DNA of 64,000 bases from an uncultured Deefgea sp. (GTDB lineage: Bacteria > Pseudomonadota > Gammaproteobacteria > Burkholderiales > Chitinibacteraceae): NCBI RefSeq assembly GCF_947072475.1, contig NZ_CAMTIA010000006.1:29798-93797 (forward strand), in the 5' to 3' direction. Each line of letters starts with the position of its first letter. Position 1 is the stretch's first letter. The notes under the pieces are model-generated. The model worked only from the letters and a program-made list of their open reading frames with translations. It had not been told where the DNA came from and did not search any database. A program made the translations under genes and the position numbers. Of the stretch, positions 1 through 64,000 are shown piece by piece.

Positions 1-1456
1 TATCCGTTAGCTGAGCACCACGAGCACGCATTGAGGTGAATGCCTCGTGACCCGGGGTATCGAGGAAGGTAATCATTCCCTTACCCGTTTCAACGTGATA
101 CGCACCAATATGCTGAGTAATACCACCCGCCTCACCAGAGGCCACTTTGGCGCGGCGAATATAATCAAGCAAAGAGGTTTTACCATGGTCAACGTGACCC
201 ATTACCGTCACAACCGGCGCACGTGGCAATGATACGTGATCCGTTTTAGCTTCTTCATCCAAATAAATATCTGGATCATCCAGCTTGGCAGCAACCGGGG
301 TATGGCCCATTTCTTCAACAATAATCATTGCTGTTTCTTGGTCCAACACTTGATTGATGGTGACCATCATGCCCATTTTCATCAACGCTTTCACGACTTC
401 AACGCCCTTAACGGCCATTTTGTGCGCTAAATCGGCAACTGAAATTGTTTCTGGAACATCGATCTCACGTGCAACTGGCTCTGTCGGAGCAACAAAAGCA
501 TGCGCATTATCGGCTTGCTGCTGCGCATGGTTTTTCTTGCCGCCTTTTTTAGACTTCCAGTCATTACCCGCATCACCACCACGCGTTTTGATGCCTTTTT
601 TCTGACGACCATCATTCCAGCCGCCTTTTTCATCTTTTTTCGGTGCTGCTGCGCCAGCAGGTTTTTTATCCGCTGGTTTTGCGGCAGCGGCAGCAGCTGG
701 AGCGGCTTTTTCTGGTGCATGAATCGGCGTTTCTTTCGGGCGACGGAAATCAACACGTGCACCAACTCGTGGCGCTTCATGCCCCGGTTTGATATGCGGC
801 TTCACTGCTGGCTTAGCAGCTTCGGTCGTTTTAGCTGGCGCTTTTTCCGCTGGTTTAGCGGACTGCTGCACTTGTGGCTTAGCTGCTGGTGCCGCAACAG
901 GCGTAGGCGCAATAACTACTTCCGCTACCGGAGCGACCATTTCAGCCGGTTTTTGGTTGCGATTTTGCTTGGCTTGCATTTCGGCAGCCTGGCGAGCATA
1001 CAGCTCATTTTGGCGACTGGCTTCCGCCTCTCGACGTTGGCGCTGAGCCTCATCAATCACCGATACTGGCGCAGCAACAGGCACCGCCACCTTAGGCGCT
1101 ACGGGCGCTGGCGCGGCAACAGGTGCAGGAGCCACAACTGGCGTTGGCGCTTCAGGTGCTGCAGATGTCTCAACAACGCGCTTTTTACGCACTTCAACTT
1201 GAATCGTTTTTGACTTGCCAGTGGCGTCGGTTTTACGAATCTCAGTTGTTTCTTTGCGAGCCAATGTTACTTTAGGCTTATCACCAACTTGACCATGTTT
1301 TTGCTTCAAATGACCAAGCAAGAGCTGCTTATCATCTAAGCTCAAAACGTCATCGGCATTGTTTTTGTTCACGCCAGCTGCTTTCAATTGTTCGATAAGC
1401 TCTTGTGTTGGCATTTTTAATTCGGCAGCAAACTGGCTGACTTTGGGTTCACTCAT
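1..1456 (-). CDS. infB: Translation initiation factor IF-2, N-terminal part (cut by window edge)
   Basis: IF-2 is the GTPase that places initiator fMet-tRNA on the 30S subunit and promotes subunit joining. The frame opens at an ATG preceded by GGGAGAG and runs off the left edge, so about 485 residues are visible. Seen in order: an IF2_N-type helical segment ([15 protein letters not shown]), a long Ala/Pro/Lys-rich linker, a second IF2_N segment ([19 protein letters not shown]), then the start of the G domain with G1 GHVDHGKT near residue 418 and G3 DTPGH near 466. The last visible residues ([12 protein letters not shown]) are classic IF-2. It lies 18 bp after nusA on the same strand, the usual rimP-nusA-infB order. 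The ORF track misses it because the frame is open at the edge; the ORFs listed opposite it are shadows of the low-complexity linker. Confidence 0.97.
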
Positions 1457-1474
1457 TGATTACTCTCCCGCGCC

Positions 1475-2947
1475 TTAGGCGAACAAATGTTCGCGCGCTT
1501 TCATGATCAGTTGTTTAGCGGTTTCTGCGTCGATACCAGTCATTTCGGTTAATTCATCGACCGCCAAATCTGCTAGATCGTCACGGGTATGTATATCGTT
1601 CTCAGCCAATACAGTAGCCAATTCCGAGGTCATACCCTCCAGCGTCTTCAGGTCTTCGGACTGATGCTCTAGCTTTTCCTCGCGCGCAATAGCTTGAGTT
1701 AACAAGGCATCACGAGCACGAGAGCGCAGTTCGTTTACGGTTTCTTCATCAAACGCTTCGATTTCCAGCATTTCATTCAGTGGCACATAGGCCACCTCTT
1801 CCAATGTATTGAAGCCTTCTTGTACCAAGACATCCGCTACATCTTCATCAATATCCAACGCTTGAATAAACAAAGCGCGAATCTTAGTGAATTCTTCTTC
1901 GTGTTTTTGCTCAGCTTCGTCAACGGTCATGATGTTGAGTTTCCAACCGGTTAACTCAGCCGCTAATTTCACATTTTGGCCGCCACGACCAATGGCCATC
2001 GCCAAATTATCTTCATCAACCACGACATCCATACTGTGGGTGTCTTCGTCCAAAATAATCGAGCTCACTTCAGCCGGTGACAAGGCATTAATCGCAAACT
2101 GGGCCGCATCCGCTGACCACAACACGATATCAACACGCTCACCAGCCAATTCATTACTAACCGCATTAACTCGTGTACCACGCACACCGATACAAGTACC
2201 TTGTGGATCAACACGTTGATCGTTGGACTTAACGGCAATTTTAGCGCGCATCCCAGGATCACGTGCCACGCCTTTGAGCTCGATCAAATTGTTTTCAATT
2301 TCTGGCACTTCAAGTTCAAATAATTTTGCCATGAATTCTGGCGCAATCCGTGACAAAACCAATTGCGGGCCACGACCATTGCGATCGATGCGCAACAAAA
2401 AGGCTTTAACACGATCGCCAACACGCAAATTTTCTTTTGGGATCATTTGATCGCGCGGCAAAATGGCTTCAAGTTTACCGAGTTCAAGAATGGCATTGCC
2501 ACGCTCAATGCGTTTAATGCTACCTGAAACGATATGCTCACGACGTTGCAAAAAATCATTCAAATTTTGTTCGCGCTCTGCGTCGCGAATTTTTTGCAAA
2601 ATCACTTGTTTAGCCGCTTGAGCGCCGATACGGCCAAACTCAATCGGGTCTAACTCAACTTCCCATACATCACCCACCGACAAATCGGCACTGTAATCTG
2701 GGGCATCAGTAATCGCAATTTGACGCGATGGTTCTTCGTGGTCGTTATCTTCAACCACATCCCAAACGCGAAAACTACGGTACGCACCGGTGTGACGGTC
2801 GATCGAAACGCGAATCTCAACTTCGTCTTCGTAACGTTTTTTTGTTGCAGAAGCGAGCGCTAATTCAAGCGCACCAAACACAACTTCTTTTTCCACGTTT
2901 TTTTCGTGCGCAAGTGCTTCGACCAGCACTAGAATTTCACGATTCAT
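1475..2947 (-). CDS. nusA: Transcription termination/antitermination factor NusA
   Basis: NusA binds RNA polymerase and nascent RNA and modulates pausing, intrinsic termination and antitermination. At 490 residues it is close to the E. coli length (about 495). The N-terminal polymerase-binding domain ([20 protein letters not shown]) is followed by an S1 domain (about 135-200), KH domains ([35 protein letters not shown]) and two C-terminal acidic helix-hairpin-helix repeats, so the gammaproteobacterial-type AR repeats appear present. ATG start with GGAGG about 9 bp upstream. It sits between rimP (64 bp upstream) and infB (18 bp downstream), almost certainly one operon. NusA is known to autoregulate this operon in E. 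coli. Confidence 0.98.
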
Positions 2948-3011
2948 AAATTAGTCCTCCGGCATAGAACAAAAGCCAAATTAACAGTATTTGCCAAATG
3001 GGTGGCGCAAT

Positions 3012-3446
3012 TTAAAATTGCGGTTCGATCCGAACGCGATCAATCGATGCCAAGGGGAGTTTTAATTCTTCGCCTGCCACATCAATCACCACCTGATCTT
3101 CCACCAAACCTAATAACTTGCCGATGAGATTTCGGCGACGATCAGGCAAGGGCAACCGTAGTTTTACCTTAACCATCTCTCCGGCAAATCGCTCAAAATC
3201 CGCCGGTTTTTTTATGAGGCGATCCAATCCCGGTGAAGACACCTCGAGGCGCTCATGGGGGATATTTTCAACCATAAATAAACGCAACAAGTGATTGCTC
3301 ACTGCGACGCAGTCATCAATGGTTACGCCGCCGTCTTTGTCGATAAAAATACGCAACAGGCCTTTTTCGCCCATATCAAAATCGACTAACTCGTACCCTA
3401 AACCCGGCAAGGTATTGTCCAACACAGATTGCAGATTGGCCGCCAT
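3012..3446 (-). CDS. rimP: Ribosome maturation factor RimP
   Basis: RimP assists 30S subunit maturation. The 144-residue protein matches the family length. Typical family segments are LGYELVDFDMGEKGLLRIFIDK in the N-terminal alpha/beta domain, VSSPGLDRLIKKPADFERF in the middle, and a small C-terminal beta domain (LKLPLASIDRVRIEPQF). It is first gene of the rimP-nusA-infB operon. The ATG is preceded by GAGAAGAAGAG. A terminator-like hairpin lies about 25 bp upstream of the start in the leader. Confidence 0.97.
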   Translation of the reverse strand: MAANLQSVLDNTLPGLGYELVDFDMGEKGLLRIFIDKDGGVTIDDCVAVSNHLLRLFMVENIPHERLEVSSPGLDRLIKKPADFERFAGEMVKVKLRLPLPDRRRNLIGKLLGLVEDQVVIDVAGEELKLPLASIDRVRIEPQF

Positions 3447-3467
3447 ACTCTTCTTCTCAAAACTACA

Positions 3468-3503
3468 AACAAAAAATGGGCTGCAATTCCTGCGCGCCCA
3501 TTT
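3468..3503 (-). terminator. Terminator-like hairpin in the rimP-nusA-infB leader (possible attenuator)
   Basis: On the minus strand AAATGGGC pairs with GCCCATTT over 8 bp around a 14-nt loop, followed by a T-rich run (TTTTTTGTTTG) ending about 25 nt before the rimP ATG. This has the form of an intrinsic terminator placed inside the operon leader. Gammaproteobacteria are known to carry a rimP leader attenuator at this place; whether this one is homologous is not established. Confidence 0.55.
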
Positions 3504-3642
3504 GAAAGCACTCCCATCGTGTTTTACGGGATTTTCCTGATTCTAACAGAAAAGATAAGCTGGCGAAATACTCCTCACACAAAGATGCACTTGTCTCACC
3601 GGTGCCTTTGCCCATAGAGTAAGGCCATAACGGAGACAAACA

Positions 3643-5301
3643 ATGACAAAGCCTTGGCTAGCCAGCTATCAAGCCGGTGTTCCACACAGCGTAAATTTGA
3701 ATGAATTTGCGGCAATCCCCGAAGTAATGCAGCAAAGTGTACTCAAATATCGAGATCGCCCCGCCTTTATTAACATGGGAAAATCGATCACTTATGGTGA
3801 GTTGGAGCAACTTTCAGTCCAGTTTGCAACCTATCTACAACAAACATTAAAACTGCCATTTGGCGCTCGCATCGCCGTAATGATGCCCAACTTACTGCAA
3901 TATCCGGTCGCTATTTTTGGCATTTTACGCGCAGGATACGTCGTTGTTAACGTCAACCCACTCTATACCCCGCGTGAATTACAACACCAACTGAATGATT
4001 CTGGCGCTGAAACTATTTTAATTTTGGCCAATTTTGCCCATACCCTCGAAAAAATCATTGGCAATACGGCGATCAAAACAACCATCGTGACTGAATTGGG
4101 CGATCTCTTGGGCTTCCCAAAAGGGTTCATCGTCAACAACGTTGTTCGCTACGTAAAAAAAATGGTCCCCAGCTATACCCTGCCTGGGCATACTACTTTC
4201 AATAAAGCCATCAAAAAAGGTCAGAGCAATACCCTACAAGCCGTTCCACTGAACCATGATGACATCGCTTTTTTGCAATACACTGGCGGCACTACCGGCG
4301 TAGCCAAAGGCGCCATGCTGACCCATGGCAATATCGTGGCCAATATGCAGCAAGCACACGCCTGGATTAGCCCCATCGTGACCGAAGGGCAAGAAATGAT
4401 TGTCACGGCACTCCCGCTGTATCACATCTTCTCGCTCACGGCCAACTGCATGGTGTTTAGTAAAATTGGTGCCACTAATTTACTGATTACCAACCCACGC
4501 GACATTCCTGATTTCATCAAAACACTGGGGCAATATCCTGTCACCTGCATTACCGGCGTCAACACCCTATTTAATGCCTTACTCAACAACCCAGACTTTG
4601 CCAAACTTAACTTTAGCACCTGGAAACTCGCCCTCGGTGGTGGCATGGCGGTGCAACACGCCGTGGCAGACAAATGGCAAAAAGCCACCAAAGTCCCCTT
4701 AATTGAAGCCTACGGCCTAACGGAAACCTCACCAGCGGCCATGATGAACCCCATGAACACCATGGAATTTAATGGCATGATTGGCCTACCTATTCCAATG
4801 ACGGACGCCGTTATTCGTGACGATGCCGGCCTAGAAGTCCCTGTTGGCGAACGTGGCGAGCTATTTATCCGTGGCCCCCAAGTCATGAAAGGTTATTGGC
4901 AACGCCCTGAAGACACCGCCGATATCTTGGGCGCGGACGGCTTTTTGGCCACCGGCGATATCGCCGTCATGAAACCCAGTGGTTTTTTCCAGATCGTCGA
5001 CCGCAAAAAAGACATGATTTTGGTTTCAGGCTTTAACGTTTACCCCAATGAAGTCGAAGACGTCGTTGCCAACCACCCCGGCGTGCTCGAAGTCGCCTGC
5101 ATTGGCGTTGCAGATGAAAAAACCGGCGAAGCCATCAAGCTGGTGATTGTCAAAAAAGACCCTAATTTGACGCCAGAAGAAATCATTGCGTTTTGCCGTG
5201 GACAGCTCACTAATTATAAAGTGCCGCGAATTATTGCATTTACTGATAGCTTACCTAAATCAAATGTAGGTAAAATTTTACGCCGCGAACTGCGCGATTA
5301 A
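3643..5301 (+). CDS. fadD: Long-chain fatty acid-CoA ligase
   Basis: Activates long-chain fatty acids to acyl-CoA through an acyl-adenylate, coupling uptake to beta-oxidation or phospholipid use. The 552-residue protein is near FadD length. Adenylate-forming motifs are visible: the P-loop QYTGGTTGVAKGAMLTH near residue 211, the YGLTETSPA segment near 360, TGDIAVM and DRKKDMILVSGFNVYPNE near 450-470, and the catalytic Lys in SNVGKILRREL near the C-terminus. The ATG has GGAGACAAACA upstream. pilU follows after an 18-bp gap, so the two are probably cotranscribed. Substrate chain length is inferred from overall similarity to FadD rather than shown. Confidence 0.93.
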   Translation: MTKPWLASYQAGVPHSVNLNEFAAIPEVMQQSVLKYRDRPAFINMGKSITYGELEQLSVQFATYLQQTLKLPFGARIAVMMPNLLQYPVAIFGILRAGYVVVNVNPLYTPRELQHQLNDSGAETILILANFAHTLEKIIGNTAIKTTIVTELGDLLGFPKGFIVNNVVRYVKKMVPSYTLPGHTTFNKAIKKGQSNTLQAVPLNHDDIAFLQYTGGTTGVAKGAMLTHGNIVANMQQAHAWISPIVTEGQEMIVTALPLYHIFSLTANCMVFSKIGATNLLITNPRDIPDFIKTLGQYPVTCITGVNTLFNALLNNPDFAKLNFSTWKLALGGGMAVQHAVADKWQKATKVPLIEAYGLTETSPAAMMNPMNTMEFNGMIGLPIPMTDAVIRDDAGLEVPVGERGELFIRGPQVMKGYWQRPEDTADILGADGFLATGDIAVMKPSGFFQIVDRKKDMILVSGFNVYPNEVEDVVANHPGVLEVACIGVADEKTGEAIKLVIVKKDPNLTPEEIIAFCRGQLTNYKVPRIIAFTDSLPKSNVGKILRRELRD

Positions 5302-5319
5302 TCAACTAAGGGTTTCACG

Positions 5320-6465
5320 ATGAATTTATTGCCGTTTTTTAAGCTAATGGCTGAACGTAGCGCATCCGATCTGTTTTTAGCTGCCGATTCGGCCATTGTG
5401 ATTAAGATTCAAGGGCTCTGCCACCCGGTGAATAATCAGGTTCTAAGTGCCGAACACGTCAAGCAACTGGCCTATCAATTAATGGGCGAGGCCCGAGTCA
5501 CCATTTTTGAGCGTGAACTCGAGATGAATTTTGCCTACCCGGTCACGGGCGTAGGCAATTTTCGGGTTAATGTATTTAAAAGCCGTGGCACCGTGGCTCT
5601 GGTCGCTCGCTTTATTAAACCCAAAGCCGATACGCTCGAAGAGCTGTTTATGCCCGAGGTGCTTAAATCGCTCATTATGGAAAAGCGCGGCATTATTTTA
5701 GTGGTGGGCGCAACGGGATCAGGCAAATCGTCCACCGTTTCGGCCATGCTGGAATATCGCAACGAACATCACAGCGGGCACATCCTCACCATGGAAGACC
5801 CGATCGAATTTATCTACAGCCATAAAAAATCACTGGTCAATCAGCGCGAAGTGGGCACCGACACCCACAGTTATGACGATGCACTGCGTAATGCCATGCG
5901 TGAAGCGCCTAATGTATTAATGATTGGTGAAATCCGCGACCAAGCGACGATGACTTACGCCATGCAGTACGCGCAAGCCGGTCATTTATGCATTTCTACA
6001 TTGCATGCCAACAATAGCTATCACTCTTTAAGCCGGATTGTTAATTTCTACCCACAAGAAGCACGAGAATCGTTGCTCTACGACTTATCCACCTCATTGC
6101 GGGCGATTATTTCGCAGCGTTTGGTGCGCTGCAAAGACAGTGGCAAACTCAAGCCTGCCGTCGAAGTGATGCTCAACACCAATCGAATTGCCGAGCTAAT
6201 CAAAAATGGCGAACTCTCTGAAATCAAAGAAGCGATGGAGCAATCCCTATCCGAAGGTTCGCAAACCTTTGAGCAGTCGCTGTATCGCATGTACCGCAAC
6301 AATGAAATCGAGCTAGATGAAGCACTACGCAACGCCGATTCGGCCAGCAACCTCTCATGGATGGTCAATAACGCGCAATCGATACAAGAACAAGAAGCCA
6401 GCAAAAAAGCCCCCAGCAATCCTGCGGACGAGCCGGACTTGAGCTTTGATATTTCATTACACTAA
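5320..6465 (+). CDS. pilU: PilT/PilU-family type IV pilus retraction ATPase, PilU type
   Basis: Hexameric cytoplasmic motor ATPase of type IV pili; PilU assists PilT-driven retraction. At 381 residues it fits PilU better than PilT (about 345). Visible: Walker A GATGSGKSS near residue 129, an Asp-box region MEDPIEF, the Walker B region NVLMIGEIRD near 205-215, and the His-box segment HLCISTLHANN near 226. The C-terminal tail (NPADEPDLSFDISLH) is acidic, as in many PilU proteins. No pilT or other pilus gene lies in the window, so this copy is either an orphan or was separated from pilT. It ends in a clear terminator and appears to share a transcript with fadD. Confidence 0.88.
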   Translation: MNLLPFFKLMAERSASDLFLAADSAIVIKIQGLCHPVNNQVLSAEHVKQLAYQLMGEARVTIFERELEMNFAYPVTGVGNFRVNVFKSRGTVALVARFIKPKADTLEELFMPEVLKSLIMEKRGIILVVGATGSGKSSTVSAMLEYRNEHHSGHILTMEDPIEFIYSHKKSLVNQREVGTDTHSYDDALRNAMREAPNVLMIGEIRDQATMTYAMQYAQAGHLCISTLHANNSYHSLSRIVNFYPQEARESLLYDLSTSLRAIISQRLVRCKDSGKLKPAVEVMLNTNRIAELIKNGELSEIKEAMEQSLSEGSQTFEQSLYRMYRNNEIELDEALRNADSASNLSWMVNNAQSIQEQEASKKAPSNPADEPDLSFDISLH

Positions 6466-6484
6466 GCGCAACACATCAACAACC

Positions 6485-6506
6485 AGGTCGCTGCGGCGGC
6501 CTTTTT
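6485..6506 (+). terminator. Intrinsic terminator after pilU
   Basis: AGGTCGC pairs with GCGGCCT (one G-U wobble) around TGCG, followed by TTTTT. It is placed 20 bp after the pilU stop and just before the next gene. Confidence 0.7.
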
Positions 6507-6521
6507 CTATGGAAAAAAACC

Positions 6522-6866
6522 ATGAAACTGTACGGCATTCCAAACTGCGACACGGTAAAAAAAGCGCGAACTTGGCTCACGGAAAATCACTTTGACTATG
6601 AATGGCATGACTTTAAAAAAGACGTTTTAAACCCAGCACTAATTGAATCTTGGATCGCCAATTGCGGTTGGGAAGTCTTAGTCAATCGCCAAGGCACCAC
6701 TTGGCGCAAACTGGATGAGGCCAGCAAAGCGAGCCTAGTCGACGCCGCTAGCGCCACCGCCCTAATGCTCACCAATCCATCACTCATCAAGCGACCGGTG
6801 CTCGATTACAAGGGAAAAATCAGCGTTGGCTTTAAACCAGAAGTCTACAGTTCACTACTTTTATAA
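6522..6866 (+). CDS. Spx/MgsR (YffB, ArsC-like) family protein
   Basis: A 114-residue thioredoxin-fold protein of the ArsC/Spx superfamily, YffB type. The N-terminus MKLYGIPNCDTVKKARTWL carries the single Cys at position 9 in the usual place, and the LIKRPVLD segment near residue 90 supplies the conserved Arg-Pro of the fold. YffB proteins have been suggested to be glutathione-dependent reductases, but the physiological role is unclear, so no arsenate reductase name is given. It has its own gap after the pilU terminator. Its stop codon is followed one base later by a 49-bp inverted-repeat element. Confidence 0.85.
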   Translation: MKLYGIPNCDTVKKARTWLTENHFDYEWHDFKKDVLNPALIESWIANCGWEVLVNRQGTTWRKLDEASKASLVDAASATALMLTNPSLIKRPVLDYKGKISVGFKPEVYSSLLL

Positions 6867-6867
6867 C

Positions 6868-6916
6868 GGGTATATCAACACAAGACATAAGCAACATACC
6901 GTAGATAAATATACCC
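6868..6916. repeat. 49-bp inverted-repeat element, copy 1
   Basis: GGGTATAT at the left end is the exact reverse complement of ATATACCC at the right end, with 33 bp between. It starts one base after the stop codon of the YffB-like gene and ends just before the 3' end of the convergent lipoprotein gene. It has the same total length as four other elements in the window. The inner arms of this copy are the least paired of the five well-supported copies. Confidence 0.7.
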
Positions 6917-6923
6917 ACAATAA

Positions 6924-7106
6924 CTACTTGGACTCGACTTCGATTTTATTTAACTGATCGACAGCCTGCTGCTCAATCACACTGGCTACAGCGTGCGCTT
7001 TTTGCAAAGCCTCACGCTGTGGCTCAGCGATCGTCACCATGGGCGCGGGCCGACTAGGCCCACAAGCCACCAACAAGACCACGCACCACAAGATAATATA
7101 TTTCAT
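6924..7106 (-). CDS. Small putative lipoprotein
   Basis: A 60-residue protein with a type II signal peptide: short basic start (MKYI), hydrophobic stretch and lipobox LVAC with Cys at about residue 15. The mature part is about 45 residues, mostly helical by appearance, ending in DQLNKIEVESK. I do not recognise a family. A lipoprotein anchored in the inner or outer membrane is the only supported inference. It lies downstream of suhB on the same strand and convergent with the YffB-like gene. Confidence 0.65.
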   Translation of the reverse strand: MKYIILWCVVLLVACGPSRPAPMVTIAEPQREALQKAHAVASVIEQQAVDQLNKIEVESK

Positions 7107-7210
7107 TTTTCCGCCCCAATGAAATCGTCAATCCATTCAGTATCCACGAAGACAACAATCAGCATCGACTTTTATAGTCCCGATAAGCGCGAGCCCAACG
7201 ATAGATAGCA

Positions 7211-7238
7211 AAACGGGTCCTCCATAGAGAACCCGTTT
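7211..7238 (-). terminator. Hairpin between suhB and the small lipoprotein gene
   Basis: AAACGGGT pairs with ACCCGTTT around a 12-nt loop. On the minus strand, downstream of suhB, only a short T run (TTTT) follows, so it is at best a weak terminator. Confidence 0.4.
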
Positions 7239-7296
7239 AAAATTTGGCGCTGACAAAGCAAGCCTTTAAGACAAGAAAAACTTTACCACATCAGGC

Positions 7297-8079
7297 TTAC
7301 TTCAAATGACCGCGAATCAACGACAACATTTGGCCAAATACGCGGGGTGTACCGCAAAGTACGTCGCCAGAAACCAAGAATTTTTCTTCGCCGTTGAGAT
7401 CGGTCACCAAACCACCTGCCTCTTGCACCAACAAAGTACCCGCAGCGATATCAACGAGTTTCAAATCAAATTCAAAGAAACCATCAAAACGACCGCAAGC
7501 CACATACGCCAAATCCAAGGCAGCAGCGCCCGGACGACGTACGCCCGCCGCTTTTTGCGCCATATCGCGGAAAATATTCAGGTAGTTTTCTAAATTATTA
7601 AATTTGGTATACGGAAAGCCTGTCCCAACCAATGCATCTGACAATTCACGCACTTTAGAAACGCGGATACGGCGGTCATTCAAGAATGCGCCAACGCCAC
7701 GGGTCGCAGTGAACAAATCGTTGCGGTTTGGATCGTAAACCACGGCTTGTGTGATCACGCCTTTATGCTCAAGCGCGATAGAAATGGCGTATTGTGGGAA
7801 GCCATGCAAGAAATTTGTAGTACCATCAAGTGGATCGATAATCCAAACATATTCAGAGTTACCGCGGCTACCCGACTCCTCTGCTAGAATCGCGTGATTT
7901 GGGTACGCCTCTAAAATAGTGTCGATAATGGCTTGTTCTGCTGCACGATCAACCTCAGAAACAAAATCGTTATGACCTTTTTTTTCTGGGGTAATTAAGT
8001 CTAAATTATTCGACGCACGTTGAATAACGGTGGCGGCGCGACGCGCAGCGCGCACCGCAGTGTTCAGCATTGGATGCAT
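7297..8079 (-). CDS. suhB: Inositol-1-monophosphatase family protein SuhB
   Basis: Mg-dependent phosphatase of the IMPase superfamily. In E. coli SuhB also takes part in the NusA-containing rRNA antitermination complex. The 260-residue protein carries the metal-binding motifs LAEESG near residue 66, [12 protein letters not shown] near 83-94, and the C-terminal [17 protein letters not shown] followed by VDIAAG. The N-terminus [15 protein letters not shown] is typical of SuhB. It is divergent from trmJ, the same pairing seen in many proteobacteria. The ATG at 8079 is used; MLNTAV three codons later is a possible alternative. Confidence 0.95.
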
Positions 8080-8156
8080 GACTTCTCACTATTAAAAAAG
8101 ATCAGATATATTAAGCACGCATTCTACCCGTCTCACGCAAAAGTACAAACCCGATT

Positions 8157-8933
8157 ATGAATAAAGAATCAAATCAAATGAATGAAACCGCTTGCTTATC
8201 CAACATCCGTGTTGTTTTATCGCACACCAGCCACCCCGGAAATATTGGCTCAACGGCCCGCGCCATGAAAACCATGGGCTTAACCCAACTCTATTTAATT
8301 AACCCTAAAGAGTTCCCATCTGAAGTGGCCGACGCCCTCGCCTCGAGTGCTCGCGATATTTTGGCCAACGCCAAAGTAGTCTCTTCGATGACCGAAGCGC
8401 TGGAAGGTACAACCTTACAAGTGGCAATGACCGCCCGCCGTCGCGAGCTATCGCAACCGCTACAAACTCCGCGCCAACTCACACCTGAATTAGTCCAAGC
8501 GGCTCGAACTGGCGCTTGCGTGGCCCTAGTCTTTGGTGCCGAAACCAGCGGTTTAACCATTGCCGAGCTTGAGCAATGCAACCGCCGCGTGACCATTCCA
8601 ACTAACCCTGATTATTCCAGCTTGAATCTATCGCAGGCGGTGCAAATCTTGGCGTATGAATTGCGCACAGCCTGTTTTGATGAAGGGTACGATGACATTC
8701 GTTACCTCGAAGAAAATCGAGAACGCGCCCCACATCAGGCGGTAGAGCTGTTTTTTGAGCATTTTGAAGAAGTGTTACTGACGATTGGTTTTTTGAAACC
8801 CAATGCGCCAAAACGCTTAATGCCGCGTTTACGCCGTTTATTTGTGCGAGCCCAAATGGAGCGCGAAGAACTCGACATTATGCGCGGCATTTTGCGCGCC
8901 GCGAGTGAATTTAAAACCGGGAAAAAAGACTAA
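8157..8933 (+). CDS. trmJ: tRNA (cytidine/uridine-2'-O-)-methyltransferase TrmJ
   Basis: SPOUT-class methyltransferase that 2'-O-methylates position 32 of tRNAs. The 258-residue protein has the N-terminal segment SHPGNIGSTARAMKTMGL and the trefoil-knot SAM-binding motifs ALVFGAETSGLT and RRVTIPTNPDYSSLNLSQAV. The C-terminal helical extension (about 170-255) is as in TrmJ. An ATG seven codons downstream (MNETACLSNIRVVL) is an equally plausible start. It is divergent from suhB and closed by a strong bidirectional terminator. Confidence 0.93.
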   Translation: MNKESNQMNETACLSNIRVVLSHTSHPGNIGSTARAMKTMGLTQLYLINPKEFPSEVADALASSARDILANAKVVSSMTEALEGTTLQVAMTARRRELSQPLQTPRQLTPELVQAARTGACVALVFGAETSGLTIAELEQCNRRVTIPTNPDYSSLNLSQAVQILAYELRTACFDEGYDDIRYLEENRERAPHQAVELFFEHFEEVLLTIGFLKPNAPKRLMPRLRRLFVRAQMEREELDIMRGILRAASEFKTGKKD

Positions 8934-8951
8934 GCCCAATCCGCAAAAACA

Positions 8952-8991
8952 AAAAACACGACACCATCATCCAAGGTGGGTCGTGTTTTTT
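8952..8991. terminator. Bidirectional terminator between trmJ and the AhpD-like gene
   Basis: AAAAACACGA pairs perfectly with TCGTGTTTTT, with further inner ACC/GGT pairing. T runs on both strands let it serve both convergent genes. Confidence 0.85.
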
Positions 8992-9031
8992 ATAAAATCA
9001 TCAAAACCTGCAGTGTATTACTCTGCAAGCC

Positions 9032-9388
9032 TTATTCAGCGGCCTTTTCACCGCCATACTCTTCAAAAGCGATCAAAGCTTCGGCCCCCGTCATCACGCT
9101 AGGGCCACCGCCCATATAAATCGCGACTTGCAGCATCTCCATAAATTCCGCACGCGTCACACCGAGCTTGACGCAAGCTTGAGCATGAAAACCCAAACAA
9201 CCTTGGCAACGCGCCGCAATCGCAATACTCATCGCCATTAATTCTTTGTGTTTTTTACTTAAAGCGCCCTCAGTATGCGTCGCCTTTGCGGTCTGCATAA
9301 AGCCTTGCTGAGTTTCAGGAATCTCTTTGGCAAACTGGCGCAATTTACCACTAATGCTTTGCACTAAATCACGGTAATTTTCGGTCAT
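9032..9388 (-). CDS. AhpD-like carboxymuconolactone decarboxylase family protein
   Basis: A 118-residue all-helical AhpD-like protein. The CxxC motif (ARCQGCLGFHAQACVKLG) near residues 61-64, followed by His, is the redox/proton-relay motif of the family, and the GGGPSVMTGAEALIAFEE end is also typical. Members reduce peroxiredoxin partners or act as small oxidoreductases; the substrate here is unknown and a decarboxylase activity should not be assumed. It has its own promoter region, very AT-rich (TATATATAATATTATTATG), between it and the dcd terminator. Confidence 0.85.
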   Translation of the reverse strand: MTENYRDLVQSISGKLRQFAKEIPETQQGFMQTAKATHTEGALSKKHKELMAMSIAIAARCQGCLGFHAQACVKLGVTRAEFMEMLQVAIYMGGGPSVMTGAEALIAFEEYGGEKAAE

Positions 9389-9451
9389 CTCTACATCCTT
9401 TTATAATGCAAATATATATAATATTATTATGTATTATATTCCAGGCAAAAG

Positions 9452-9478
9452 CAAACAAGCCTCCGAAGAGGCCTGCTT
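9452..9478 (-). terminator. Intrinsic terminator after dcd
   Basis: On the minus strand GCCTC-TTCG-GAGGC forms a UUCG tetraloop hairpin, extended by AAGC(A)/TTGTTT. It lies 29 bp after the dcd stop. Confidence 0.75.
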
Positions 9479-9506
9479 AAAGAAGCAAAAGACGACTTAA
9501 CTCAAA

Positions 9507-10082
9507 TTACGTTCTTGGCAACGTCACACCAACCTGCCCTTGATACTTACCTTGGCGATCACCATAGCTGGTTTCGCAGACATCATCGGCATCGGCTTCA
9601 AAGAACAGCACTTGCGCCACGCCTTCATTGGCGTAAATCTTGGCTGGCAATGGCGTGGTGTTAGAAAACTCTAAAGTCACGTAGCCTTCCCATTCCGGCT
9701 CAAACGGCGTCACATTCACAATAATTCCGCAACGCGCATAGGTCGATTTACCCAAGCAAATGGTCAGTGCATTGCGTGGGATACGGAAATACTCCACGGT
9801 CCGCGCCAGCGCAAATGAGTTTGGCGGAATAATGCAATAGCCCTTGCCTGACACATCGACAAAACTGCCTTCATCAAAATTCTTTGGATCAACAATCGTC
9901 GAATTGATATTGGTAAACACTTTAAACTCATCTGCACAGCGAATATCGTAGCCATAGCTTGAAGTGCCGTACGATACGATACGCTCGCCATTGACTTCTT
10001 TCACCTGACCTGGAACAAACGGCTCGATCATGCCGTGTTCTTGTGCCATTTTGCGTATCCATTTATCCGACTTAATGCTCAT
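9507..10082 (-). CDS. dcd: dCTP deaminase
   Basis: Deaminates dCTP to dUTP, feeding dTMP synthesis in proteobacteria. The 191-residue length matches the E. coli-type enzyme. Visible: [22 protein letters not shown], the [12 protein letters not shown] segment, the substrate-binding region [23 protein letters not shown] with the catalytic Glu, and the C-terminal [12 protein letters not shown] lid. It is divergent from bcp, with a 235-bp intergenic region holding promoters for both; no operator was recognised. Confidence 0.97.
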
Positions 10083-10317
10083 AGTGTGTACTCATTGTAA
10101 TTGGTGCAGGTTTGTCACAGCCCTGTCATTCAGATGTGACCATTATTAGCCATATTGTAACGTTATTAAGCGGCCTCGCTAAGGGCTTGTACTCAGCAAT
10201 GCGACTTAATTGCGCCACTTCGGCATTTTTTGTATTTTGCACTCACAAACCTTGCTCAAATACCTGAGATTGCCGACAATAAAGTAAGCATCATCCATCA
10301 ACCCTGCGGAGTAATTC

Positions 10318-10779
10318 ATGAGTTTAAGCCCTTGCCCAACCCTCACACTAACGGGGACTGGCAATGTCGTATTTGATACTGCAAACCTAAGCAATCAGCG
10401 CTTCGTATTGTTTTTTTACCCCAAAGATAGCACCCCCGGCTGCACCACCGAAACCAGCGATTTTCGAGATTTATATCCGCAATTTTTAGCCGCCAATTGC
10501 GCTATTTTTGGTCTAAGTCGTGACAGCCTAAAAAGCCACGAAAACTTCAAAGCCAAATTAGTCCTGCCTTTTGATCTTATTTCCGACCCCGATGAAATCG
10601 CTTGCGAGGCATTTGGCGTGATGAAACTCAAAAATATGTATGGCAAGCAAGTGCGTGGCATTGAACGCAGCACGTTTGTGATTCAAAACGGCATCATTAT
10701 TCAAGAATGGCGCGGCGTTAAAGTCCCCAATCATGCCGCGCAAGTTTTGGCTGTTGTGCAAAGCCTGCCCACCCCGTAA
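10318..10779 (+). CDS. bcp: Thioredoxin-dependent peroxiredoxin, BCP/PrxQ family
   Basis: Reduces hydroperoxides in the cytoplasm. The 153-residue protein has the signature FYPKDSTPGCTTETSDFRD with peroxidatic Cys near residue 41. The residue five positions later, where E. coli BCP has its resolving Cys, is Ser here. Another Cys (LAANCAIFG) and a third (DEIACEAFG) occur further on. It therefore may be a one-Cys enzyme or use a different resolving Cys. ATG with GCGGAG about 8 bp upstream. Followed by a strong terminator. Confidence 0.93.
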   Translation: MSLSPCPTLTLTGTGNVVFDTANLSNQRFVLFFYPKDSTPGCTTETSDFRDLYPQFLAANCAIFGLSRDSLKSHENFKAKLVLPFDLISDPDEIACEAFGVMKLKNMYGKQVRGIERSTFVIQNGIIIQEWRGVKVPNHAAQVLAVVQSLPTP

Positions 10780-10787
10780 TACCAGCA

Positions 10788-10810
10788 GCGGCCTTATGGC
10801 CGCTTTTTTT
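10788..10810 (+). terminator. Intrinsic terminator after bcp
   Basis: GCGGCC-TTAT-GGCCGC followed by seven T residues, 9 bp after the bcp stop. Confidence 0.93.
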
Positions 10811-10882
10811 CAACCCACTTAACACGACTAAGCGCTCTAACACTCATCCTCAAACACAGTCTCACACGATCAGGAGTGCATC

Positions 10883-12292
10883 ATGGCCGCCCGTAAACGT
10901 AAAGCCCCCAGTGACAGCAAACTCTTTGTACTAGATACCAATGTGTTGATGCATGACCCCACCTCGATTTTCCGCTTTCAAGAACACGATGTATTTGTCC
11001 CAATGATGACGCTTGAAGAACTCGACTCCAACAAAAAAGGCCTCACCGAAGTCGCGCGAAACGCCAGGCAAGCCAGTCGCTTTATGGAAGAGCTCGTCGC
11101 CGGCATGGAGCACAGTTTGCATGACGGTGTTTCACTGAGCGCCACCAGCAAAGAGCAGGCCACGGGTCGATTATTTTTACAAACCGAAGCCATTACCAGC
11201 GTTTTGCCAGCTCAATTACCCATGGGCAAAGCCGACAATCAAATTTTAGGCGTCGTGCACCATCTGCAGCAAATGTACCCCAATCGACAAGTCATCTTGG
11301 TGTCCAAAGACATCAATATGCGCATCAAAGCCCGTACCTTAGGACTGGCAACTGAAGACTACTTTAACGACAAAGTCCTCGAAGACACCGACCTACTCTA
11401 CAACGGCATGCGCGAAATAGATCAGCCGTTCTGGGAGCGCAACAGCAAAGATTTACAAAGCTGGCAAGAAGGCAATCGCAGCTATTGGAAAATCAAAGGC
11501 CCTGATGTGGTCGACCTGTATGTCAACCAGCTGCTATTTCAATCGGGCGAAACGCCGATGCAGGCGCGAGTGATTAGCATCGAAGGTAAAACCGCCGTAC
11601 TCGAAAGCCTAAAAGATTATGGTCACAGCAAAAATGCCATTTGGGGCATTGCCGCGCGTAATCGAGAACAAAACTTTGCGTTAAACTTATTAATGAATCC
11701 GGACATTGATTTTATATCTTTACTCGGACAAGCCGGCACCGGGAAAACCTTACTCACGCTGGCTGCAGGCTTAGCACAAACGCTTGAATCCAAAATCTAC
11801 ACCGAAATCATTATGACCCGCGTAACAGTCCCGGTCGGTGAAGACATTGGGTTTTTACCTGGCACCGAAGAAGAAAAGATGATGCCGTGGATGGGGGCGC
11901 TTGAGGACAATCTGGACGTACTTAACCAAACTGACGCCGAAGCGGGCGACTGGGGGCGCGCAGCAACCCGCGATTTAATTCGTTCGCGCATCAAAGTCAA
12001 ATCACTTAACTTTATGCGCGGCCGCACCTTCCTTAAAAAATTCCTTATCATCGACGAGGCACAAAATCTAACTTCAAAACAAATGAAGACCCTGATCACG
12101 CGCGCAGGGCCTGGCACCAAAGTGATTTGCCTTGGCAATATTAGCCAAATTGATACGCCCTACCTCACCGAAGGCTCGTCAGGCTTAACCTTTGTCGTTG
12201 ATCGCTTTAAAGGCTGGGGCCACTCCGGGCATATTACCTTAACCCGAGGCGAACGCTCGCGCTTGGCCGACTATGCAGCCGAGATGCTCTAA
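10883..12292 (+). CDS. PhoH family protein with N-terminal PIN domain
   Basis: Two-domain protein of 469 residues. The PIN-type nuclease domain is at the N-terminus (FVLDTNVLMHDP, TLEELDSNKKGL, VSKDINMRIKA) and the PhoH ATPase domain at the C-terminus (Walker A LLGQAGTGKTLLTLAAG near 278-295, Walker B FLIIDEAQNLTSKQMK near 388, then ITRAGPGTKVICLGN). This is the YlaK/PhoH2-like arrangement, whose members are proposed RNA helicase-ribonucleases. It is distinct from the shorter PhoH (YbeZ) and its ybeY neighbour. RBS AGGAGTG lies before the ATG. It stands alone between terminators, convergent with leuB. Confidence 0.92.
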   Translation: MAARKRKAPSDSKLFVLDTNVLMHDPTSIFRFQEHDVFVPMMTLEELDSNKKGLTEVARNARQASRFMEELVAGMEHSLHDGVSLSATSKEQATGRLFLQTEAITSVLPAQLPMGKADNQILGVVHHLQQMYPNRQVILVSKDINMRIKARTLGLATEDYFNDKVLEDTDLLYNGMREIDQPFWERNSKDLQSWQEGNRSYWKIKGPDVVDLYVNQLLFQSGETPMQARVISIEGKTAVLESLKDYGHSKNAIWGIAARNREQNFALNLLMNPDIDFISLLGQAGTGKTLLTLAAGLAQTLESKIYTEIIMTRVTVPVGEDIGFLPGTEEEKMMPWMGALEDNLDVLNQTDAEAGDWGRAATRDLIRSRIKVKSLNFMRGRTFLKKFLIIDEAQNLTSKQMKTLITRAGPGTKVICLGNISQIDTPYLTEGSSGLTFVVDRFKGWGHSGHITLTRGERSRLADYAAEML

Positions 12293-12311
12293 TTAGCTTG
12301 GTTTTCCCGCA

Positions 12312-12350
12312 ATAAAAAGCCCCATCGCAATTTGCGGCGGGGCTTATTAT
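12312..12350. terminator. Terminator between phoH-like gene and leuB
   Basis: AAGCCCC pairs with GGGGCTT, with inner CGC/GCG pairing. On the minus strand (leuB) it is followed by TTTTT; on the plus strand the tail is weaker (ATTATT). Confidence 0.8.
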
Positions 12351-12371
12351 TAAGCGACAAATGATTACAAA

Positions 12372-13436
12372 TTACAAAGCAGCAACGACCGCATCACCCA
12401 TTGCTGAGCAAGAAACACGAGTAGTGCCTACCTCAAAAATATCACCCGTACGCAAACCTTGCGCCAGCACCTTTTTCACTGCGTTTTCGACACGCTGGGC
12501 CGCCGCTTCATTGTTAAACGTATAACGCAGCATCATCGCCACCGACAAAATCGTCGCCAATGGATTAGCGATGTCTTTGCCAGCGATATCCGGCGCCGAG
12601 CCATGGCTTGGCTCGTACAAGCCTTTATTGTTGGCATCGAGCGATGCGCTTGGCAACATCCCAATCGAGCCGGTTAACATCGAGGCTTCATCCGACAAAA
12701 TATCACCAAAAATATTGCCGGTAACGATCACGTCAAATTGCTTCGGTGCTTTAACCAATTGCATCGCCGCATTGTCAACCAACATATGGCTGAGTTCAAC
12801 GTCGGGATATTCTTTGGCCATATCGCTGATGATTTCTTTCCAGAATTCAGTCGTTTCCAGCACATTGGCTTTATCCACTGAGCACAATTTTTTACCGCGT
12901 TTTTGCGCCGCTTGGAAAGCCACGTGGCCGATACGGCGAATTTCGCTTTCGGCGTACAGCATGGTGTTAAAGCCTTCGCGCTCACCGGCTTCATTCACAC
13001 GAATACCGCGTGGCTGACCGAAATAAATATCGCCGGTCAATTCACGCACAATCAAAATATCTAAGCCTGAAACGACTTCAGGCTTTAAAGTCGACGCATT
13101 GGCCAACTCTGGATACAAAATGGCTGGACGCAGATTGGCAAACAAACTCAGATCTTTACGAATTGCCAATAGACCACGCTCTGGGCGCAGCGGACGATCG
13201 AGTGTGTCGTATTGCGGGCCGCCCACCGCGCCAAGCAAAATCGCATCCGCTTCACGTGCCAATTTTTGCGTGAACTCTGGATAAGGTGAACCGTATTGAT
13301 CATAAGCGGCGCCACCAAGAGGCGCTTCTTGCAACTCTAAATCTAAGCCATCATTTTTTAACACAGTGAGTACTTTTTTAGCTTGCGCTACGATTTCAGG
13401 ACCAATGCCATCGCCGGGTAGGATCAATACTTTCAT
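12372..13436 (-). CDS. leuB: 3-isopropylmalate dehydrogenase
   Basis: NAD-dependent oxidative decarboxylation of 3-isopropylmalate in leucine biosynthesis. At 354 residues it is full length. Visible: [29 protein letters not shown], the substrate-binding [13 protein letters not shown], the [12 protein letters not shown] segment, and [22 protein letters not shown]. It lies on the same strand as leuC and leuD but is separated from leuD by nagB and a terminator, so it probably needs its own promoter in the 40 bp between the terminator and its ATG, or partial read-through. Confidence 0.97.
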
Positions 13437-13476
13437 GCTGTTCTCGCGGTATTTTGTTTTTAATTTTTAAACGTAG

Positions 13477-13502
13477 AAAAAGAGGGGCTAGCCCCTCTTT
13501 TT
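13477..13502. terminator. Perfect palindromic terminator between nagB and leuB
   Basis: Twelve-base arms AAAAAGAGGGGC and GCCCCTCTTTTT around TA. It terminates nagB transcription on the minus strand and isolates leuB from upstream genes. Confidence 0.9.
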
Positions 13503-13518
13503 AATTCACTCGAAACAA

Positions 13519-14250
13519 TTAATACGATACTTTGTAGTTCACATCGCAATCGGTCATGACAATCACGCGTGGGTGCGTTTGCAACAATGACGCAGGCACT
13601 TGGGTGGTGATAGGGCCATTGAGCGTGCGATCTAAGATCTCAGCTTTTTCTTGGCCTTTAACGACCAACAAAATCACTTTCGCTTGCATAATCGAGCCCA
13701 TACCCATCGTTACTGCTTGAGTTGGTACTTCATCGATATGATTAAAGAAACGCTTATTAGCTTCACGCGTTTCTTCTTTTAATGTGACTTGATAAGTGCC
13801 ACGTGACAATTGGCTATCTGGTTCATTAAAACCAATATGGCCATTACCGCCAATACCCAATAATTGCAGATCAACCGGGCCTTGCTCGAACATCATTTTG
13901 TCATACAAACGACATTCAGCATCAATATCAGCCGCATTGCCATCAGGCACATGCGTATTTGCCACTTGAATATCAATGTGATCGAACAAATTACGTTGCA
14001 TAAAATTGCGGTAGCTTTCTTGATGCGTTACTGGCAAGCCAACATACTCATCCAAGTTAAATGTTTTTGCTTGCGCAAAGCTCACTAACCCTGATTGATA
14101 GGTTTTAACGATTTCTTGATACAAACCCACTGGCGTTCCGCCTGTAGCCATACCCAATACTGCATTTGGCTTTGCACGCACCATGGCAATAATTAGATCT
14201 GCTGCTGCACGATCTAAATCGCTTTGATTTTTAAATTTATGCAAGATCAT
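13519..14250 (-). CDS. nagB: Glucosamine-6-phosphate deaminase
   Basis: Converts glucosamine-6-phosphate to fructose-6-phosphate and ammonia, the last step of amino-sugar and chitin-derived sugar use. The 243-residue form is like the short Bacillus-type enzyme. Visible motifs: LGMATGGTPVGLY (phosphate loop), FNLDEYVGL with the catalytic Asp, and GIGGNGHIGFNEP with the catalytic His/Glu. The track's start (14310) adds 20 residues absent from the family; the ATG at 14250 has GGAAAG 8 bp upstream. Its upstream region is AT-rich. Neither nagA nor a transporter is adjacent, and the gene sits inside the leucine cluster. Confidence 0.95.
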   Translation of the reverse strand: MILHKFKNQSDLDRAAADLIIAMVRAKPNAVLGMATGGTPVGLYQEIVKTYQSGLVSFAQAKTFNLDEYVGLPVTHQESYRNFMQRNLFDHIDIQVANTHVPDGNAADIDAECRLYDKMMFEQGPVDLQLLGIGGNGHIGFNEPDSQLSRGTYQVTLKEETREANKRFFNHIDEVPTQAVTMGMGSIMQAKVILLVVKGQEKAEILDRTLNGPITTQVPASLLQTHPRVIVMTDCDVNYKVSY

Positions 14251-14456
14251 TGATTTTCTTTCCAAAATTAATTTTGACTTTAAAAGGATACGATAAAATT
14301 CGAATAACAATATTGATTCAGTCTAAATAAATACCGATCAACAAGCTCGAATTAAATATTGCATTTGCAACTGATGCATCATGATGCGGCTGGCCACTAG
14401 CCTGATCGACCTTACGATCGACACCACCATCAAAAATCCATTAGCCATACGTTGAC

Positions 14457-14478
14457 GCGCGCCATTTTATTGGCGCGC
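14457..14478 (-). terminator. GC-rich hairpin downstream of leuD
   Basis: GCGCGCCA pairs with TGGCGCGC around TTTTAT, 15 bp after the leuD stop. It lacks a T run on either strand, so it is a stable RNA 3' hairpin or a non-classical terminator. Confidence 0.4.
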
Positions 14479-14492
14479 CACCGCGCAATACT

Positions 14493-15131
14493 TTATTTAA
14501 CAAACAGCCAAGGCTGCGCCGCTTCATGCTGGATTTCAAACGCTTTAATTTTGTCACTATGGGCCAAGGTCAGACCAATTTCGTCCAAACCATTGAGCAA
14601 ACAATGCTTACGATGCTCGGTCACGTCAAATGCAAACACCTCGCCACTGGGGGTCGTGATAGTTTGCTCAAGCAAATCAATTTTTAAGCGATAACCTTCA
14701 GTTTTGGCTTCAGTAAATAGTTGATCAATCACGGCCGCTGGCTGCACGATCGGCAACAAACCATTTTTAAAGCAATTATTAAAGAAAATATCGGCAAAAC
14801 TGGGCGCAATCAGCGCACAAAAACCGAAATCTTCAATCGCCCATGGCGCATGCTCGCGCGATGAACCACAGCCAAAATTGTCGCGCGCCAAGAGCACTTG
14901 TGCACCTTGGTTACGCGGCAAATTCAACTCAAACTCAGGATTGAGTTTACGCTGGCTGTTATCCATTCCCGGCTCGCCGTGGTCAAGATAACGCCATTCA
15001 TCAAACAGATTAGGCCCAAAGCCTGAGCGTTTGATTGATTTCAAAAATTGCTTAGGGATGATCGCGTCGGTATCGACGTTAGCGCGATCCATCGCGCAGA
15101 CCAAACCATCTAGTTTAGTAAATGGCTTCAT
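14493..15131 (-). CDS. leuD: 3-isopropylmalate dehydratase small subunit
   Basis: Small subunit of the isopropylmalate isomerase with LeuC. The 212 residues are full length: [30 protein letters not shown] at the start, and the substrate-loop motif [16 protein letters not shown] near residue 80-95. Its ATG overlaps the stop codon of the upstream entericidin gene (ATGA), so translation is probably coupled. Downstream comes a hairpin, then nagB rather than leuB. Confidence 0.97.
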
Positions 15132-15250
15132 TTTGTTGCCGCCTTATCAATTTCATTACCGACTTTTTTCAAGTCTTTGCCAAAGCCCGACATCGTATTG
15201 CATGCCGTTAACGTGAACAATACCAACAACAGGCTTGCGAATAGTTTCAT
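15128..15250 (-). CDS. Entericidin A/B family small lipoprotein
   Basis: A 40-residue gene absent from the ORF track. It reads [20 protein letters not shown], then [20 protein letters not shown]: a short type II signal peptide with lipobox LTAC, then a 24-residue amphipathic tail with the GxGKDxxKVGxxI pattern of entericidins. It starts 13 bp after leuC stops, and its TGA overlaps the leuD ATG by the ATGA pattern. An entericidin gene between leuC and leuD is, to my knowledge, a recurring arrangement in betaproteobacteria. E. coli EcnA/EcnB form a lipoprotein antidote/toxin pair; a toxin role here is not shown. Confidence 0.88.
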
Positions 15251-15263
15251 CACGCGCAGCCCC

Positions 15264-16676
15264 TTATTGCAAAGAGAAGGTGCGAATATCAACAAAATGG
15301 CCCGCAATCGCTGCCGCTGCCGCCATCTCAGGGCTCACCAAATGCGTACGCCCACCCTGCCCTTGACGACCTTCAAAATTGCGATTGGACGTAGAGGCAC
15401 AGCGCTCGCCCGATTCCAAACGGTCGGCATTCATCGCGAGGCACATCGAACAGCCCGGCTCACGCCACTCAAAACCGGCGGCGATAAAGATTTTATCTAG
15501 CCCTTCAGCTTCGGCTTGCGCTTTGACTAAACCAGAACCTGGCACAATCAGCACCAGTTTGACGCTATCGGCTTTCTTTTTACCGGCAACAACACCCGCC
15601 GCAGCACGTAAATCTTCGATCCGGCTATTGGTACAGGAACCGATAAAGACTTTATCGATCATAATGTCAGTTAGTGGGGTATTCGCCGCCAAGCCCATAT
15701 ACTGCAAGGCGCGCGCGTAACTACCCTGCTTAGTGGCATCGGTTTGCGCCGCAGGATCAGGTACTTTGCCAGAGACGCCGAGCACTTGCTCAGGCGACGT
15801 GCCCCAAGTAATTTGCGGCTCAATATCGGCCGCTTGCAACACCACGGTCGCGTCAAATACCGCACCTTGGTCAGAAACGAGATTTTTCCAGTTTTCAACG
15901 GCCGCATCCCATTGCGCATCTGTCGGCGCAAAAGGACGACCCTTTAAGTAATCAAAGGTTTTTTGATCTGCGGCGACCATACCCGCACGTGCGCCGGCTT
16001 CAATCGCCATATTGCACAGCGTCATACGACCTTCAATCGACAAGGCACGAATCGCTTCACCGCCAAACTCAATCGCAAAGCCCGTACCACCGGCAGTGCC
16101 AATTTTGCCAATAATCGCCAAAGCAATGTCTTTGGCCGTTACACCACGGCCAACTTGGCCGTCAACACGCACCAACATAGCTTTGGATTTTTTAGCGACC
16201 AGCGTTTGCGTAGCGAGTACATGCTCAACTTCTGAGGTACCAATGCCGTGCGCTAACGCCGCAAATGCACCATGCGTCGACGTATGGCTGTCGCCACAAA
16301 CCACGGTCATACCCGGCAGGGTCGCGCCATTTTCTGGGCCAACGACGTGCACAATGCCTTGACGAAAATCTTTAAACGGGAAATAAGCTAAAGCGCCATA
16401 TTTTTTGATATTGGCATCGAGCGTTTCGACTTGTAAGCGAGAAATGGGGTCTTGAATCCCCTTCTCCCATTCATTGGTCGGCGTATTGTGGTCCGCCGTC
16501 GCAACGATGGATGAATTACGCCATGGCTGGCGATTGGCCAGTTTCAAGCCTTCAAAAGCTTGCGGGCTCGTCACTTCATGCACCAAATGACGGTCAATAT
16601 AGATTAAGCAAGTACCGTCGGCTTCTTCATGCACAACGTGGGACTGCCAAAGTTTGTCGTAGAGCGTTTGAGCCAT
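15264..16676 (-). CDS. leuC: 3-isopropylmalate dehydratase large subunit
   Basis: Aconitase-family [4Fe-4S] subunit that interconverts 2- and 3-isopropylmalate. The 470-residue protein starts at [15 protein letters not shown]; the track's 22 extra residues are not family-like. Cluster-binding cysteines are seen in [17 protein letters not shown] and [10 protein letters not shown]. The [35 protein letters not shown] region is typical. It heads the leuC-ecn-leuD operon. The 5' region was inspected for a leucine-rich leader peptide and none was found. Confidence 0.97.
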
Positions 16677-17071
16677 AACAATCATCGCAAAAGAGACTAT
16701 CGGGGAACTCCCGAAGTTAGCACAGAAGGCATATCGCGACAAGCCGCAATACCCTATTTACCCAACACTCAGCCTCGTTTGTGGTCAAGATAACGTCATT
16801 TTAAATCAACCCACCCATCAAAAAACGACAGGTTTAAGAAAGAATCCTTCAAGCAAGACCCATGAGCGTACATCCACATCCACCGCGCTTAAAGCAGCAC
16901 CCACCCGCATCGCAAACAGAATCGAGTCGCCGCGATGGCCACTCCAGCGAAGACCTAATTCACGCCTTAGCGTACGCAATAACAAAGCCAAGCCCAAATA
17001 CCCAGCCTATTTCCTCATTCAATCATGCGATGACTTCGATTTATTTTCTCAAGAAAAAAGTGAACGCTATA

Positions 17072-17120
17072 GCGTATTGCTCGCCAGGGCATGTGAAATC
17101 AGCGTAAGCGCGCAATACAT
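17072..17120. repeat. 49-bp inverted-repeat element, copy 2
   Basis: Left arm GTATTGCTCGC pairs with GCGCGCAATAC (one mismatch), with two further inner pairs. When aligned with the GGGTATT/AATACCC ends of the other copies the total length is again 49 bp, although the outermost two bases at each end have diverged. Unlike most copies it is not next to a stop codon; it lies in the leuC/HTH divergent region. Confidence 0.65.
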
Positions 17121-17254
17121 CGCGCATTGACTGAATTTTCCACCCGCCGCATGCGCTGAACCTGCTGCCTAACAAAAATAATCGTTTTGCGCGAGTAAAT
17201 AAGACACCATTAATCATATGGAATAGTGCCGTGTTTCTCACTTTGATGACTTAT

Positions 17255-17280
17255 ATGATGAAAGAAAATCTAATCATCAT
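17255..17280. promoter_or_regulatory. Candidate operator upstream of the HTH gene
   Basis: ATGATGA and TCATCAT form a 7-bp inverted repeat with 12-bp spacing, ending 19 bp before the HTH start codon. The position suits autoregulation by the HTH protein, but this is inference from one site. Confidence 0.3.
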
Positions 17281-17299
17281 GCAATACAAAGGATTCAAC

Positions 17300-17590
17300 A
17301 TGACCAAGAAATTCAGCCCGCGCGATATCCGTAAACAATTGGGCATGAACCAGCAAGACTTCTGGAGTCAAATTGGCGTAACGCAAAGTGGCGGTTCGCG
17401 CTACGAAAGTGGCCGCAACATGCCCAAGCCCGTTGCCGAATTACTACGCGTGGTGCACATCGAAGGCATTGACCTAGCCAAACTACGCAAAGAAGAAATT
17501 CAAGTATTAGAACTTTTACGCAGCGAACGTCCTGAACTGATGAATGAGTTACTACAAAAAGCACAACAAAATGAAGTAGCAAGCCACTAA
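17300..17590 (+). CDS. Small helix-turn-helix (XRE-like) transcriptional regulator
   Basis: A 96-residue DNA-binding protein. The HTH lies near the N-terminus: RDIRKQLGMNQQDFWSQIGV followed by TQSGGSRYESGRNMPKPVAE, where the recognition helix and the conserved SRYESG turn are clear. The C-terminal part (RKEEIQVLELLRSERPELM) is helical and probably dimerises. Start chosen at MTKKFSPRDIR because AAAGGA lies 6 bp upstream; the track's longer start lacks support. It overlaps the end of the convergent radical SAM gene by 4 bp. Target unknown. Confidence 0.8.
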   Translation: MTKKFSPRDIRKQLGMNQQDFWSQIGVTQSGGSRYESGRNMPKPVAELLRVVHIEGIDLAKLRKEEIQVLELLRSERPELMNELLQKAQQNEVASH

Positions 17591-18456
17591 GCAGTCAGCT
17601 TAACGGGCAAGCCCAAAGATCTAATTCGTTCAGCTAAGTGCTGCATCCACACCATGGGTGCAGCACTTAGCTGTGACGCTTCAGCCTGCATCGAAGTACG
17701 CGCAATGCCATACAACAACACCCCTTCTAGCTGCACACCCGCCTCTATTTGCTGCGCCAAAAACGTTAAATAGGCCTGCAGTTCTTCCTCCGATGGCAAC
17801 TGCCCATCCACAGCAAACATGCACGTCTGAATCCATGTTGGGCACAAAGCGGCCGCTTGCGCTAAGCGGCGCACTACTTGTTGCCGATTCAATCGAATTT
17901 GATTAACCCATTCATAACCATCCTGTGGCGCTCGATCCACCTTAAACCAAACCTCGCCTTGCAATGACGCCATTTTTTCAAGCGCAAACTGCACATGGGC
18001 CTTATCGAGCTGACTGCCATTGGTGATCAGCACGACTTTGATTTTCCCACGCAGCGCAAAGCGATCTAGTGCACGCTCAACAATGGCCACACATTCAGCA
18101 AACTGCCCCGAAGTCGTCGGCTCACCATTGCCTGAGAATGCAATATCATTCAATCGGCGCACGCCATCGGGCACCACTCGAAGCATAAAATCGCCGTTGA
18201 CAATGTCGCCCAGCATCAAATCTAACTCAGACTCCAGTTGCGGCAACGCAATCTCTGGTGCGGAGCCGCGTTGCAAATCAGGCACTTGGCAATACACGCA
18301 GCGCCAATTACAGGCATTGTTTGGGTTTAAATTGATGCCGACCGAAACCCCGCCAGCACGGCGAGAAACCACCGGATAAACATACGTCAAACCGGCAATA
18401 TCACGTCGATGATCATTCACCTGTAGCGGCGCAGTCCATTGTGTTTTAAGCGACAT
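17587..18456 (-). CDS. Radical SAM protein of unknown substrate
   Basis: A 289-residue radical SAM enzyme. The cluster motif CNWRCVYC (CxxxCxxC) is near residue 49, preceded by SVGINLNPNNA; the glycine-rich SAM contact FSGNGEPTTSGQF lies near 110-122. The first residues (MSLKTQWTAPLQVNDHRRD) precede the barrel, and no C-terminal auxiliary cluster motif is evident. Such proteins in betaproteobacteria are usually annotated only as radical SAM domain proteins; I cannot assign a reaction. Its start overlaps the 3' end of the universal stress gene by 11 bp, implying cotranscription and perhaps translational coupling. Confidence 0.85.
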   Translation of the reverse strand: MSLKTQWTAPLQVNDHRRDIAGLTYVYPVVSRRAGGVSVGINLNPNNACNWRCVYCQVPDLQRGSAPEIALPQLESELDLMLGDIVNGDFMLRVVPDGVRRLNDIAFSGNGEPTTSGQFAECVAIVERALDRFALRGKIKVVLITNGSQLDKAHVQFALEKMASLQGEVWFKVDRAPQDGYEWVNQIRLNRQQVVRRLAQAAALCPTWIQTCMFAVDGQLPSEEELQAYLTFLAQQIEAGVQLEGVLLYGIARTSMQAEASQLSAAPMVWMQHLAERIRSLGLPVKLTA

Positions 18457-18901
18457 GCTCAGGCGCTCTCACCAATAAAACCGGCGTTTTAGCATGCCGA
18501 AGTACGCCCTCAGCCACACTACCCAGCAACAGATGCGTCAAGCCGCCATAGCCATGCGTACCCATGACCAACAACTCGGCATGCCATTTTTCACCCTCAT
18601 CGACAATCGTGCGGGCAATTTGTCCGCCCCAGATTTCTAGCAAAGCCACATCCACCGTTAAACCCAGCTCTCGTAACTCTTCAGCTCTTGAATCCAGTAA
18701 GGCCTGCCCGCCAATGCGCAGCGACGCCTGTAATTGCGGCACGTCCAAAAACTCATTGGCACTCCAAGCAAACTGCGCAAGGTCAATCACATGAATCAAC
18801 CGAAGTATCGCCCGCTGCTCCCCAGCAAGGCGCTTGGCTTCTTGTAGTGCCGCAGCACTGGTATCACTGTGATCGACTGGCACTAAGATACGTTGATACA
18901 T
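18446..18901 (-). CDS. Universal stress protein, UspA family
   Basis: A 151-residue single-domain Usp. It starts MYQRILVPVDHSDTSAAALQEAKRLA, with the adenine-contacting Asp in the first strand, and ends with the ATP-binding GTHGYGGLTHLLLGSVAEGVLRHAKTPVLLVR (G-2x-G-9x-G(S) signature). It is therefore probably an ATP-binding Usp. RBS GGAGGAG lies upstream. Overlaps the radical SAM gene downstream. Confidence 0.92.
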   Translation of the reverse strand: MYQRILVPVDHSDTSAAALQEAKRLAGEQRAILRLIHVIDLAQFAWSANEFLDVPQLQASLRIGGQALLDSRAEELRELGLTVDVALLEIWGGQIARTIVDEGEKWHAELLVMGTHGYGGLTHLLLGSVAEGVLRHAKTPVLLVRAPEHVA

Positions 18902-19009
18902 AGGGCAAACTCCTCCAAAATAACGACTTTAGCCTTACAAGGTAAAGCTTATTGCAGCAATGCGCTGACACGCTTAAACTCAAAGCAAGATCAATACTTA
19001 AAACTAACT

Positions 19010-19444
19010 ATGCCACGAATTAAACTCGACTTACCAGAGTGCAATCTATTTCAGTGCAATATTACGGTTCGAATTACCGATATTAACTATGGCCAGCATT
19101 TAGCGCATGATGCCTTACTGGGCTTACTGCACGAAGCTAGGCTGCAATGGCTTGCCAGCCTTGGTTATCGCAGTGAAGTTGACATCGGTGGCGCTGGTTT
19201 GATTTTAAGTGATGTCGCCGTTATTTTTTTACACGAAGCCTTTTATGGTGACGTGTTGCAGATTCGCCTTGGGATTGACGAAATCAGTCAAACTCGGTTT
19301 GAACTTTATTATGATGTCAGCACCCAAGTACATCCAATTGCTAAAGCAAAAACAACCATGGCCTGTTTTAGCTATACCGAACGAAAAATTACGTCCCTGC
19401 CCATCCTTTTTCGGCAGGCGATTAAAAGTCAGGAGCAACAATAG
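19010..19444 (+). CDS. Hotdog-fold acyl-CoA thioesterase family protein
   Basis: A 144-residue 4-hydroxybenzoyl-CoA thioesterase-like protein. The segment VRITDINYGQHLAHDALLGLLHEARLQWL contains the Asp/Asn-Tyr-Gly-His pattern of the family's active-site loop and helix, and the remainder has the antiparallel sheet pattern. The track's start (18893) would add 39 residues with no hotdog features; MPRIKLDLPECNLFQ fits the family, though no strong RBS precedes it. Substrate unknown. A TerB-like gene follows after 2 bp. Confidence 0.75.
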   Translation: MPRIKLDLPECNLFQCNITVRITDINYGQHLAHDALLGLLHEARLQWLASLGYRSEVDIGGAGLILSDVAVIFLHEAFYGDVLQIRLGIDEISQTRFELYYDVSTQVHPIAKAKTTMACFSYTERKITSLPILFRQAIKSQEQQ

Positions 19445-19446
19445 AA

Positions 19447-19860
19447 ATGAAAAAATACCCCAGCAATAGCCCAGAAGCCATGGCACGCATCCTAGTCATG
19501 CAAATGATGTGTGACGGTAGCTTTGATCCAGAAGAAATCGAAGAACTAGAGCACTTACGTGCCTATGAAATTCTTGGCATTACCCGCAAAGGCTTCATCC
19601 AAGTATTACAAGCTTATTGCGCCGACATTAGCGATGAAGCCGATGAAAACGGCCAGATTCGTTTAATTGATAAGCAACGCATTGACGATCTACTTGAAAC
19701 CATTGATGAGCCACAAAAACGCCTGCAATTGGCGGCGCTGGCATTGGACATCGCCAAATCAGATCAAGAAATTTGCGATGCCGAACTGGCCGTATTTAGC
19801 CGCATGCTGAAAAAATGGCATTTATCGCTGGATGATTTAGCCCTTGCTTTTGGCAACTAA
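19447..19860 (+). CDS. TerB-like helical protein
   Basis: A 137-residue, acidic, all-helical protein: RILVMQMMCDGSFDPEEIEELEHL near the start and ALALDIAKSDQEICDAELAVFSRML near the end. The two D-G/S-D-x-x-E repeats resemble the metal-binding positions of TerB/DUF533-type folds. Family assignment is by pattern only. No tellurite gene set is nearby, so a resistance role is not implied. It follows the thioesterase by 2 bp and probably uses the AGGAG overlapping the end of that gene. Confidence 0.6.
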   Translation: MKKYPSNSPEAMARILVMQMMCDGSFDPEEIEELEHLRAYEILGITRKGFIQVLQAYCADISDEADENGQIRLIDKQRIDDLLETIDEPQKRLQLAALALDIAKSDQEICDAELAVFSRMLKKWHLSLDDLALAFGN

Positions 19861-20051
19861 GTACATCCTCTGAGCTCAACGCACCCCTGAGCTCGACCGG
19901 ATTGCATCGAGCCAGCGCCTTCGTTCATTGACGACAGCACAAGGCGTTGGCGAGGTAAGTCGATCACGAGAATCAAAACCACTGCGGCACTGCGTCGCAA
20001 AACTACCGCTCAAAGCGCTACCGGCCTTGAGAATCAGCGACCAATCTCCCA

Positions 20052-20540
20052 ATGCAAAAAGCCAGCTTTAATGCCGTTTTTGACCCACACTGCCAACTAT
20101 TGATACTAGGCAGTTTACCTGGCGACGCCTCGCTTACCGCAGGGCATTACTACGCCCACCCGAGAAACGCCTTTTGGCCCATCATCAGTCAGCTCATTGA
20201 CGTCGACTTAACACAACGCCCCTTTGCTGAACGCTACACCCTCATCAAGCAATACGGCATTGCGCTCTGGGATGTGGTGCAACAAGCGAGCCGTGTTGGC
20301 AGCCTAGATACAGCGATTCAAGCGCCGCAATTGAACTCGCTACACACTTGGTGCGCCGAGCTCGATCAATTGCAGTTAGTGGCCTTTAACGGCCAAACCG
20401 CCGCTCAATATGGCAGCAAACTCATCCCTGGGTATATAAAGCAAATCGTTTTACCATCGAGTAGTCCGGCGTATACCCTGAGTTTCAATCAGAAATGCCA
20501 TACTTGGCGCACTGCGCTTGCGCCCTATTTAAAAACCTAG
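20052..20540 (+). CDS. DNA-deoxyinosine/uracil glycosylase (UDG superfamily)
   Basis: A 162-residue base-excision enzyme of the family 6 / Mug-like group. Motif 1 is LILGSLPGDASL near residues 18-29, followed by YYAHPRNAFWPII, the substrate-pocket segment of hypoxanthine-DNA glycosylases; motif 2 is IVLPSSSPAYTLSF near 136-149. It would remove deaminated purines or uracil. The start is the ATG at 20052, with poor RBS. Its 3' end overlaps ubiB by 4 bp (convergent). Confidence 0.82.
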   Translation: MQKASFNAVFDPHCQLLILGSLPGDASLTAGHYYAHPRNAFWPIISQLIDVDLTQRPFAERYTLIKQYGIALWDVVQQASRVGSLDTAIQAPQLNSLHTWCAELDQLQLVAFNGQTAAQYGSKLIPGYIKQIVLPSSSPAYTLSFNQKCHTWRTALAPYLKT

Positions 20541-22222
20541 CGCTCATCTTTACCTGAAGCCCAAATCGCAAACATCAGCCACATGGCATTCACCAAAGCC
20601 ACGATAAAACCCAAAAATCCCAACAATGGCATACCAAATAAAGTCGGGCCGGTTTTAATCGTCATGGCAATCGACGAACCAATAATCAAGGCCCCAGTCA
20701 CAATGCCCATGGTTAAGCGATTGGCACTTTTAGCCAGTAAACTGCCAAAACGATCCAAGCGCTTTAAATCCAAATCGACCTTCAAACTCCCGCGCCTCGC
20801 TTGCTTGATCAATTTACCAATATCACTGGGCAAACCGGACAACACACTGAAGGCTTCAAACACATTGTCTTTGCCGGTTTTAAGCCAAGCTTTAGGACTC
20901 AAGCGCTCAAGAATGACTTCTTTTACAAAAGGCGTCAGATGCGGCACCATTTTAAAATCCGGATCAAGCTGCCGTCCCAAGCCTTCCAAGGTGATCAGCG
21001 CCTTAAACAGCAGCGTCAAATCCGATGGCAATGTGATTTCATGGTCGCGCATAATGACGGCAACATCGTTGAGCATATGCCCAAAAGGAACGTCTTTTAG
21101 CGGTAGATTTTCGTAATTAAACATAAAATCGGCAATATCACTGGCCAATTTAGTTTCATCCACTAAGGTGTCACCCGTCCACTCCAGCAACACATTCAAA
21201 ATGCCGTGCTCATCACGCTGAGCTAATGCCGCCAATAAATCGACGATTTGATCGCGTCGTGGCCGAGGCAATCGCCCCACCATGCCAAAGTCTAAAAAGG
21301 CAATCCGGTTGCCCGGCAAATACTTCACATTCCCCGGGTGCGGGTCCGCATGAAAATAGCCATCAATCAGCACCATTTTGAGTACCGCATCCGCGCCACG
21401 TGCCGCCAATATGGTTCGATCCATACCCGCAGCATCGACCGCAGCTAAATCATTGCCCGCAATGCCGCCAATATAGCTTTGCACGTTCAAGCTCTCGCCA
21501 GTCCATTGCCACCAAATGCGCGGAATTTCAATATCGTCATGCCCAGCAAAATTTTGTACGAAGCGCTCTAAATTGCGCGCTTCAGTCGACAAATTAAGCT
21601 CTCGACGAATTGACTTGGCAAACTCATCGACAATGCGCACCGGCTGATAGCGGCGCAAATCAGGAAATTCAAATTCGGCCAAACTGGCGACATGCCGCAA
21701 AATACGTAAATCGGCCTCAATTTTGGCGATAATCCCTGGGCGACGGATTTTAAGCACCACCTCAGTGCCATCTTGCAATTGCGCTCGATGCACTTGGGCA
21801 ATCGATGCCGAGCCGACCGGGATAGGATCTAAAGCCTTAAAAATCACATGCGGATCATCGCCTAATAATTGCTGTAATTCGGGCAATAAAACGGCAAAAT
21901 CCAAAGGCGGCACTTCACTTTGTAGTTTTTCAAATTCAGCAATCCAATCCGGGGTAAACATATCCACCCGAGTGGCCAAAACCTGCCCCAATTTGATGAA
22001 TGTCGGCCCCAATTGCTCTAATGCTTTTCGCACCCGTACGGCAGGCTCTAACAACTCAACTTCATGCTCGCCGGGCAAATGCAAAGCATCACTAGCGCGT
22101 TCTATGCCTTTGTTCAAGCCTAATTTTTGCACCAAATTGCCAAGACCATAGCGAATTAAAATCGCTACAATCTCCCTCACTCGAGGTAAATCTCTGACAA
22201 CAGTGAACGTTTCTTTCAGCAT
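20537..22222 (-). CDS. ubiB: Ubiquinone biosynthesis protein kinase-like UbiB
   Basis: Membrane-anchored ADCK/ABC1-family ATPase needed for ubiquinone synthesis. At 561 residues it is slightly longer than E. coli UbiB. Visible: the KxGQ motif IKLGQVLATR near residue 76, the Ala-rich loop PVGSASIAQVHRAQL, the invariant Lys in EVVLKIRRPGI, the catalytic loop YFHADPHPGNVKYL, FLDFGMVGRL, and two C-terminal membrane segments. No ubiE or ubiJ is adjacent. The ATG is preceded by AAGGAAA. Confidence 0.94.
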   Translation of the reverse strand: MLKETFTVVRDLPRVREIVAILIRYGLGNLVQKLGLNKGIERASDALHLPGEHEVELLEPAVRVRKALEQLGPTFIKLGQVLATRVDMFTPDWIAEFEKLQSEVPPLDFAVLLPELQQLLGDDPHVIFKALDPIPVGSASIAQVHRAQLQDGTEVVLKIRRPGIIAKIEADLRILRHVASLAEFEFPDLRRYQPVRIVDEFAKSIRRELNLSTEARNLERFVQNFAGHDDIEIPRIWWQWTGESLNVQSYIGGIAGNDLAAVDAAGMDRTILAARGADAVLKMVLIDGYFHADPHPGNVKYLPGNRIAFLDFGMVGRLPRPRRDQIVDLLAALAQRDEHGILNVLLEWTGDTLVDETKLASDIADFMFNYENLPLKDVPFGHMLNDVAVIMRDHEITLPSDLTLLFKALITLEGLGRQLDPDFKMVPHLTPFVKEVILERLSPKAWLKTGKDNVFEAFSVLSGLPSDIGKLIKQARRGSLKVDLDLKRLDRFGSLLAKSANRLTMGIVTGALIIGSSIAMTIKTGPTLFGMPLLGFLGFIVALVNAMWLMFAIWASGKDER

Positions 22223-22315
22223 TAAGTCTTATTTCCTTAAATCAAACCAATAAAATTCGGAATTTTTCAATTTTATGCTTTACAGCCCGATTGCACATCC
22301 GTACAGTTCCTGCCC

Positions 22316-23281
22316 ATGAAATGGATCATCATTCTAACCACACTTTTAAGCTTGAGCGCACAATCTGTCTATGCCGACGAGGAAATGCCGATTGGCGAAG
22401 TTGCGACCCCAAGTAGCTGGGGCAGCAAGCCTAGCGGCAATTCGGCGAGCAAGGCGAAGCGCAACAAAAAACCCACCGACAAACTGACAGAAAAACAAGC
22501 TGACTATACACCGGCTCAGGATTTACTTTTGTCGGCGATGAGCTTAATTGGCGTGAAATACACTTGGGGCGGCAACACCCCAGAGTCCGGACTCGATTGC
22601 AGCGGATTTATTCGCTATGTATTTCAAAATTCGATGAATTTAACCTTGCCGCGCACCGCCTTTGAAATGGCGCAAAAAGGCAAAACCATTGATAAAGCAG
22701 AATTAAAACCGGGCGATTTGGTTTTTTTCAATACCTTAGGCAGAACGTTCTCTCACGTTGGCATTTATCTGGGTGACAATCGATTCATTCATTCACCCCG
22801 TGCAGGGCGCAGCGTTGAAGTGGCCAATATGGGCATTAACTATTGGACCTCGCGCTTTACCGGTGCGCGGCGAATGGCCGATGGCGGCAATACAGAGGGC
22901 TTAAACGTCAACGCCATGCTGGCTGCCAGCAGCAATGAAAACAAACGCAGCGCCGTAGCAACGACCGCAGTCAGCAGTGGCAGCAAGCGGGTGTGTAAAA
23001 AAGTGGTGACCGGCAAAGGTAAGAATAGAAAAACAGTGACGCAATGCTCAACGGTTAGCAGTAAGCCAAGTACGGCACAAGTTCGTACGACAAAAGCACA
23101 AAAAAGCACCGTTACCAGCCGAAAAACCAGTAGCAAAAAAGTAACCGCAACTAAAAAAGTGACGACGGCAAAAAAAACCACCAGCAAAACCACCAACAAA
23201 ACCGCCACTAAAACACCGCGTAAAGCCGTCGCTAAAACCAGTACGGCCAAACCGAAAACAAGCAGTCAAAATAAAAAATAA
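22316..23281 (+). CDS. NlpC/P60 (C40) peptidoglycan hydrolase with lysine-rich tail
   Basis: A secreted cell-wall endopeptidase of 321 residues. A signal peptide (MKWIIILTTLLSLSAQSVYA) is followed by a short linker and a C40 domain (about 60-195) with catalytic Cys in GLDCSGFIRYVF and His in SHVGIYLGDNRFIHSP. The last about 100 residues are extremely rich in Lys, Thr, Ser and Ala (for example VTTAKKTTSKTTNKTATK), resembling histone H1-like tails; this tail is not part of C40 and may bind polyanions such as teichuronic-like sugars, LPS or DNA. It resembles a second C40 gene at 28.4 kb. Divergent from ubiB. Confidence 0.88.
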   Translation: MKWIIILTTLLSLSAQSVYADEEMPIGEVATPSSWGSKPSGNSASKAKRNKKPTDKLTEKQADYTPAQDLLLSAMSLIGVKYTWGGNTPESGLDCSGFIRYVFQNSMNLTLPRTAFEMAQKGKTIDKAELKPGDLVFFNTLGRTFSHVGIYLGDNRFIHSPRAGRSVEVANMGINYWTSRFTGARRMADGGNTEGLNVNAMLAASSNENKRSAVATTAVSSGSKRVCKKVVTGKGKNRKTVTQCSTVSSKPSTAQVRTTKAQKSTVTSRKTSSKKVTATKKVTTAKKTTSKTTNKTATKTPRKAVAKTSTAKPKTSSQNKK

Positions 23282-23295
23282 TTCATTTCGCCCAC

Positions 23296-23330
23296 AAAAA
23301 AGCCATTCAAAACGAATGGCTTTTTTTATT
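23296..23330. terminator. Bidirectional terminator between the NlpC/P60 gene and astE
   Basis: AAAAAAGCCATTC pairs with GAATGGCTTTTTT around a 5-nt loop, with T runs on both strands. Confidence 0.92.
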
Positions 23331-23339
23331 TTTTTGCGT

Positions 23340-24344
23340 TTAAGCATCAAAATCTTTAGCGGGCACAATCACCAAGCCTGCTCGCAAACCCGGTGGCACA
23401 TCGGGATTCGGGAAAATAATCCGCGCGTTAGCTTCTTCAACAATAAATGCCTCACCCTGATCTTCCGCCAAAACCAAACCTTGCGCTAAAGGCGTGAAGT
23501 TATCGGTTTTAGCATCAATGGCAAATTTAAAATCATTGGTTTTTTTAATCACTTCACGCGAAACACGGAATACTTGCACCTGTTCCGGCACGAGATCTGG
23601 CGTTGGTAACTCGCCTTGAATTAATTGCTGCAAATAGCTCGCCATTTTAGATAAATCGATTTGCTGATTTTCGCCAAATGGACGCGCACTGCCCAATTCA
23701 ATGGTAAATGCCGCAGCATTACAATGTCGGCTGGAAAAAAACGAGAAGGTACTCGATACCGTCGATTGCAATAACACCGTATCGACCCCCGCCAATGACA
23801 AACGCGCGATTTCAACCCTAGAGAAAGCATTGCCCGGCTTAGGCAGCGGATAAATTGCGAATTTTTCAATCAAAGAGCCATGAATTGCGGTATGTAAATC
23901 GTAATGAAAGCGTGGCTTTTTGGCTGGCGCATTAGCTTGAAAAAACCGCATGATATGCATTTCTAGCATGGCGGCGCGTCTTTTTTCTACGCCATCTTCA
24001 ACTTCGGGCGTACGAGAAAAGAGTCGATTCATGTCTTCTTCAACAAACCGACAACCTGATCGCAACGCCGCCACATTGCCAAAAATAAACAGCACGCGCG
24101 CGCGCACTTTAATCGCCCCCAACATGATTTGCTCAATCAATTGGTCGACCAATTCAACCGGCGCAGTCTCATTGCCATGAATGCCGCAAGAAATCACCAG
24201 ATCTAATGCCGTGTTGTCGATGTCTTGCGGCTCAAAGCGAATCACCCCCTCATCCATAACCTGTACGCCAGCCCCAGTTGGCAAGCAGTACGGCAAGGCG
24301 ATGGCGGTATTTCCTGATAATGTTTCTTGTAAAAAACGACTCAT
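23340..24344 (-). CDS. astE: Succinylglutamate desuccinylase
   Basis: Last step of the arginine succinyltransferase pathway, releasing glutamate and succinate. The 334-residue zinc hydrolase has the metal motif SCGIHGNETAPVEL (His and Glu) near residue 55-68 and the second His in FHYDLHTAIHGS near 145. The start is ATG MSRFLQETLSGN; the track's start is a GTG two codons earlier. Last gene of astA-astD-astB-astE; the 72-bp gap after astB holds no clear terminator. Confidence 0.93.
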   Translation of the reverse strand: MSRFLQETLSGNTAIALPYCLPTGAGVQVMDEGVIRFEPQDIDNTALDLVISCGIHGNETAPVELVDQLIEQIMLGAIKVRARVLFIFGNVAALRSGCRFVEEDMNRLFSRTPEVEDGVEKRRAAMLEMHIMRFFQANAPAKKPRFHYDLHTAIHGSLIEKFAIYPLPKPGNAFSRVEIARLSLAGVDTVLLQSTVSSTFSFFSSRHCNAAAFTIELGSARPFGENQQIDLSKMASYLQQLIQGELPTPDLVPEQVQVFRVSREVIKKTNDFKFAIDAKTDNFTPLAQGLVLAEDQGEAFIVEEANARIIFPNPDVPPGLRAGLVIVPAKDFDA

Positions 24345-24416
24345 TTGCACTTAACCCAAGGGAAACCGATAATGGTGAGCTAATTTTAGCAGGATCAGCC
24401 CATGACACGGGCGTTC

Positions 24417-28259
<3,843 letters not shown>

Positions 28260-28367
28260 GGTCTTCAACTAAAAATGGAATATAACCAATGTAGCAAAGT
28301 GTTGAAAAACCGCGTATCGGTACTATCCCCATTGAATCCTTAAGCGGAGTAAGCACTCACTGATGGT

Positions 28368-28865
28368 CTACATCAAGGTGCGCGCCCCTTCAAAGCGCGG
28401 AGCAAAGTAAACATTTTTTAGTGATTCAATCCGAACTCGACCATTACTGGACGGCGCATGAATAAATTTTTCATCGCCAAGATAGATACCAACGTGTGAA
28501 AAAGAACGATCGGTGGTTTTAAAAAACACCAAATCACCCGCCCGCATTTCAGACTGACTCACCGGCCTTGCGGCGGCTGCCATGGCCGCAGCGGTACGTG
28601 GCAGCGTAACACCGAGGGCGTTTTTATACACCAGCAAGACCAAGCCGCTGCAATCTAAACCCGCTTCTGGATTGGTGCCGCCAAACTGGTATTGCGTTTC
28701 GAGTAAGCCCAGGGCATACATCACCACTTCGCGCCCTGCCCCTTCCACTTGAATATTAGCCAGCGAGGGTATTGGCTTGGCAGGCTTATGTTTCGCTGGT
28801 TTGGTGGAGGTACACCCAGTTAGTATAAAAAACCCACAGAGTAAAGAGATCGCAAATTTAATCAT
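28368..28865 (-). CDS. NlpC/P60 (C40) family lipoprotein
   Basis: A 165-residue peptidoglycan endopeptidase anchored as lipoprotein: MIKFAISLLCGFFILTGC gives a signal peptide with lipobox LTGC, then a Lys/Pro linker and a C40 domain with Cys in AGLDCSGLVLLVY and His in SHVGIYLGDEKFIHAP. Typical of the Spr/MepS class. The start could be six codons earlier (track). It overlaps the end of the deacetylase gene by 8 bp. Its domain closely resembles the C40 protein at 22.3 kb, but it lacks the basic tail. Confidence 0.88.
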   Translation of the reverse strand: MIKFAISLLCGFFILTGCTSTKPAKHKPAKPIPSLANIQVEGAGREVVMYALGLLETQYQFGGTNPEAGLDCSGLVLLVYKNALGVTLPRTAAAMAAAARPVSQSEMRAGDLVFFKTTDRSFSHVGIYLGDEKFIHAPSSNGRVRIESLKNVYFAPRFEGARTLM

Positions 28866-29859
28866 CCACGAGCACTCGAACATGTTCTGTCACACTGCGC
28901 GCCAACGCCGATAAATCATAGCCACCTTCGAGCATCGACACGATGCGCTGCTCACTGTAGCGCGCCGCGACTTTCATTAACTGCTGCGTCACCCAAGCAT
29001 AATCGGCCTCAACCAAGCCCATCGAGCCCATTTCATCCTCCAGATGCGCATCAAAACCGGCCGAGATCAAAATCAATTGCGGCTTAAATTCGTTGAGTAA
29101 GGGTAACCATTGCTGGGTGACCACTTCACGAAACTCGGCACTTTTGGTCGCTCGTGGCATCGCAATATTGTGCATATTCTCCGCCATCGGCACATCCCCT
29201 GAATAAGGGAAAAACGGATGCTGAAAAATACTCACCATCAAAGCGCGAGGTTCATCCCATAAGCAGTCTTCAGTCCCATTGCCATGGTGCACATCAAAAT
29301 CCACAATGGCCACCCGCTCTAAGCCATACACGGCCATCGCGTGCTTGGCGGCAATCGCGACATTACTTAAAAAACAAAACCCAAAAGCTTTTTCTTTTTC
29401 TGCATGATGCCCCGGTGGACGAATCGCACAAAAGGCGTTTTGCGCCTTGCCTTGCATCACCAAATCCACCGCTTGAATCCCGGCGCCAGCGCCATGATAA
29501 GCCGCATTGATCGTGTAAGGATTTAACACCGTATCGGGCTCTAAATGCACATGCCCTTGCGCGGGACTGGCAACGGCCAAACGATCTAAATAGGCCGCCG
29601 GATGCACCCGCAACAACTGCTCACGCGTCGCTGCTTGCGCTGTCACATGCAATAAATAATCCCAAATACCCGCAGAGATCAAGCGATCTTGAATCGCCGC
29701 CAATCGCTCAGGACATTCAGGATGACCTTGCCCCATTTCATGCATCACACACGATGGATGACTAATATATGCCGTTGCACCACAGGAACCGACCACAGAA
29801 ATTGCCCCTTGTTGACTATATTCATCTTGCTTTTTATATGAAAAACAAATGCTGATCAC
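28858..29859 (-). CDS. Histone deacetylase family (class II-like) amidohydrolase
   Basis: A 333-residue zinc amidohydrolase of the arginase/deacetylase fold. Family motifs: CVMHEMGQGHPECPERLAAI, RPPGHHAEKEKAFGFCFLSN (paired catalytic His), VDFDVHHGNGTEDCLW (metal ligands) and LEGGYDLSALARSV. Bacterial members act on acetylated lysines, acetylpolyamines or acetoin-related substrates; the substrate here is unknown. The first about 27 residues look atypical, and the real start may be internal (before ATAYISHPSCV). Overlaps the C40 lipoprotein gene by 8 bp. Confidence 0.88.
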   Translation of the reverse strand: MISICFSYKKQDEYSQQGAISVVGSCGATAYISHPSCVMHEMGQGHPECPERLAAIQDRLISAGIWDYLLHVTAQAATREQLLRVHPAAYLDRLAVASPAQGHVHLEPDTVLNPYTINAAYHGAGAGIQAVDLVMQGKAQNAFCAIRPPGHHAEKEKAFGFCFLSNVAIAAKHAMAVYGLERVAIVDFDVHHGNGTEDCLWDEPRALMVSIFQHPFFPYSGDVPMAENMHNIAMPRATKSAEFREVVTQQWLPLLNEFKPQLILISAGFDAHLEDEMGSMGLVEADYAWVTQQLMKVAARYSEQRIVSMLEGGYDLSALARSVTEHVRVLVDD

Positions 29860-30077
29860 ATCGATCTATGTTTGCTCAACATGTTCTTTATCGTCGATTC
29901 TGCACCATCAAGAAAACTTGCGACGTTCTTAATCTTTGCATTATTTCTTACTCGCCTCAAAACCCGTCTTGAGATCAAACATTTTCGGTCCACCTAGTAC
30001 GATACCTTCTGACTTAGCGCTTGCTCAATAGACCGATTTATTGTTAAGTTTACGCTGCACAGCATAAGAGGGAAAGA

Positions 30078-31013
30078 ATGTCGCCACCAACACCGCACAG
30101 CCTGTTGCAGCAGCTCCACGCTGCAGAACAGCAATTGAATCAAATTATCGTTGGCAAACCCCAAGCGATTCGACTCGCATTAGCGTGTGTTTTGGCCCAA
30201 GGCCACTTATTGATTGAAGACATTCCTGGCGTTGGAAAAACCACCTTAGCCCATGCTTTAGCGCAGGTTTTGGGCTTGGCATTTGCACGCATTCAATTTA
30301 CCAGTGACTTACTGCCGGCTGATTTACTCGGCGTCTCAGTGTACGAGCGCAATGAAGCACGCTTTCATTTTCATCCCGGCCCGATTTTTACTCAAGTCTT
30401 GCTGGCCGATGAAATCAACCGCGCCACGGCCAAAACGCAATCTGCCTTACTCGAAGCCATGGCAGAACGCCAAGTTACGCTCGACGGGCAAACGCATTCA
30501 TTACCTGCACCTTTCTTTGTGATTGCAACACAAAATCCACAACAGCAAATCGGGACTTTCCCTTTACCTGAGTCGCAACTGGATCGATTTTTGTTACGTA
30601 TTGAACTAGGCTACCCTAGTCCCGCCGCCGAACGCGCCTTACTCGAAGGCACAGATCGGCAGGTGTTACTTCAGCAAACCAGCCCACTGCTAGATACTCA
30701 ACACCTCATCGCAGCACAAACGGCGATACAGCAACTCACACTCTCACCAGCACTGCTCGATTATGTTCAAGCACTGATTGCACACACCCGACGCGACACG
30801 CAATTTGTATATGGCCTATCACCGCGAGCGGCTTTAGGCTTAGTTCATGCCAGCAAAGCTTGGGCATGGCTCAATGGACGCAATATGGTGCTGCCCGATG
30901 ATGTACAACACGTTTTTGTCGCCGTAGCTGGCCATCGTTTAATCTCGAAACACAGCCATCGCAATGACTTTGCCGCGGCTCAGCAAATCTTGACGCAGGT
31001 CGCCATTCCTTGA
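30078..31013 (+). CDS. MoxR family AAA+ ATPase
   Basis: A chaperone-like AAA+ ATPase of 311 residues. Walker A is EDIPGVGKTTLAHALAQ near residues 50-60, Walker B LLADEINRATAKTQSALLEAM near 112, and sensor region FFVIATQNPQQQIGTFPLPE. MoxR proteins help assemble or activate partner proteins, commonly encoded next door with VWA or DUF58 proteins. First gene of a three-gene operon with DUF58 and transglutaminase genes, each overlapping the next by 4 bp. ATG with GAGGGAAAG upstream. Confidence 0.93.
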   Translation: MSPPTPHSLLQQLHAAEQQLNQIIVGKPQAIRLALACVLAQGHLLIEDIPGVGKTTLAHALAQVLGLAFARIQFTSDLLPADLLGVSVYERNEARFHFHPGPIFTQVLLADEINRATAKTQSALLEAMAERQVTLDGQTHSLPAPFFVIATQNPQQQIGTFPLPESQLDRFLLRIELGYPSPAAERALLEGTDRQVLLQQTSPLLDTQHLIAAQTAIQQLTLSPALLDYVQALIAHTRRDTQFVYGLSPRAALGLVHASKAWAWLNGRNMVLPDDVQHVFVAVAGHRLISKHSHRNDFAAAQQILTQVAIP

Positions 31014-31975
31014 TTAAATCCACGATCAATAAGCCATGGCAGCGCTGGATCAATCGCCGTCACCCAGCGCGCAGTGGTCCACAAGCTATTCGCCATCAGC
31101 AACTCTATATCTTGCCGACGCGCTATGGCTTCGCTTACAGCATCATGGTACTGACACTGCTCGTTGGGGCGTTAAACTACCAATTAAACTTAGGTTTACT
31201 GTTTGCCTTTTTGCTGATTGGCATTGGCCAAACCGTCATGTTTAAATCGTATGCCAATCTACTTGGCCTGCGCTTAGAGGCACTCCCAATCTCTGCCGTT
31301 TTTGCTGGTGAACACGCGGCGGTGTTAATTCATATTGAAAATACAAAAAATATCTCGCGCAGCCAATTGCAAGTCTCTTGCCGCCACAGCCCCATCGCTT
31401 GGCTGGCAAACTTGCTACCTTGGGAGACACAAGACGTCACTTTACGGCTGCCATGCCCACAACGCGGTGCAGTTTCTTTACCGCGTTTACGACTGGAATC
31501 AACGCAACCGATGGCCTTGTTTTGTTGCTGGAGCTACCTAAACAGCCCGCAATCACTATGGGTTTATCCCGCACCGGAACAAAACCCACCGCCACCGCCC
31601 ATCGGACGCGGCCCATCGATTGGACCAACGCTGTCTAGCAGCAATGGCCAAGATGAATTTAATGGTTTGCGTTTATTTCAACGCGGCGACGCCAAGCATG
31701 CCATTGCATGGAAACACAGTGCGCATGGCGAGCAACTGCTGGTAAAGCAGTTTCAATCCCCAGCTGGACAAAGCATTTATTTTCACTGGGCGGATGTGCA
31801 AGGTTTAGCGCTTGAACACGCTTTAAGTCGGTTGTGCGCTTGGATTTTAGCCGCCCACGCGCGTGAGCAAGCTTATGGGCTTGAGCTGCCCAATGCACAC
31901 TTTGCCCCTGCATCTGGCGCAATCCATCAGCAACGCTGCCTCATGGCACTCGCGCAATTTACCCCTACAAGATGA
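31010..31975 (+). CDS. DUF58 domain-containing membrane protein
   Basis: A 321-residue protein. Two adjacent hydrophobic segments near residues 38-80 (FAYSIMVLTLLVGALNYQLN, LGLLFAFLLIGIGQTVMF) anchor it, and the DUF58 signature DEFNGLRLFQRGDAKHAIAWKHSA lies near 217-240. The likely start is a TTG overlapping the moxR stop (TTGA), as no ATG is suitably placed. DUF58 proteins usually act with MoxR ATPases; the biochemical role is not known. Confidence 0.88.
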   Translation: MIKSTINKPWQRWINRRHPARSGPQAIRHQQLYILPTRYGFAYSIMVLTLLVGALNYQLNLGLLFAFLLIGIGQTVMFKSYANLLGLRLEALPISAVFAGEHAAVLIHIENTKNISRSQLQVSCRHSPIAWLANLLPWETQDVTLRLPCPQRGAVSLPRLRLESTQPMALFCCWSYLNSPQSLWVYPAPEQNPPPPPIGRGPSIGPTLSSSNGQDEFNGLRLFQRGDAKHAIAWKHSAHGEQLLVKQFQSPAGQSIYFHWADVQGLALEHALSRLCAWILAAHAREQAYGLELPNAHFAPASGAIHQQRCLMALAQFTPTR

Positions 31976-33909
31976 GTATGAGCCGTCAACTGAGTCCTCA
32001 AGAACAACAGCAACTTGGCGTGCTGATGCTTTTGGTTTGCCTGCCGCATCTCATGATGCAAACCCCTTGGTTATCCGGTTTGCTAGGCTTGCTACTACTG
32101 ACTTATTGTGGCTTACGCCCCCAATGGCGCACGCAAATCCCGCGCCACTTTAGTTTATTATTGGCGACCCTCAGTTTGCTACTCGTGAATCAAGTCCATC
32201 AAACCCTGATTGGGCGCGAAGCTGGGGTGGCCGTATTGATTGCGCTATGTATCAGCAAACTGTATGAAACACGCTCAGTTCGCGATGCGCATGCCATGCT
32301 ATTGCTGGCCTTTTTTGCGACAGGGATCAGCTTTTTACATGGGCAAGCGCCTTGGCAAGCGGCGTTGGCTGGCTTGGCCTTAGTCGCAACCGTTTGCATT
32401 GCACTGCGTTTAGAAAACAAGGTACTAACCCTAGGTATATCCATCAAGACAGCAATCAAAATCTGTTTGCAAGCAATACCCCTTGCTATTTTATTATTTA
32501 TTTTATTTCCTCGACTACCAGCACCGCTTTGGAGTTTACCCAACGAGACCGCCGCTCGCACGGGTCTATCTGGGGACAAAATGTCGCCGGGCAGCTTAAA
32601 TCAATTAATCCAAGATGATCGCATCGCCTTTCGTGCGCAATTTAACGGCATGGCACCGCGTCAAACTCAGCTGTATTGGCGTGGCCCAGTGTTCGATCAA
32701 TTCGATGGCCAATCTTGGCTACCTGCAACAGCACATTCGAGCAACCCACCGCCAATCATCGCACGCGGCCCGCAAGTCAACTACAGCATCACCTTGGAGC
32801 CACACCAACAAAACTGGTTACTGGCACTAGATCTACCCACTCAGTTCCCACAATCGGCGATGCTGAACTCACAATTGCAATTAATCCAACGCAGCCCAAT
32901 CAGTCAAAGACTGCGCTACACCGCCAGTAGCACCTTACACTGGCAAACCTTGGGTAACGCTGACACTGCAGCGGCACTGCAACTACCGCCTTCTCTGAAC
33001 CCAAAAACAGTCTCCCTCGCGCAAAGCTGGCAACAACAAGCACCTGCACAACGCGTTCAATCGGGCTTGCAATGGCTAAAGACCCAGCATTTCAGTTACA
33101 CACTAACCCCACCATTGCTAGAAAAAAAAGACCGCATTGATGAATTTTTATTTGAATCAAAACAGGGCTATTGCGAGCATTACGCCAGTGCGTTCGCCGT
33201 GCTGATGCGGGCCGCCAACGTGCCTGCGCGTATTGTTACCGGTTACCAAGGTGGCCAGTTTAATCCCAATGGCAATTACTACATGATTCGACAAGCCGAT
33301 GCCCACGCTTGGGTTGAGGTTTGGCTGCCAGAGCAAGGCTGGCAGCGCGTCGATCCGACCTTTGTGGTTTCGCCAACACGCATCGAAAATGGCTTCGAAA
33401 ACAGCTTTGCATCTCGCTTGCAAAATGATGCACTGCCCAGCCTATTGAGTCGCAACGCGACATTCATTAAAGCCATGCGACTGCAGCTTGATGCGTGGGT
33501 GAATCATTGGAATCAGTGGGTGATTGCATACGATAGTCAGCGTCAACTGAATTTACTCCAGCGGCTAGGCATTAATGACTTTTTGTCTTGGCGATTTTTA
33601 CTCTATTTATGCGGTGGATTACTACTTATTCTTGGTGGGTTTTTAGTTTATTTTTTACATCGCAACCCAGCGCAACCGACCGACATGGCCAGTCAATTAT
33701 TTGCGCGCTACTGCAAAAAATTACACCGCTATCAGCTTTACCAAGCACCGCATGAAACCGCCAGCCAGTTTGCCGTGCGCTGCCAAATAGCACAGCCCGA
33801 ATTGGCGGCCAGCATGATTGAGATCACCAATCTCTATTTGGCGGCACGTTATGCCCAAGACAGCAGCGCATTAGCGCAATTAAAAATCGCCATTAAACGT
33901 TTTGCTTAA
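31972..33909 (+). CDS. DUF3488 and transglutaminase-like (TgpA) membrane protein
   Basis: A 645-residue inner-membrane protein with about six N-terminal membrane helices (about 15-180), a periplasmic transglutaminase-like domain, one C-terminal membrane helix near 545-565 and a DUF4129-like tail. The catalytic triad is visible: Cys in QGYCEHYASAFAVLMR near 398, His in QADAHAWVEVWLPE near 440 and Asp in QRVDPTF near 457. TgpA of Pseudomonas has this layout and a proposed cell-envelope transglutaminase function. Its ATG overlaps the DUF58 stop (ATGA). Confidence 0.92.
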   Translation: MSMSRQLSPQEQQQLGVLMLLVCLPHLMMQTPWLSGLLGLLLLTYCGLRPQWRTQIPRHFSLLLATLSLLLVNQVHQTLIGREAGVAVLIALCISKLYETRSVRDAHAMLLLAFFATGISFLHGQAPWQAALAGLALVATVCIALRLENKVLTLGISIKTAIKICLQAIPLAILLFILFPRLPAPLWSLPNETAARTGLSGDKMSPGSLNQLIQDDRIAFRAQFNGMAPRQTQLYWRGPVFDQFDGQSWLPATAHSSNPPPIIARGPQVNYSITLEPHQQNWLLALDLPTQFPQSAMLNSQLQLIQRSPISQRLRYTASSTLHWQTLGNADTAAALQLPPSLNPKTVSLAQSWQQQAPAQRVQSGLQWLKTQHFSYTLTPPLLEKKDRIDEFLFESKQGYCEHYASAFAVLMRAANVPARIVTGYQGGQFNPNGNYYMIRQADAHAWVEVWLPEQGWQRVDPTFVVSPTRIENGFENSFASRLQNDALPSLLSRNATFIKAMRLQLDAWVNHWNQWVIAYDSQRQLNLLQRLGINDFLSWRFLLYLCGGLLLILGGFLVYFLHRNPAQPTDMASQLFARYCKKLHRYQLYQAPHETASQFAVRCQIAQPELAASMIEITNLYLAARYAQDSSALAQLKIAIKRFA

Positions 33910-33967
33910 TTCAAACAGATCGATTTATGATGGCCAAACCCTCATTCACTCATTCTCATTTAAAACT

Positions 33968-35074
33968 ATGGCTCGCTTTTTAACTGAACCGCAATTCGCA
34001 CATCAAAATCCAGCCAAAATTGGCGTGCTTTTAATTAATTTAGGCACGCCAGAGGCGCCCACCGCCCAAGCTGTACGCCCCTACTTAAGACAGTTTCTTT
34101 CCGACCCGCGCGTGGTTGAGATTCCCAAAGCCATTTGGTGGTGCATTCTCAACGGCATTATTTTGACCGTGCGCCCGAAAAAAAGTGCTGAAAAATACGC
34201 CAGCATCTGGACCAAAGAAGGCTCACCACTTAAAGTTTGGACCATCAAACAAGCCAAACTCCTCAAAGGGCAACTGGGCGAAGCATTTCCAGAACAACTG
34301 GTTGTTGACTATGCCATGCGCTACGGCTCGCCCTCAATCGAAAGCCAAATCAGCAAATTAAAAGCACTCAATTGCAATAAAATCATTATCGTGCCGATGT
34401 ATCCACAATATGCTGCCAGCACCACCGCCAGTGTGAATGATGAGGTTTACCGTGTATTACAAAAAACACGTTTTCAACCGGCCATCCGCACCGTGGCACC
34501 TTATTACGACCATCCTCACTATATCGCCGCCTTGGCCGCGCAAGTTCGCCAGCACTGGCAAGCCAATGGCAAAGGCGAGCACTTACTAATGAGCTTTCAC
34601 GGCGTGCCGCGTTATACGCTCGAAAAAGGCGACCCTTATCATTGCCACGCACTCAAAACCGGCCGGCTATTGGCCGAAGCACTTGATCTGACCCCCGCCC
34701 AATATACCGTTGCATTTCAATCTCGCTTTGGCAAAGCTGAATGGCTTAAGCCCTATACCAGTCAGGTACTCCAACAGCTTGGCCAACAACAACTATCACA
34801 GCTGGATGTTATCTGCCCCGGATTTGTTGCCGACTGCTTAGAAACACTGGAAGAAATTGCCATTGAAGGTCAGCATGACTATCTAAAAGCGGGCGGAAAA
34901 AGCTATCAGTTTATTCCTTGCCTGAATGATCATGCCAAGTGGATTTCTACGCTCGAAGAACTGGTTCGCACCGAGCTGACAGGCTGGCTGACAAACGGTA
35001 AAGCTGAAAAAAGAAATATAGATGAATTAAATCAATCACTTAATAGATGCAAGACCATAAATACAACAAATTGA
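33968..35074 (+). CDS. hemH: Ferrochelatase
   Basis: Inserts ferrous iron into protoporphyrin IX, the final step of haem synthesis. The 368-residue protein starts at MARFLTEPQFAHQNPAKIGVLLINLGTPEAPT; the track's TTG start inside the upstream gene is rejected. Conserved stretches: SDPRVVEIP, AMRYGSPSIES, YPQYAASTTAS, SFHGVPRYTLEKGDPYHCH with the catalytic His, and FQSRFGKAEWLKPYT; PGFVADCLETLEEI near the end. A hydrophilic tail follows (about 335-368). Stands alone. Confidence 0.96.
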   Translation: MARFLTEPQFAHQNPAKIGVLLINLGTPEAPTAQAVRPYLRQFLSDPRVVEIPKAIWWCILNGIILTVRPKKSAEKYASIWTKEGSPLKVWTIKQAKLLKGQLGEAFPEQLVVDYAMRYGSPSIESQISKLKALNCNKIIIVPMYPQYAASTTASVNDEVYRVLQKTRFQPAIRTVAPYYDHPHYIAALAAQVRQHWQANGKGEHLLMSFHGVPRYTLEKGDPYHCHALKTGRLLAEALDLTPAQYTVAFQSRFGKAEWLKPYTSQVLQQLGQQQLSQLDVICPGFVADCLETLEEIAIEGQHDYLKAGGKSYQFIPCLNDHAKWISTLEELVRTELTGWLTNGKAEKRNIDELNQSLNRCKTINTTN

Positions 35075-35143
35075 ACTTGGGGATTTTAGAAATTAACGCT
35101 ACACTCTGCGGTAAGCTTAATCTTACAAAAGGGGATATACCCA

Positions 35144-35842
35144 ATGGCCACTAAACTATTCTTAGCTGAAGACGACCTGATCTTAGCCGACGCGCTAAAA
35201 TCAAGCCTTTCGCAAGCAGACTTTCAATGCGATTGCGTGAATGACGGCGCTTTAGCATTACAAATTTTACTTCATAACGACTACGACGCTGTGGTACTGG
35301 ATATCGGCCTGCCTAATATGGACGGCCTGACAGTATTGCGTAATGTTCGTCAGCATAAGCCTTCTTTGCCGATTTTGATTCTAACCGCATTGGATGGCTT
35401 GGATGAACGCGTCGCCGGTTTGGATGCGGGTGCCGATGATTATTTGGCAAAACCATTTGAATTCTCTGAACTCGAAGCGCGTTTGCGTGCGCTATTACGC
35501 CGCAGCCAAATCTTGCCACAATCGGTACAACAGCTTGGCAATTTGCGTCTTGACCGCGCCGGTCAACGTGCATGGTGCAATGATACGCCGCTGGATTTGT
35601 CAGCTCGTGAATTGACCGTACTCGAAATCCTGATGTCAAACATCGACCGCGTTGTCACTAAAGAGCAAATCGTCAGCGAATTAGGCAATGAAAATGCTGA
35701 AGTTGGCCTGAATGCGATTGAAGTTTACGTGCATCGCTTACGTAAAAAATTAGATCCAGCTGGCGTGGTGATTCGTACCATTCGTGGTTTGGGTTATTTA
35801 CTTGAAAAGCAGCAAGTCATTCCTACTGATGCGACTAACTAA
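35144..35842 (+). CDS. OmpR-family response regulator (TctD/QseB-like)
   Basis: A 232-residue two-component regulator. Receiver domain: acidic pocket LAEDDLILADAL, phospho-acceptor Asp in AVVLDIGLPNMDGL near 51, Lys in DYLAKPFEFSE near 104. Winged-helix DNA-binding domain: LSARELTVLEILM and IEVYVHRLRKKLDPAGVVIRTIRGLGYLL. It overlaps the downstream kinase gene by 14 bp, so they are cognate partners. A sequence AAAAGGGG precedes the ATG. Signal unknown. Confidence 0.94.
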   Translation: MATKLFLAEDDLILADALKSSLSQADFQCDCVNDGALALQILLHNDYDAVVLDIGLPNMDGLTVLRNVRQHKPSLPILILTALDGLDERVAGLDAGADDYLAKPFEFSELEARLRALLRRSQILPQSVQQLGNLRLDRAGQRAWCNDTPLDLSARELTVLEILMSNIDRVVTKEQIVSELGNENAEVGLNAIEVYVHRLRKKLDPAGVVIRTIRGLGYLLEKQQVIPTDATN

Positions 35843-37199
35843 AACTTCGCTACGACAACAGTTGTTGTTGTGGCTTTTACTGCCCCAGCTGGTATTTTGC
35901 CTTGCTGGGGCAGCACTTTTTTTATCAATTACTTTGCACTATGCCGACAATGCAATTGATAAGCGTTTAATCAAATCGGCCAATGCCGTAGCTAAACTCA
36001 TCCAACACCAAGCGCAGATCAGCCCGGAACTCAGCTCCAAAATTATCGCAACCATTGATTCGCTGGATGATTTAGAGATATTCGCCATCCATGATGGCAA
36101 TCAGCGCTTAATCGCCGGCAGAGCTGATTTAGTTATGCCTCAAATGGATCAAGCGCCAAGCGATCCATTTTTTTATTACCAAACAATTGACGGTCAAGAA
36201 TATCGTGTATTGATGCAAAATGACGTCGCGCAATCAAGCAAAACCTTACAAATTGCCTTTAACCTGCATGAACGTGACATTTATACCCGCAATATTTTTC
36301 TATCTACCGCAATCCCTTTACTCTTACTCATCATCATCACGATTTTCTTTGTTTGGTGGGGTATAGGACGTGGCTTACGGCCGTTAGCCCAGTTGCAATC
36401 GATGATGGAATTACGTAAGCCACAAGACTTATCGCCACTGGCCTTACAAGATGCACCTCGTGAACTGAATGCACTCTCGGCGGCACTGAATCATTTATTG
36501 GCGACCACCGAAGCCAGTATTGACCGGCAACGCCGATTTATTGCGGATGCGGCACATCAATTACGTACCCCACTGGCAGGACTAAAATCACAAACTGAAT
36601 TAGCCATGCGTGAAAATTCGCCTGAAGGGCTGCGCGAACGGCTCAATATGGTGCATACCAGTGCCACGCGAAGCATTCACTTGGTGAACCAACTGTTGAC
36701 CTTGGCCCGTTCAGAGCCCGGCAGCCAAAATAGCATCCCTAAAGTGCATATGGATTTGGCGAAAATCATTCGCGACTTAACCGCCGAGCTCGTGCCAAGG
36801 GCTTTAGCGGCGCGGATCGATCTGGGTTGCGATTGCTTTGTGCAAGATGCGCCACTGCATGGTAATTCAGCACTGCTGAGAGAAATGTTTATTAACTTGG
36901 TTGAAAACGCCATTAAATACATTCCTCGCGATGGCAGCGTAACCGTTCGACTCACCGAAGACGAAAAGAACTACATCGTTGACGTTGAAGACAATGGCCC
37001 CGGCATTCCGGATAGCGACAAAGATCGGGTATTTGAGCGTTTTTATCGCCGCGAGCAAACTGGCAATGGCTGCGGCCTTGGCATGGCCATTGTGCGTGAA
37101 ATTGCAGAACGTCACGCCGGCAGTGTGCAATTACGCGATGCCGACCCGCATGGTTTAATTGTGCATGTGGTATTGCCAAAGACAGAGCTAAATACCTAA
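35829..37199 (+). CDS. Sensor histidine kinase (TctE/QseC-like)
   Basis: A 456-residue membrane sensor. Starts MRLTKTSLRQQLLLWLLLPQ (first membrane helix), followed by a periplasmic domain of about 110 residues, a second membrane helix (LLLLIIITIFFVWWGIG), HAMP, then the H-box IADAAHQLRTPLAGLKSQTELA, N-box EMFINLVENAIKYIP, and ATP-binding VEDNGPGIPD and GCGLGMAIVREIAERH. TctE-like kinases often sense carboxylates, but there is no transporter next door to test that. Start chosen by overlap with the regulator and family N-terminus. Confidence 0.92.
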   Translation: MRLTKTSLRQQLLLWLLLPQLVFCLAGAALFLSITLHYADNAIDKRLIKSANAVAKLIQHQAQISPELSSKIIATIDSLDDLEIFAIHDGNQRLIAGRADLVMPQMDQAPSDPFFYYQTIDGQEYRVLMQNDVAQSSKTLQIAFNLHERDIYTRNIFLSTAIPLLLLIIITIFFVWWGIGRGLRPLAQLQSMMELRKPQDLSPLALQDAPRELNALSAALNHLLATTEASIDRQRRFIADAAHQLRTPLAGLKSQTELAMRENSPEGLRERLNMVHTSATRSIHLVNQLLTLARSEPGSQNSIPKVHMDLAKIIRDLTAELVPRALAARIDLGCDCFVQDAPLHGNSALLREMFINLVENAIKYIPRDGSVTVRLTEDEKNYIVDVEDNGPGIPDSDKDRVFERFYRREQTGNGCGLGMAIVREIAERHAGSVQLRDADPHGLIVHVVLPKTELNT

Positions 37200-37242
37200 C
37201 GTTGCCAGCCATACCGGCCTAAAACATAAGCACTGTTTTGGC

Positions 37243-37283
37243 AATAAAAAAGTCCCGCATCTAAAGAGCGGGACTTTTTTATT
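37243..37283. terminator. Bidirectional terminator between the sensor kinase and purU
   Basis: AATAAAAAAGTCCCGC pairs perfectly with GCGGGACTTTTTTATT around a 9-nt loop. Confidence 0.94.
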
Positions 37284-37308
37284 CTCTGAAACAAAATCAA
37301 CGCATTGA

Positions 37309-38163
37309 TTAATCAAAAATAACTGTTTTATTTGAATACACCAACACCCGATGCTGCAAATGCCAACGCACGGCACGCGACAAGACCACGCGCTCTAAAT
37401 CACGACCTTGTTGAATCAATGCTTCAACATCATCGCGATGCGAAATTCGGTTCACATCTTGTTCAATAATTGGGCCATCATCGAGCACTTCAGTCACATA
37501 ATGGCTGGTCGCACCAATTAATTTAACCCCGCGCGCAAACGCACGATGATAAGGTTTAGCGCCATCAAAAGCCGGCAAGAAACTATGATGAATATTAATA
37601 ATGCGTTGCGGGAATTGCGCAGTAAATTCATGGCTTAACACTTGCATATATCGCGCCAGCACAATCAAATCGATTTCTTTTTCATGCAGCAATGCCGTTT
37701 GCGCGGCCTCTGCGGCCGCTTTATTGTCTTTACCGACAGTAATAACGTGATATTCAATCCCATAAAAATCGGCTAATGCACGGCAATCTTCGTGATTAGA
37801 AATAATTAACGGAATTTCACAATTAAACTCGCCGCTTTTATGTCGATGCAATAAATCAACTAAGCAATGATCATATTTCGATACAAAAATAGCGACTTTT
37901 TGTGGCCGATTCGATAAAGAAACTTTCCACGTCATTTGAAAACGATCGGCAATCGGCTGAAAAGCCGCTGAAAATGCTTTCATATCTAAAGTAAAGTCAG
38001 CCAAATCCCATTCGATACGCATCAAAAACAAACCATCGGTATTATCTTGATGTTGATCTGAATGCACAATATTGGCGTTATAGGTATACAAAAAATTAGC
38101 GATCGCGGCCGATAGGCCTTTTCGATCTGGGCAACTAATCAGTAGAGTCGCGGTATGAGTCAT
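37309..38163 (-). CDS. purU: Formyltetrahydrofolate deformylase
   Basis: Hydrolyses 10-formyl-THF to formate and THF, balancing one-carbon pools and supplying formate to PurT. The 284-residue protein has an N-terminal ACT domain (LISCPDRKGLSAAIANFLY) and a C-terminal formyltransferase-type catalytic domain with RIINIHHSFLPAFDGAKPYHRAFARGVKLIGATSHYVTE, containing the catalytic His and Asp. PurT is encoded at 41.6 kb. Closed by a bidirectional terminator. Confidence 0.95.
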   Translation of the reverse strand: MTHTATLLISCPDRKGLSAAIANFLYTYNANIVHSDQHQDNTDGLFLMRIEWDLADFTLDMKAFSAAFQPIADRFQMTWKVSLSNRPQKVAIFVSKYDHCLVDLLHRHKSGEFNCEIPLIISNHEDCRALADFYGIEYHVITVGKDNKAAAEAAQTALLHEKEIDLIVLARYMQVLSHEFTAQFPQRIINIHHSFLPAFDGAKPYHRAFARGVKLIGATSHYVTEVLDDGPIIEQDVNRISHRDDVEALIQQGRDLERVVLSRAVRWHLQHRVLVYSNKTVIFD

Positions 38164-38438
38164 TCGGCATCATCTTGAATAAAGGTATAATCTTATTCTA
38201 ACAGCACCCAACATCAGATAACAGTCGCGCTGTTACAAGTATTGCTCTTAATCCGCCGCGAAGCGTACTTTTCACCTTTATACCTCACATCAGCGAGAGC
38301 GAGCGCCCTAACCCAAAACAAATCAGCCTATCCAAATACATTCTTGGTTTTTGAATGTTTGAAAAAACCAAACGACAAAACCATCTTCGATTCAAGTGAT
38401 AAACTAGCTGCTTTTGTTATTCATTCATCTGCGACATC

Positions 38439-38903
38439 ATGTTCAATATCGTTTTATTCCAACCTGAAATCCCCCCCAACACGGGCAATGTCATTCGATT
38501 GGCCGCCAACACCGGCTGCATTTTGCATCTGGTCAAACCGCTGGGCTTTCCTTTGGATGACACCAAAATGAAACGCGCCGGACTCGACTATCACGAATAT
38601 GCCAATATGTTGGTCCATGAAGACTGGGATGCCTGTGTGGCACACTTAGCGGGTCAGCGTTTTTTTGCTGCCACTACCAAAGGTTCGCAACGCTTTGACT
38701 TATTACAATACGAGCCGGGCGATGTATTTGTCTTTGGTCCAGAAACCCGTGGCTTACCCGCCGATTTATTACAAACTTTTGCTGCCGATCGGCGCATTCG
38801 CGTTCCGATGCAGCCTGATAATCGCAGCTTAAATTTATCCAACACCGTGGCAATCACCATTTATGAAGCGTGGCGTCAAAACGGTTTTATTGGTGGCGCA
38901 TAA
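38439..38903 (+). CDS. trmL: tRNA (cytidine(34)-2'-O)-methyltransferase TrmL
   Basis: SPOUT methyltransferase that modifies the wobble position of certain tRNA-Leu. 154 residues, the usual single-domain length. Motifs: FNIVLFQPEIPPNTGNVIRLAANTG at the start, FVFGPETRGLP near residues 102-112 and IRVPMQPDNRSLNLSNTVAITIYEA (trefoil knot). The upstream 275 bp between purU and trmL is non-coding by my reading; the track ORF there is rejected. Confidence 0.94.
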   Translation: MFNIVLFQPEIPPNTGNVIRLAANTGCILHLVKPLGFPLDDTKMKRAGLDYHEYANMLVHEDWDACVAHLAGQRFFAATTKGSQRFDLLQYEPGDVFVFGPETRGLPADLLQTFAADRRIRVPMQPDNRSLNLSNTVAITIYEAWRQNGFIGGA

Positions 38904-39389
38904 AGTAATACCAATTTAAAAGGACGATGACTAAATCGGGCTTGTTCGAGATCGAAAATAATCAATCGACAACACAGCGAGCAAGCTCTGATTTGCCAAA
39001 TTAAAATCAACTTTTCTTTTTAAATCAGCCCAACAATACCAAATCAGCCAACTCAAACAGAATAATTCAGTTAGCAACCAAAACAGCCTACCCCCTCACA
39101 AGTCTGATACCACTAGCCCTGTATATGCGTTAAACCTCAAGGGGATTTACCTAGTGCTGTTGTACCCAATACGGATTTCCCCAGCTTTCTTCAATAGTGT
39201 TGCGGGTCTATTCTTGCATCGCCGAAGGATGAACCCGACATTCAGGACCCTACACCGACTAGCGATATTTGCTTAACCGTGCAGGTGCATTCAGTTGAAC
39301 GCCTCTGGCATCGAATTTGTCGCTGATCACAGCAACAATCGATTGATTACCAGCCCATACCACTGATTGATGCCCCGAAGGAGTCCGAT
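38904..39389. other. 486-bp non-coding region upstream of tpiA
   Basis: No gene recognised. One forward frame is open for about 110 codons without an ATG until late and without family features, so I do not call it. An imperfect inverted repeat (GCTTGTTCG / CGAGCAAGC) lies near 38939-38976. The last bases hold the tpiA RBS (AAGGAG). The region is unusually long for this window; it could hold a small RNA or a long tpiA leader, but I have no positive evidence. Confidence 0.5.
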
Positions 39390-40205
39390 ATGCTTTGGAA
39401 TACCGCACCACACAACCGCCAAAAACTAGCCATAGCACGCCGTAATAAATTGGTCGTGGCCAACTGGAAAATGCATGGCAGTCTTGCCCTTTGTCGAGAA
39501 ACCATCAGTCAACTCAATCACATCGTTCAGCCGGGTGCCGACCTGATTATCAGCCCCCCTGCACCTTACTTAAGTGAGCTGGGACGACTGGCGCAACAAA
39601 CCGGCATTCATTGCTGCGGACAAGACGTTGCAGCACAGCAAAATGGCGCGCGCACCGGAGAATGGTCGGCCACCATGCTGGCGGAACTGGGCTGCCATCA
39701 TGCGATTGTCGGCCACTCCGAGCGTCGCCAACATCACCGAGAAGACAACTTACTGATTGCGGCCAAAGCTCAGGCGTGTATTGATGCCGGCATTACACCG
39801 ATTGTCTGCATTGGTGAAACCTTGGACGAGCGCAACGCCGGGCAACTCGAGCAGATACTCGGCCAGCAACTGGACGCACTACTGGCCACACCAGGCTGGC
39901 GACAAGCCATTATTGCCTATGAACCGGTTTGGGCGATTGGCACCGGCAAAGTGGCCACCCCGGCGATTGCCCAAGCAGCGCATCAATTTATCCGTGAATA
40001 CCTCGCCAAAACCGATGCCGATGCCGCCGATGAAATGATGTTACTGTATGGTGGCAGCGTCAAAGCCGACAATGCCACCGCTTTATTTGCCATGCCTGAC
40101 ATTGACGGCGGCTTAATTGGCAGCGCCTCATTAGAAGTTCATTCTTTAGTCCGCATTTATCAAGCGGCCAGCTTCACCAGCCGTGCCGCAGCACAACTGA
40201 CTTGA
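39390..40205 (+). CDS. tpiA: Triosephosphate isomerase
   Basis: Interconverts dihydroxyacetone phosphate and glyceraldehyde-3-phosphate. The 271-residue protein has the substrate Lys in VVANWKMHGS, catalytic His in HAIVGHSERRQHH, catalytic Glu in IIAYEPVWAIGTGK and the phosphate loop LLYGGSVKADN. The N-terminus has about 19 residues (MLWNTAPHNRQKLAIARRN) before the usual beginning; the clear AAGGAG at 6-bp spacing supports this ATG. fbp follows after 12 bp on the same strand. An adjacent secG, the common neighbour in other bacteria, is absent. Confidence 0.96.
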   Translation: MLWNTAPHNRQKLAIARRNKLVVANWKMHGSLALCRETISQLNHIVQPGADLIISPPAPYLSELGRLAQQTGIHCCGQDVAAQQNGARTGEWSATMLAELGCHHAIVGHSERRQHHREDNLLIAAKAQACIDAGITPIVCIGETLDERNAGQLEQILGQQLDALLATPGWRQAIIAYEPVWAIGTGKVATPAIAQAAHQFIREYLAKTDADAADEMMLLYGGSVKADNATALFAMPDIDGGLIGSASLEVHSLVRIYQAASFTSRAAAQLT

Positions 40206-40217
40206 TAAGGAAGCCCC

Positions 40218-41171
40218 ATGACCGTGACACTCTCCACTTGCTTGCAAACCCAGCCTAGCGACATGCGCCAAATGCTTGGCAATATAGCGGGTGCTTGTAA
40301 AGTGATTAGCAATGCGGTCGCGCGCGCGGCTTTATCTGGCACACAAGGCGATGCGGGCAGTGGCAATATCCAAGGGGAAGAGCAAAAAAAACTCGACATC
40401 ATCAGCAATGACATCATGCTCAATTGGGCGGGTGACTGCGGGCATTTTGCCGCCATGGCCTCCGAAGAGCTCGACACCATCGTGCAAGGCAACCCACAAG
40501 GCCGATATTTGCTGGTATTTGATCCGCTGGACGGCTCATCCAATGTCGACGTGAATATCTCAGTGGGTAGTATTTTCTCTATTTTGCGCGCGCCCGAGCA
40601 AACCCCAACCGAGGCGGATTTTTTACAAGCCGGCCGCCAGCAAATCGCCGCAGGTTATGCCTTATATGGCTCATCCACCATGCTGGTGATCACCACTGGT
40701 ACGGGCGTGCAAGGCTTTACTTTAGACCGTGAAATTGGCGAATTTGTTTTAACGCACCCTGAATTAACCATCCCGAACGACACCCGAGAATTTGCCATTA
40801 ACGCTTCAAATTCACGGTTTTGGGAAGCGCCCATCGCGCGGTATATTGATGAATGTGTTGCCGGTAAATCAGGACCACGTGGCGAAAACTTCAATATGCG
40901 CTGGGTGGCCTCAATGGTCGCCGAAGTACATCGCATTTTGATTCGTGGCGGGGTATTTTTATATCCGAAAGACAGCGCCAAACCGAATGGAAAACTACGA
41001 CTACTTTACGAAGCCAACCCCATGGCGATGATTGTTGAGCAAGCGGGTGGCGCTAGCAGTACCGGACAGCAACTCACCTTAGACGTGCAACCAAGCCAAC
41101 TACATCAACGCGTGCCGGTGATGCTGGGCTCTAAAAATGAAGTCGCCCGTTTAATTCGTTATCACGAATAA
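40218..41171 (+). CDS. fbp: Fructose-1,6-bisphosphatase, class I
   Basis: Key gluconeogenic phosphatase. 317 residues, shorter than the E. coli class I enzyme by about 15. Metal-site motifs: [12 protein letters not shown] (Glu) near residue 77 and [25 protein letters not shown] near 97-120, substrate segment [24 protein letters not shown], and [29 protein letters not shown]. Cotranscribed with tpiA (12-bp gap), linking two steps of upper gluconeogenesis. A 49-bp inverted-repeat element starts 7 bp after its stop. Confidence 0.96.
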
Positions 41172-41178
41172 AAAACAA

Positions 41179-41227
41179 GGGTATTTAACTGCAGAGCATA
41201 TGAAATAAAGCCTACAGTTAAATACCC
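41179..41227. repeat. 49-bp inverted-repeat element, copy 3 (best paired)
   Basis: GGGTATTTAACTG is the exact reverse complement of CAGTTAAATACCC (13 bp), with a 23-bp A-rich middle. It fills the gap between the convergent fbp and haemoglobin genes. No T run follows on either strand, so it is not a textbook terminator. Confidence 0.85.
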
Positions 41228-41234
41228 ATAAAAC

Positions 41235-41633
41235 CTACTGATTTCGCATGAAATCAGCTGTTTTCATAAACGACTCTTCTAAATGCTCGCGCAAATCGCT
41301 ATTCATCGGCACCTCAGCCAAAGCCTGCAACATACACAACATCCATTGATCGCGTTCTGCCTCACCAATGGCAAACGGCATATGCCGCCCGCGCAAACGT
41401 GGGTGGCCATATTTCTCAATAAATAATTGCGGTCCACCGAGCCAGCCCGATAAAAAATCATAAAATCGTTCACGAATCTGCGTGGTATCAGCATGATGCA
41501 TCGCATGCACCCCCGCCGCACGTGGATCACTCGCCATAATGTCGTAAAAGCGATCAACCAATTGCCGCAAAATCGCCGGACCACCAAGTAACTCATACGG
41601 CGTCATTGCCTGCACTGCGGCGCTGTCAGTCAT
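41235..41633 (-). CDS. Group II truncated haemoglobin
   Basis: A 132-residue 2-on-2 haemoglobin. Visible: [23 protein letters not shown] (helices A/B with the B10 Tyr in VDRFY), [24 protein letters not shown] (E helix) and [28 protein letters not shown] with proximal His and the group II Trp at G8. Such proteins bind O2/NO and may act in nitrosative or oxidative stress. Its ATG overlaps the end of purT by 8 bp (ATGACTGA), so it is cotranscribed and probably translated by coupling. Confidence 0.92.
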
Positions 41634-42831
41634 GATTCACCTCCACTGGCTGCACACAGCTGGCGGCTAATTTGGCGCGCTGCCGCGCTTGCTCAACATC
41701 CACGCCACTGGCGAGCGCCACCCCCATTCGGCGGCGAACAAAGGCTTCTGGTTTACCAAACAAACGTACATCGGCCGTCGGCACCGCCATGGCCTGCGCC
41801 ACACCATCAAAGGCAACGCCAACCGCATCTACGCCGCCATAAATCACCGCACTCGCGGCGGGCGAGCGCAAACTCACATCCACTGGCAAGCCTAAAATCG
41901 CCCGCGCGTGCAATTCAAATTCTGAATATTGCTGACTTTGCAGTGTGACCAAACCGGTATCATGCGGTCGCGGGCTGACTTCACTAAACCACACCGCACC
42001 GCCCTTCACAAAGAGCTCAACGCCAAACAAACCACGACCACCCAAGGCGGTGGTTACCTTCTCGGCGATGTCTTGCGCGCGAGATAGCGCCAACGCCGAC
42101 ATCGCTTGTGGCTGCCAGCTCTCAACATAATCGCCACTCACTTGCACATGGCCAATCGGTTGGCAAAACTGTGTTTCAATCTCGCCACCAACGGCGATGG
42201 CGCGCACCGTCAGCAGCGTAATTTCATAATCAAAATCAACAAAGCCCTCAACAATCACGCGGCCATTTTTGACTCGACCCCCACTGGCAGCATAATCCCA
42301 AGCTGTCACGACATCTGCTGGCGTTTTGAGTAGCGACTGCCCTTTACCACTAGACGACATCACGGGTTTAACCAAGCAAGGAAAACCGATTTCAGCCACC
42401 GCCGTTTGCAACTGCACCAAGCTGTCGGCAAATCGGTATGACGACGTGGCCAAGCCTAAATCTTCTGCCGCCAAGCGGCGAATCCCTTCGCGATTCATCG
42501 TCAAATGCGTCGCGCGCGCCGTTGGAATCACCGTCGCCAAGCCTTCCGCCTCAATCGCTAACAAAGCATCGGTCGCAATCGCTTCGATTTCAGGCACAAT
42601 CCAGTGTGGCCGCTCTAACTCAACCACGGCACGCAGCGCTTGGCCATCGGTCATATCGATGACATGACTACGATGGGCCACTTGCATGCCAGGCGCATTG
42701 GCATAGCGATCCACCGCAATCACTTCCACCCCTAAGCGCTGAAAAGCGATAATCACTTCCTTACCCAATTCACCCGCACCCAATAACATGACCTTGCTGG
42801 CGCTAGGCGTTAATGCCGTACCCATTCTCAT
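41626..42831 (-). CDS. purT: Formate-dependent phosphoribosylglycinamide formyltransferase PurT
   Basis: ATP-grasp enzyme that formylates GAR with formate in purine synthesis. 401 residues, full length. Visible: [31 protein letters not shown] (N-terminal preATP-grasp), [19 protein letters not shown] (ATP loop), [43 protein letters not shown] (Mg ligands). The ATG at 42831 is used; MGTALT two codons later is an alternative. It precedes the truncated haemoglobin gene. It complements PurU at 37.3 kb. Confidence 0.96.
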
Positions 42832-43002
42832 CTCATTCCCTTTTTCTGCTGCGCGAACAGATCGCTAGATTATCGACTCACCCTGTCAGCTTACCATTGC
42901 TGGGATATCCCGTTTTAGCCGAGCACAATATTTATGCTCATTACCCAAGCTCGCCGCCACATCGCAAATCGTATTCCACTGCAGATTTTTGATTGAAAGC
43001 AT

Positions 43003-43051
43003 AGGTATTGCTCGATAGCGCAATTAAATAAAAGCTTAGCGAGCAATACCT
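43003..43051. repeat. 49-bp inverted-repeat element, copy 4
   Basis: AGGTATTGCTCG pairs perfectly with CGAGCAATACCT; the pairing extends two bases outward on each side (ATAGG / CCTAT). The middle is A-rich (AATTAAATAAAA). It sits between purT's 5' end and the livF terminator, i.e. after livF's terminator in the livF reading direction. Confidence 0.82.
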
Positions 43052-43059
43052 ATTGGCAA

Positions 43060-43087
43060 TAAAAAATCCCAGCCGCAGCTGGGATTG
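43060..43087 (-). terminator. Intrinsic terminator of the livHMGF operon
   Basis: On the minus strand AATCCCAGC-TGCG-GCTGGGATT is followed by a T run (TTTTTT), 22 bp after the livF stop. Confidence 0.93.
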
Positions 43088-43108
43088 ATTCAAAACACCT
43101 GCAACGCA

Positions 43109-43834
43109 TTATTCACCCAGATACGCTTGCTGAACTTTTTCATTGGACAATAAAGCCGCCGCATCATCGCTAAAAGTGACTTTGCCCGATTCCATCACAT
43201 AGCCCCGATTGGCAGTTTGCAAGGCTAACTTGGCATTTTGTTCTACCAACAACATCGTCACGCCTTCGGCCGCCACCATGCGAATAATCTCAAAGATTTT
43301 TTGCACAATAATCGGCGCCAAGCCCATAGACGGTTCATCAAGCAATAACAACTTAGGTCGGCTCATTAAAGCGCGGCCCATCGCCACCATTTGCTGCTCG
43401 CCACCAGACAGCGTGCCTGCCAGCTGCTTATAACGCTCTTTCACGCGTGGAAACAATTGATAAACACGCTCTAGGTCATTGGCTATTTGCGCCTTATCAT
43501 CGCGCCAATAAGCGCCCATCAACAGGTTTTCTTCCACCGTTAAGCGGCCAAAAATACCTCGCCCTTCTGGCACCATCACTAAACCATGACGAACATAATC
43601 ATGCGCTTCGATTTTGGCTGTCGATTGATTTTTAAATAAAATCTCGCCACCAGCAGGTTTGACCATGCCCATTAAAGTTTTTAAGGTGGTGGTTTTACCC
43701 GCCCCATTGGCGCCAATCAAAGCCACTAATTCGCCTTCTTTGACTTCAAGATTAATGCCTTTTACCGCATGAATCCCACCATAAGCGACCTTTAAATCTT
43801 TCACTTCTAATAATGTATTCGCTGACGCTGTCAT
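43109..43834 (-). CDS. livF: Branched-chain amino acid ABC transporter ATPase LivF
   Basis: Second ATP-binding subunit of the LIV-type importer. 241 residues with Walker A GANGAGKTTTLKTLMG near residue 37, signature LSGGEQQMVAMGRAL and Walker B LLLLDEPSMGLAP, followed by VEQNAKLAL. Start overlaps the livG stop (ATGA). Last gene of livH-livM-livG-livF, terminated by a strong hairpin. Confidence 0.95.
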   Translation of the reverse strand: MTASANTLLEVKDLKVAYGGIHAVKGINLEVKEGELVALIGANGAGKTTTLKTLMGMVKPAGGEILFKNQSTAKIEAHDYVRHGLVMVPEGRGIFGRLTVEENLLMGAYWRDDKAQIANDLERVYQLFPRVKERYKQLAGTLSGGEQQMVAMGRALMSRPKLLLLDEPSMGLAPIIVQKIFEIIRMVAAEGVTMLLVEQNAKLALQTANRGYVMESGKVTFSDDAAALLSNEKVQQAYLGE

Positions 43835-44601
43835 TCTGGTGCCACCCCTAAATACGCTTCGATCACTTTTGGATCGTTTTTAACGAGCTCAGGAATCCCC
43901 TCAGCAATTTTTTTACCGTAATCGAGCACCGCAATCCGATCGCACAAGCCCATCATTAATTTCACATCATGTTCAATCAATAAAATGGTCACGCCATCAT
44001 CACGAATTTTTTCCATGAGTTTTTTTAAATCATCGGTCTCTTTCGGATTCATCCCCGCAGCCGGTTCATCCAGCGCCAACAATTGCGGGTTCGTCGCCAA
44101 AGCGCGCGCAATCTCCAATCGGCGTTGATCACCATACGATAAATTCCGTGCCAACTCCTCGGCTCTATCGGCAATACCAACATAAGCAAGTAAGGTTTCC
44201 GCTTTGAGCGTAATCGCTGCCTCTTCAGCACGCGCTTTGGGTGGGCGAAATACTGCACCAATCACGCCAGTGTGGGTTCGAACATGTTGACCGACCATGA
44301 CGTTTTCTAAGGCGGTCATATTGGCAAACAAACGGATATTCTGAAATGTGCGTGCAATACCCGCCTCGACGACGACATTGGGTTTTTTACGAAACAAATC
44401 TTTGCCGTTAAACGTAAATTGCCCTTCATCGGGCTGATACAAGCCCGTCAGCACATTAAATAGCGTGGTTTTACCTGCCCCATTGGGGCCAATCAAACCG
44501 TAAATTTCACCCTTATTGATCGACAAAGCCACACCAGATAATGCATGCAATCCACCAAAGCGCTTATTGATGCCACTGATACTTAATAAAACCTCAGTCA
44601 T
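43831..44601 (-). CDS. livG: Branched-chain amino acid ABC transporter ATPase LivG
   Basis: First ATP-binding subunit, 256 residues. Starts MTEVLLSISGINKRFGGLHAL (ATG overlapping the livM end); the track's 10-residue extension is rejected. Walker A IGPNGAGKTTLFNVLTG, Q-loop IARTFQNIRLFANMTALENVMVG (LivG type), signature LSYGDQRRLEIARAL (D in place of the usual G, as in this family) and Walker B LLALDEPAAGMNP are seen. Confidence 0.95.
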   Translation of the reverse strand: MTEVLLSISGINKRFGGLHALSGVALSINKGEIYGLIGPNGAGKTTLFNVLTGLYQPDEGQFTFNGKDLFRKKPNVVVEAGIARTFQNIRLFANMTALENVMVGQHVRTHTGVIGAVFRPPKARAEEAAITLKAETLLAYVGIADRAEELARNLSYGDQRRLEIARALATNPQLLALDEPAAGMNPKETDDLKKLMEKIRDDGVTILLIEHDVKLMMGLCDRIAVLDYGKKIAEGIPELVKNDPKVIEAYLGVAPE

Positions 44602-45763
44602 GATTGCGCTCCGCGTCTTGCAAACTGTCATTTTCTTGTTGCGAAATGGTTTTCGTTTTCGGGGCCAACTCAGCTCGGCGCTGTTTCGATGGCCACAGGC
44701 CAGCAGGTCTAACCAGCATGATCACAATCATTGCCAAACCAAAAATCAACATCCGTAAGTTTTCTGGATCAACCACCTTGCGGCCCACTAGCGCTTGCTG
44801 CAATGGATTAATCACGTCACGCAAAATTTCTGGCGTAATCGAGACAATCACCGCGCCTAAAATCACCCCAGGAATATTGCCCATCCCGCCCAGCACCACC
44901 ATGGCCAACACCATGATCGACTCCATCAAGGTAAACGACTCGGGTGATACAAAGCCTTGGAAGCTGGCAAATAAAGCCCCGGCTACACCACCAAAGCTCG
45001 CGCCCATGGCAAACGCCAATAGTTTAACGTTCCGAGTATTAATCCCCATCGCATTCGCGGCGATTTCATCTTCACGAATCGCCACCCATGCCCGGCCAAT
45101 TCGCGAGCGCTGTAAACGCATCGAAACAAAAATAATGAAAAAACACATTGCGAGAATCAGGTAGTAATACAAATGAATTTTCTCAAAACTAACACCCAAA
45201 AATTCAATTGGACGACCCAAATCGTAACCGGCAAATTGCACCGCCGGAATATTGTTAATCCCTTGTGGGCCATTGGTAATATTGATCGGACGATCTAAGT
45301 TATTCATGAAAATCCGAATAATCTCACCAAAACCCAAGGTCACAATGGCTAAATAATCACCGCGTAATTTCAATGTTGGCGAGCCCAACAATACGCCAAA
45401 CACCCCTGCGACAAACGCCGCAATCAGCATCATGACAAAGAAATTAGGTTGGAATAACCACTCTGGAATCACCGCCTGCAAATGCGGTGAATTGAGTAAG
45501 GCAAAGGTATAAGCGCCAACGGCATAAAACGCGATATAACCCAGATCGAGCAAACCGGCGTAACCCACCACAATATTGAGCCCTAAAGCCAACATAATGT
45601 AGAGCAAAGCAAAATCCACCGCCCTGAGCCATGAATTGCCACTTTCAAAAAAGTGGCCCAATGCCCAAGGCAAAATCGCTAACACCACGGCAATCACGCC
45701 CAGCACCAGCGTTGTTTTTAAGTTATTGGCACGAAATTCGGCGCTATTGATTGTACTTGTCAT
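44594..45763 (-). CDS. livM: Branched-chain amino acid ABC transporter permease LivM
   Basis: Inner-membrane permease of about 389 residues with about nine hydrophobic helices, first near VLGVIAVVLAILPWALGHF. Family segments: GYAGLLDLGYIAFYAVGAYTFALL, LKLRGDYLAIVTLGFGEIIRIFMNN, and RSRIGRAWVAIREDEIAANAMGINTRNVKLLAFA (EAA-like ATPase contact loop). The ATG at 45763 is preferred because AGGTG lies five bases upstream; the track uses a GTG two codons earlier. The C-terminus is a charged tail. Confidence 0.93.
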   Translation of the reverse strand: MTSTINSAEFRANNLKTTLVLGVIAVVLAILPWALGHFFESGNSWLRAVDFALLYIMLALGLNIVVGYAGLLDLGYIAFYAVGAYTFALLNSPHLQAVIPEWLFQPNFFVMMLIAAFVAGVFGVLLGSPTLKLRGDYLAIVTLGFGEIIRIFMNNLDRPINITNGPQGINNIPAVQFAGYDLGRPIEFLGVSFEKIHLYYYLILAMCFFIIFVSMRLQRSRIGRAWVAIREDEIAANAMGINTRNVKLLAFAMGASFGGVAGALFASFQGFVSPESFTLMESIMVLAMVVLGGMGNIPGVILGAVIVSITPEILRDVINPLQQALVGRKVVDPENLRMLIFGLAMIVIMLVRPAGLWPSKQRRAELAPKTKTISQQENDSLQDAERNHD

Positions 45764-45775
45764 ATTCACCTCGGC

Positions 45776-46705
45776 TTAAGCACGTTCTGCAACGCGTTCA
45801 CCCATCAAACCTGAAGGGCGGAACACCAAGACTAGAATTAAAACGACAAATGCCAGAATGTCTTTGTAATTACTGCCAAGGACTCCGCCAGTTAAATCAC
45901 CGAGATAACCTGCACCCAAGCTTTCAATCACACCCAGTAATAAGCCGCCCAGAACAGCGCCACCTAAATTACCAATGCCACCGAGCACTGCGGCAGTAAA
46001 GGCCTTCAAACCAATCATAAAGCCCATATACGCGTGCGCTTGATCATAATTGGCGGCGACCATCACACCAGCCATCGCCCCCAAAGCCGAACCGATCACA
46101 AACGTCATTGAAATAATATGATTGACATTCACCCCCATTAATTTTGCTACTTCTGGGTTTTGTGCTGTGGCACGCATCGCGCGGCCCATTTTGGTTTTTT
46201 CAATCAGAAAATACATGCCTGCCATCAGCAGCAAAGTCAAAACCACAATCGCCACTTGAACTTGCGTAATCGAAGCGCCGCCAATGCTATACACCTCGGT
46301 CGGCAAAATCGCTGGGAACGGACGATAGTTACGACCCCAAATCAGCATCGCCAATTGTTGCAACACAATCGACACACCAATCGCAGTAATCAACGGCGCC
46401 AAACGAGGAGCACGGCGCAAAGGCCGGTAGGCTACTTTTTCAATGGTGTACCCAAGCACCATCGACACCGGTATCGCCATCAGTAAGCCAACCAACAACA
46501 GGGCCGGCCCCGATAAATTAAAATGATGTCCTAATAAGAAATTGATGCAGGTGATCGTCACCATTGCACCAATCATCACCACTTCACCATGCGCGAAATT
46601 AATCAATTGCATGATGCCGTACACCATGGTGTACCCCAAAGCAATCAGCGCATAAATGCTACCGATTACCAACCCATTAATAATTTGTTGGAGAAAAATA
46701 TCCAC
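45776..46705 (-). CDS. livH: Branched-chain amino acid ABC transporter permease LivH
   Basis: Permease of 309 residues, GTG start (MDIFLQQIINGLVIGSIYALIALGYTMVYGI). About eight hydrophobic helices; the contact loop KTKMGRAMRATAQNPEVAKLMGVNVNHI is present. First gene of the operon in this window. The periplasmic binding protein (LivJ/LivK) is not in the window; it is presumably elsewhere. The leader holds a small inverted repeat (CGAAAC/GTTTCG). Confidence 0.95.
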   Translation of the reverse strand: MDIFLQQIINGLVIGSIYALIALGYTMVYGIMQLINFAHGEVVMIGAMVTITCINFLLGHHFNLSGPALLLVGLLMAIPVSMVLGYTIEKVAYRPLRRAPRLAPLITAIGVSIVLQQLAMLIWGRNYRPFPAILPTEVYSIGGASITQVQVAIVVLTLLLMAGMYFLIEKTKMGRAMRATAQNPEVAKLMGVNVNHIISMTFVIGSALGAMAGVMVAANYDQAHAYMGFMIGLKAFTAAVLGGIGNLGGAVLGGLLLGVIESLGAGYLGDLTGGVLGSNYKDILAFVVLILVLVFRPSGLMGERVAERA

Positions 46706-46739
46706 TGCAGGCCCGTCCCTAAAAAGACTATTCGTACAA

Positions 46740-46755
46740 CGAAACGCGTGTTTCG
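46740..46755. promoter_or_regulatory. Inverted repeat in the livH leader
   Basis: CGAAAC-GCGT-GTTTCG, 35 bp upstream of the livH start. It could be an operator half-site pair or a small leader hairpin. No regulator is identified. Confidence 0.3.
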
Positions 46756-46949
46756 CCGTTTTATTTATCCATGCTACGTATCAGTAACCACCAAATTCTA
46801 CCGTAACAGTTTGGATAACGTGAAAATTACCTGTTTGTGGTGATGCGGAATACTGCGGTTTTCCCTAGCTCTCCATGCTTACGGATTATTACACTTTCGT
46901 TATTAATGACGTCATCATGTTGGTTTGCCATGTATTGACAGCGCTAATG

Positions 46950-46998
46950 GGGTATTCATAAGCAGGCCATTACTCATATGGGCGGCAGCGATATACAT
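46950..46998. repeat. Possible degenerate copy of the 49-bp element
   Basis: It begins GGGTATT and 49 bp later ends ATACAT. Only four end pairs remain, but the unpaired bases conserved in other copies (CA at 14-15 and CA at 19-20) match. It ends in CAT like the diverged copy at 17 kb. Confidence 0.35.
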
Positions 46999-47033
46999 CG
47001 TTAATCGTGCCAAACACCATCACAATCAATCAA

Positions 47034-47062
47034 CATAAAAAAACCGCCCATCGGGCGGTTGA
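47034..47062 (-). terminator. Intrinsic terminator after argD/astC
   Basis: On the minus strand AACCGCCC pairs with GGGCGGTT around GAT, followed by TTTTTT. Confidence 0.92.
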
Positions 47063-47084
47063 GTATTAATTTAGCGATGACGTG

Positions 47085-48299
<1,215 letters not shown>

Positions 48300-48341
48300 T
48301 TAAAAATCAAATCAGCGATGACTCGATGATAAACTAAGACG

Positions 48342-48488
48342 ACGCCAGCGGGATATGCGGAGTAAGCGTATAAAAATAAACACTGTGTTTTTATACGCGC
48401 TATTGACGCTTGGTGTTCCGCCGCGCTGGCGTGATTTTCGTGGCGAATCAAGCATTGTCTTCGCGAAAATAACCGCCGCTACGAAAAC
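48342..48488. repeat. Complex intergenic palindromic repeat (REP/MITE-like)
   Basis: A nested palindrome: outer arms ACGCCAGCG / CGCTGGCGT (48342-48350 and 48424-48432) and inner arms GCGTATAAAAA / TTTTTATACGC (48366-48376 and 48388-48398), with partial pairing between. A second, weaker hairpin region follows (TTTTCGTGGCG against CGCCGCTACGAAAA). The unit lies between ybcH and argD. A 70-residue track ORF runs through it and is probably spurious. The form suits a repetitive extragenic palindrome or miniature transposable element. Confidence 0.6.
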
Positions 48489-48501
48489 GCCCTGCCCGCC
48501 G

Positions 48502-49476
48502 CTATTGACGGTGAATTGGGCCATGTAGCGATTCTATTTTGCAATCGGAATTCGCAATACCCAACATGGACTCACTTAACTGATTGAGTGAAAAATACAC
48601 CGTTGGCGAATACCCTGTTGCAGCACACCAAACGGCTTTTCTTTGCTGGACCTCAGACACGTTAGCAGGACAAAAACGCTGTGCCTTAGCGCTATCTTGC
48701 TCGGTAAATACCTCTAAAATGCCGCTCCACTGTTGCCGTGGCAGCGCAGCATTCACCGCACTTAGATAGGAGGCCGTCGCTGGCTGCGGTTTACGCAATA
48801 CGCCTTGCCCGCCTTGCACCATCCATTGAATACCAGTTTGCTGCTGTAATGAGCGCAGCATTTCTGCGTATTCTTTGGGTGGACTAAACCCGCCAAAAAA
48901 AGAGCTCGCGTACACCGGCAAATCAGGTCGTAACGCCTTTAAATCCCGCGAAATAGCTTGATAATGCCGCATCAACATTGCTTGTCTAGCTGGCGTTCGC
49001 CAATTCAAATCATCAATTTCTTCGGGAAGATACCAACCAATTATTTTCACCTTTGATTGCACGATGATTTTTTTGGCCTCAGCAAGACTCAATTCACGCA
49101 AACCTGACAAATACGCCTCTAATTTATTATCGGGCAAATCAAGTGCTTTAAAAAAACTCGGGTCGGAGTACAGACCCATGATGTAACTACGATGCCCATT
49201 CAGCAGCAAACGATTATGCAACCAGCCCGAGCCATCACTGGGCCAAAATTCAGCCTGCCCACTGCGACTCCATTGCAACAGCACAATCCCAAAACCCTGC
49301 GCATCTAACTGCCGATTAATTCGGCGTGCGTTGGCCGGAGTGACTTCAGACTGACTTTGCCACGGTTGCAAGATCACTGTTTTAACCGCCGGTTCTTGGC
49401 AGGAACTAGCCAATAACTCGGCACTCAATACTAACGTCGATACAGCCCATATCCATTTCAATGTGTAACGCTCCAA
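48502..49476 (-). CDS. ybcH: DUF4434-like periplasmic protein of the nfr locus (YbcH-like)
   Basis: A 324-residue exported protein; the signal segment is about KWIWAVSTLVLSAELLASS, then a Cys that is not in a perfect lipobox. The mature part resembles TIM-barrel glycoside hydrolase-like DUF4434 proteins: ILQPWQSQSEVTPANARRI, IIGWYLPEEIDDLNW (two Glu, candidate acid/base) and VYASSFFGGFSPPKEYAEML. In E. coli ybcH lies beside nfrA in the same relative order. It may process or bind the nascent glycan; activity is not shown. Its start overlaps the nfrA end by 19 bp, so it is in the same operon. Confidence 0.75.
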   Translation of the reverse strand: MERYTLKWIWAVSTLVLSAELLASSCQEPAVKTVILQPWQSQSEVTPANARRINRQLDAQGFGIVLLQWSRSGQAEFWPSDGSGWLHNRLLLNGHRSYIMGLYSDPSFFKALDLPDNKLEAYLSGLRELSLAEAKKIIVQSKVKIIGWYLPEEIDDLNWRTPARQAMLMRHYQAISRDLKALRPDLPVYASSFFGGFSPPKEYAEMLRSLQQQTGIQWMVQGGQGVLRKPQPATASYLSAVNAALPRQQWSGILEVFTEQDSAKAQRFCPANVSEVQQRKAVWCAATGYSPTVYFSLNQLSESMLGIANSDCKIESLHGPIHRQ

Positions 49477-51932
49477 CGGAATAAAACAGCGAATCGATCA
49501 TCGCTATTACCACCAATCGCTTGCCGAACCTCGACTGCAATCCTTTGCTGCTGGTCAGGTGCCCGCCAAGGGTCACCACCAAACCAAGTCATCAAGGCGA
49601 GTCCTACCCCAATATCAAATCGGCTCACGGTCGAATGTTGGTCATTATCCGTATTCGTAGCGACCATGCTATTGATGTAAGGCATTAAAGTCGTTTTACC
49701 TGCATCGATTAAACGATAGTGTTCACCGACTTCAAGCACCCCAGTTAAATAGTAGCTATTGGCACGAGCTAGCCATGCCGCATCCCCATACACGCTCAGC
49801 GAAGTCCATTGCGCTTTAACCGGCTGCCAATCGGTATTGATTGAATGCGATCCCGATAAGCGCAGCATCATATCTTGCGTATATTTTGCATCATCGCGGT
49901 AAATCCACTCAGCAGACCCCATCAGTACATAATTTGTTAATAGCCGTTGGCGAACGCCCACGCTGAAATTGGCATTGTGATTTAATAATTTTAACGATTG
50001 ATCTTGCAAGCTGGCATCACTGCGAACAAAAATGCTCGTTGGTAATGCCACATCGATAAGCGGATCAAGCCGGTATGCCAGCTCAGCATTGATCGCACCA
50101 CCATATTGCGCAAATTGCACTGGACTACTGACCAGCTGGCCATCGGGACCTTGATTCAAACGAATCTGGCTACCCAAAGACCAACTCCATCGGTCTTCCA
50201 AAGTTTGCACATTGCGTTGCCAACCAAACAGCTGCGTTTGCATCGCCGTCTCATCCAAGCCCAATCGAGTTTGGATTTCGGCTTGGTGATCAATACTGAA
50301 GCGTAAATCCGCAATGGCCAACTCAGTTTGCCCCAAGGCCATTTCAAGCTGCGCAATTTCAGGGCTGAGCTCTTTACGATTGGCATCGTGCGCCAAAGCG
50401 GCACGAAATAAGGCTAAGGCTTGCTCTGCTTTGCCTTGGCCTTTCAACCAAAAGCCATATTCAGCCAAAATCTGCGGGTTGTTCGGTGCCAATTGGGCTG
50501 CCTGCGCCAATGCCGCACCTTGTTGTTCATGGCGCTGCAATTGCTGCAAAAAACCAGCGTATTCGTACCACAACAAGGCACTGGGCTTTGCGGCTAAGGC
50601 TTCTTGATAAGCGGTATCTGCCGCCGCAAAATCTGCATGTTGACGAGCTTGTCTTGCACGCCCCAACGCCAATTCACCCGGCGGAAAATAATCGGGATAA
50701 TGCGCCGCAATATCCGCACTCACCGCCAAATCGAGATGCTGCAGCGCTAGTTTTGCCAATTCACGCGCCTGCGATTCGTTCATTTCCAACTGCAAGCGTT
50801 GATCTAAACGCTGCATCCCTTGCGCGACATCGCCACTAGCCAGCAACGCCTCACCTTCACCTTGCATTGCGGGGATTGATGCATGACCTTTTAGCTCACT
50901 CAGTTGATTGGCTGCCGCAAAATAAGCCGCAGCCTGTTGGTAATTGTCCCGACTGCAATAGGCCGCCGCCATTTGGCTGCGCTCGGTCGTTTGACTGGGC
51001 AAATTAGACACTGGCGTCTCTCTCAACAACAAAGGACAGTTTTTCCCTTGCAAGAGATTAGTCAGCGTTTCACCCAAGGCGGGGGTCCATAAATGCGCTT
51101 GCCTTAACTGAGCGAGCTGCCGCTGTAGTTCCACGTCTTGATGCTTGGTCATTAAGGCCGAAAAATCGGCGCTGATTTTCGCTTCGCGCTGCGCGGCAGG
51201 CAATGCGGCATACGGAAAAAGGGCGGCCGGTTGCAATGCGCGCGGCGTGGCGGGTTGAGCACGCTGCGCAACTGGCGGTGATTTTTTAGGCTTGATCGTT
51301 GCCGCGATCGACGGCATTGCCGATGGCAATAACTTGGCGGAGAAAGTCGGATTGGACTTGGCCGATTGCAGCACCGCCTCCACCTGAGTCAACAAGGCTG
51401 GGGGCAAAGTAATCTGATATTTCGCAATTTGCGCCAAAGCATGTTGAATCTGCGTCACGTTGCCTTGTCGTACCGCTGCATTCATCCAAACGTCCGCCAC
51501 TTTACTGCGCGCCACAGGCGTTAAGCCCGAACGTTTTAAGGCTTCAGGCGCAAGCTGCAATAGACGAGCATCATCGTGATTTAAATAAGCGTTCCACGCT
51601 TGCAATAAATAGCCCATGCCATCATTGGGCGCGCGGTGCAGCCAATCTTTCCCCAAACGACTCAAGCACTGCGCATCTTGCTGCCGCGAGCACACTTCAG
51701 CCAATGCTAACGTCGCTTTTCTTTGGTGTGGATCAATTTTATAAACCTCTTCAAACCATTGCCGAGCCCCCGCGTAATCGCCCTTATCTAAGCGCTGATA
51801 GGCTTTTTCCATGCGCGGATACGTTCTAAACTCACGCCATTCATCCCCCAGCCAACTGGCTTTTACGGGCGAACTCAAACCCAATGCCATGCACAAAAAG
51901 GACACAGCGCTAATCGATTTATTTTTTATCAT
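49458..51932 (-). CDS. nfrA: NfrA-like outer-membrane glycan export protein with TPR domain
   Basis: An 824-residue protein. The signal peptide ([25 protein letters not shown]) is followed by TPR-like helical repeats (about 30-560; for example YQRLDKGDYAGARQWFEEVYKIDPHQ and AQLAPNNPQILAEYGFWLKGQG) and a C-terminal region rich in beta strands, ending in the NfrA_C type WFGGDPWRAPDQQQRIAVEVRQA and a terminal FRWSVTH compatible with an outer-membrane barrel. E. coli NfrA is the phage N4 receptor and exports the N4 glycan receptor polysaccharide. The start is ATG at 51932, overlapping nfrB by 14 bp; the track adds 11 residues. Confidence 0.85.
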   Translation of the reverse strand: MIKNKSISAVSFLCMALGLSSPVKASWLGDEWREFRTYPRMEKAYQRLDKGDYAGARQWFEEVYKIDPHQRKATLALAEVCSRQQDAQCLSRLGKDWLHRAPNDGMGYLLQAWNAYLNHDDARLLQLAPEALKRSGLTPVARSKVADVWMNAAVRQGNVTQIQHALAQIAKYQITLPPALLTQVEAVLQSAKSNPTFSAKLLPSAMPSIAATIKPKKSPPVAQRAQPATPRALQPAALFPYAALPAAQREAKISADFSALMTKHQDVELQRQLAQLRQAHLWTPALGETLTNLLQGKNCPLLLRETPVSNLPSQTTERSQMAAAYCSRDNYQQAAAYFAAANQLSELKGHASIPAMQGEGEALLASGDVAQGMQRLDQRLQLEMNESQARELAKLALQHLDLAVSADIAAHYPDYFPPGELALGRARQARQHADFAAADTAYQEALAAKPSALLWYEYAGFLQQLQRHEQQGAALAQAAQLAPNNPQILAEYGFWLKGQGKAEQALALFRAALAHDANRKELSPEIAQLEMALGQTELAIADLRFSIDHQAEIQTRLGLDETAMQTQLFGWQRNVQTLEDRWSWSLGSQIRLNQGPDGQLVSSPVQFAQYGGAINAELAYRLDPLIDVALPTSIFVRSDASLQDQSLKLLNHNANFSVGVRQRLLTNYVLMGSAEWIYRDDAKYTQDMMLRLSGSHSINTDWQPVKAQWTSLSVYGDAAWLARANSYYLTGVLEVGEHYRLIDAGKTTLMPYINSMVATNTDNDQHSTVSRFDIGVGLALMTWFGGDPWRAPDQQQRIAVEVRQAIGGNSDDRFAVLFRWSVTH

Positions 51933-53382
51933 CCGGTTCTCCCGCGTGTAAATCAGGAAAGTCATGGCTGGTTTTATCCCACTGCACGGCTCGACCGGTT
52001 TTATTACTATTTCTTACCTGAGAAAACGCCCGAAAAAATGCGGCAATATTAATCACATTACCGACAATCATTCGCGGCAGCGATTGCAAGCCTTGCCAAA
52101 AGCCAAAATAACGCCGGGTAAAAATAAAGCGTTGCATCACGCGATTCAGCATAAAGAAAAAATTAATCCCGACCAAAATCCACAAACGACTGTCGGACTC
52201 AATCAGCTCAGGAAAAGTCCACCACTCGGGATTGGCCACATGGTGCAACCACGCCTGAAAAACCGTCAGCACAATCACATAACCCATCAGTAAGGAAGGA
52301 AAAGCGATCACGCTTTTTCGATCTCGCGCCAACATATACTTCATTAGGGGTTTACCGCTCCAGCCCAAGTTTTTTGTGCCTTGGAAGACAATACCCACAA
52401 TCCATCTGGATTTTTGTCGAATCGCTTGCCACAGATGATTTGGAAAATACTCCTGCACACAAATCATATCGTGCACGCCTCGTCGGCCAAACCACGCCGG
52501 CGCTTCGCCTTTAAATTGGACTTGATAATGCAGCATCATTTCGCGCGCACCCACTTCATGCAAGCGAAAACCGATCTCATAATCTTCAGTCAGCGTGCCG
52601 GTATCAAACACCACCCCACCATTGATTTCGGACAGCAAACCCAAGGCTTTACGACTAAATGCCGTGCCCACGCCCGCACTGGGCACTTGGCCGGTGAGTA
52701 ATTGCCTTACCAATATATCTTTGCCATGCCATTCAGCAAATTCATCGACATAATGATTGCCGACGACATTTTGCCAAGATCGCGCCAAAGGCATCACCGG
52801 CAGCTGCACTAAATCAAATTGGGGCACCAAGCGATTAAACGCCCGTAATTCCAAAGGATGAATCATGTCTTCGGCATCGTGATACGCCAAGCAAGTGAAG
52901 TGAATCCCTTCTCGCTGTTCCATATCAAGAATAAAAGCGACCACATGATTTAAGCAATCGGCCTTGGTCGTCGGCCCTGGATCACAGGTGACGACTTTGT
53001 GGACATTGGGGTATTTTTTGGCCACCAAGTCCACTTCAGCCTGCGTTTCTGGATCATTGGGATAGGTGCCGACAAAAATATGATAATTGTCGTAGTCAAA
53101 CGTGCTCGCCGCATAATCGGCCATCCGCTGAATCACCGGCGCTTCATGCCAAGCCGGAATCATAATGGCAATGGCTTGCTGCGCATCTTGATACAAATCA
53201 TCGGCATATTCAGGCAGGTATTGACTTCTACGCCATGATTTTCGGTGCTTAAAGCGCCATACCCAATAGCGACAATCAATAAAAAAATCATCGAGCGAGC
53301 TCAAAAAAATCACCACAATCCCCAACTTCAATAATAAGGAGATCAAAAACCAATACGCCGCCAAAACATCGAGCCAACTCAC
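51919..53382 (-). CDS. nfrB: NfrB-like inner-membrane glycosyltransferase, lacking the MshEN domain
   Basis: A 487-residue family 2 glycosyltransferase. N-terminal membrane helix, then GT core [38 protein letters not shown] (DxD-like metal site), [15 protein letters not shown] (TED acid/base) and [11 protein letters not shown] (QxxRW), then two or three C-terminal membrane helices. The usual E. coli protein (about 745 residues) continues after a WDKTxHDFP segment into a c-di-GMP-binding MshEN domain. Here the same segment ([14 protein letters not shown]) is followed at once by a charged tail and stop. Start GTG with AGGTGG five bases upstream, overlapping the wecB stop (GTGA). The track start (TTG) is longer. 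Confidence 0.88.
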
Positions 53383-54539
53383 TGCGCCACCTGCCAAGCC
53401 GCAATTAAATCAACAATCCGCTTGGCCGCATGACCATCACCATACGGATTGCTAGCCTGAGCCATCGCCTGATACACCGCAGGCTCATCGAGCAACTGCC
53501 TCACCGCCTCCACAATCCGCTCGCCATCAGTACCTACTAGCTTGGCGGTGCCGGCAGCAACCGCTTCTGGGCGCTCGGTGGTTTCGCGCATCACCAACAC
53601 TGGTTTACCTAAAGTGGGGGCCTCTTCTTGAATGCCGCCGCTATCGGTGAGTACCAAAAATGAGCGCTTTAATAAATACACAAAGGGCAAATAAGTCTGC
53701 GGATCAATCAAATGCACGTTGGCGCATGATTGCAAAATTTCATTCACCGGCGCTTGCACCTGTGGATTTAAATGCACTGGATACACGATTTGCACATCAT
53801 CACGCATGGCTAACTGGCGCAATGCTTGGCAGATATGCACAAAGCCATCGCCAAAATTTTCTCGCCGATGGCCGGTGACTAAAATCAGTTTTTTACTTGG
53901 ATCTAAAAAAGCAAAATCAGCGGCAAGCGACAAAGCCAAATCGGCATCAGTATCAATTTGCTGACTCACTTGCAACAAAGCATCGAGCACCGTATTGCCG
54001 GTGACAAACACCGACTCTGGTGCCACCCCTGCCTGCAGTAAATTATTGGCAGCCGTTGCTGTCGGCGCGAAATGCAGCGCGGCAAATAAGCCCACCACCG
54101 AGCGATTGAGCTCTTCGGGCCACGGCGCGTATAAATTGCCCGTTCTCAAACCGGCTTCTACATGCCCAACCGGAATATGCTGATAAAACGCCGCCAGTCC
54201 CGCCGCCAATGTGGTGGTGGTATCGCCATGCACCAACACTAAATCCGGTTGATAAGCCACCAACACATCGCGCACGCCCTGCAATGCCCGCGCCGTCAAG
54301 TCAGTCAGATTTTGTCCAGGCTGCATTAAATTCAAATCGTAATCGGCCTCTAGGCCAAATAAATGCATCACTTGATCGAGCATTTCCCGATGCTGTGCCG
54401 TCACACACACTCGGCACTCAATTTCGCTATTGGCCTGCAAAGCCAAAACCAGCGGTGCCATCTTAATGGCCTCAGGGCGAGTACCAAAAACACAGAGCAC
54501 TTTCTTTTTTTGCTGTTTTGCTGGTTGGTGTAAGCTCAT
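53379..54539 (-). CDS. wecB: UDP-N-acetylglucosamine 2-epimerase (non-hydrolysing)
   Basis: Converts UDP-GlcNAc to UDP-ManNAc, a precursor for surface polysaccharides. 386 residues. Motifs: [95 protein letters not shown]. The start [15 protein letters not shown] replaces the longer track start. It begins the wecB-nfrB-nfrA-ybcH operon and overlaps nfrB by 4 bp. In E. coli WecB is needed for N4 adsorption, so its linkage here supports a role in supplying the sugar for the glycan. Confidence 0.95.
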
Positions 54540-54635
54540 TGCATGTATACCTGAATTAAATATGTAAATACATTTTAGTTTAAGTAAGTAAAGTATCAGC
54601 ACTCATTTCAGCAAAATTATTCACACCGCCACGCG

Positions 54636-54673
54636 GCAAAAAAATACCGGCAGCGTAGCGCTTGCCGGTATTT
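54636..54673 (-). terminator. Intrinsic terminator after ppsA
   Basis: On the minus strand AAATACCGGCA pairs perfectly with TGCCGGTATTT around a 10-nt loop and continues into TTTTTTT. It is 33 bp past the ppsA stop and shields the wecB operon. Confidence 0.95.
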
Positions 54674-54705
54674 ATCGGAAAAAACAAAGCCATAACTACG
54701 CCGTA

Positions 54706-57078
54706 TTAAGCCTTGCCACCATTGGCCAAGAACAACCACGTTTCAATCACAGTATCTGGGTTGAGCGAAATCGTCTCAATTCCCTCTTCGACCAACCACT
54801 GGGCGAAGTCAGGATGATCAGACGGGCCTTGACCGCAAATCCCCACGTATTTACCCAATTTACGGCAAGCTTTAATCGACATCGACAGCATTGCTTTCAC
54901 CGCCTCATTGCGCTCGTCAAAGCTGGTTGACACTGGGCCACCTGAATCGCGATCAATCCCTAGGGTCAATTGCGTCATATCATTCGAGCCAATCGAGAAG
55001 CCATCAAAATACTGCAAAAATTGCTCAGCTAACACGGCATTAGCAGGAATTTCACACATCATGATCACGCGTAGACCGTTCTCGCCGCGTTTTAAGCCAT
55101 TGCGTTCCAGTAGCTCAATCACGCACTCGGCTTCATTGAGTGTGCGCACAAATGGAATCATCACTTCAATATTGGTCAGCCCCATCACATCGCGGACTTT
55201 TTTAACTGCGCGGCATTCCAATTCAAAACAATCACGGAATGATTTATCGACATAACGGGCCGCCCCGCGAAAGCCAATCATTGGGTTTTCTTCGTGTGGC
55301 TCATACTCAGCACCACCGAGCAGATTGGCATATTCATTCGATTTAAAATCAGACAAGCGCACAATGACTTTTTTCGGATAAAACGCCGCACCTAAAGTCG
55401 CAATCCCTTCGGCAATTTTATCGATATAAAAATCAATCGCTGAGCGATAGCCTGCGATGCGCTCTTCAACTTGTGATTTCAGCGGCTCGGCCAAATTAGG
55501 GTAAGCCAGCAGCGCTTTGGGATGAATCCCGATCATGCGATTAATAATGAATTCCAAACGCGCTAAACCCACGCCTTCGTTTGGCAACTGGCAAAAGTCA
55601 AACGCCAGCTCAGGATTGCCCACATTCATCATGATTTTAACCGGCGCGTCAGGCAAGCTTTGCAGCGCCACGTCCAGTCGTTCAAATTTGAGCAAGCCTT
55701 CATACACAAAGCCGGCATCGCCTTCCGAGCACGACACAGTCACTTCATCGCCTTCTTTCAGCATTTGCGTGGCATCACCACAACCGACCACCGCTGGAAT
55801 ACCCAACTCACGCGCGATAATGGCCGCGTGGCAAGTACGACCGCCACGATTAGTGACAATCGCCGCCGCCCGCTTCATCACTGGCTCCCAATCTGGGTCG
55901 GTCATGTCCGACACCAATACGTCACCAGCTTGTACCCGATCCATTTCGGACACATCACGAATAATCCGCACCTTACCTTGGCCGATTTTCTGGCCAATGG
56001 CCCGACCCTCAGTCATGATGCGGCTGGTTTCTAGCATCCGAAACTTGGTGAGTTTATCTGAGCTCGATTCTTGAGATTTGACGGTCTCTGGACGCGCTTG
56101 CAAGATATACAACTGGCCATCAATCCCATCACGGCCCCACTCCACATCCATCGCACGGCCATAATGCTGTTCAATAATCACCGCGTAACGCGCTAACTCT
56201 TCCACTTCGGCATCGGTAATTGAGAACTGATGGCGCTCCTCTTTACTCACTGGCACGGTTTTTACCGATTTCCCAGCAACCGATTCGGTATCAAACTCCA
56301 TTTTCAGCGCCTTACCCCCCAAATGGCGACGCACAATCGCTGGGCGACCAGCCGCTAAGGTCGGTTTATGCACAAAAAACTCATCCGGATTGACCGCGCC
56401 TTGCACCACGGTTTCACCCAAACCATACGACGCGGTAACAAACACCACCTGATCAAAACCTGATTCGGTATCAATGGTAAACAGCACCCCTGCCGCGCCT
56501 TTATCCGAGCGCACCATGCGCTGAATACCGGCCGATAGCGCCACAATTTTGTGATCAAAGCCTTTATGCACCCGATACGCAATCGCTCTATCGTTATATA
56601 AAGAAGCAAATACATGCTTCATCGCATCCACTACATTTTGGTAGCCGACGATATTTAAAAAGGTTTCTTGCTGGCCGGCAAAAGACGCATCCGGTAAATC
56701 TTCGGCCGTTGCCGATGAACGCACCGCGACGGTGACATTGTCACCCAAACGCGCGTAATGCTCGGCCATTTCAGCCTCTAGTTGCGCGGGCAACGGGGTC
56801 GCCATAATCCATTCCCGGATTTGCTTACCTACCACGGCCAATTGCTTCACATCATCCACGTCTAGCGTACTGAGGATTTCATCAATCTGTTCTGCCAAAC
56901 CGTTTTGCGCCAGAAAGACCCGATACGCTTCGGCTGAGGTGGCAAAACCACCGGGAACGCGTACGCCTTTTTCGCTAAGCTGCGAAATCATTTCGCCCAA
57001 CGAGGCGTTTTTCCCACCCACTTTTTCTACGTCATTCATGCGTAGCTGAGCAAAATCGAGTACGTATTTTTCAGTCAT
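54706..57078 (-). CDS. ppsA: Phosphoenolpyruvate synthase
   Basis: Makes PEP from pyruvate and ATP with release of AMP and phosphate. The 790-residue protein has the ATP-grasp N-terminal domain ([37 protein letters not shown]), the phosphohistidine swivel [21 protein letters not shown] near residue 420 and the C-terminal PEP barrel ([52 protein letters not shown]). It is divergent from its regulator ppsR, a standard arrangement. Together with fbp it points to gluconeogenic growth. Confidence 0.98.
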
Positions 57079-57221
57079 CTGGCGTGGCCCTTAACAATTA
57101 AAGAATGCTGCATTGCAAAAATCCCCTCAAGTTTAGCTTTTTGGTCGCGAAAGCCAAGTCAGGAAATACCTTTACTGGTTTTCCTGATGATTGCACGTTA
57201 TCCTGCTGCAAAGGGGGGTAT

Positions 57222-58040
57222 ATGCGCCGAACAGCTTTTTTTGTCTCTGATCGAACAGGGATTACTGCCGAAATTTTAGGGCATTCATTGCTATCACAAT
57301 TTGAAGACGTTGACTTCAACCGAATCACCTTGCCATTTGTTGATACCATGGCCAAAGCCGAGCAAGTGGCCTTGGACATCCGCCGCCACGCCGTGGTCGA
57401 TGGCTGTCGACCTCTGGTTTTTAGCACCATCGTCGACCCGATCTTACGCGAAAAAATCCACGTCGAAGACGCTTTAACCGTTGATTTTTTAGAACAATTT
57501 ATCGGCCCGCTCGAAGAAGAGCTAGGCATTGAATCCACCCACACCATTGGCCGCTCGCACTCGATTGGCAATTTTGAAGAATACAAAAATCGAATAGACG
57601 CGGTTAATTTTTCAATCAATCACGATGACGGCATCATGCCGCGTGACTTGGCCGAAGCCGATCTAATTTTGGTTGGCGTCTCCCGTTCTGGCAAAACCCC
57701 CACTTGCCTGTATATGGCCTTGCAGTTCGGCATCAAGGCGGCCAACTATCCACTCACCCCAGAAGACTTCGGCCAACACACTTTGCCACGTCTTTTGTTG
57801 CCATATCGACACAAATTATTCGGCCTTACAATTGAGCCAGAACGCTTACAACAGATTCGCGAAGAAAGAAAACCCAACAGCCGTTATTGCTCAATTGAAA
57901 CTTGCCAGTTTGAAGTAGCCGAAGCCGAAGCACTCTTGCGCCACGTGGGCGTTCCCTACCTCAACACCACGCGCATGTCGATTGAAGAGCTGTCAACCAC
58001 CATCATGCATCGCACGGGCATCAAGCGTCGAACCTTCTAA
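57222..58040 (+). CDS. ppsR: PEP synthase regulatory protein (bifunctional kinase/pyrophosphorylase)
   Basis: Inactivates PpsA by ADP-dependent phosphorylation of a Thr next to the catalytic His, and reverses this by phosphate-dependent dephosphorylation. 272 residues (DUF299). MRRTAFFVSDRTGITAEILGHSLL opens the protein and the P-loop LVGVSRSGKTPTCLYMA lies near residue 150; INTTRMSIEELSTTI-like LNTTRMSIEELSTTI near the end. AAGGGGGG precedes the ATG at 57222; the track's start adds 39 residues of leader. Confidence 0.95.
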   Translation: MRRTAFFVSDRTGITAEILGHSLLSQFEDVDFNRITLPFVDTMAKAEQVALDIRRHAVVDGCRPLVFSTIVDPILREKIHVEDALTVDFLEQFIGPLEEELGIESTHTIGRSHSIGNFEEYKNRIDAVNFSINHDDGIMPRDLAEADLILVGVSRSGKTPTCLYMALQFGIKAANYPLTPEDFGQHTLPRLLLPYRHKLFGLTIEPERLQQIREERKPNSRYCSIETCQFEVAEAEALLRHVGVPYLNTTRMSIEELSTTIMHRTGIKRRTF

Positions 58041-58047
58041 AACCACA

Positions 58048-58106
58048 TCAATGCACCACAGATTCAGCTTAAAAACCGCTTTTTTCCTGAATTTACGGTG
58101 CATTGA
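58048..58106. repeat. Long imperfect hairpin between ppsR and minC
   Basis: Outer arms TCAATGCACC / GGTGCATTGA (10 bp, perfect), then ATTCAG / CTGAAT, then AAAAA / TTTTT around CCGC. It starts 7 bp after the ppsR stop. It is longer and more interrupted than a standard terminator; it could still end ppsR transcription or mark the minC leader. Confidence 0.6.
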
Positions 58107-58187
58107 TTACAGAAGTCGCAAACTCAGCTTCCTTGTGTTGCACTGAGACGGTAAACTGCGATCTTTCGCTGCTGTGACCCTAGCTCC

Positions 58188-58904
58188 ATGACCAGTTTTG
58201 CTTACGCCGATGATCCGGCACCTGTATTTGAGTTTAAAAGCACTACCACTAAACTCACCGCCTTTGTGCCCAGCACGCTCGAGCCAGAAAAATTAATTTT
58301 GGCCCTCCAAGAGCAGCTCGGTGACGGCGAACATTTTCTATCCAACGAGCAAATCGCCGTTGACTTTAGCCAGCTTAAATCGATTCCATCGGCAATAGAC
58401 ATCGCAGCACTGGTCAATGTACTACGCCAATTTCAGCTCAGGCCGATTGCAGCCCAAGGCGGCTCGATCGATCAACAAGTTGCCGCCCAAGAAGCCGGAC
58501 TGATGGTACTGCAAGACAGCAGCATCACGCACACCCCCGCCGTGGTTGAAACCATCGCCACACCATCGGCAATGATTATTCATCGCCCAGTCCGAACCGG
58601 ACAACAGGTGTATGCCAAAGGTTGCGACTTAATCGTATTGGCCTTGGTGTCTCACGGTGCGGAAGTCATTGCCGATGGCAATATCCATGTTTACGCCCCA
58701 CTGCGTGGCCGTGCTTTAGCCGGTGCGCGCGGCGACACCCAGGCGAGAATTTTCACCACCTGCATGGAAGCTGAATTGGTTTCCATTGCCGGCATTTATC
58801 GCTCGCTCGATGAAAACCTACCGGACTCTATTGCCGGCAAACCAAGCCAGATTTACCTCGATCAAGACAAACTCGTGATCGAAGCACTCACTCAAACCAA
58901 TTAA
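58188..58904 (+). CDS. minC: Septum site-determining protein MinC
   Basis: FtsZ inhibitor that blocks septa near the poles. 238 residues. The N-terminal FtsZ-binding domain ([23 protein letters not shown]) and the C-terminal beta-helix that dimerises and binds MinD ([53 protein letters not shown]) are present. First gene of minC-minD-minE; minD follows after 26 bp. Confidence 0.96.
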
Positions 58905-58930
58905 ACTTATTTTATTTGCAGGGGATTTCC

Positions 58931-59740
58931 GTGGCAAAAATCGTAGTAATAACATCCGGCAAAGGTGGCGTTGGTAAAACCACAACCAGCGCTAGCTTCG
59001 CCTCGGGCCTCGCCTTACGTGGTTTTAAAACCGCCGTCATCGATTTTGATGTGGGCTTACGCAACCTAGACCTAATCATGGGTTGCGAGCGACGCGTGGT
59101 GTACGACTTTGTCAACGTCGTTCAAGGCGAAGCCAATCTGCGCCAAGCGCTGATTAAAGACAAAAACTGCGACAATCTATATGTTTTGCCGGCTTCACAA
59201 ACGCGCGACAAAGACGCGCTTTCCAAAGAAGGCGTAGAAAAAGTCCTCAAAGAGCTCGAGCATGATGGTTTTGATTACATCATTTGCGACAGCCCCGCCG
59301 GCATCGAAACTGGCGCGTTTTTGGCCTTGTACTTTGCCGACGAAGCGATTGTGGTCACCAACCCAGAAGTCTCTTCCGTGCGTGACTCGGATCGGATTAT
59401 TGGTATTTTGGATGCCAAATCCAAACGCGCTGAAGACGGCGGCTCAGTCAAAACGCATTTACTGATTACCCGCTACAGCCCAGCTCGCGTAGAAAGCGGC
59501 GAAATGCTGTCGCTGGACGACGTGCAACATCTATTGCGCATTCCATTAATCGGCATCGTGCCAGAATCTGAAACCGTGTTACAAGCTTCAAACTCGGGCA
59601 CGCCAGCCATTCACAATGCCGGTTCGGACGTGTCTGAAGCGTATAAAGACGTGGTGGCCCGCTTTCTTGGTGAAACCAAGCCAATGCGTTTTGTTGAAGT
59701 ACCAAAGGCACCGTTCTGGAAACGGTTGTTTGGGGGTTAA
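58931..59740 (+). CDS. minD: Septum site-determining ATPase MinD
   Basis: Membrane-cycling ParA-type ATPase that carries MinC and is displaced by MinE. 269 residues; GTG start (MAKIVVITSGKGGVGKTTTSA) with AGGGGAT upstream. The track start at a TTG adds five residues. Deviant Walker A GKGGVGKTT, IDFDVGLRNLDLIMG, DYIICDSPAGIE and the C-terminal amphipathic membrane-targeting helix (PFWKRLFGG). Confidence 0.97.
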   Translation: MAKIVVITSGKGGVGKTTTSASFASGLALRGFKTAVIDFDVGLRNLDLIMGCERRVVYDFVNVVQGEANLRQALIKDKNCDNLYVLPASQTRDKDALSKEGVEKVLKELEHDGFDYIICDSPAGIETGAFLALYFADEAIVVTNPEVSSVRDSDRIIGILDAKSKRAEDGGSVKTHLLITRYSPARVESGEMLSLDDVQHLLRIPLIGIVPESETVLQASNSGTPAIHNAGSDVSEAYKDVVARFLGETKPMRFVEVPKAPFWKRLFGG

Positions 59741-59743
59741 TTG

Positions 59744-60007
59744 ATGTCTATTTTGAGTTATTTTTTTGGCGAAAAGAAAAAAACCGCCAGCGTTGCCCGT
59801 GAACGTTTACAAATTATTCTGGCGCACGAGCGCAGCAGCACCAACAGTACGCCAGATTATTTGCCGCAATTGCAGCGCGAACTATTAGAAGTCATTTCTA
59901 AATACGTGGCGATCAATCCAGACGACATTCAAATTCAACTTGAACGCAAAGATGATTTTGAAGTGCTTGAATTGAACATCGTACTGCCTGAGCACAAAGC
60001 AAAGTAA
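59744..60007 (+). CDS. minE: Cell division topological specificity factor MinE
   Basis: Stimulates MinD ATPase and drives pole-to-pole oscillation. 87 residues. N-terminal membrane-binding [30 protein letters not shown] contains the MinD-interacting helix, followed by the dimerisation domain ([34 protein letters not shown]). The ATG lies 3 bp after the minD stop; the track uses the preceding TTG. Confidence 0.96.
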
Positions 60008-60098
60008 GCGCGCGGCAGCCACCGCTTTGGATCGGAACGCGGCCAGCAGTCCACAGCCCGCCCCTGCCGACCCAAAGGTGCGTATCTGCACCCCAGCA

Positions 60099-60122
60099 AA
60101 CCCAGCTTATGCTGGGTTTTTT
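60099..60122 (+). terminator. Intrinsic terminator of the minCDE operon
   Basis: AACCCAGC-TTAT-GCTGGGTT followed by TTTT, about 90 bp past minE. A second small hairpin (GGTGC/GCACC) lies just upstream. Confidence 0.9.
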
Positions 60123-60266
60123 CATACTTGCCGCACACGCGTGCGCACTACGGATCCACAATGCGCGAGGGGTCTTCAATCCGCAGCGGCGCGGGCAATG
60201 TTATACTTGCGTTAAATCAAACTCATCTCGCGCGGCGTAAGCGGCGCGCAGCAACTCAAGGCTTGT

Positions 60267-61076
60267 ATGACAATTACCATTAAAACTGCCGAAGAAATAG
60301 AAAAAATGCGCATTGCGGGCCGTCTTGGCAGCGAAGTGCTCGACTACATCACCCCGTTTATTCAACCGGGTGTCACCACCGAAGAAATCGATCGTTTATG
60401 CTATGAATACATGGTTAATGTGCAGGGTACTATCCCCGCGCCATTAAACTACTGCCCACCTGGCTATATACCCTACCCGAAATCAATTTGCACTTCGGTG
60501 AATAATGTCATCTGCCACGGCATTCCAAACAGCAAGCCACTTAAAAATGGCGACGTGGTGAATCTGGACATTACCGTCATCAAAGACGGCTATCACGGTG
60601 ACAATAGCCGCATGTATATGGTTGGCGACAATGTCGCTACCTACGCCAAGCGTTTATCACAAATCACTTTTGACTGCATGTGGATTGGGATTGATCAAGT
60701 CAAACCCGGCGCTCGTTTGGGCGATATTGGCGCGGCAATTCAAAAATACGCCGAAAAAGCCGGTTATTCGGTGGTGCGTGAATTTTGTGGCCACGGCATT
60801 GGCGCGGTATTTCATGAAGAGCCGCAAGTATTGCATTACGGCAAGGCTGGCACCGGCGTTGAACTCAAAGCCGGTATGATTTTTACCATTGAGCCAATGA
60901 TTAACGCTGGCAAGCGTGAAATCAAACAAATGAGCGATGGCTGGACGATTGTGACTAAAGATCGTAGCTTGTCCGCACAATGGGAACACACCGTATTGGT
61001 TACCGAAACCGGTTACGAGGTATTGACCGTATCGGCAGGCACGCCGCCGCGTCCAGAGAAATACCTGCTCGCTTAA
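60267..61076 (+). CDS. map: Methionine aminopeptidase, type I
   Basis: Removes N-terminal Met from nascent proteins. 269 residues. Metal ligands appear in GDVVNLDITVIKDGYHGDNSRMY (two Asp), EFCGHGIGAVFHEEPQVLHYG (His), GMIFTIEPMINAG (Glu) and SAQWEHTVLVTETG (Glu). Here it is upstream of glnD and not beside rpsB, as is common in this group; the map-glnD pairing is known in gammaproteobacteria. Confidence 0.97.
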   Translation: MTITIKTAEEIEKMRIAGRLGSEVLDYITPFIQPGVTTEEIDRLCYEYMVNVQGTIPAPLNYCPPGYIPYPKSICTSVNNVICHGIPNSKPLKNGDVVNLDITVIKDGYHGDNSRMYMVGDNVATYAKRLSQITFDCMWIGIDQVKPGARLGDIGAAIQKYAEKAGYSVVREFCGHGIGAVFHEEPQVLHYGKAGTGVELKAGMIFTIEPMINAGKREIKQMSDGWTIVTKDRSLSAQWEHTVLVTETGYEVLTVSAGTPPRPEKYLLA

Positions 61077-61080
61077 TTCT

Positions 61081-61106
61081 AAACGCCCTCAATTGAGGGC
61101 GTTTTT
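61081..61106 (+). terminator. Intrinsic terminator after map
   Basis: AAACGCCCTCAA / TTGAGGGCGTTT is a 12-bp perfect palindrome followed by TTTTT, directly after the map stop. Confidence 0.93.
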
Positions 61107-61226
61107 AAATCAAAACCACACCCTGATTTAATCACGCCAGCGCCTGCCCCAGACTAAAGGCAATGCGGCGCTAGCGTGCCTTGTAATATCAGGCACTCAC
61201 AGTGTTGTCGTTTGGAGTTTATCGTC

Positions 61227-63791
61227 ATGCGTTCGGTCAGTGCGATTCGTGAATCATATGCCCTTGCTAAACTCGCACTGCGCGAGCGTTTTTCTGAACC
61301 CACCAAAGCGCCCCCCTTACTCAATTCGCTATCGAATCTCACCGATGCCACCCTGATCGAGCTATGGGATAGACATGAATTTACTAGCGATGTATTGCTC
61401 TGCGCTGTAGGCGGCTACGGACGTGGCGAGCTATACCCTTATTCAGACATCGATCTATTGATTTTACTGCCCGAGCAGCCCAGTGCTGGCTTACTAGAAA
61501 AACTCGAAGTTCTCGTCGGTGAGCTATGGGATATTGGCATCGAGGTTGGCCATTCGGTGCGCACCACCACCGACTGCCTGTATGAAGCCGAGCGCGATAT
61601 CACCGTGCAAACTGCATTGCTTGAAACACGGCCGCTCACTGGGGACAGGCAGCGCTTTCATGATTTTATGGATACGGTACATCGCCACATCGACCCAAAA
61701 GAATTTTTTGAAGCCAAACTGATCGAGCAACAAGCGCGCTACGGCCGCTTTCAAAACGCTACTTACAAACTTGAACCCAATATCAAAGAAGCGCCTGGCG
61801 GCCTGCGTGATTTGCATCTAATTGGCTGGATTGCTGCCAGCCAACGCCTTGGCCGCGACTGGCATGCGCTAGCGGCGCTCAGCATGCTCACCCCGGAAGA
61901 AAACCGTAAGCTGTGCGAAGCCGAGCGCGTGCTGCGCACCTATCGGATTGCACTACACTGGCGCGCCAAACGCCGCGAAGACCGGATTTTATTTGATTAC
62001 CAGCACGCGCTGGCCAAAGACTTTGGCTTTGATGACATCTCTACCGCCGGCCGAATCACGCAGCGCGCCAGCGAAGCTTTTATGGCTGAATATTATTTGG
62101 CCGCCCGCATCATCACCCAATTGGTGCCGGTGCTGGTGCATGCTTTACGGCAAAGAATTTATTCCTACCTCAGCAATACCACGCCAATTAATGCAGATTT
62201 TTATATTCGCGATGGCTTACTGGCGATTTACGATCCCGAATTATTCACCAAAAATCCATCGGCGATCTTGGCGCTATTCTTGCATCTAGAACAACGCCGC
62301 GAAGCCAGCGACATTGCGCCAGAAACCCTGCGCGCACTATGGCATGCCCGCGACTTAATTAACGACGACTTTTTGCACAACCCGCACAATAAGCAACTGT
62401 TTATCGCGCTATTTAGAGAGCCTCGCGGCTTAACCCGCGTATTGCGGCGGATGAATCAATACGGTGTTTTGGGCCGCTACATTCCGGAATTTGGCGATAT
62501 TGTTGGCCGGATGCAACATGATTTATTTCATGTGTATACCGTTGACGAGCATATTTTGATGGTGCTGCGTAATATGCGCCGCTTTGCCGTTCCGGCCTTC
62601 ACCCATGAATACCCGCTGTGCTCGCGACTAATCGAGGAATTTGCCCACCCTGAAGTGCTGTATTTAGCCGCGCTATTTCATGATATTGGCAAAGGCCGTG
62701 GCGGCGATCATTCACAACTGGGCGAAACCATTACCCGCGAATGGTGCGAGCGCCACCCCTTGCCCGCCGCCGACACCGATTTGATTGTGTGGCTAGTTCG
62801 GCATCACTTAACCATGTCGTCGATCGCGCAAAAACAAGACGTGTACGACCCTGACGTCATCACCGAATTTGCCGCTCTAGTTGGCGACGAGCGCCATTTG
62901 AATGCGCTGTATTTACTAACGGTGGCTGATATTCGCGGCACCAGCCCCAAAGTTTGGAATGCGTGGAAAGCCAAACTGCTCGAAGATTTATTTAAAGGCA
63001 CACAGCGCTTTTTGAACCAGCAAAGTGGCCATTCATGGCTCAGCGAGCGGCAAGAAGAGGCATTGCGACTGTTACGACTGTATGGATTACGCAATGATGC
63101 GCACGATCCATTCTGGCGCTTACTCGATACGGTGTACTTCTTACGCCACGACGCGCGCGACATTGCTTGGCACACCCGAATGCTGTTTGCGCGAACGCAT
63201 TGCGACGACATTCAAGTGCGCGCCAAACTCTCCGAATCCGGCGAAGGTCTGCAAGTGTTAGTCTACGGCCCCGATCAAGCGGATTTGTTTGTGCATATTT
63301 GCAGCTTTTTTGAGCGCGCTGGTTATTCAATTTTTGACGCACAAATCCACACCACGCATCACGGCTATGCGCTCGATACTTTCTACGTATTCATTCCCGA
63401 TAGTCAGCATATTTCGTATCGCGATTTAATAAATTACGTTGAATTTGAGCTCAGCGAAGTGCTCAATCAACGCAAACCCGCGCCAGCCAAACTCACCGGC
63501 CGGATTTCACGCCAGCTAAAACACTTTCCAGTTAAAACGCACGTGCAAATTCGCCCGGACGAAAAAGGCAAATATTCGATTCTATCGGTGGTTGCTGGCG
63601 ATCGACCGGGCCTGCTCTCGACCATTGCGCGCATTTTGGCCGCCAATCGCATCGAGATTCAATCAGCCAAAATTATGACCTTGGGCGAGCGCGCCGAAGA
63701 TAATTTTTTAATCTCCGGCCGCGTTCTTAACGACGCTAAATTTGTTTTGCAGCTAGAAAGTGAATTACTGCAAACGCTGAGCGAAAAATAA
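61227..63791 (+). CDS. glnD: Bifunctional uridylyltransferase/uridylyl-removing enzyme GlnD
   Basis: Senses glutamine and uridylylates or deuridylylates PII. 854 residues, slightly shorter than E. coli (890). In order: nucleotidyltransferase domain (GGYGRGELYPYSDIDLLIL near 65-83), the PII UTase linker (EAPGGLRDLHLIGWIA), the HD domain (YLAALFHDIGKGRGGDHSQLG near 490-510) and two C-terminal ACT domains (VLVYGPDQADLFVHICSFFERAGYSI; LSVVAGDRPGLLSTIARILAANR). Start MRSVSAIRESYALAKLALRERF; the track begins upstream at a GTG. A 49-bp inverted repeat begins immediately after its stop. Confidence 0.97.
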   Translation: MRSVSAIRESYALAKLALRERFSEPTKAPPLLNSLSNLTDATLIELWDRHEFTSDVLLCAVGGYGRGELYPYSDIDLLILLPEQPSAGLLEKLEVLVGELWDIGIEVGHSVRTTTDCLYEAERDITVQTALLETRPLTGDRQRFHDFMDTVHRHIDPKEFFEAKLIEQQARYGRFQNATYKLEPNIKEAPGGLRDLHLIGWIAASQRLGRDWHALAALSMLTPEENRKLCEAERVLRTYRIALHWRAKRREDRILFDYQHALAKDFGFDDISTAGRITQRASEAFMAEYYLAARIITQLVPVLVHALRQRIYSYLSNTTPINADFYIRDGLLAIYDPELFTKNPSAILALFLHLEQRREASDIAPETLRALWHARDLINDDFLHNPHNKQLFIALFREPRGLTRVLRRMNQYGVLGRYIPEFGDIVGRMQHDLFHVYTVDEHILMVLRNMRRFAVPAFTHEYPLCSRLIEEFAHPEVLYLAALFHDIGKGRGGDHSQLGETITREWCERHPLPAADTDLIVWLVRHHLTMSSIAQKQDVYDPDVITEFAALVGDERHLNALYLLTVADIRGTSPKVWNAWKAKLLEDLFKGTQRFLNQQSGHSWLSERQEEALRLLRLYGLRNDAHDPFWRLLDTVYFLRHDARDIAWHTRMLFARTHCDDIQVRAKLSESGEGLQVLVYGPDQADLFVHICSFFERAGYSIFDAQIHTTHHGYALDTFYVFIPDSQHISYRDLINYVEFELSEVLNQRKPAPAKLTGRISRQLKHFPVKTHVQIRPDEKGKYSILSVVAGDRPGLLSTIARILAANRIEIQSAKIMTLGERAEDNFLISGRVLNDAKFVLQLESELLQTLSEK

Positions 63792-63840
63792 GGGTATTGC
63801 CATGCAAGCAATATAAATCATTGATTGTGTGGCAATACCC
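63792..63840. repeat. 49-bp inverted-repeat element, copy 5
   Basis: GGGTATTGCCA is the exact reverse complement of TGGCAATACCC (11 bp), with a 27-bp AT-rich middle. It begins on the base after the glnD stop codon. Confidence 0.82.
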
Positions 63841-64000
63841 ATTAATTCTGGCTTTATCTGGATTTGGTGCTGATGCTGTGCCGCGCTCGTCGAGCTGGGG
63901 CTTTAAATCCCGTCTAAGCGCACCGAGTGCGGAGAGAGACAAACAGTTTTATCGTTTGGCTCACGACAATCGAGGGCACAGCGGAGCTGGGCGCGCTCGG
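63841..64000. other. Right-edge sequence after glnD, no gene recognised
   Basis: A 160-bp stretch with no supported gene. A 68-residue minus-strand ORF spans it and the repeat but has no family features. The composition (GTGCCGCGCTCGTCGAGCTG and following) differs from its surroundings and reminded me of extragenic repeats, but no second copy is in the window. Confidence 0.3.

Follow-up and report, generated by a model that had tools for sequence, protein, structure and literature searches.

A dyad site of almost invariably 49 bp in Deefgea and two related genera: a candidate boundary element at gene 3' ends

In an uncultured Deefgea sp., two convergent stop codons stand 63 bp apart, and the gap is filled by a 49-bp dyad site with perfect GGGTATT...AATACCC ends (41179..41227; this and all sites below carry no strand assignment), with 7 bp remaining on either side. 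What kind of element is this, and why is its length fixed? A sequence-only reading of the window (the whole 64,000-nucleotide stretch analysed, part of contig C6 of a 3.45 Mb genome) had grouped it with four other inverted repeats of identical length, and proposed recognition by a protein or a structured RNA rather than chance terminators. We show that the copies represent one two-fold symmetric site with a span of almost invariably 49 bp, which on its sequence has the character of a duplex-DNA recognition site.

Copies in the window and the 49-bp span

The five elements listed previously were all confirmed at their coordinates, while about five more window copies, several within genes, had been missed. 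Four of the five match the genome-wide motif RGGTAT-N37-ATACCY. In addition to 41179..41227, these are 43003..43051 (AGGTATT...AATACCT), located in a tandem gap 57 bp past a minus-strand stop and immediately beyond an intrinsic-terminator-like hairpin; 6868..6916 (GGGTATA...TATACCC), located in a convergent gap; and 63792..63840, which starts 0 bp past a glnD-like stop codon. A site is found at the equivalent place in Chitinibacter glnD, 8 bp past the stop. The fifth element, 17072..17120 (GCGTATT...AATACAT), is a degenerate copy that falls outside the motif. Its orthologs in three relatives are similarly degenerate and keep the form GTATTGC...GCAATAC, hinting that weak sites may also be retained. 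Among the additional copies, 20430..20478 (GGGTATA...TATACCC) was classed as noncoding by the gene caller, despite substitutions that look codon-like. The sites 25487..25535 and 53216..53264 lie within minus-strand CDSs, whereas 32433..32481 and 61018..61066 lie within plus-strand CDSs, the latter near the 3' end.

The fixed length was borne out genome-wide, the span being almost invariant at 49 bp with few 50-bp exceptions. When perfect GGGTATT/AATACCC pairs were sought across the whole genome at spans of 34-64 bp, all 37 were found to be exactly 49 bp, and a reversed-pattern control gave 0. Allowing up to 2 mismatches yielded 386 sites versus 5 in the control. Exact matches to RGGTAT-N37-ATACCY numbered 330 versus 0, confirming the expectation that a full-genome search would reveal more copies and that lengths would not vary freely. 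When all 6-mer dyads with spans of 16-89 bp were counted blind over 464 kb of this genome, GGGTAT at 49 ranked first, with 22 observed versus 0.04 expected; the same type of count gave no comparable dyad signal in a non-carrier of the same family. The non-carrier sample (G014, L165-L184) does contain several different hexamer dyads with spans of 78-84, at 5-6 copies apiece, which probably belong to an unrelated family of repeats. For the exact pair, 464 kb of this genome contains 43 at 49 bp, 4 at 50 and at most 1 at any other length of 45-53. In 800 kb of Chitinibacter, 100 pairs span 49 bp and 4 span 50 bp, with none at the other spans of 44-55.

The pairs at 50 bp (L027:6722, L028:3939, L031:620, L032:18270 and L205-L244) occur in both genera. 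A second class was considered for these and rejected, as they are few, mostly coding in Deefgea and for the most part devoid of the inner motif described below. One 50-bp pair in Chitinibacter does possess the inner motif, and may be a genuine variant in spacing.

Single half-sites are not enriched, with 441 copies of RGGTAT compared to a crude estimate of 453 expected. An exact partner at 49 bp was found for 86 half-sites and a one-mismatch partner for a further 45, while most other spans gave 0-3. The concentration of exact and one-mismatch partners at 49 bp thus indicates that the pair is the unit. When one- and two-mismatch partners are counted, we infer ~100 sites in the 464 kb, which would correspond to roughly 700-800 per genome with weak copies included.

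The search of relatives proposed by the sequence-only reading located the site family in three genera, with hundreds of copies in each case. All 7 Deefgea, all 6 Chitinibacter and both Chitinilyticum genomes are carriers with 217-452 sites each; each of the 28 genomes from the family's eight remaining genera contains 0-5 (controls 0-3). Across 368 other genomes sampled evenly from the class, the GGGTAT form reaches at most 2 copies, versus 171 here. The GTDB genome collection, scanned with GGGTATTGC-N31-GCAATACCC, yielded 76 stretches, 73 of which derive from Deefgea, Chitinibacter and Chitinilyticum, the other three being apparent chance singles.

Each half-site approximates to R-GGTAT-(T/A)(G/T)C-N2-T-(G/C)(T/C)-A15-G-(G/A)-C-N-(A/T)-T, the two halves being two-fold symmetric about a dyad centre at position 25 that is AT-rich. 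The outer GGTAT is invariant through the manner in which the set was selected. Position 1 is G or A, and positions 7-9 favour TGC (or A, T, C), a preference inflated for the Chitinibacter and Chitinilyticum loci, which were chosen with a TGC-containing pattern. In noncoding copies T12 occurs at ~64%, A15 at ~80-82%, G16 at ~58%, C18 at ~57% and T21 at ~75%, and coding copies still display A15 at 63-65%. The earlier statement that A15 and A20 are common to all five elements is correct, and A15 remains prominent genome-wide, but position 20 is more generally A or T. Flanking positions are near background, with a mild preference for A two positions ahead of the site's first G. The outer motif (centre near 3.5) and the inner A15 motif are separated by 10 bp, or one helical turn, at distances from the dyad of ~21.5 bp and ~11 bp, which would place both on the same helix face.

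Placement and conservation of the sites

Site density in Chitinibacter is 0.85 per kb in convergent gaps, 0.54 in tandem gaps, 0.07 in divergent gaps and 0.04 in coding sequence, bearing in mind that genes were taken from a home-made codon-bias caller and that coding fractions and stop distances throughout are approximate. The order by gap type is similar in Deefgea. Between a quarter and a third of exact copies lie within coding sequence, at a density ~20x below that of convergent gaps. A role as transcription-factor operator was considered and rejected, given the lack of upstream enrichment and the low divergent compared to convergent density in Chitinibacter.

With respect to stop codons, 37 Chitinibacter sites start 0-9 bp past a stop, while other bins contain at most 10 (a peak of ~four-fold). 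In Deefgea, 14 sites start within this same 0-9 bp interval, and a second peak is observed at 50-59 bp, where the sites follow directly on intrinsic terminators. For Deefgea noncoding sites with a neighbouring stop, 39% start within 25 bp of that stop versus 16% at random. Intrinsic terminators show a weak deficit where a site abuts the stop in tandem gaps (about 6/50 versus 122/515), and no clear difference was seen beside abutting sites in convergent gaps. At L018:10861 and L018:13385, the 3' arm of an intrinsic-terminator-like hairpin consists of the GGGTATT end of a site, the bases being common to both.

Neighbouring sites also avoid each other at short range, more so than their placement in gaps would predict, with gaps of <1 kb making up 2.1% of site-to-site distances versus 7.6% in simulations (P=0.003). 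The presence of one site per transcription unit could be the source of this even spacing. No ori-ter bias was detected in genomes G036 or G011, and a mild unevenness along ori-ter is seen in G034 among the matches listed. Site clusters were inspected for clues to a partner gene, and were found to be rare with unremarkable neighbouring genes. Two near-identical sites 570 bp apart (G034:C1:969074 and 969644) apparently reflect a local duplication.

A comparison of three congeners at ~81-95% identity reveals that the site ends are kept while the middle is heavily changed, with no indels within the 49 bp. In deeper congeners the ends are partly eroded by point changes and the length is unchanged. 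In the window, 41179..41227 has kept ends and a drifting middle in G001-G004, and 6868..6916 has a diverged middle but kept ends in three congeners. Copies within genes encode ordinary conserved protein sequence, in several reading frames and orientations, and at 61018..61066 the encoded protein sequence is identical throughout the genus. Homologs that lack the site align gap-free or nearly so to the site-bearing genes, as illustrated by the gap-free alignment of 32433..32481 to a G005 homolog without an exact site. These alignments together with the ordinary nature of the protein sequence show that the copies are not insertions.

Between genera, unbiased samples reveal that orthologous genes share a site more often than expected, both at the 3' end (5/15 versus 9/91, p=0.027) and at the 5' end (3/9 versus 3/97, p=0.008). 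Cross-genus sharing can also be seen at glnD and at convergent pairs, although these loci were chosen for having sites and are illustrative.

A boundary reading and its rivals

Fixed spacing, symmetric half-sites, helical phasing and the conservation of ends in orthologs were all observed, as expected for a dyad site of a dimeric protein. The fixed length and conserved internal positions uphold the original preference for protein recognition over chance terminators. The binder would be a putative dimer, or two dimers, with two DNA-reading elements per half that would contact two successive turns, and the site geometry suggests it could occupy one face of ~4.7 duplex turns. Any slip in spacing would break contact, which would account for a fixed length combined with a freely drifting interior. 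Once bound, the putative protein may mark gene 3' ends as an orientation-independent boundary, acting either as a transcription roadblock or as a barrier to supercoils or domains. The peak at stop codons, the preference for convergent gaps, the avoidance of divergent gaps and the symmetric reading make a 3'-end boundary role the most likely. This boundary role, for which the site would be symmetric because it has to serve both directions between convergent genes, is less certain than the dimeric binder. The site, its spacing, symmetry, constraint and placement are observed directly; binding, dimeric state and boundary role we infer, and we consider the proposal that a putative dimeric protein binds the site and thereby marks gene 3' ends as a boundary to be about evenly balanced between right and wrong. 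Several observations run against it: the copies within coding sequence, since blocking transcription there should do harm; the weakness of the terminator deficit at stop-abutting sites; the cross-genus sharing of 5' sites, which poorly fits a 3'-end role; and a minority of elements with long matching arms, a feature not expected from simple duplex binding.

These matching arms had been interpreted as covariation. Arm matching is indeed above that of shuffled halves, with z 3.5 for Deefgea noncoding sites, 5.8 and 3.7 for two Chitinibacter sets taken from a search listing and 2.2 for an unbiased Chitinibacter noncoding set. However, the excess is limited to the ~10-18% of elements with at least 9/13 inner pairs and is absent among copies in coding sequence, and covariation is thus a minority feature as opposed to a general one. 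Near-perfect arms are found in 16/93 elements versus 2.9 expected for G036 and 14/77 versus 5.5 for G034, and the excess vanishes when such elements are removed from the G034 Chitinibacter set. This minority may have arisen through quasi-palindrome correction at the DNA level, or perfect dyads may occasionally have been selected. RNA hairpins, or intrinsic terminators whose loop is conserved, would explain the excess matching, the many sites directly past stop codons and the overlap of some intrinsic terminators with a site end. A transcribed hairpin should nevertheless lean to G-U over A-C, and sense-strand mismatches display no such excess (82 versus 101 and 177 versus 199), so that a structured RNA is unlikely on this count. 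Furthermore, the T-tract is absent from the elements examined and Rfam holds no family matching the element. Combined with the minority status of the pairing and its absence from coding copies, this leaves the structured-RNA option of the earlier reading disfavoured and the hairpin or terminator explanation very unlikely. Harder still to credit is an origin as remnants of a REP-like element or of a miniature inverted-repeat element, in which two 24-bp terminal repeats would adjoin back to back, and a mobile element was rejected. Such relics would provide a palindrome with conserved ends, an intergenic bias and many copies. In contrast, orthologs retain the site at conserved positions with no empty sites seen, degenerate copies have unchanged length, coding copies reside in ordinary protein sequence with alignments that are free or nearly free of gaps, and no internal sequence is common to the copies. 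The Y1/RAYT transposase (PF01797) is moreover absent from 5/15 carrier genomes (G003, G004, G011, G016 and G061, with 217-398 sites), which also speaks against the suggested REP-type tyrosine transposase partner.

The main rival to the 3'-end boundary is chromosome architecture, followed by uptake or self-recognition. In the former, the sites would be read by a nucleoid-associated or condensin-guiding protein, the 3'-end bias reflecting only where sites are tolerated. This explanation, which we regard as possible but doubtful, agrees with the hundreds of copies spread over coding as well as noncoding sequence, a spacing more even than simulated, the lack of consistent ori-ter bias and the conservation of end sequence across species. 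Tolerance alone does not explain the peak 0-9 bp past stops, and candidate proteins were not forthcoming: MatP was rejected as a partner (PF06303 in 0/43 genomes, and hence absent from the family), as was KfrA_N, for which the phyletic pattern does not track the sites. On G036:C2, three identical KfrA_N matches (5236, 18769, 32271) occur ~13.5 kb apart, which suggests that a plasmid was assembled there into a three-fold concatemer. Self-recognition or uptake sequences maintained by molecular drive, with the palindromic pair read by a receptor, would likewise account for hundreds of copies and a lineage-specific, dialect-like consensus. Coding copies arising by point change, even spacing and 3'-end placement are further traits of uptake sequences (PMC1852404, PMC3630211). 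Against this, known uptake sequences measure 9-12 bp, lack symmetry, function singly and usually number >=1000 per genome (PMC1852404), whereas here the exact 49-bp pair is required and half-sites on their own show no enrichment, making this explanation unlikely. Going beyond the 3'-end boundary itself, we tentatively propose, with rather more doubt than conviction, that Deefgea, Chitinibacter and Chitinilyticum possess a new sequence-specific chromosomal protein for which the hundreds of 49-bp dyads, located mainly at gene 3' ends, would serve as genome-wide, orientation-independent insulators or boundaries.

Comparison with known systems

A long, numerous and rigidly spaced site implies a dedicated putative protein with a chromosome-wide job, one that would have arisen, or switched target, within one bacterial family. 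The closely related carrier and non-carrier genera offer a natural before/after comparison, and with sites predictable to the base, the existence of sequence-specific boundary proteins at bacterial gene ends becomes directly testable. The element appears to be undescribed: in line with the earlier remark that no named family fits, a search of the open-access journal literature on the motif, the genera and fixed-length dispersed palindromes was negative.

Sequence-specific chromosome organisers such as matS/MatP also consist of many palindromic sites and one protein that binds them. The matS sites are ~13 bp and confined to the terminus, unlike the 49-bp sites described here, which are chromosome-wide (perfect sites are spread round the chromosome) and occur where MatP is absent. 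Similar to REP/REPIN sequences, the sites are palindromic, intergenic, downstream of genes and of high copy number (PMC3116915, PMC3733652). REPs are RAYT-associated, are recognised in the form of single-strand hairpins and have a GTAG or CGTC tag on one side only (PMC3116915, PMC3733652). In contrast, the 49-bp site is symmetric with duplex-type conservation, and the RAYT distribution does not match. No one-sided GTAG/CGTC tag was found, the same motif being present at both ends and the flanks lacking a tetranucleotide tag.

The DUS/USS of Neisseriaceae and Pasteurellaceae resemble the present family in their hundreds of copies, coding copies and lineage-specific consensus (PMC1852404, PMC3630211), as well as in the occurrence of inverted pairs at gene 3' ends, where they are paired as terminators (PMC1852404). 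They differ in being short, asymmetric and working singly, whereas here only the 49-bp pair is enriched. Spaced dyads near gene 3' ends have been described as GAATCCAT-N23-ATGGATTC in Bradyrhizobium japonicum and CCTAC-N19-TAGGT in Desulfatibacillum (PMC5217627). The 49-bp sites share with these a fixed spacer, an intergenic location, a bias to convergent genes and a placement that is not promoter-like. They are distinguished by a longer span, 217-452 copies per genome, a distribution over three genera, a second conserved motif in each half and a substantial coding fraction.
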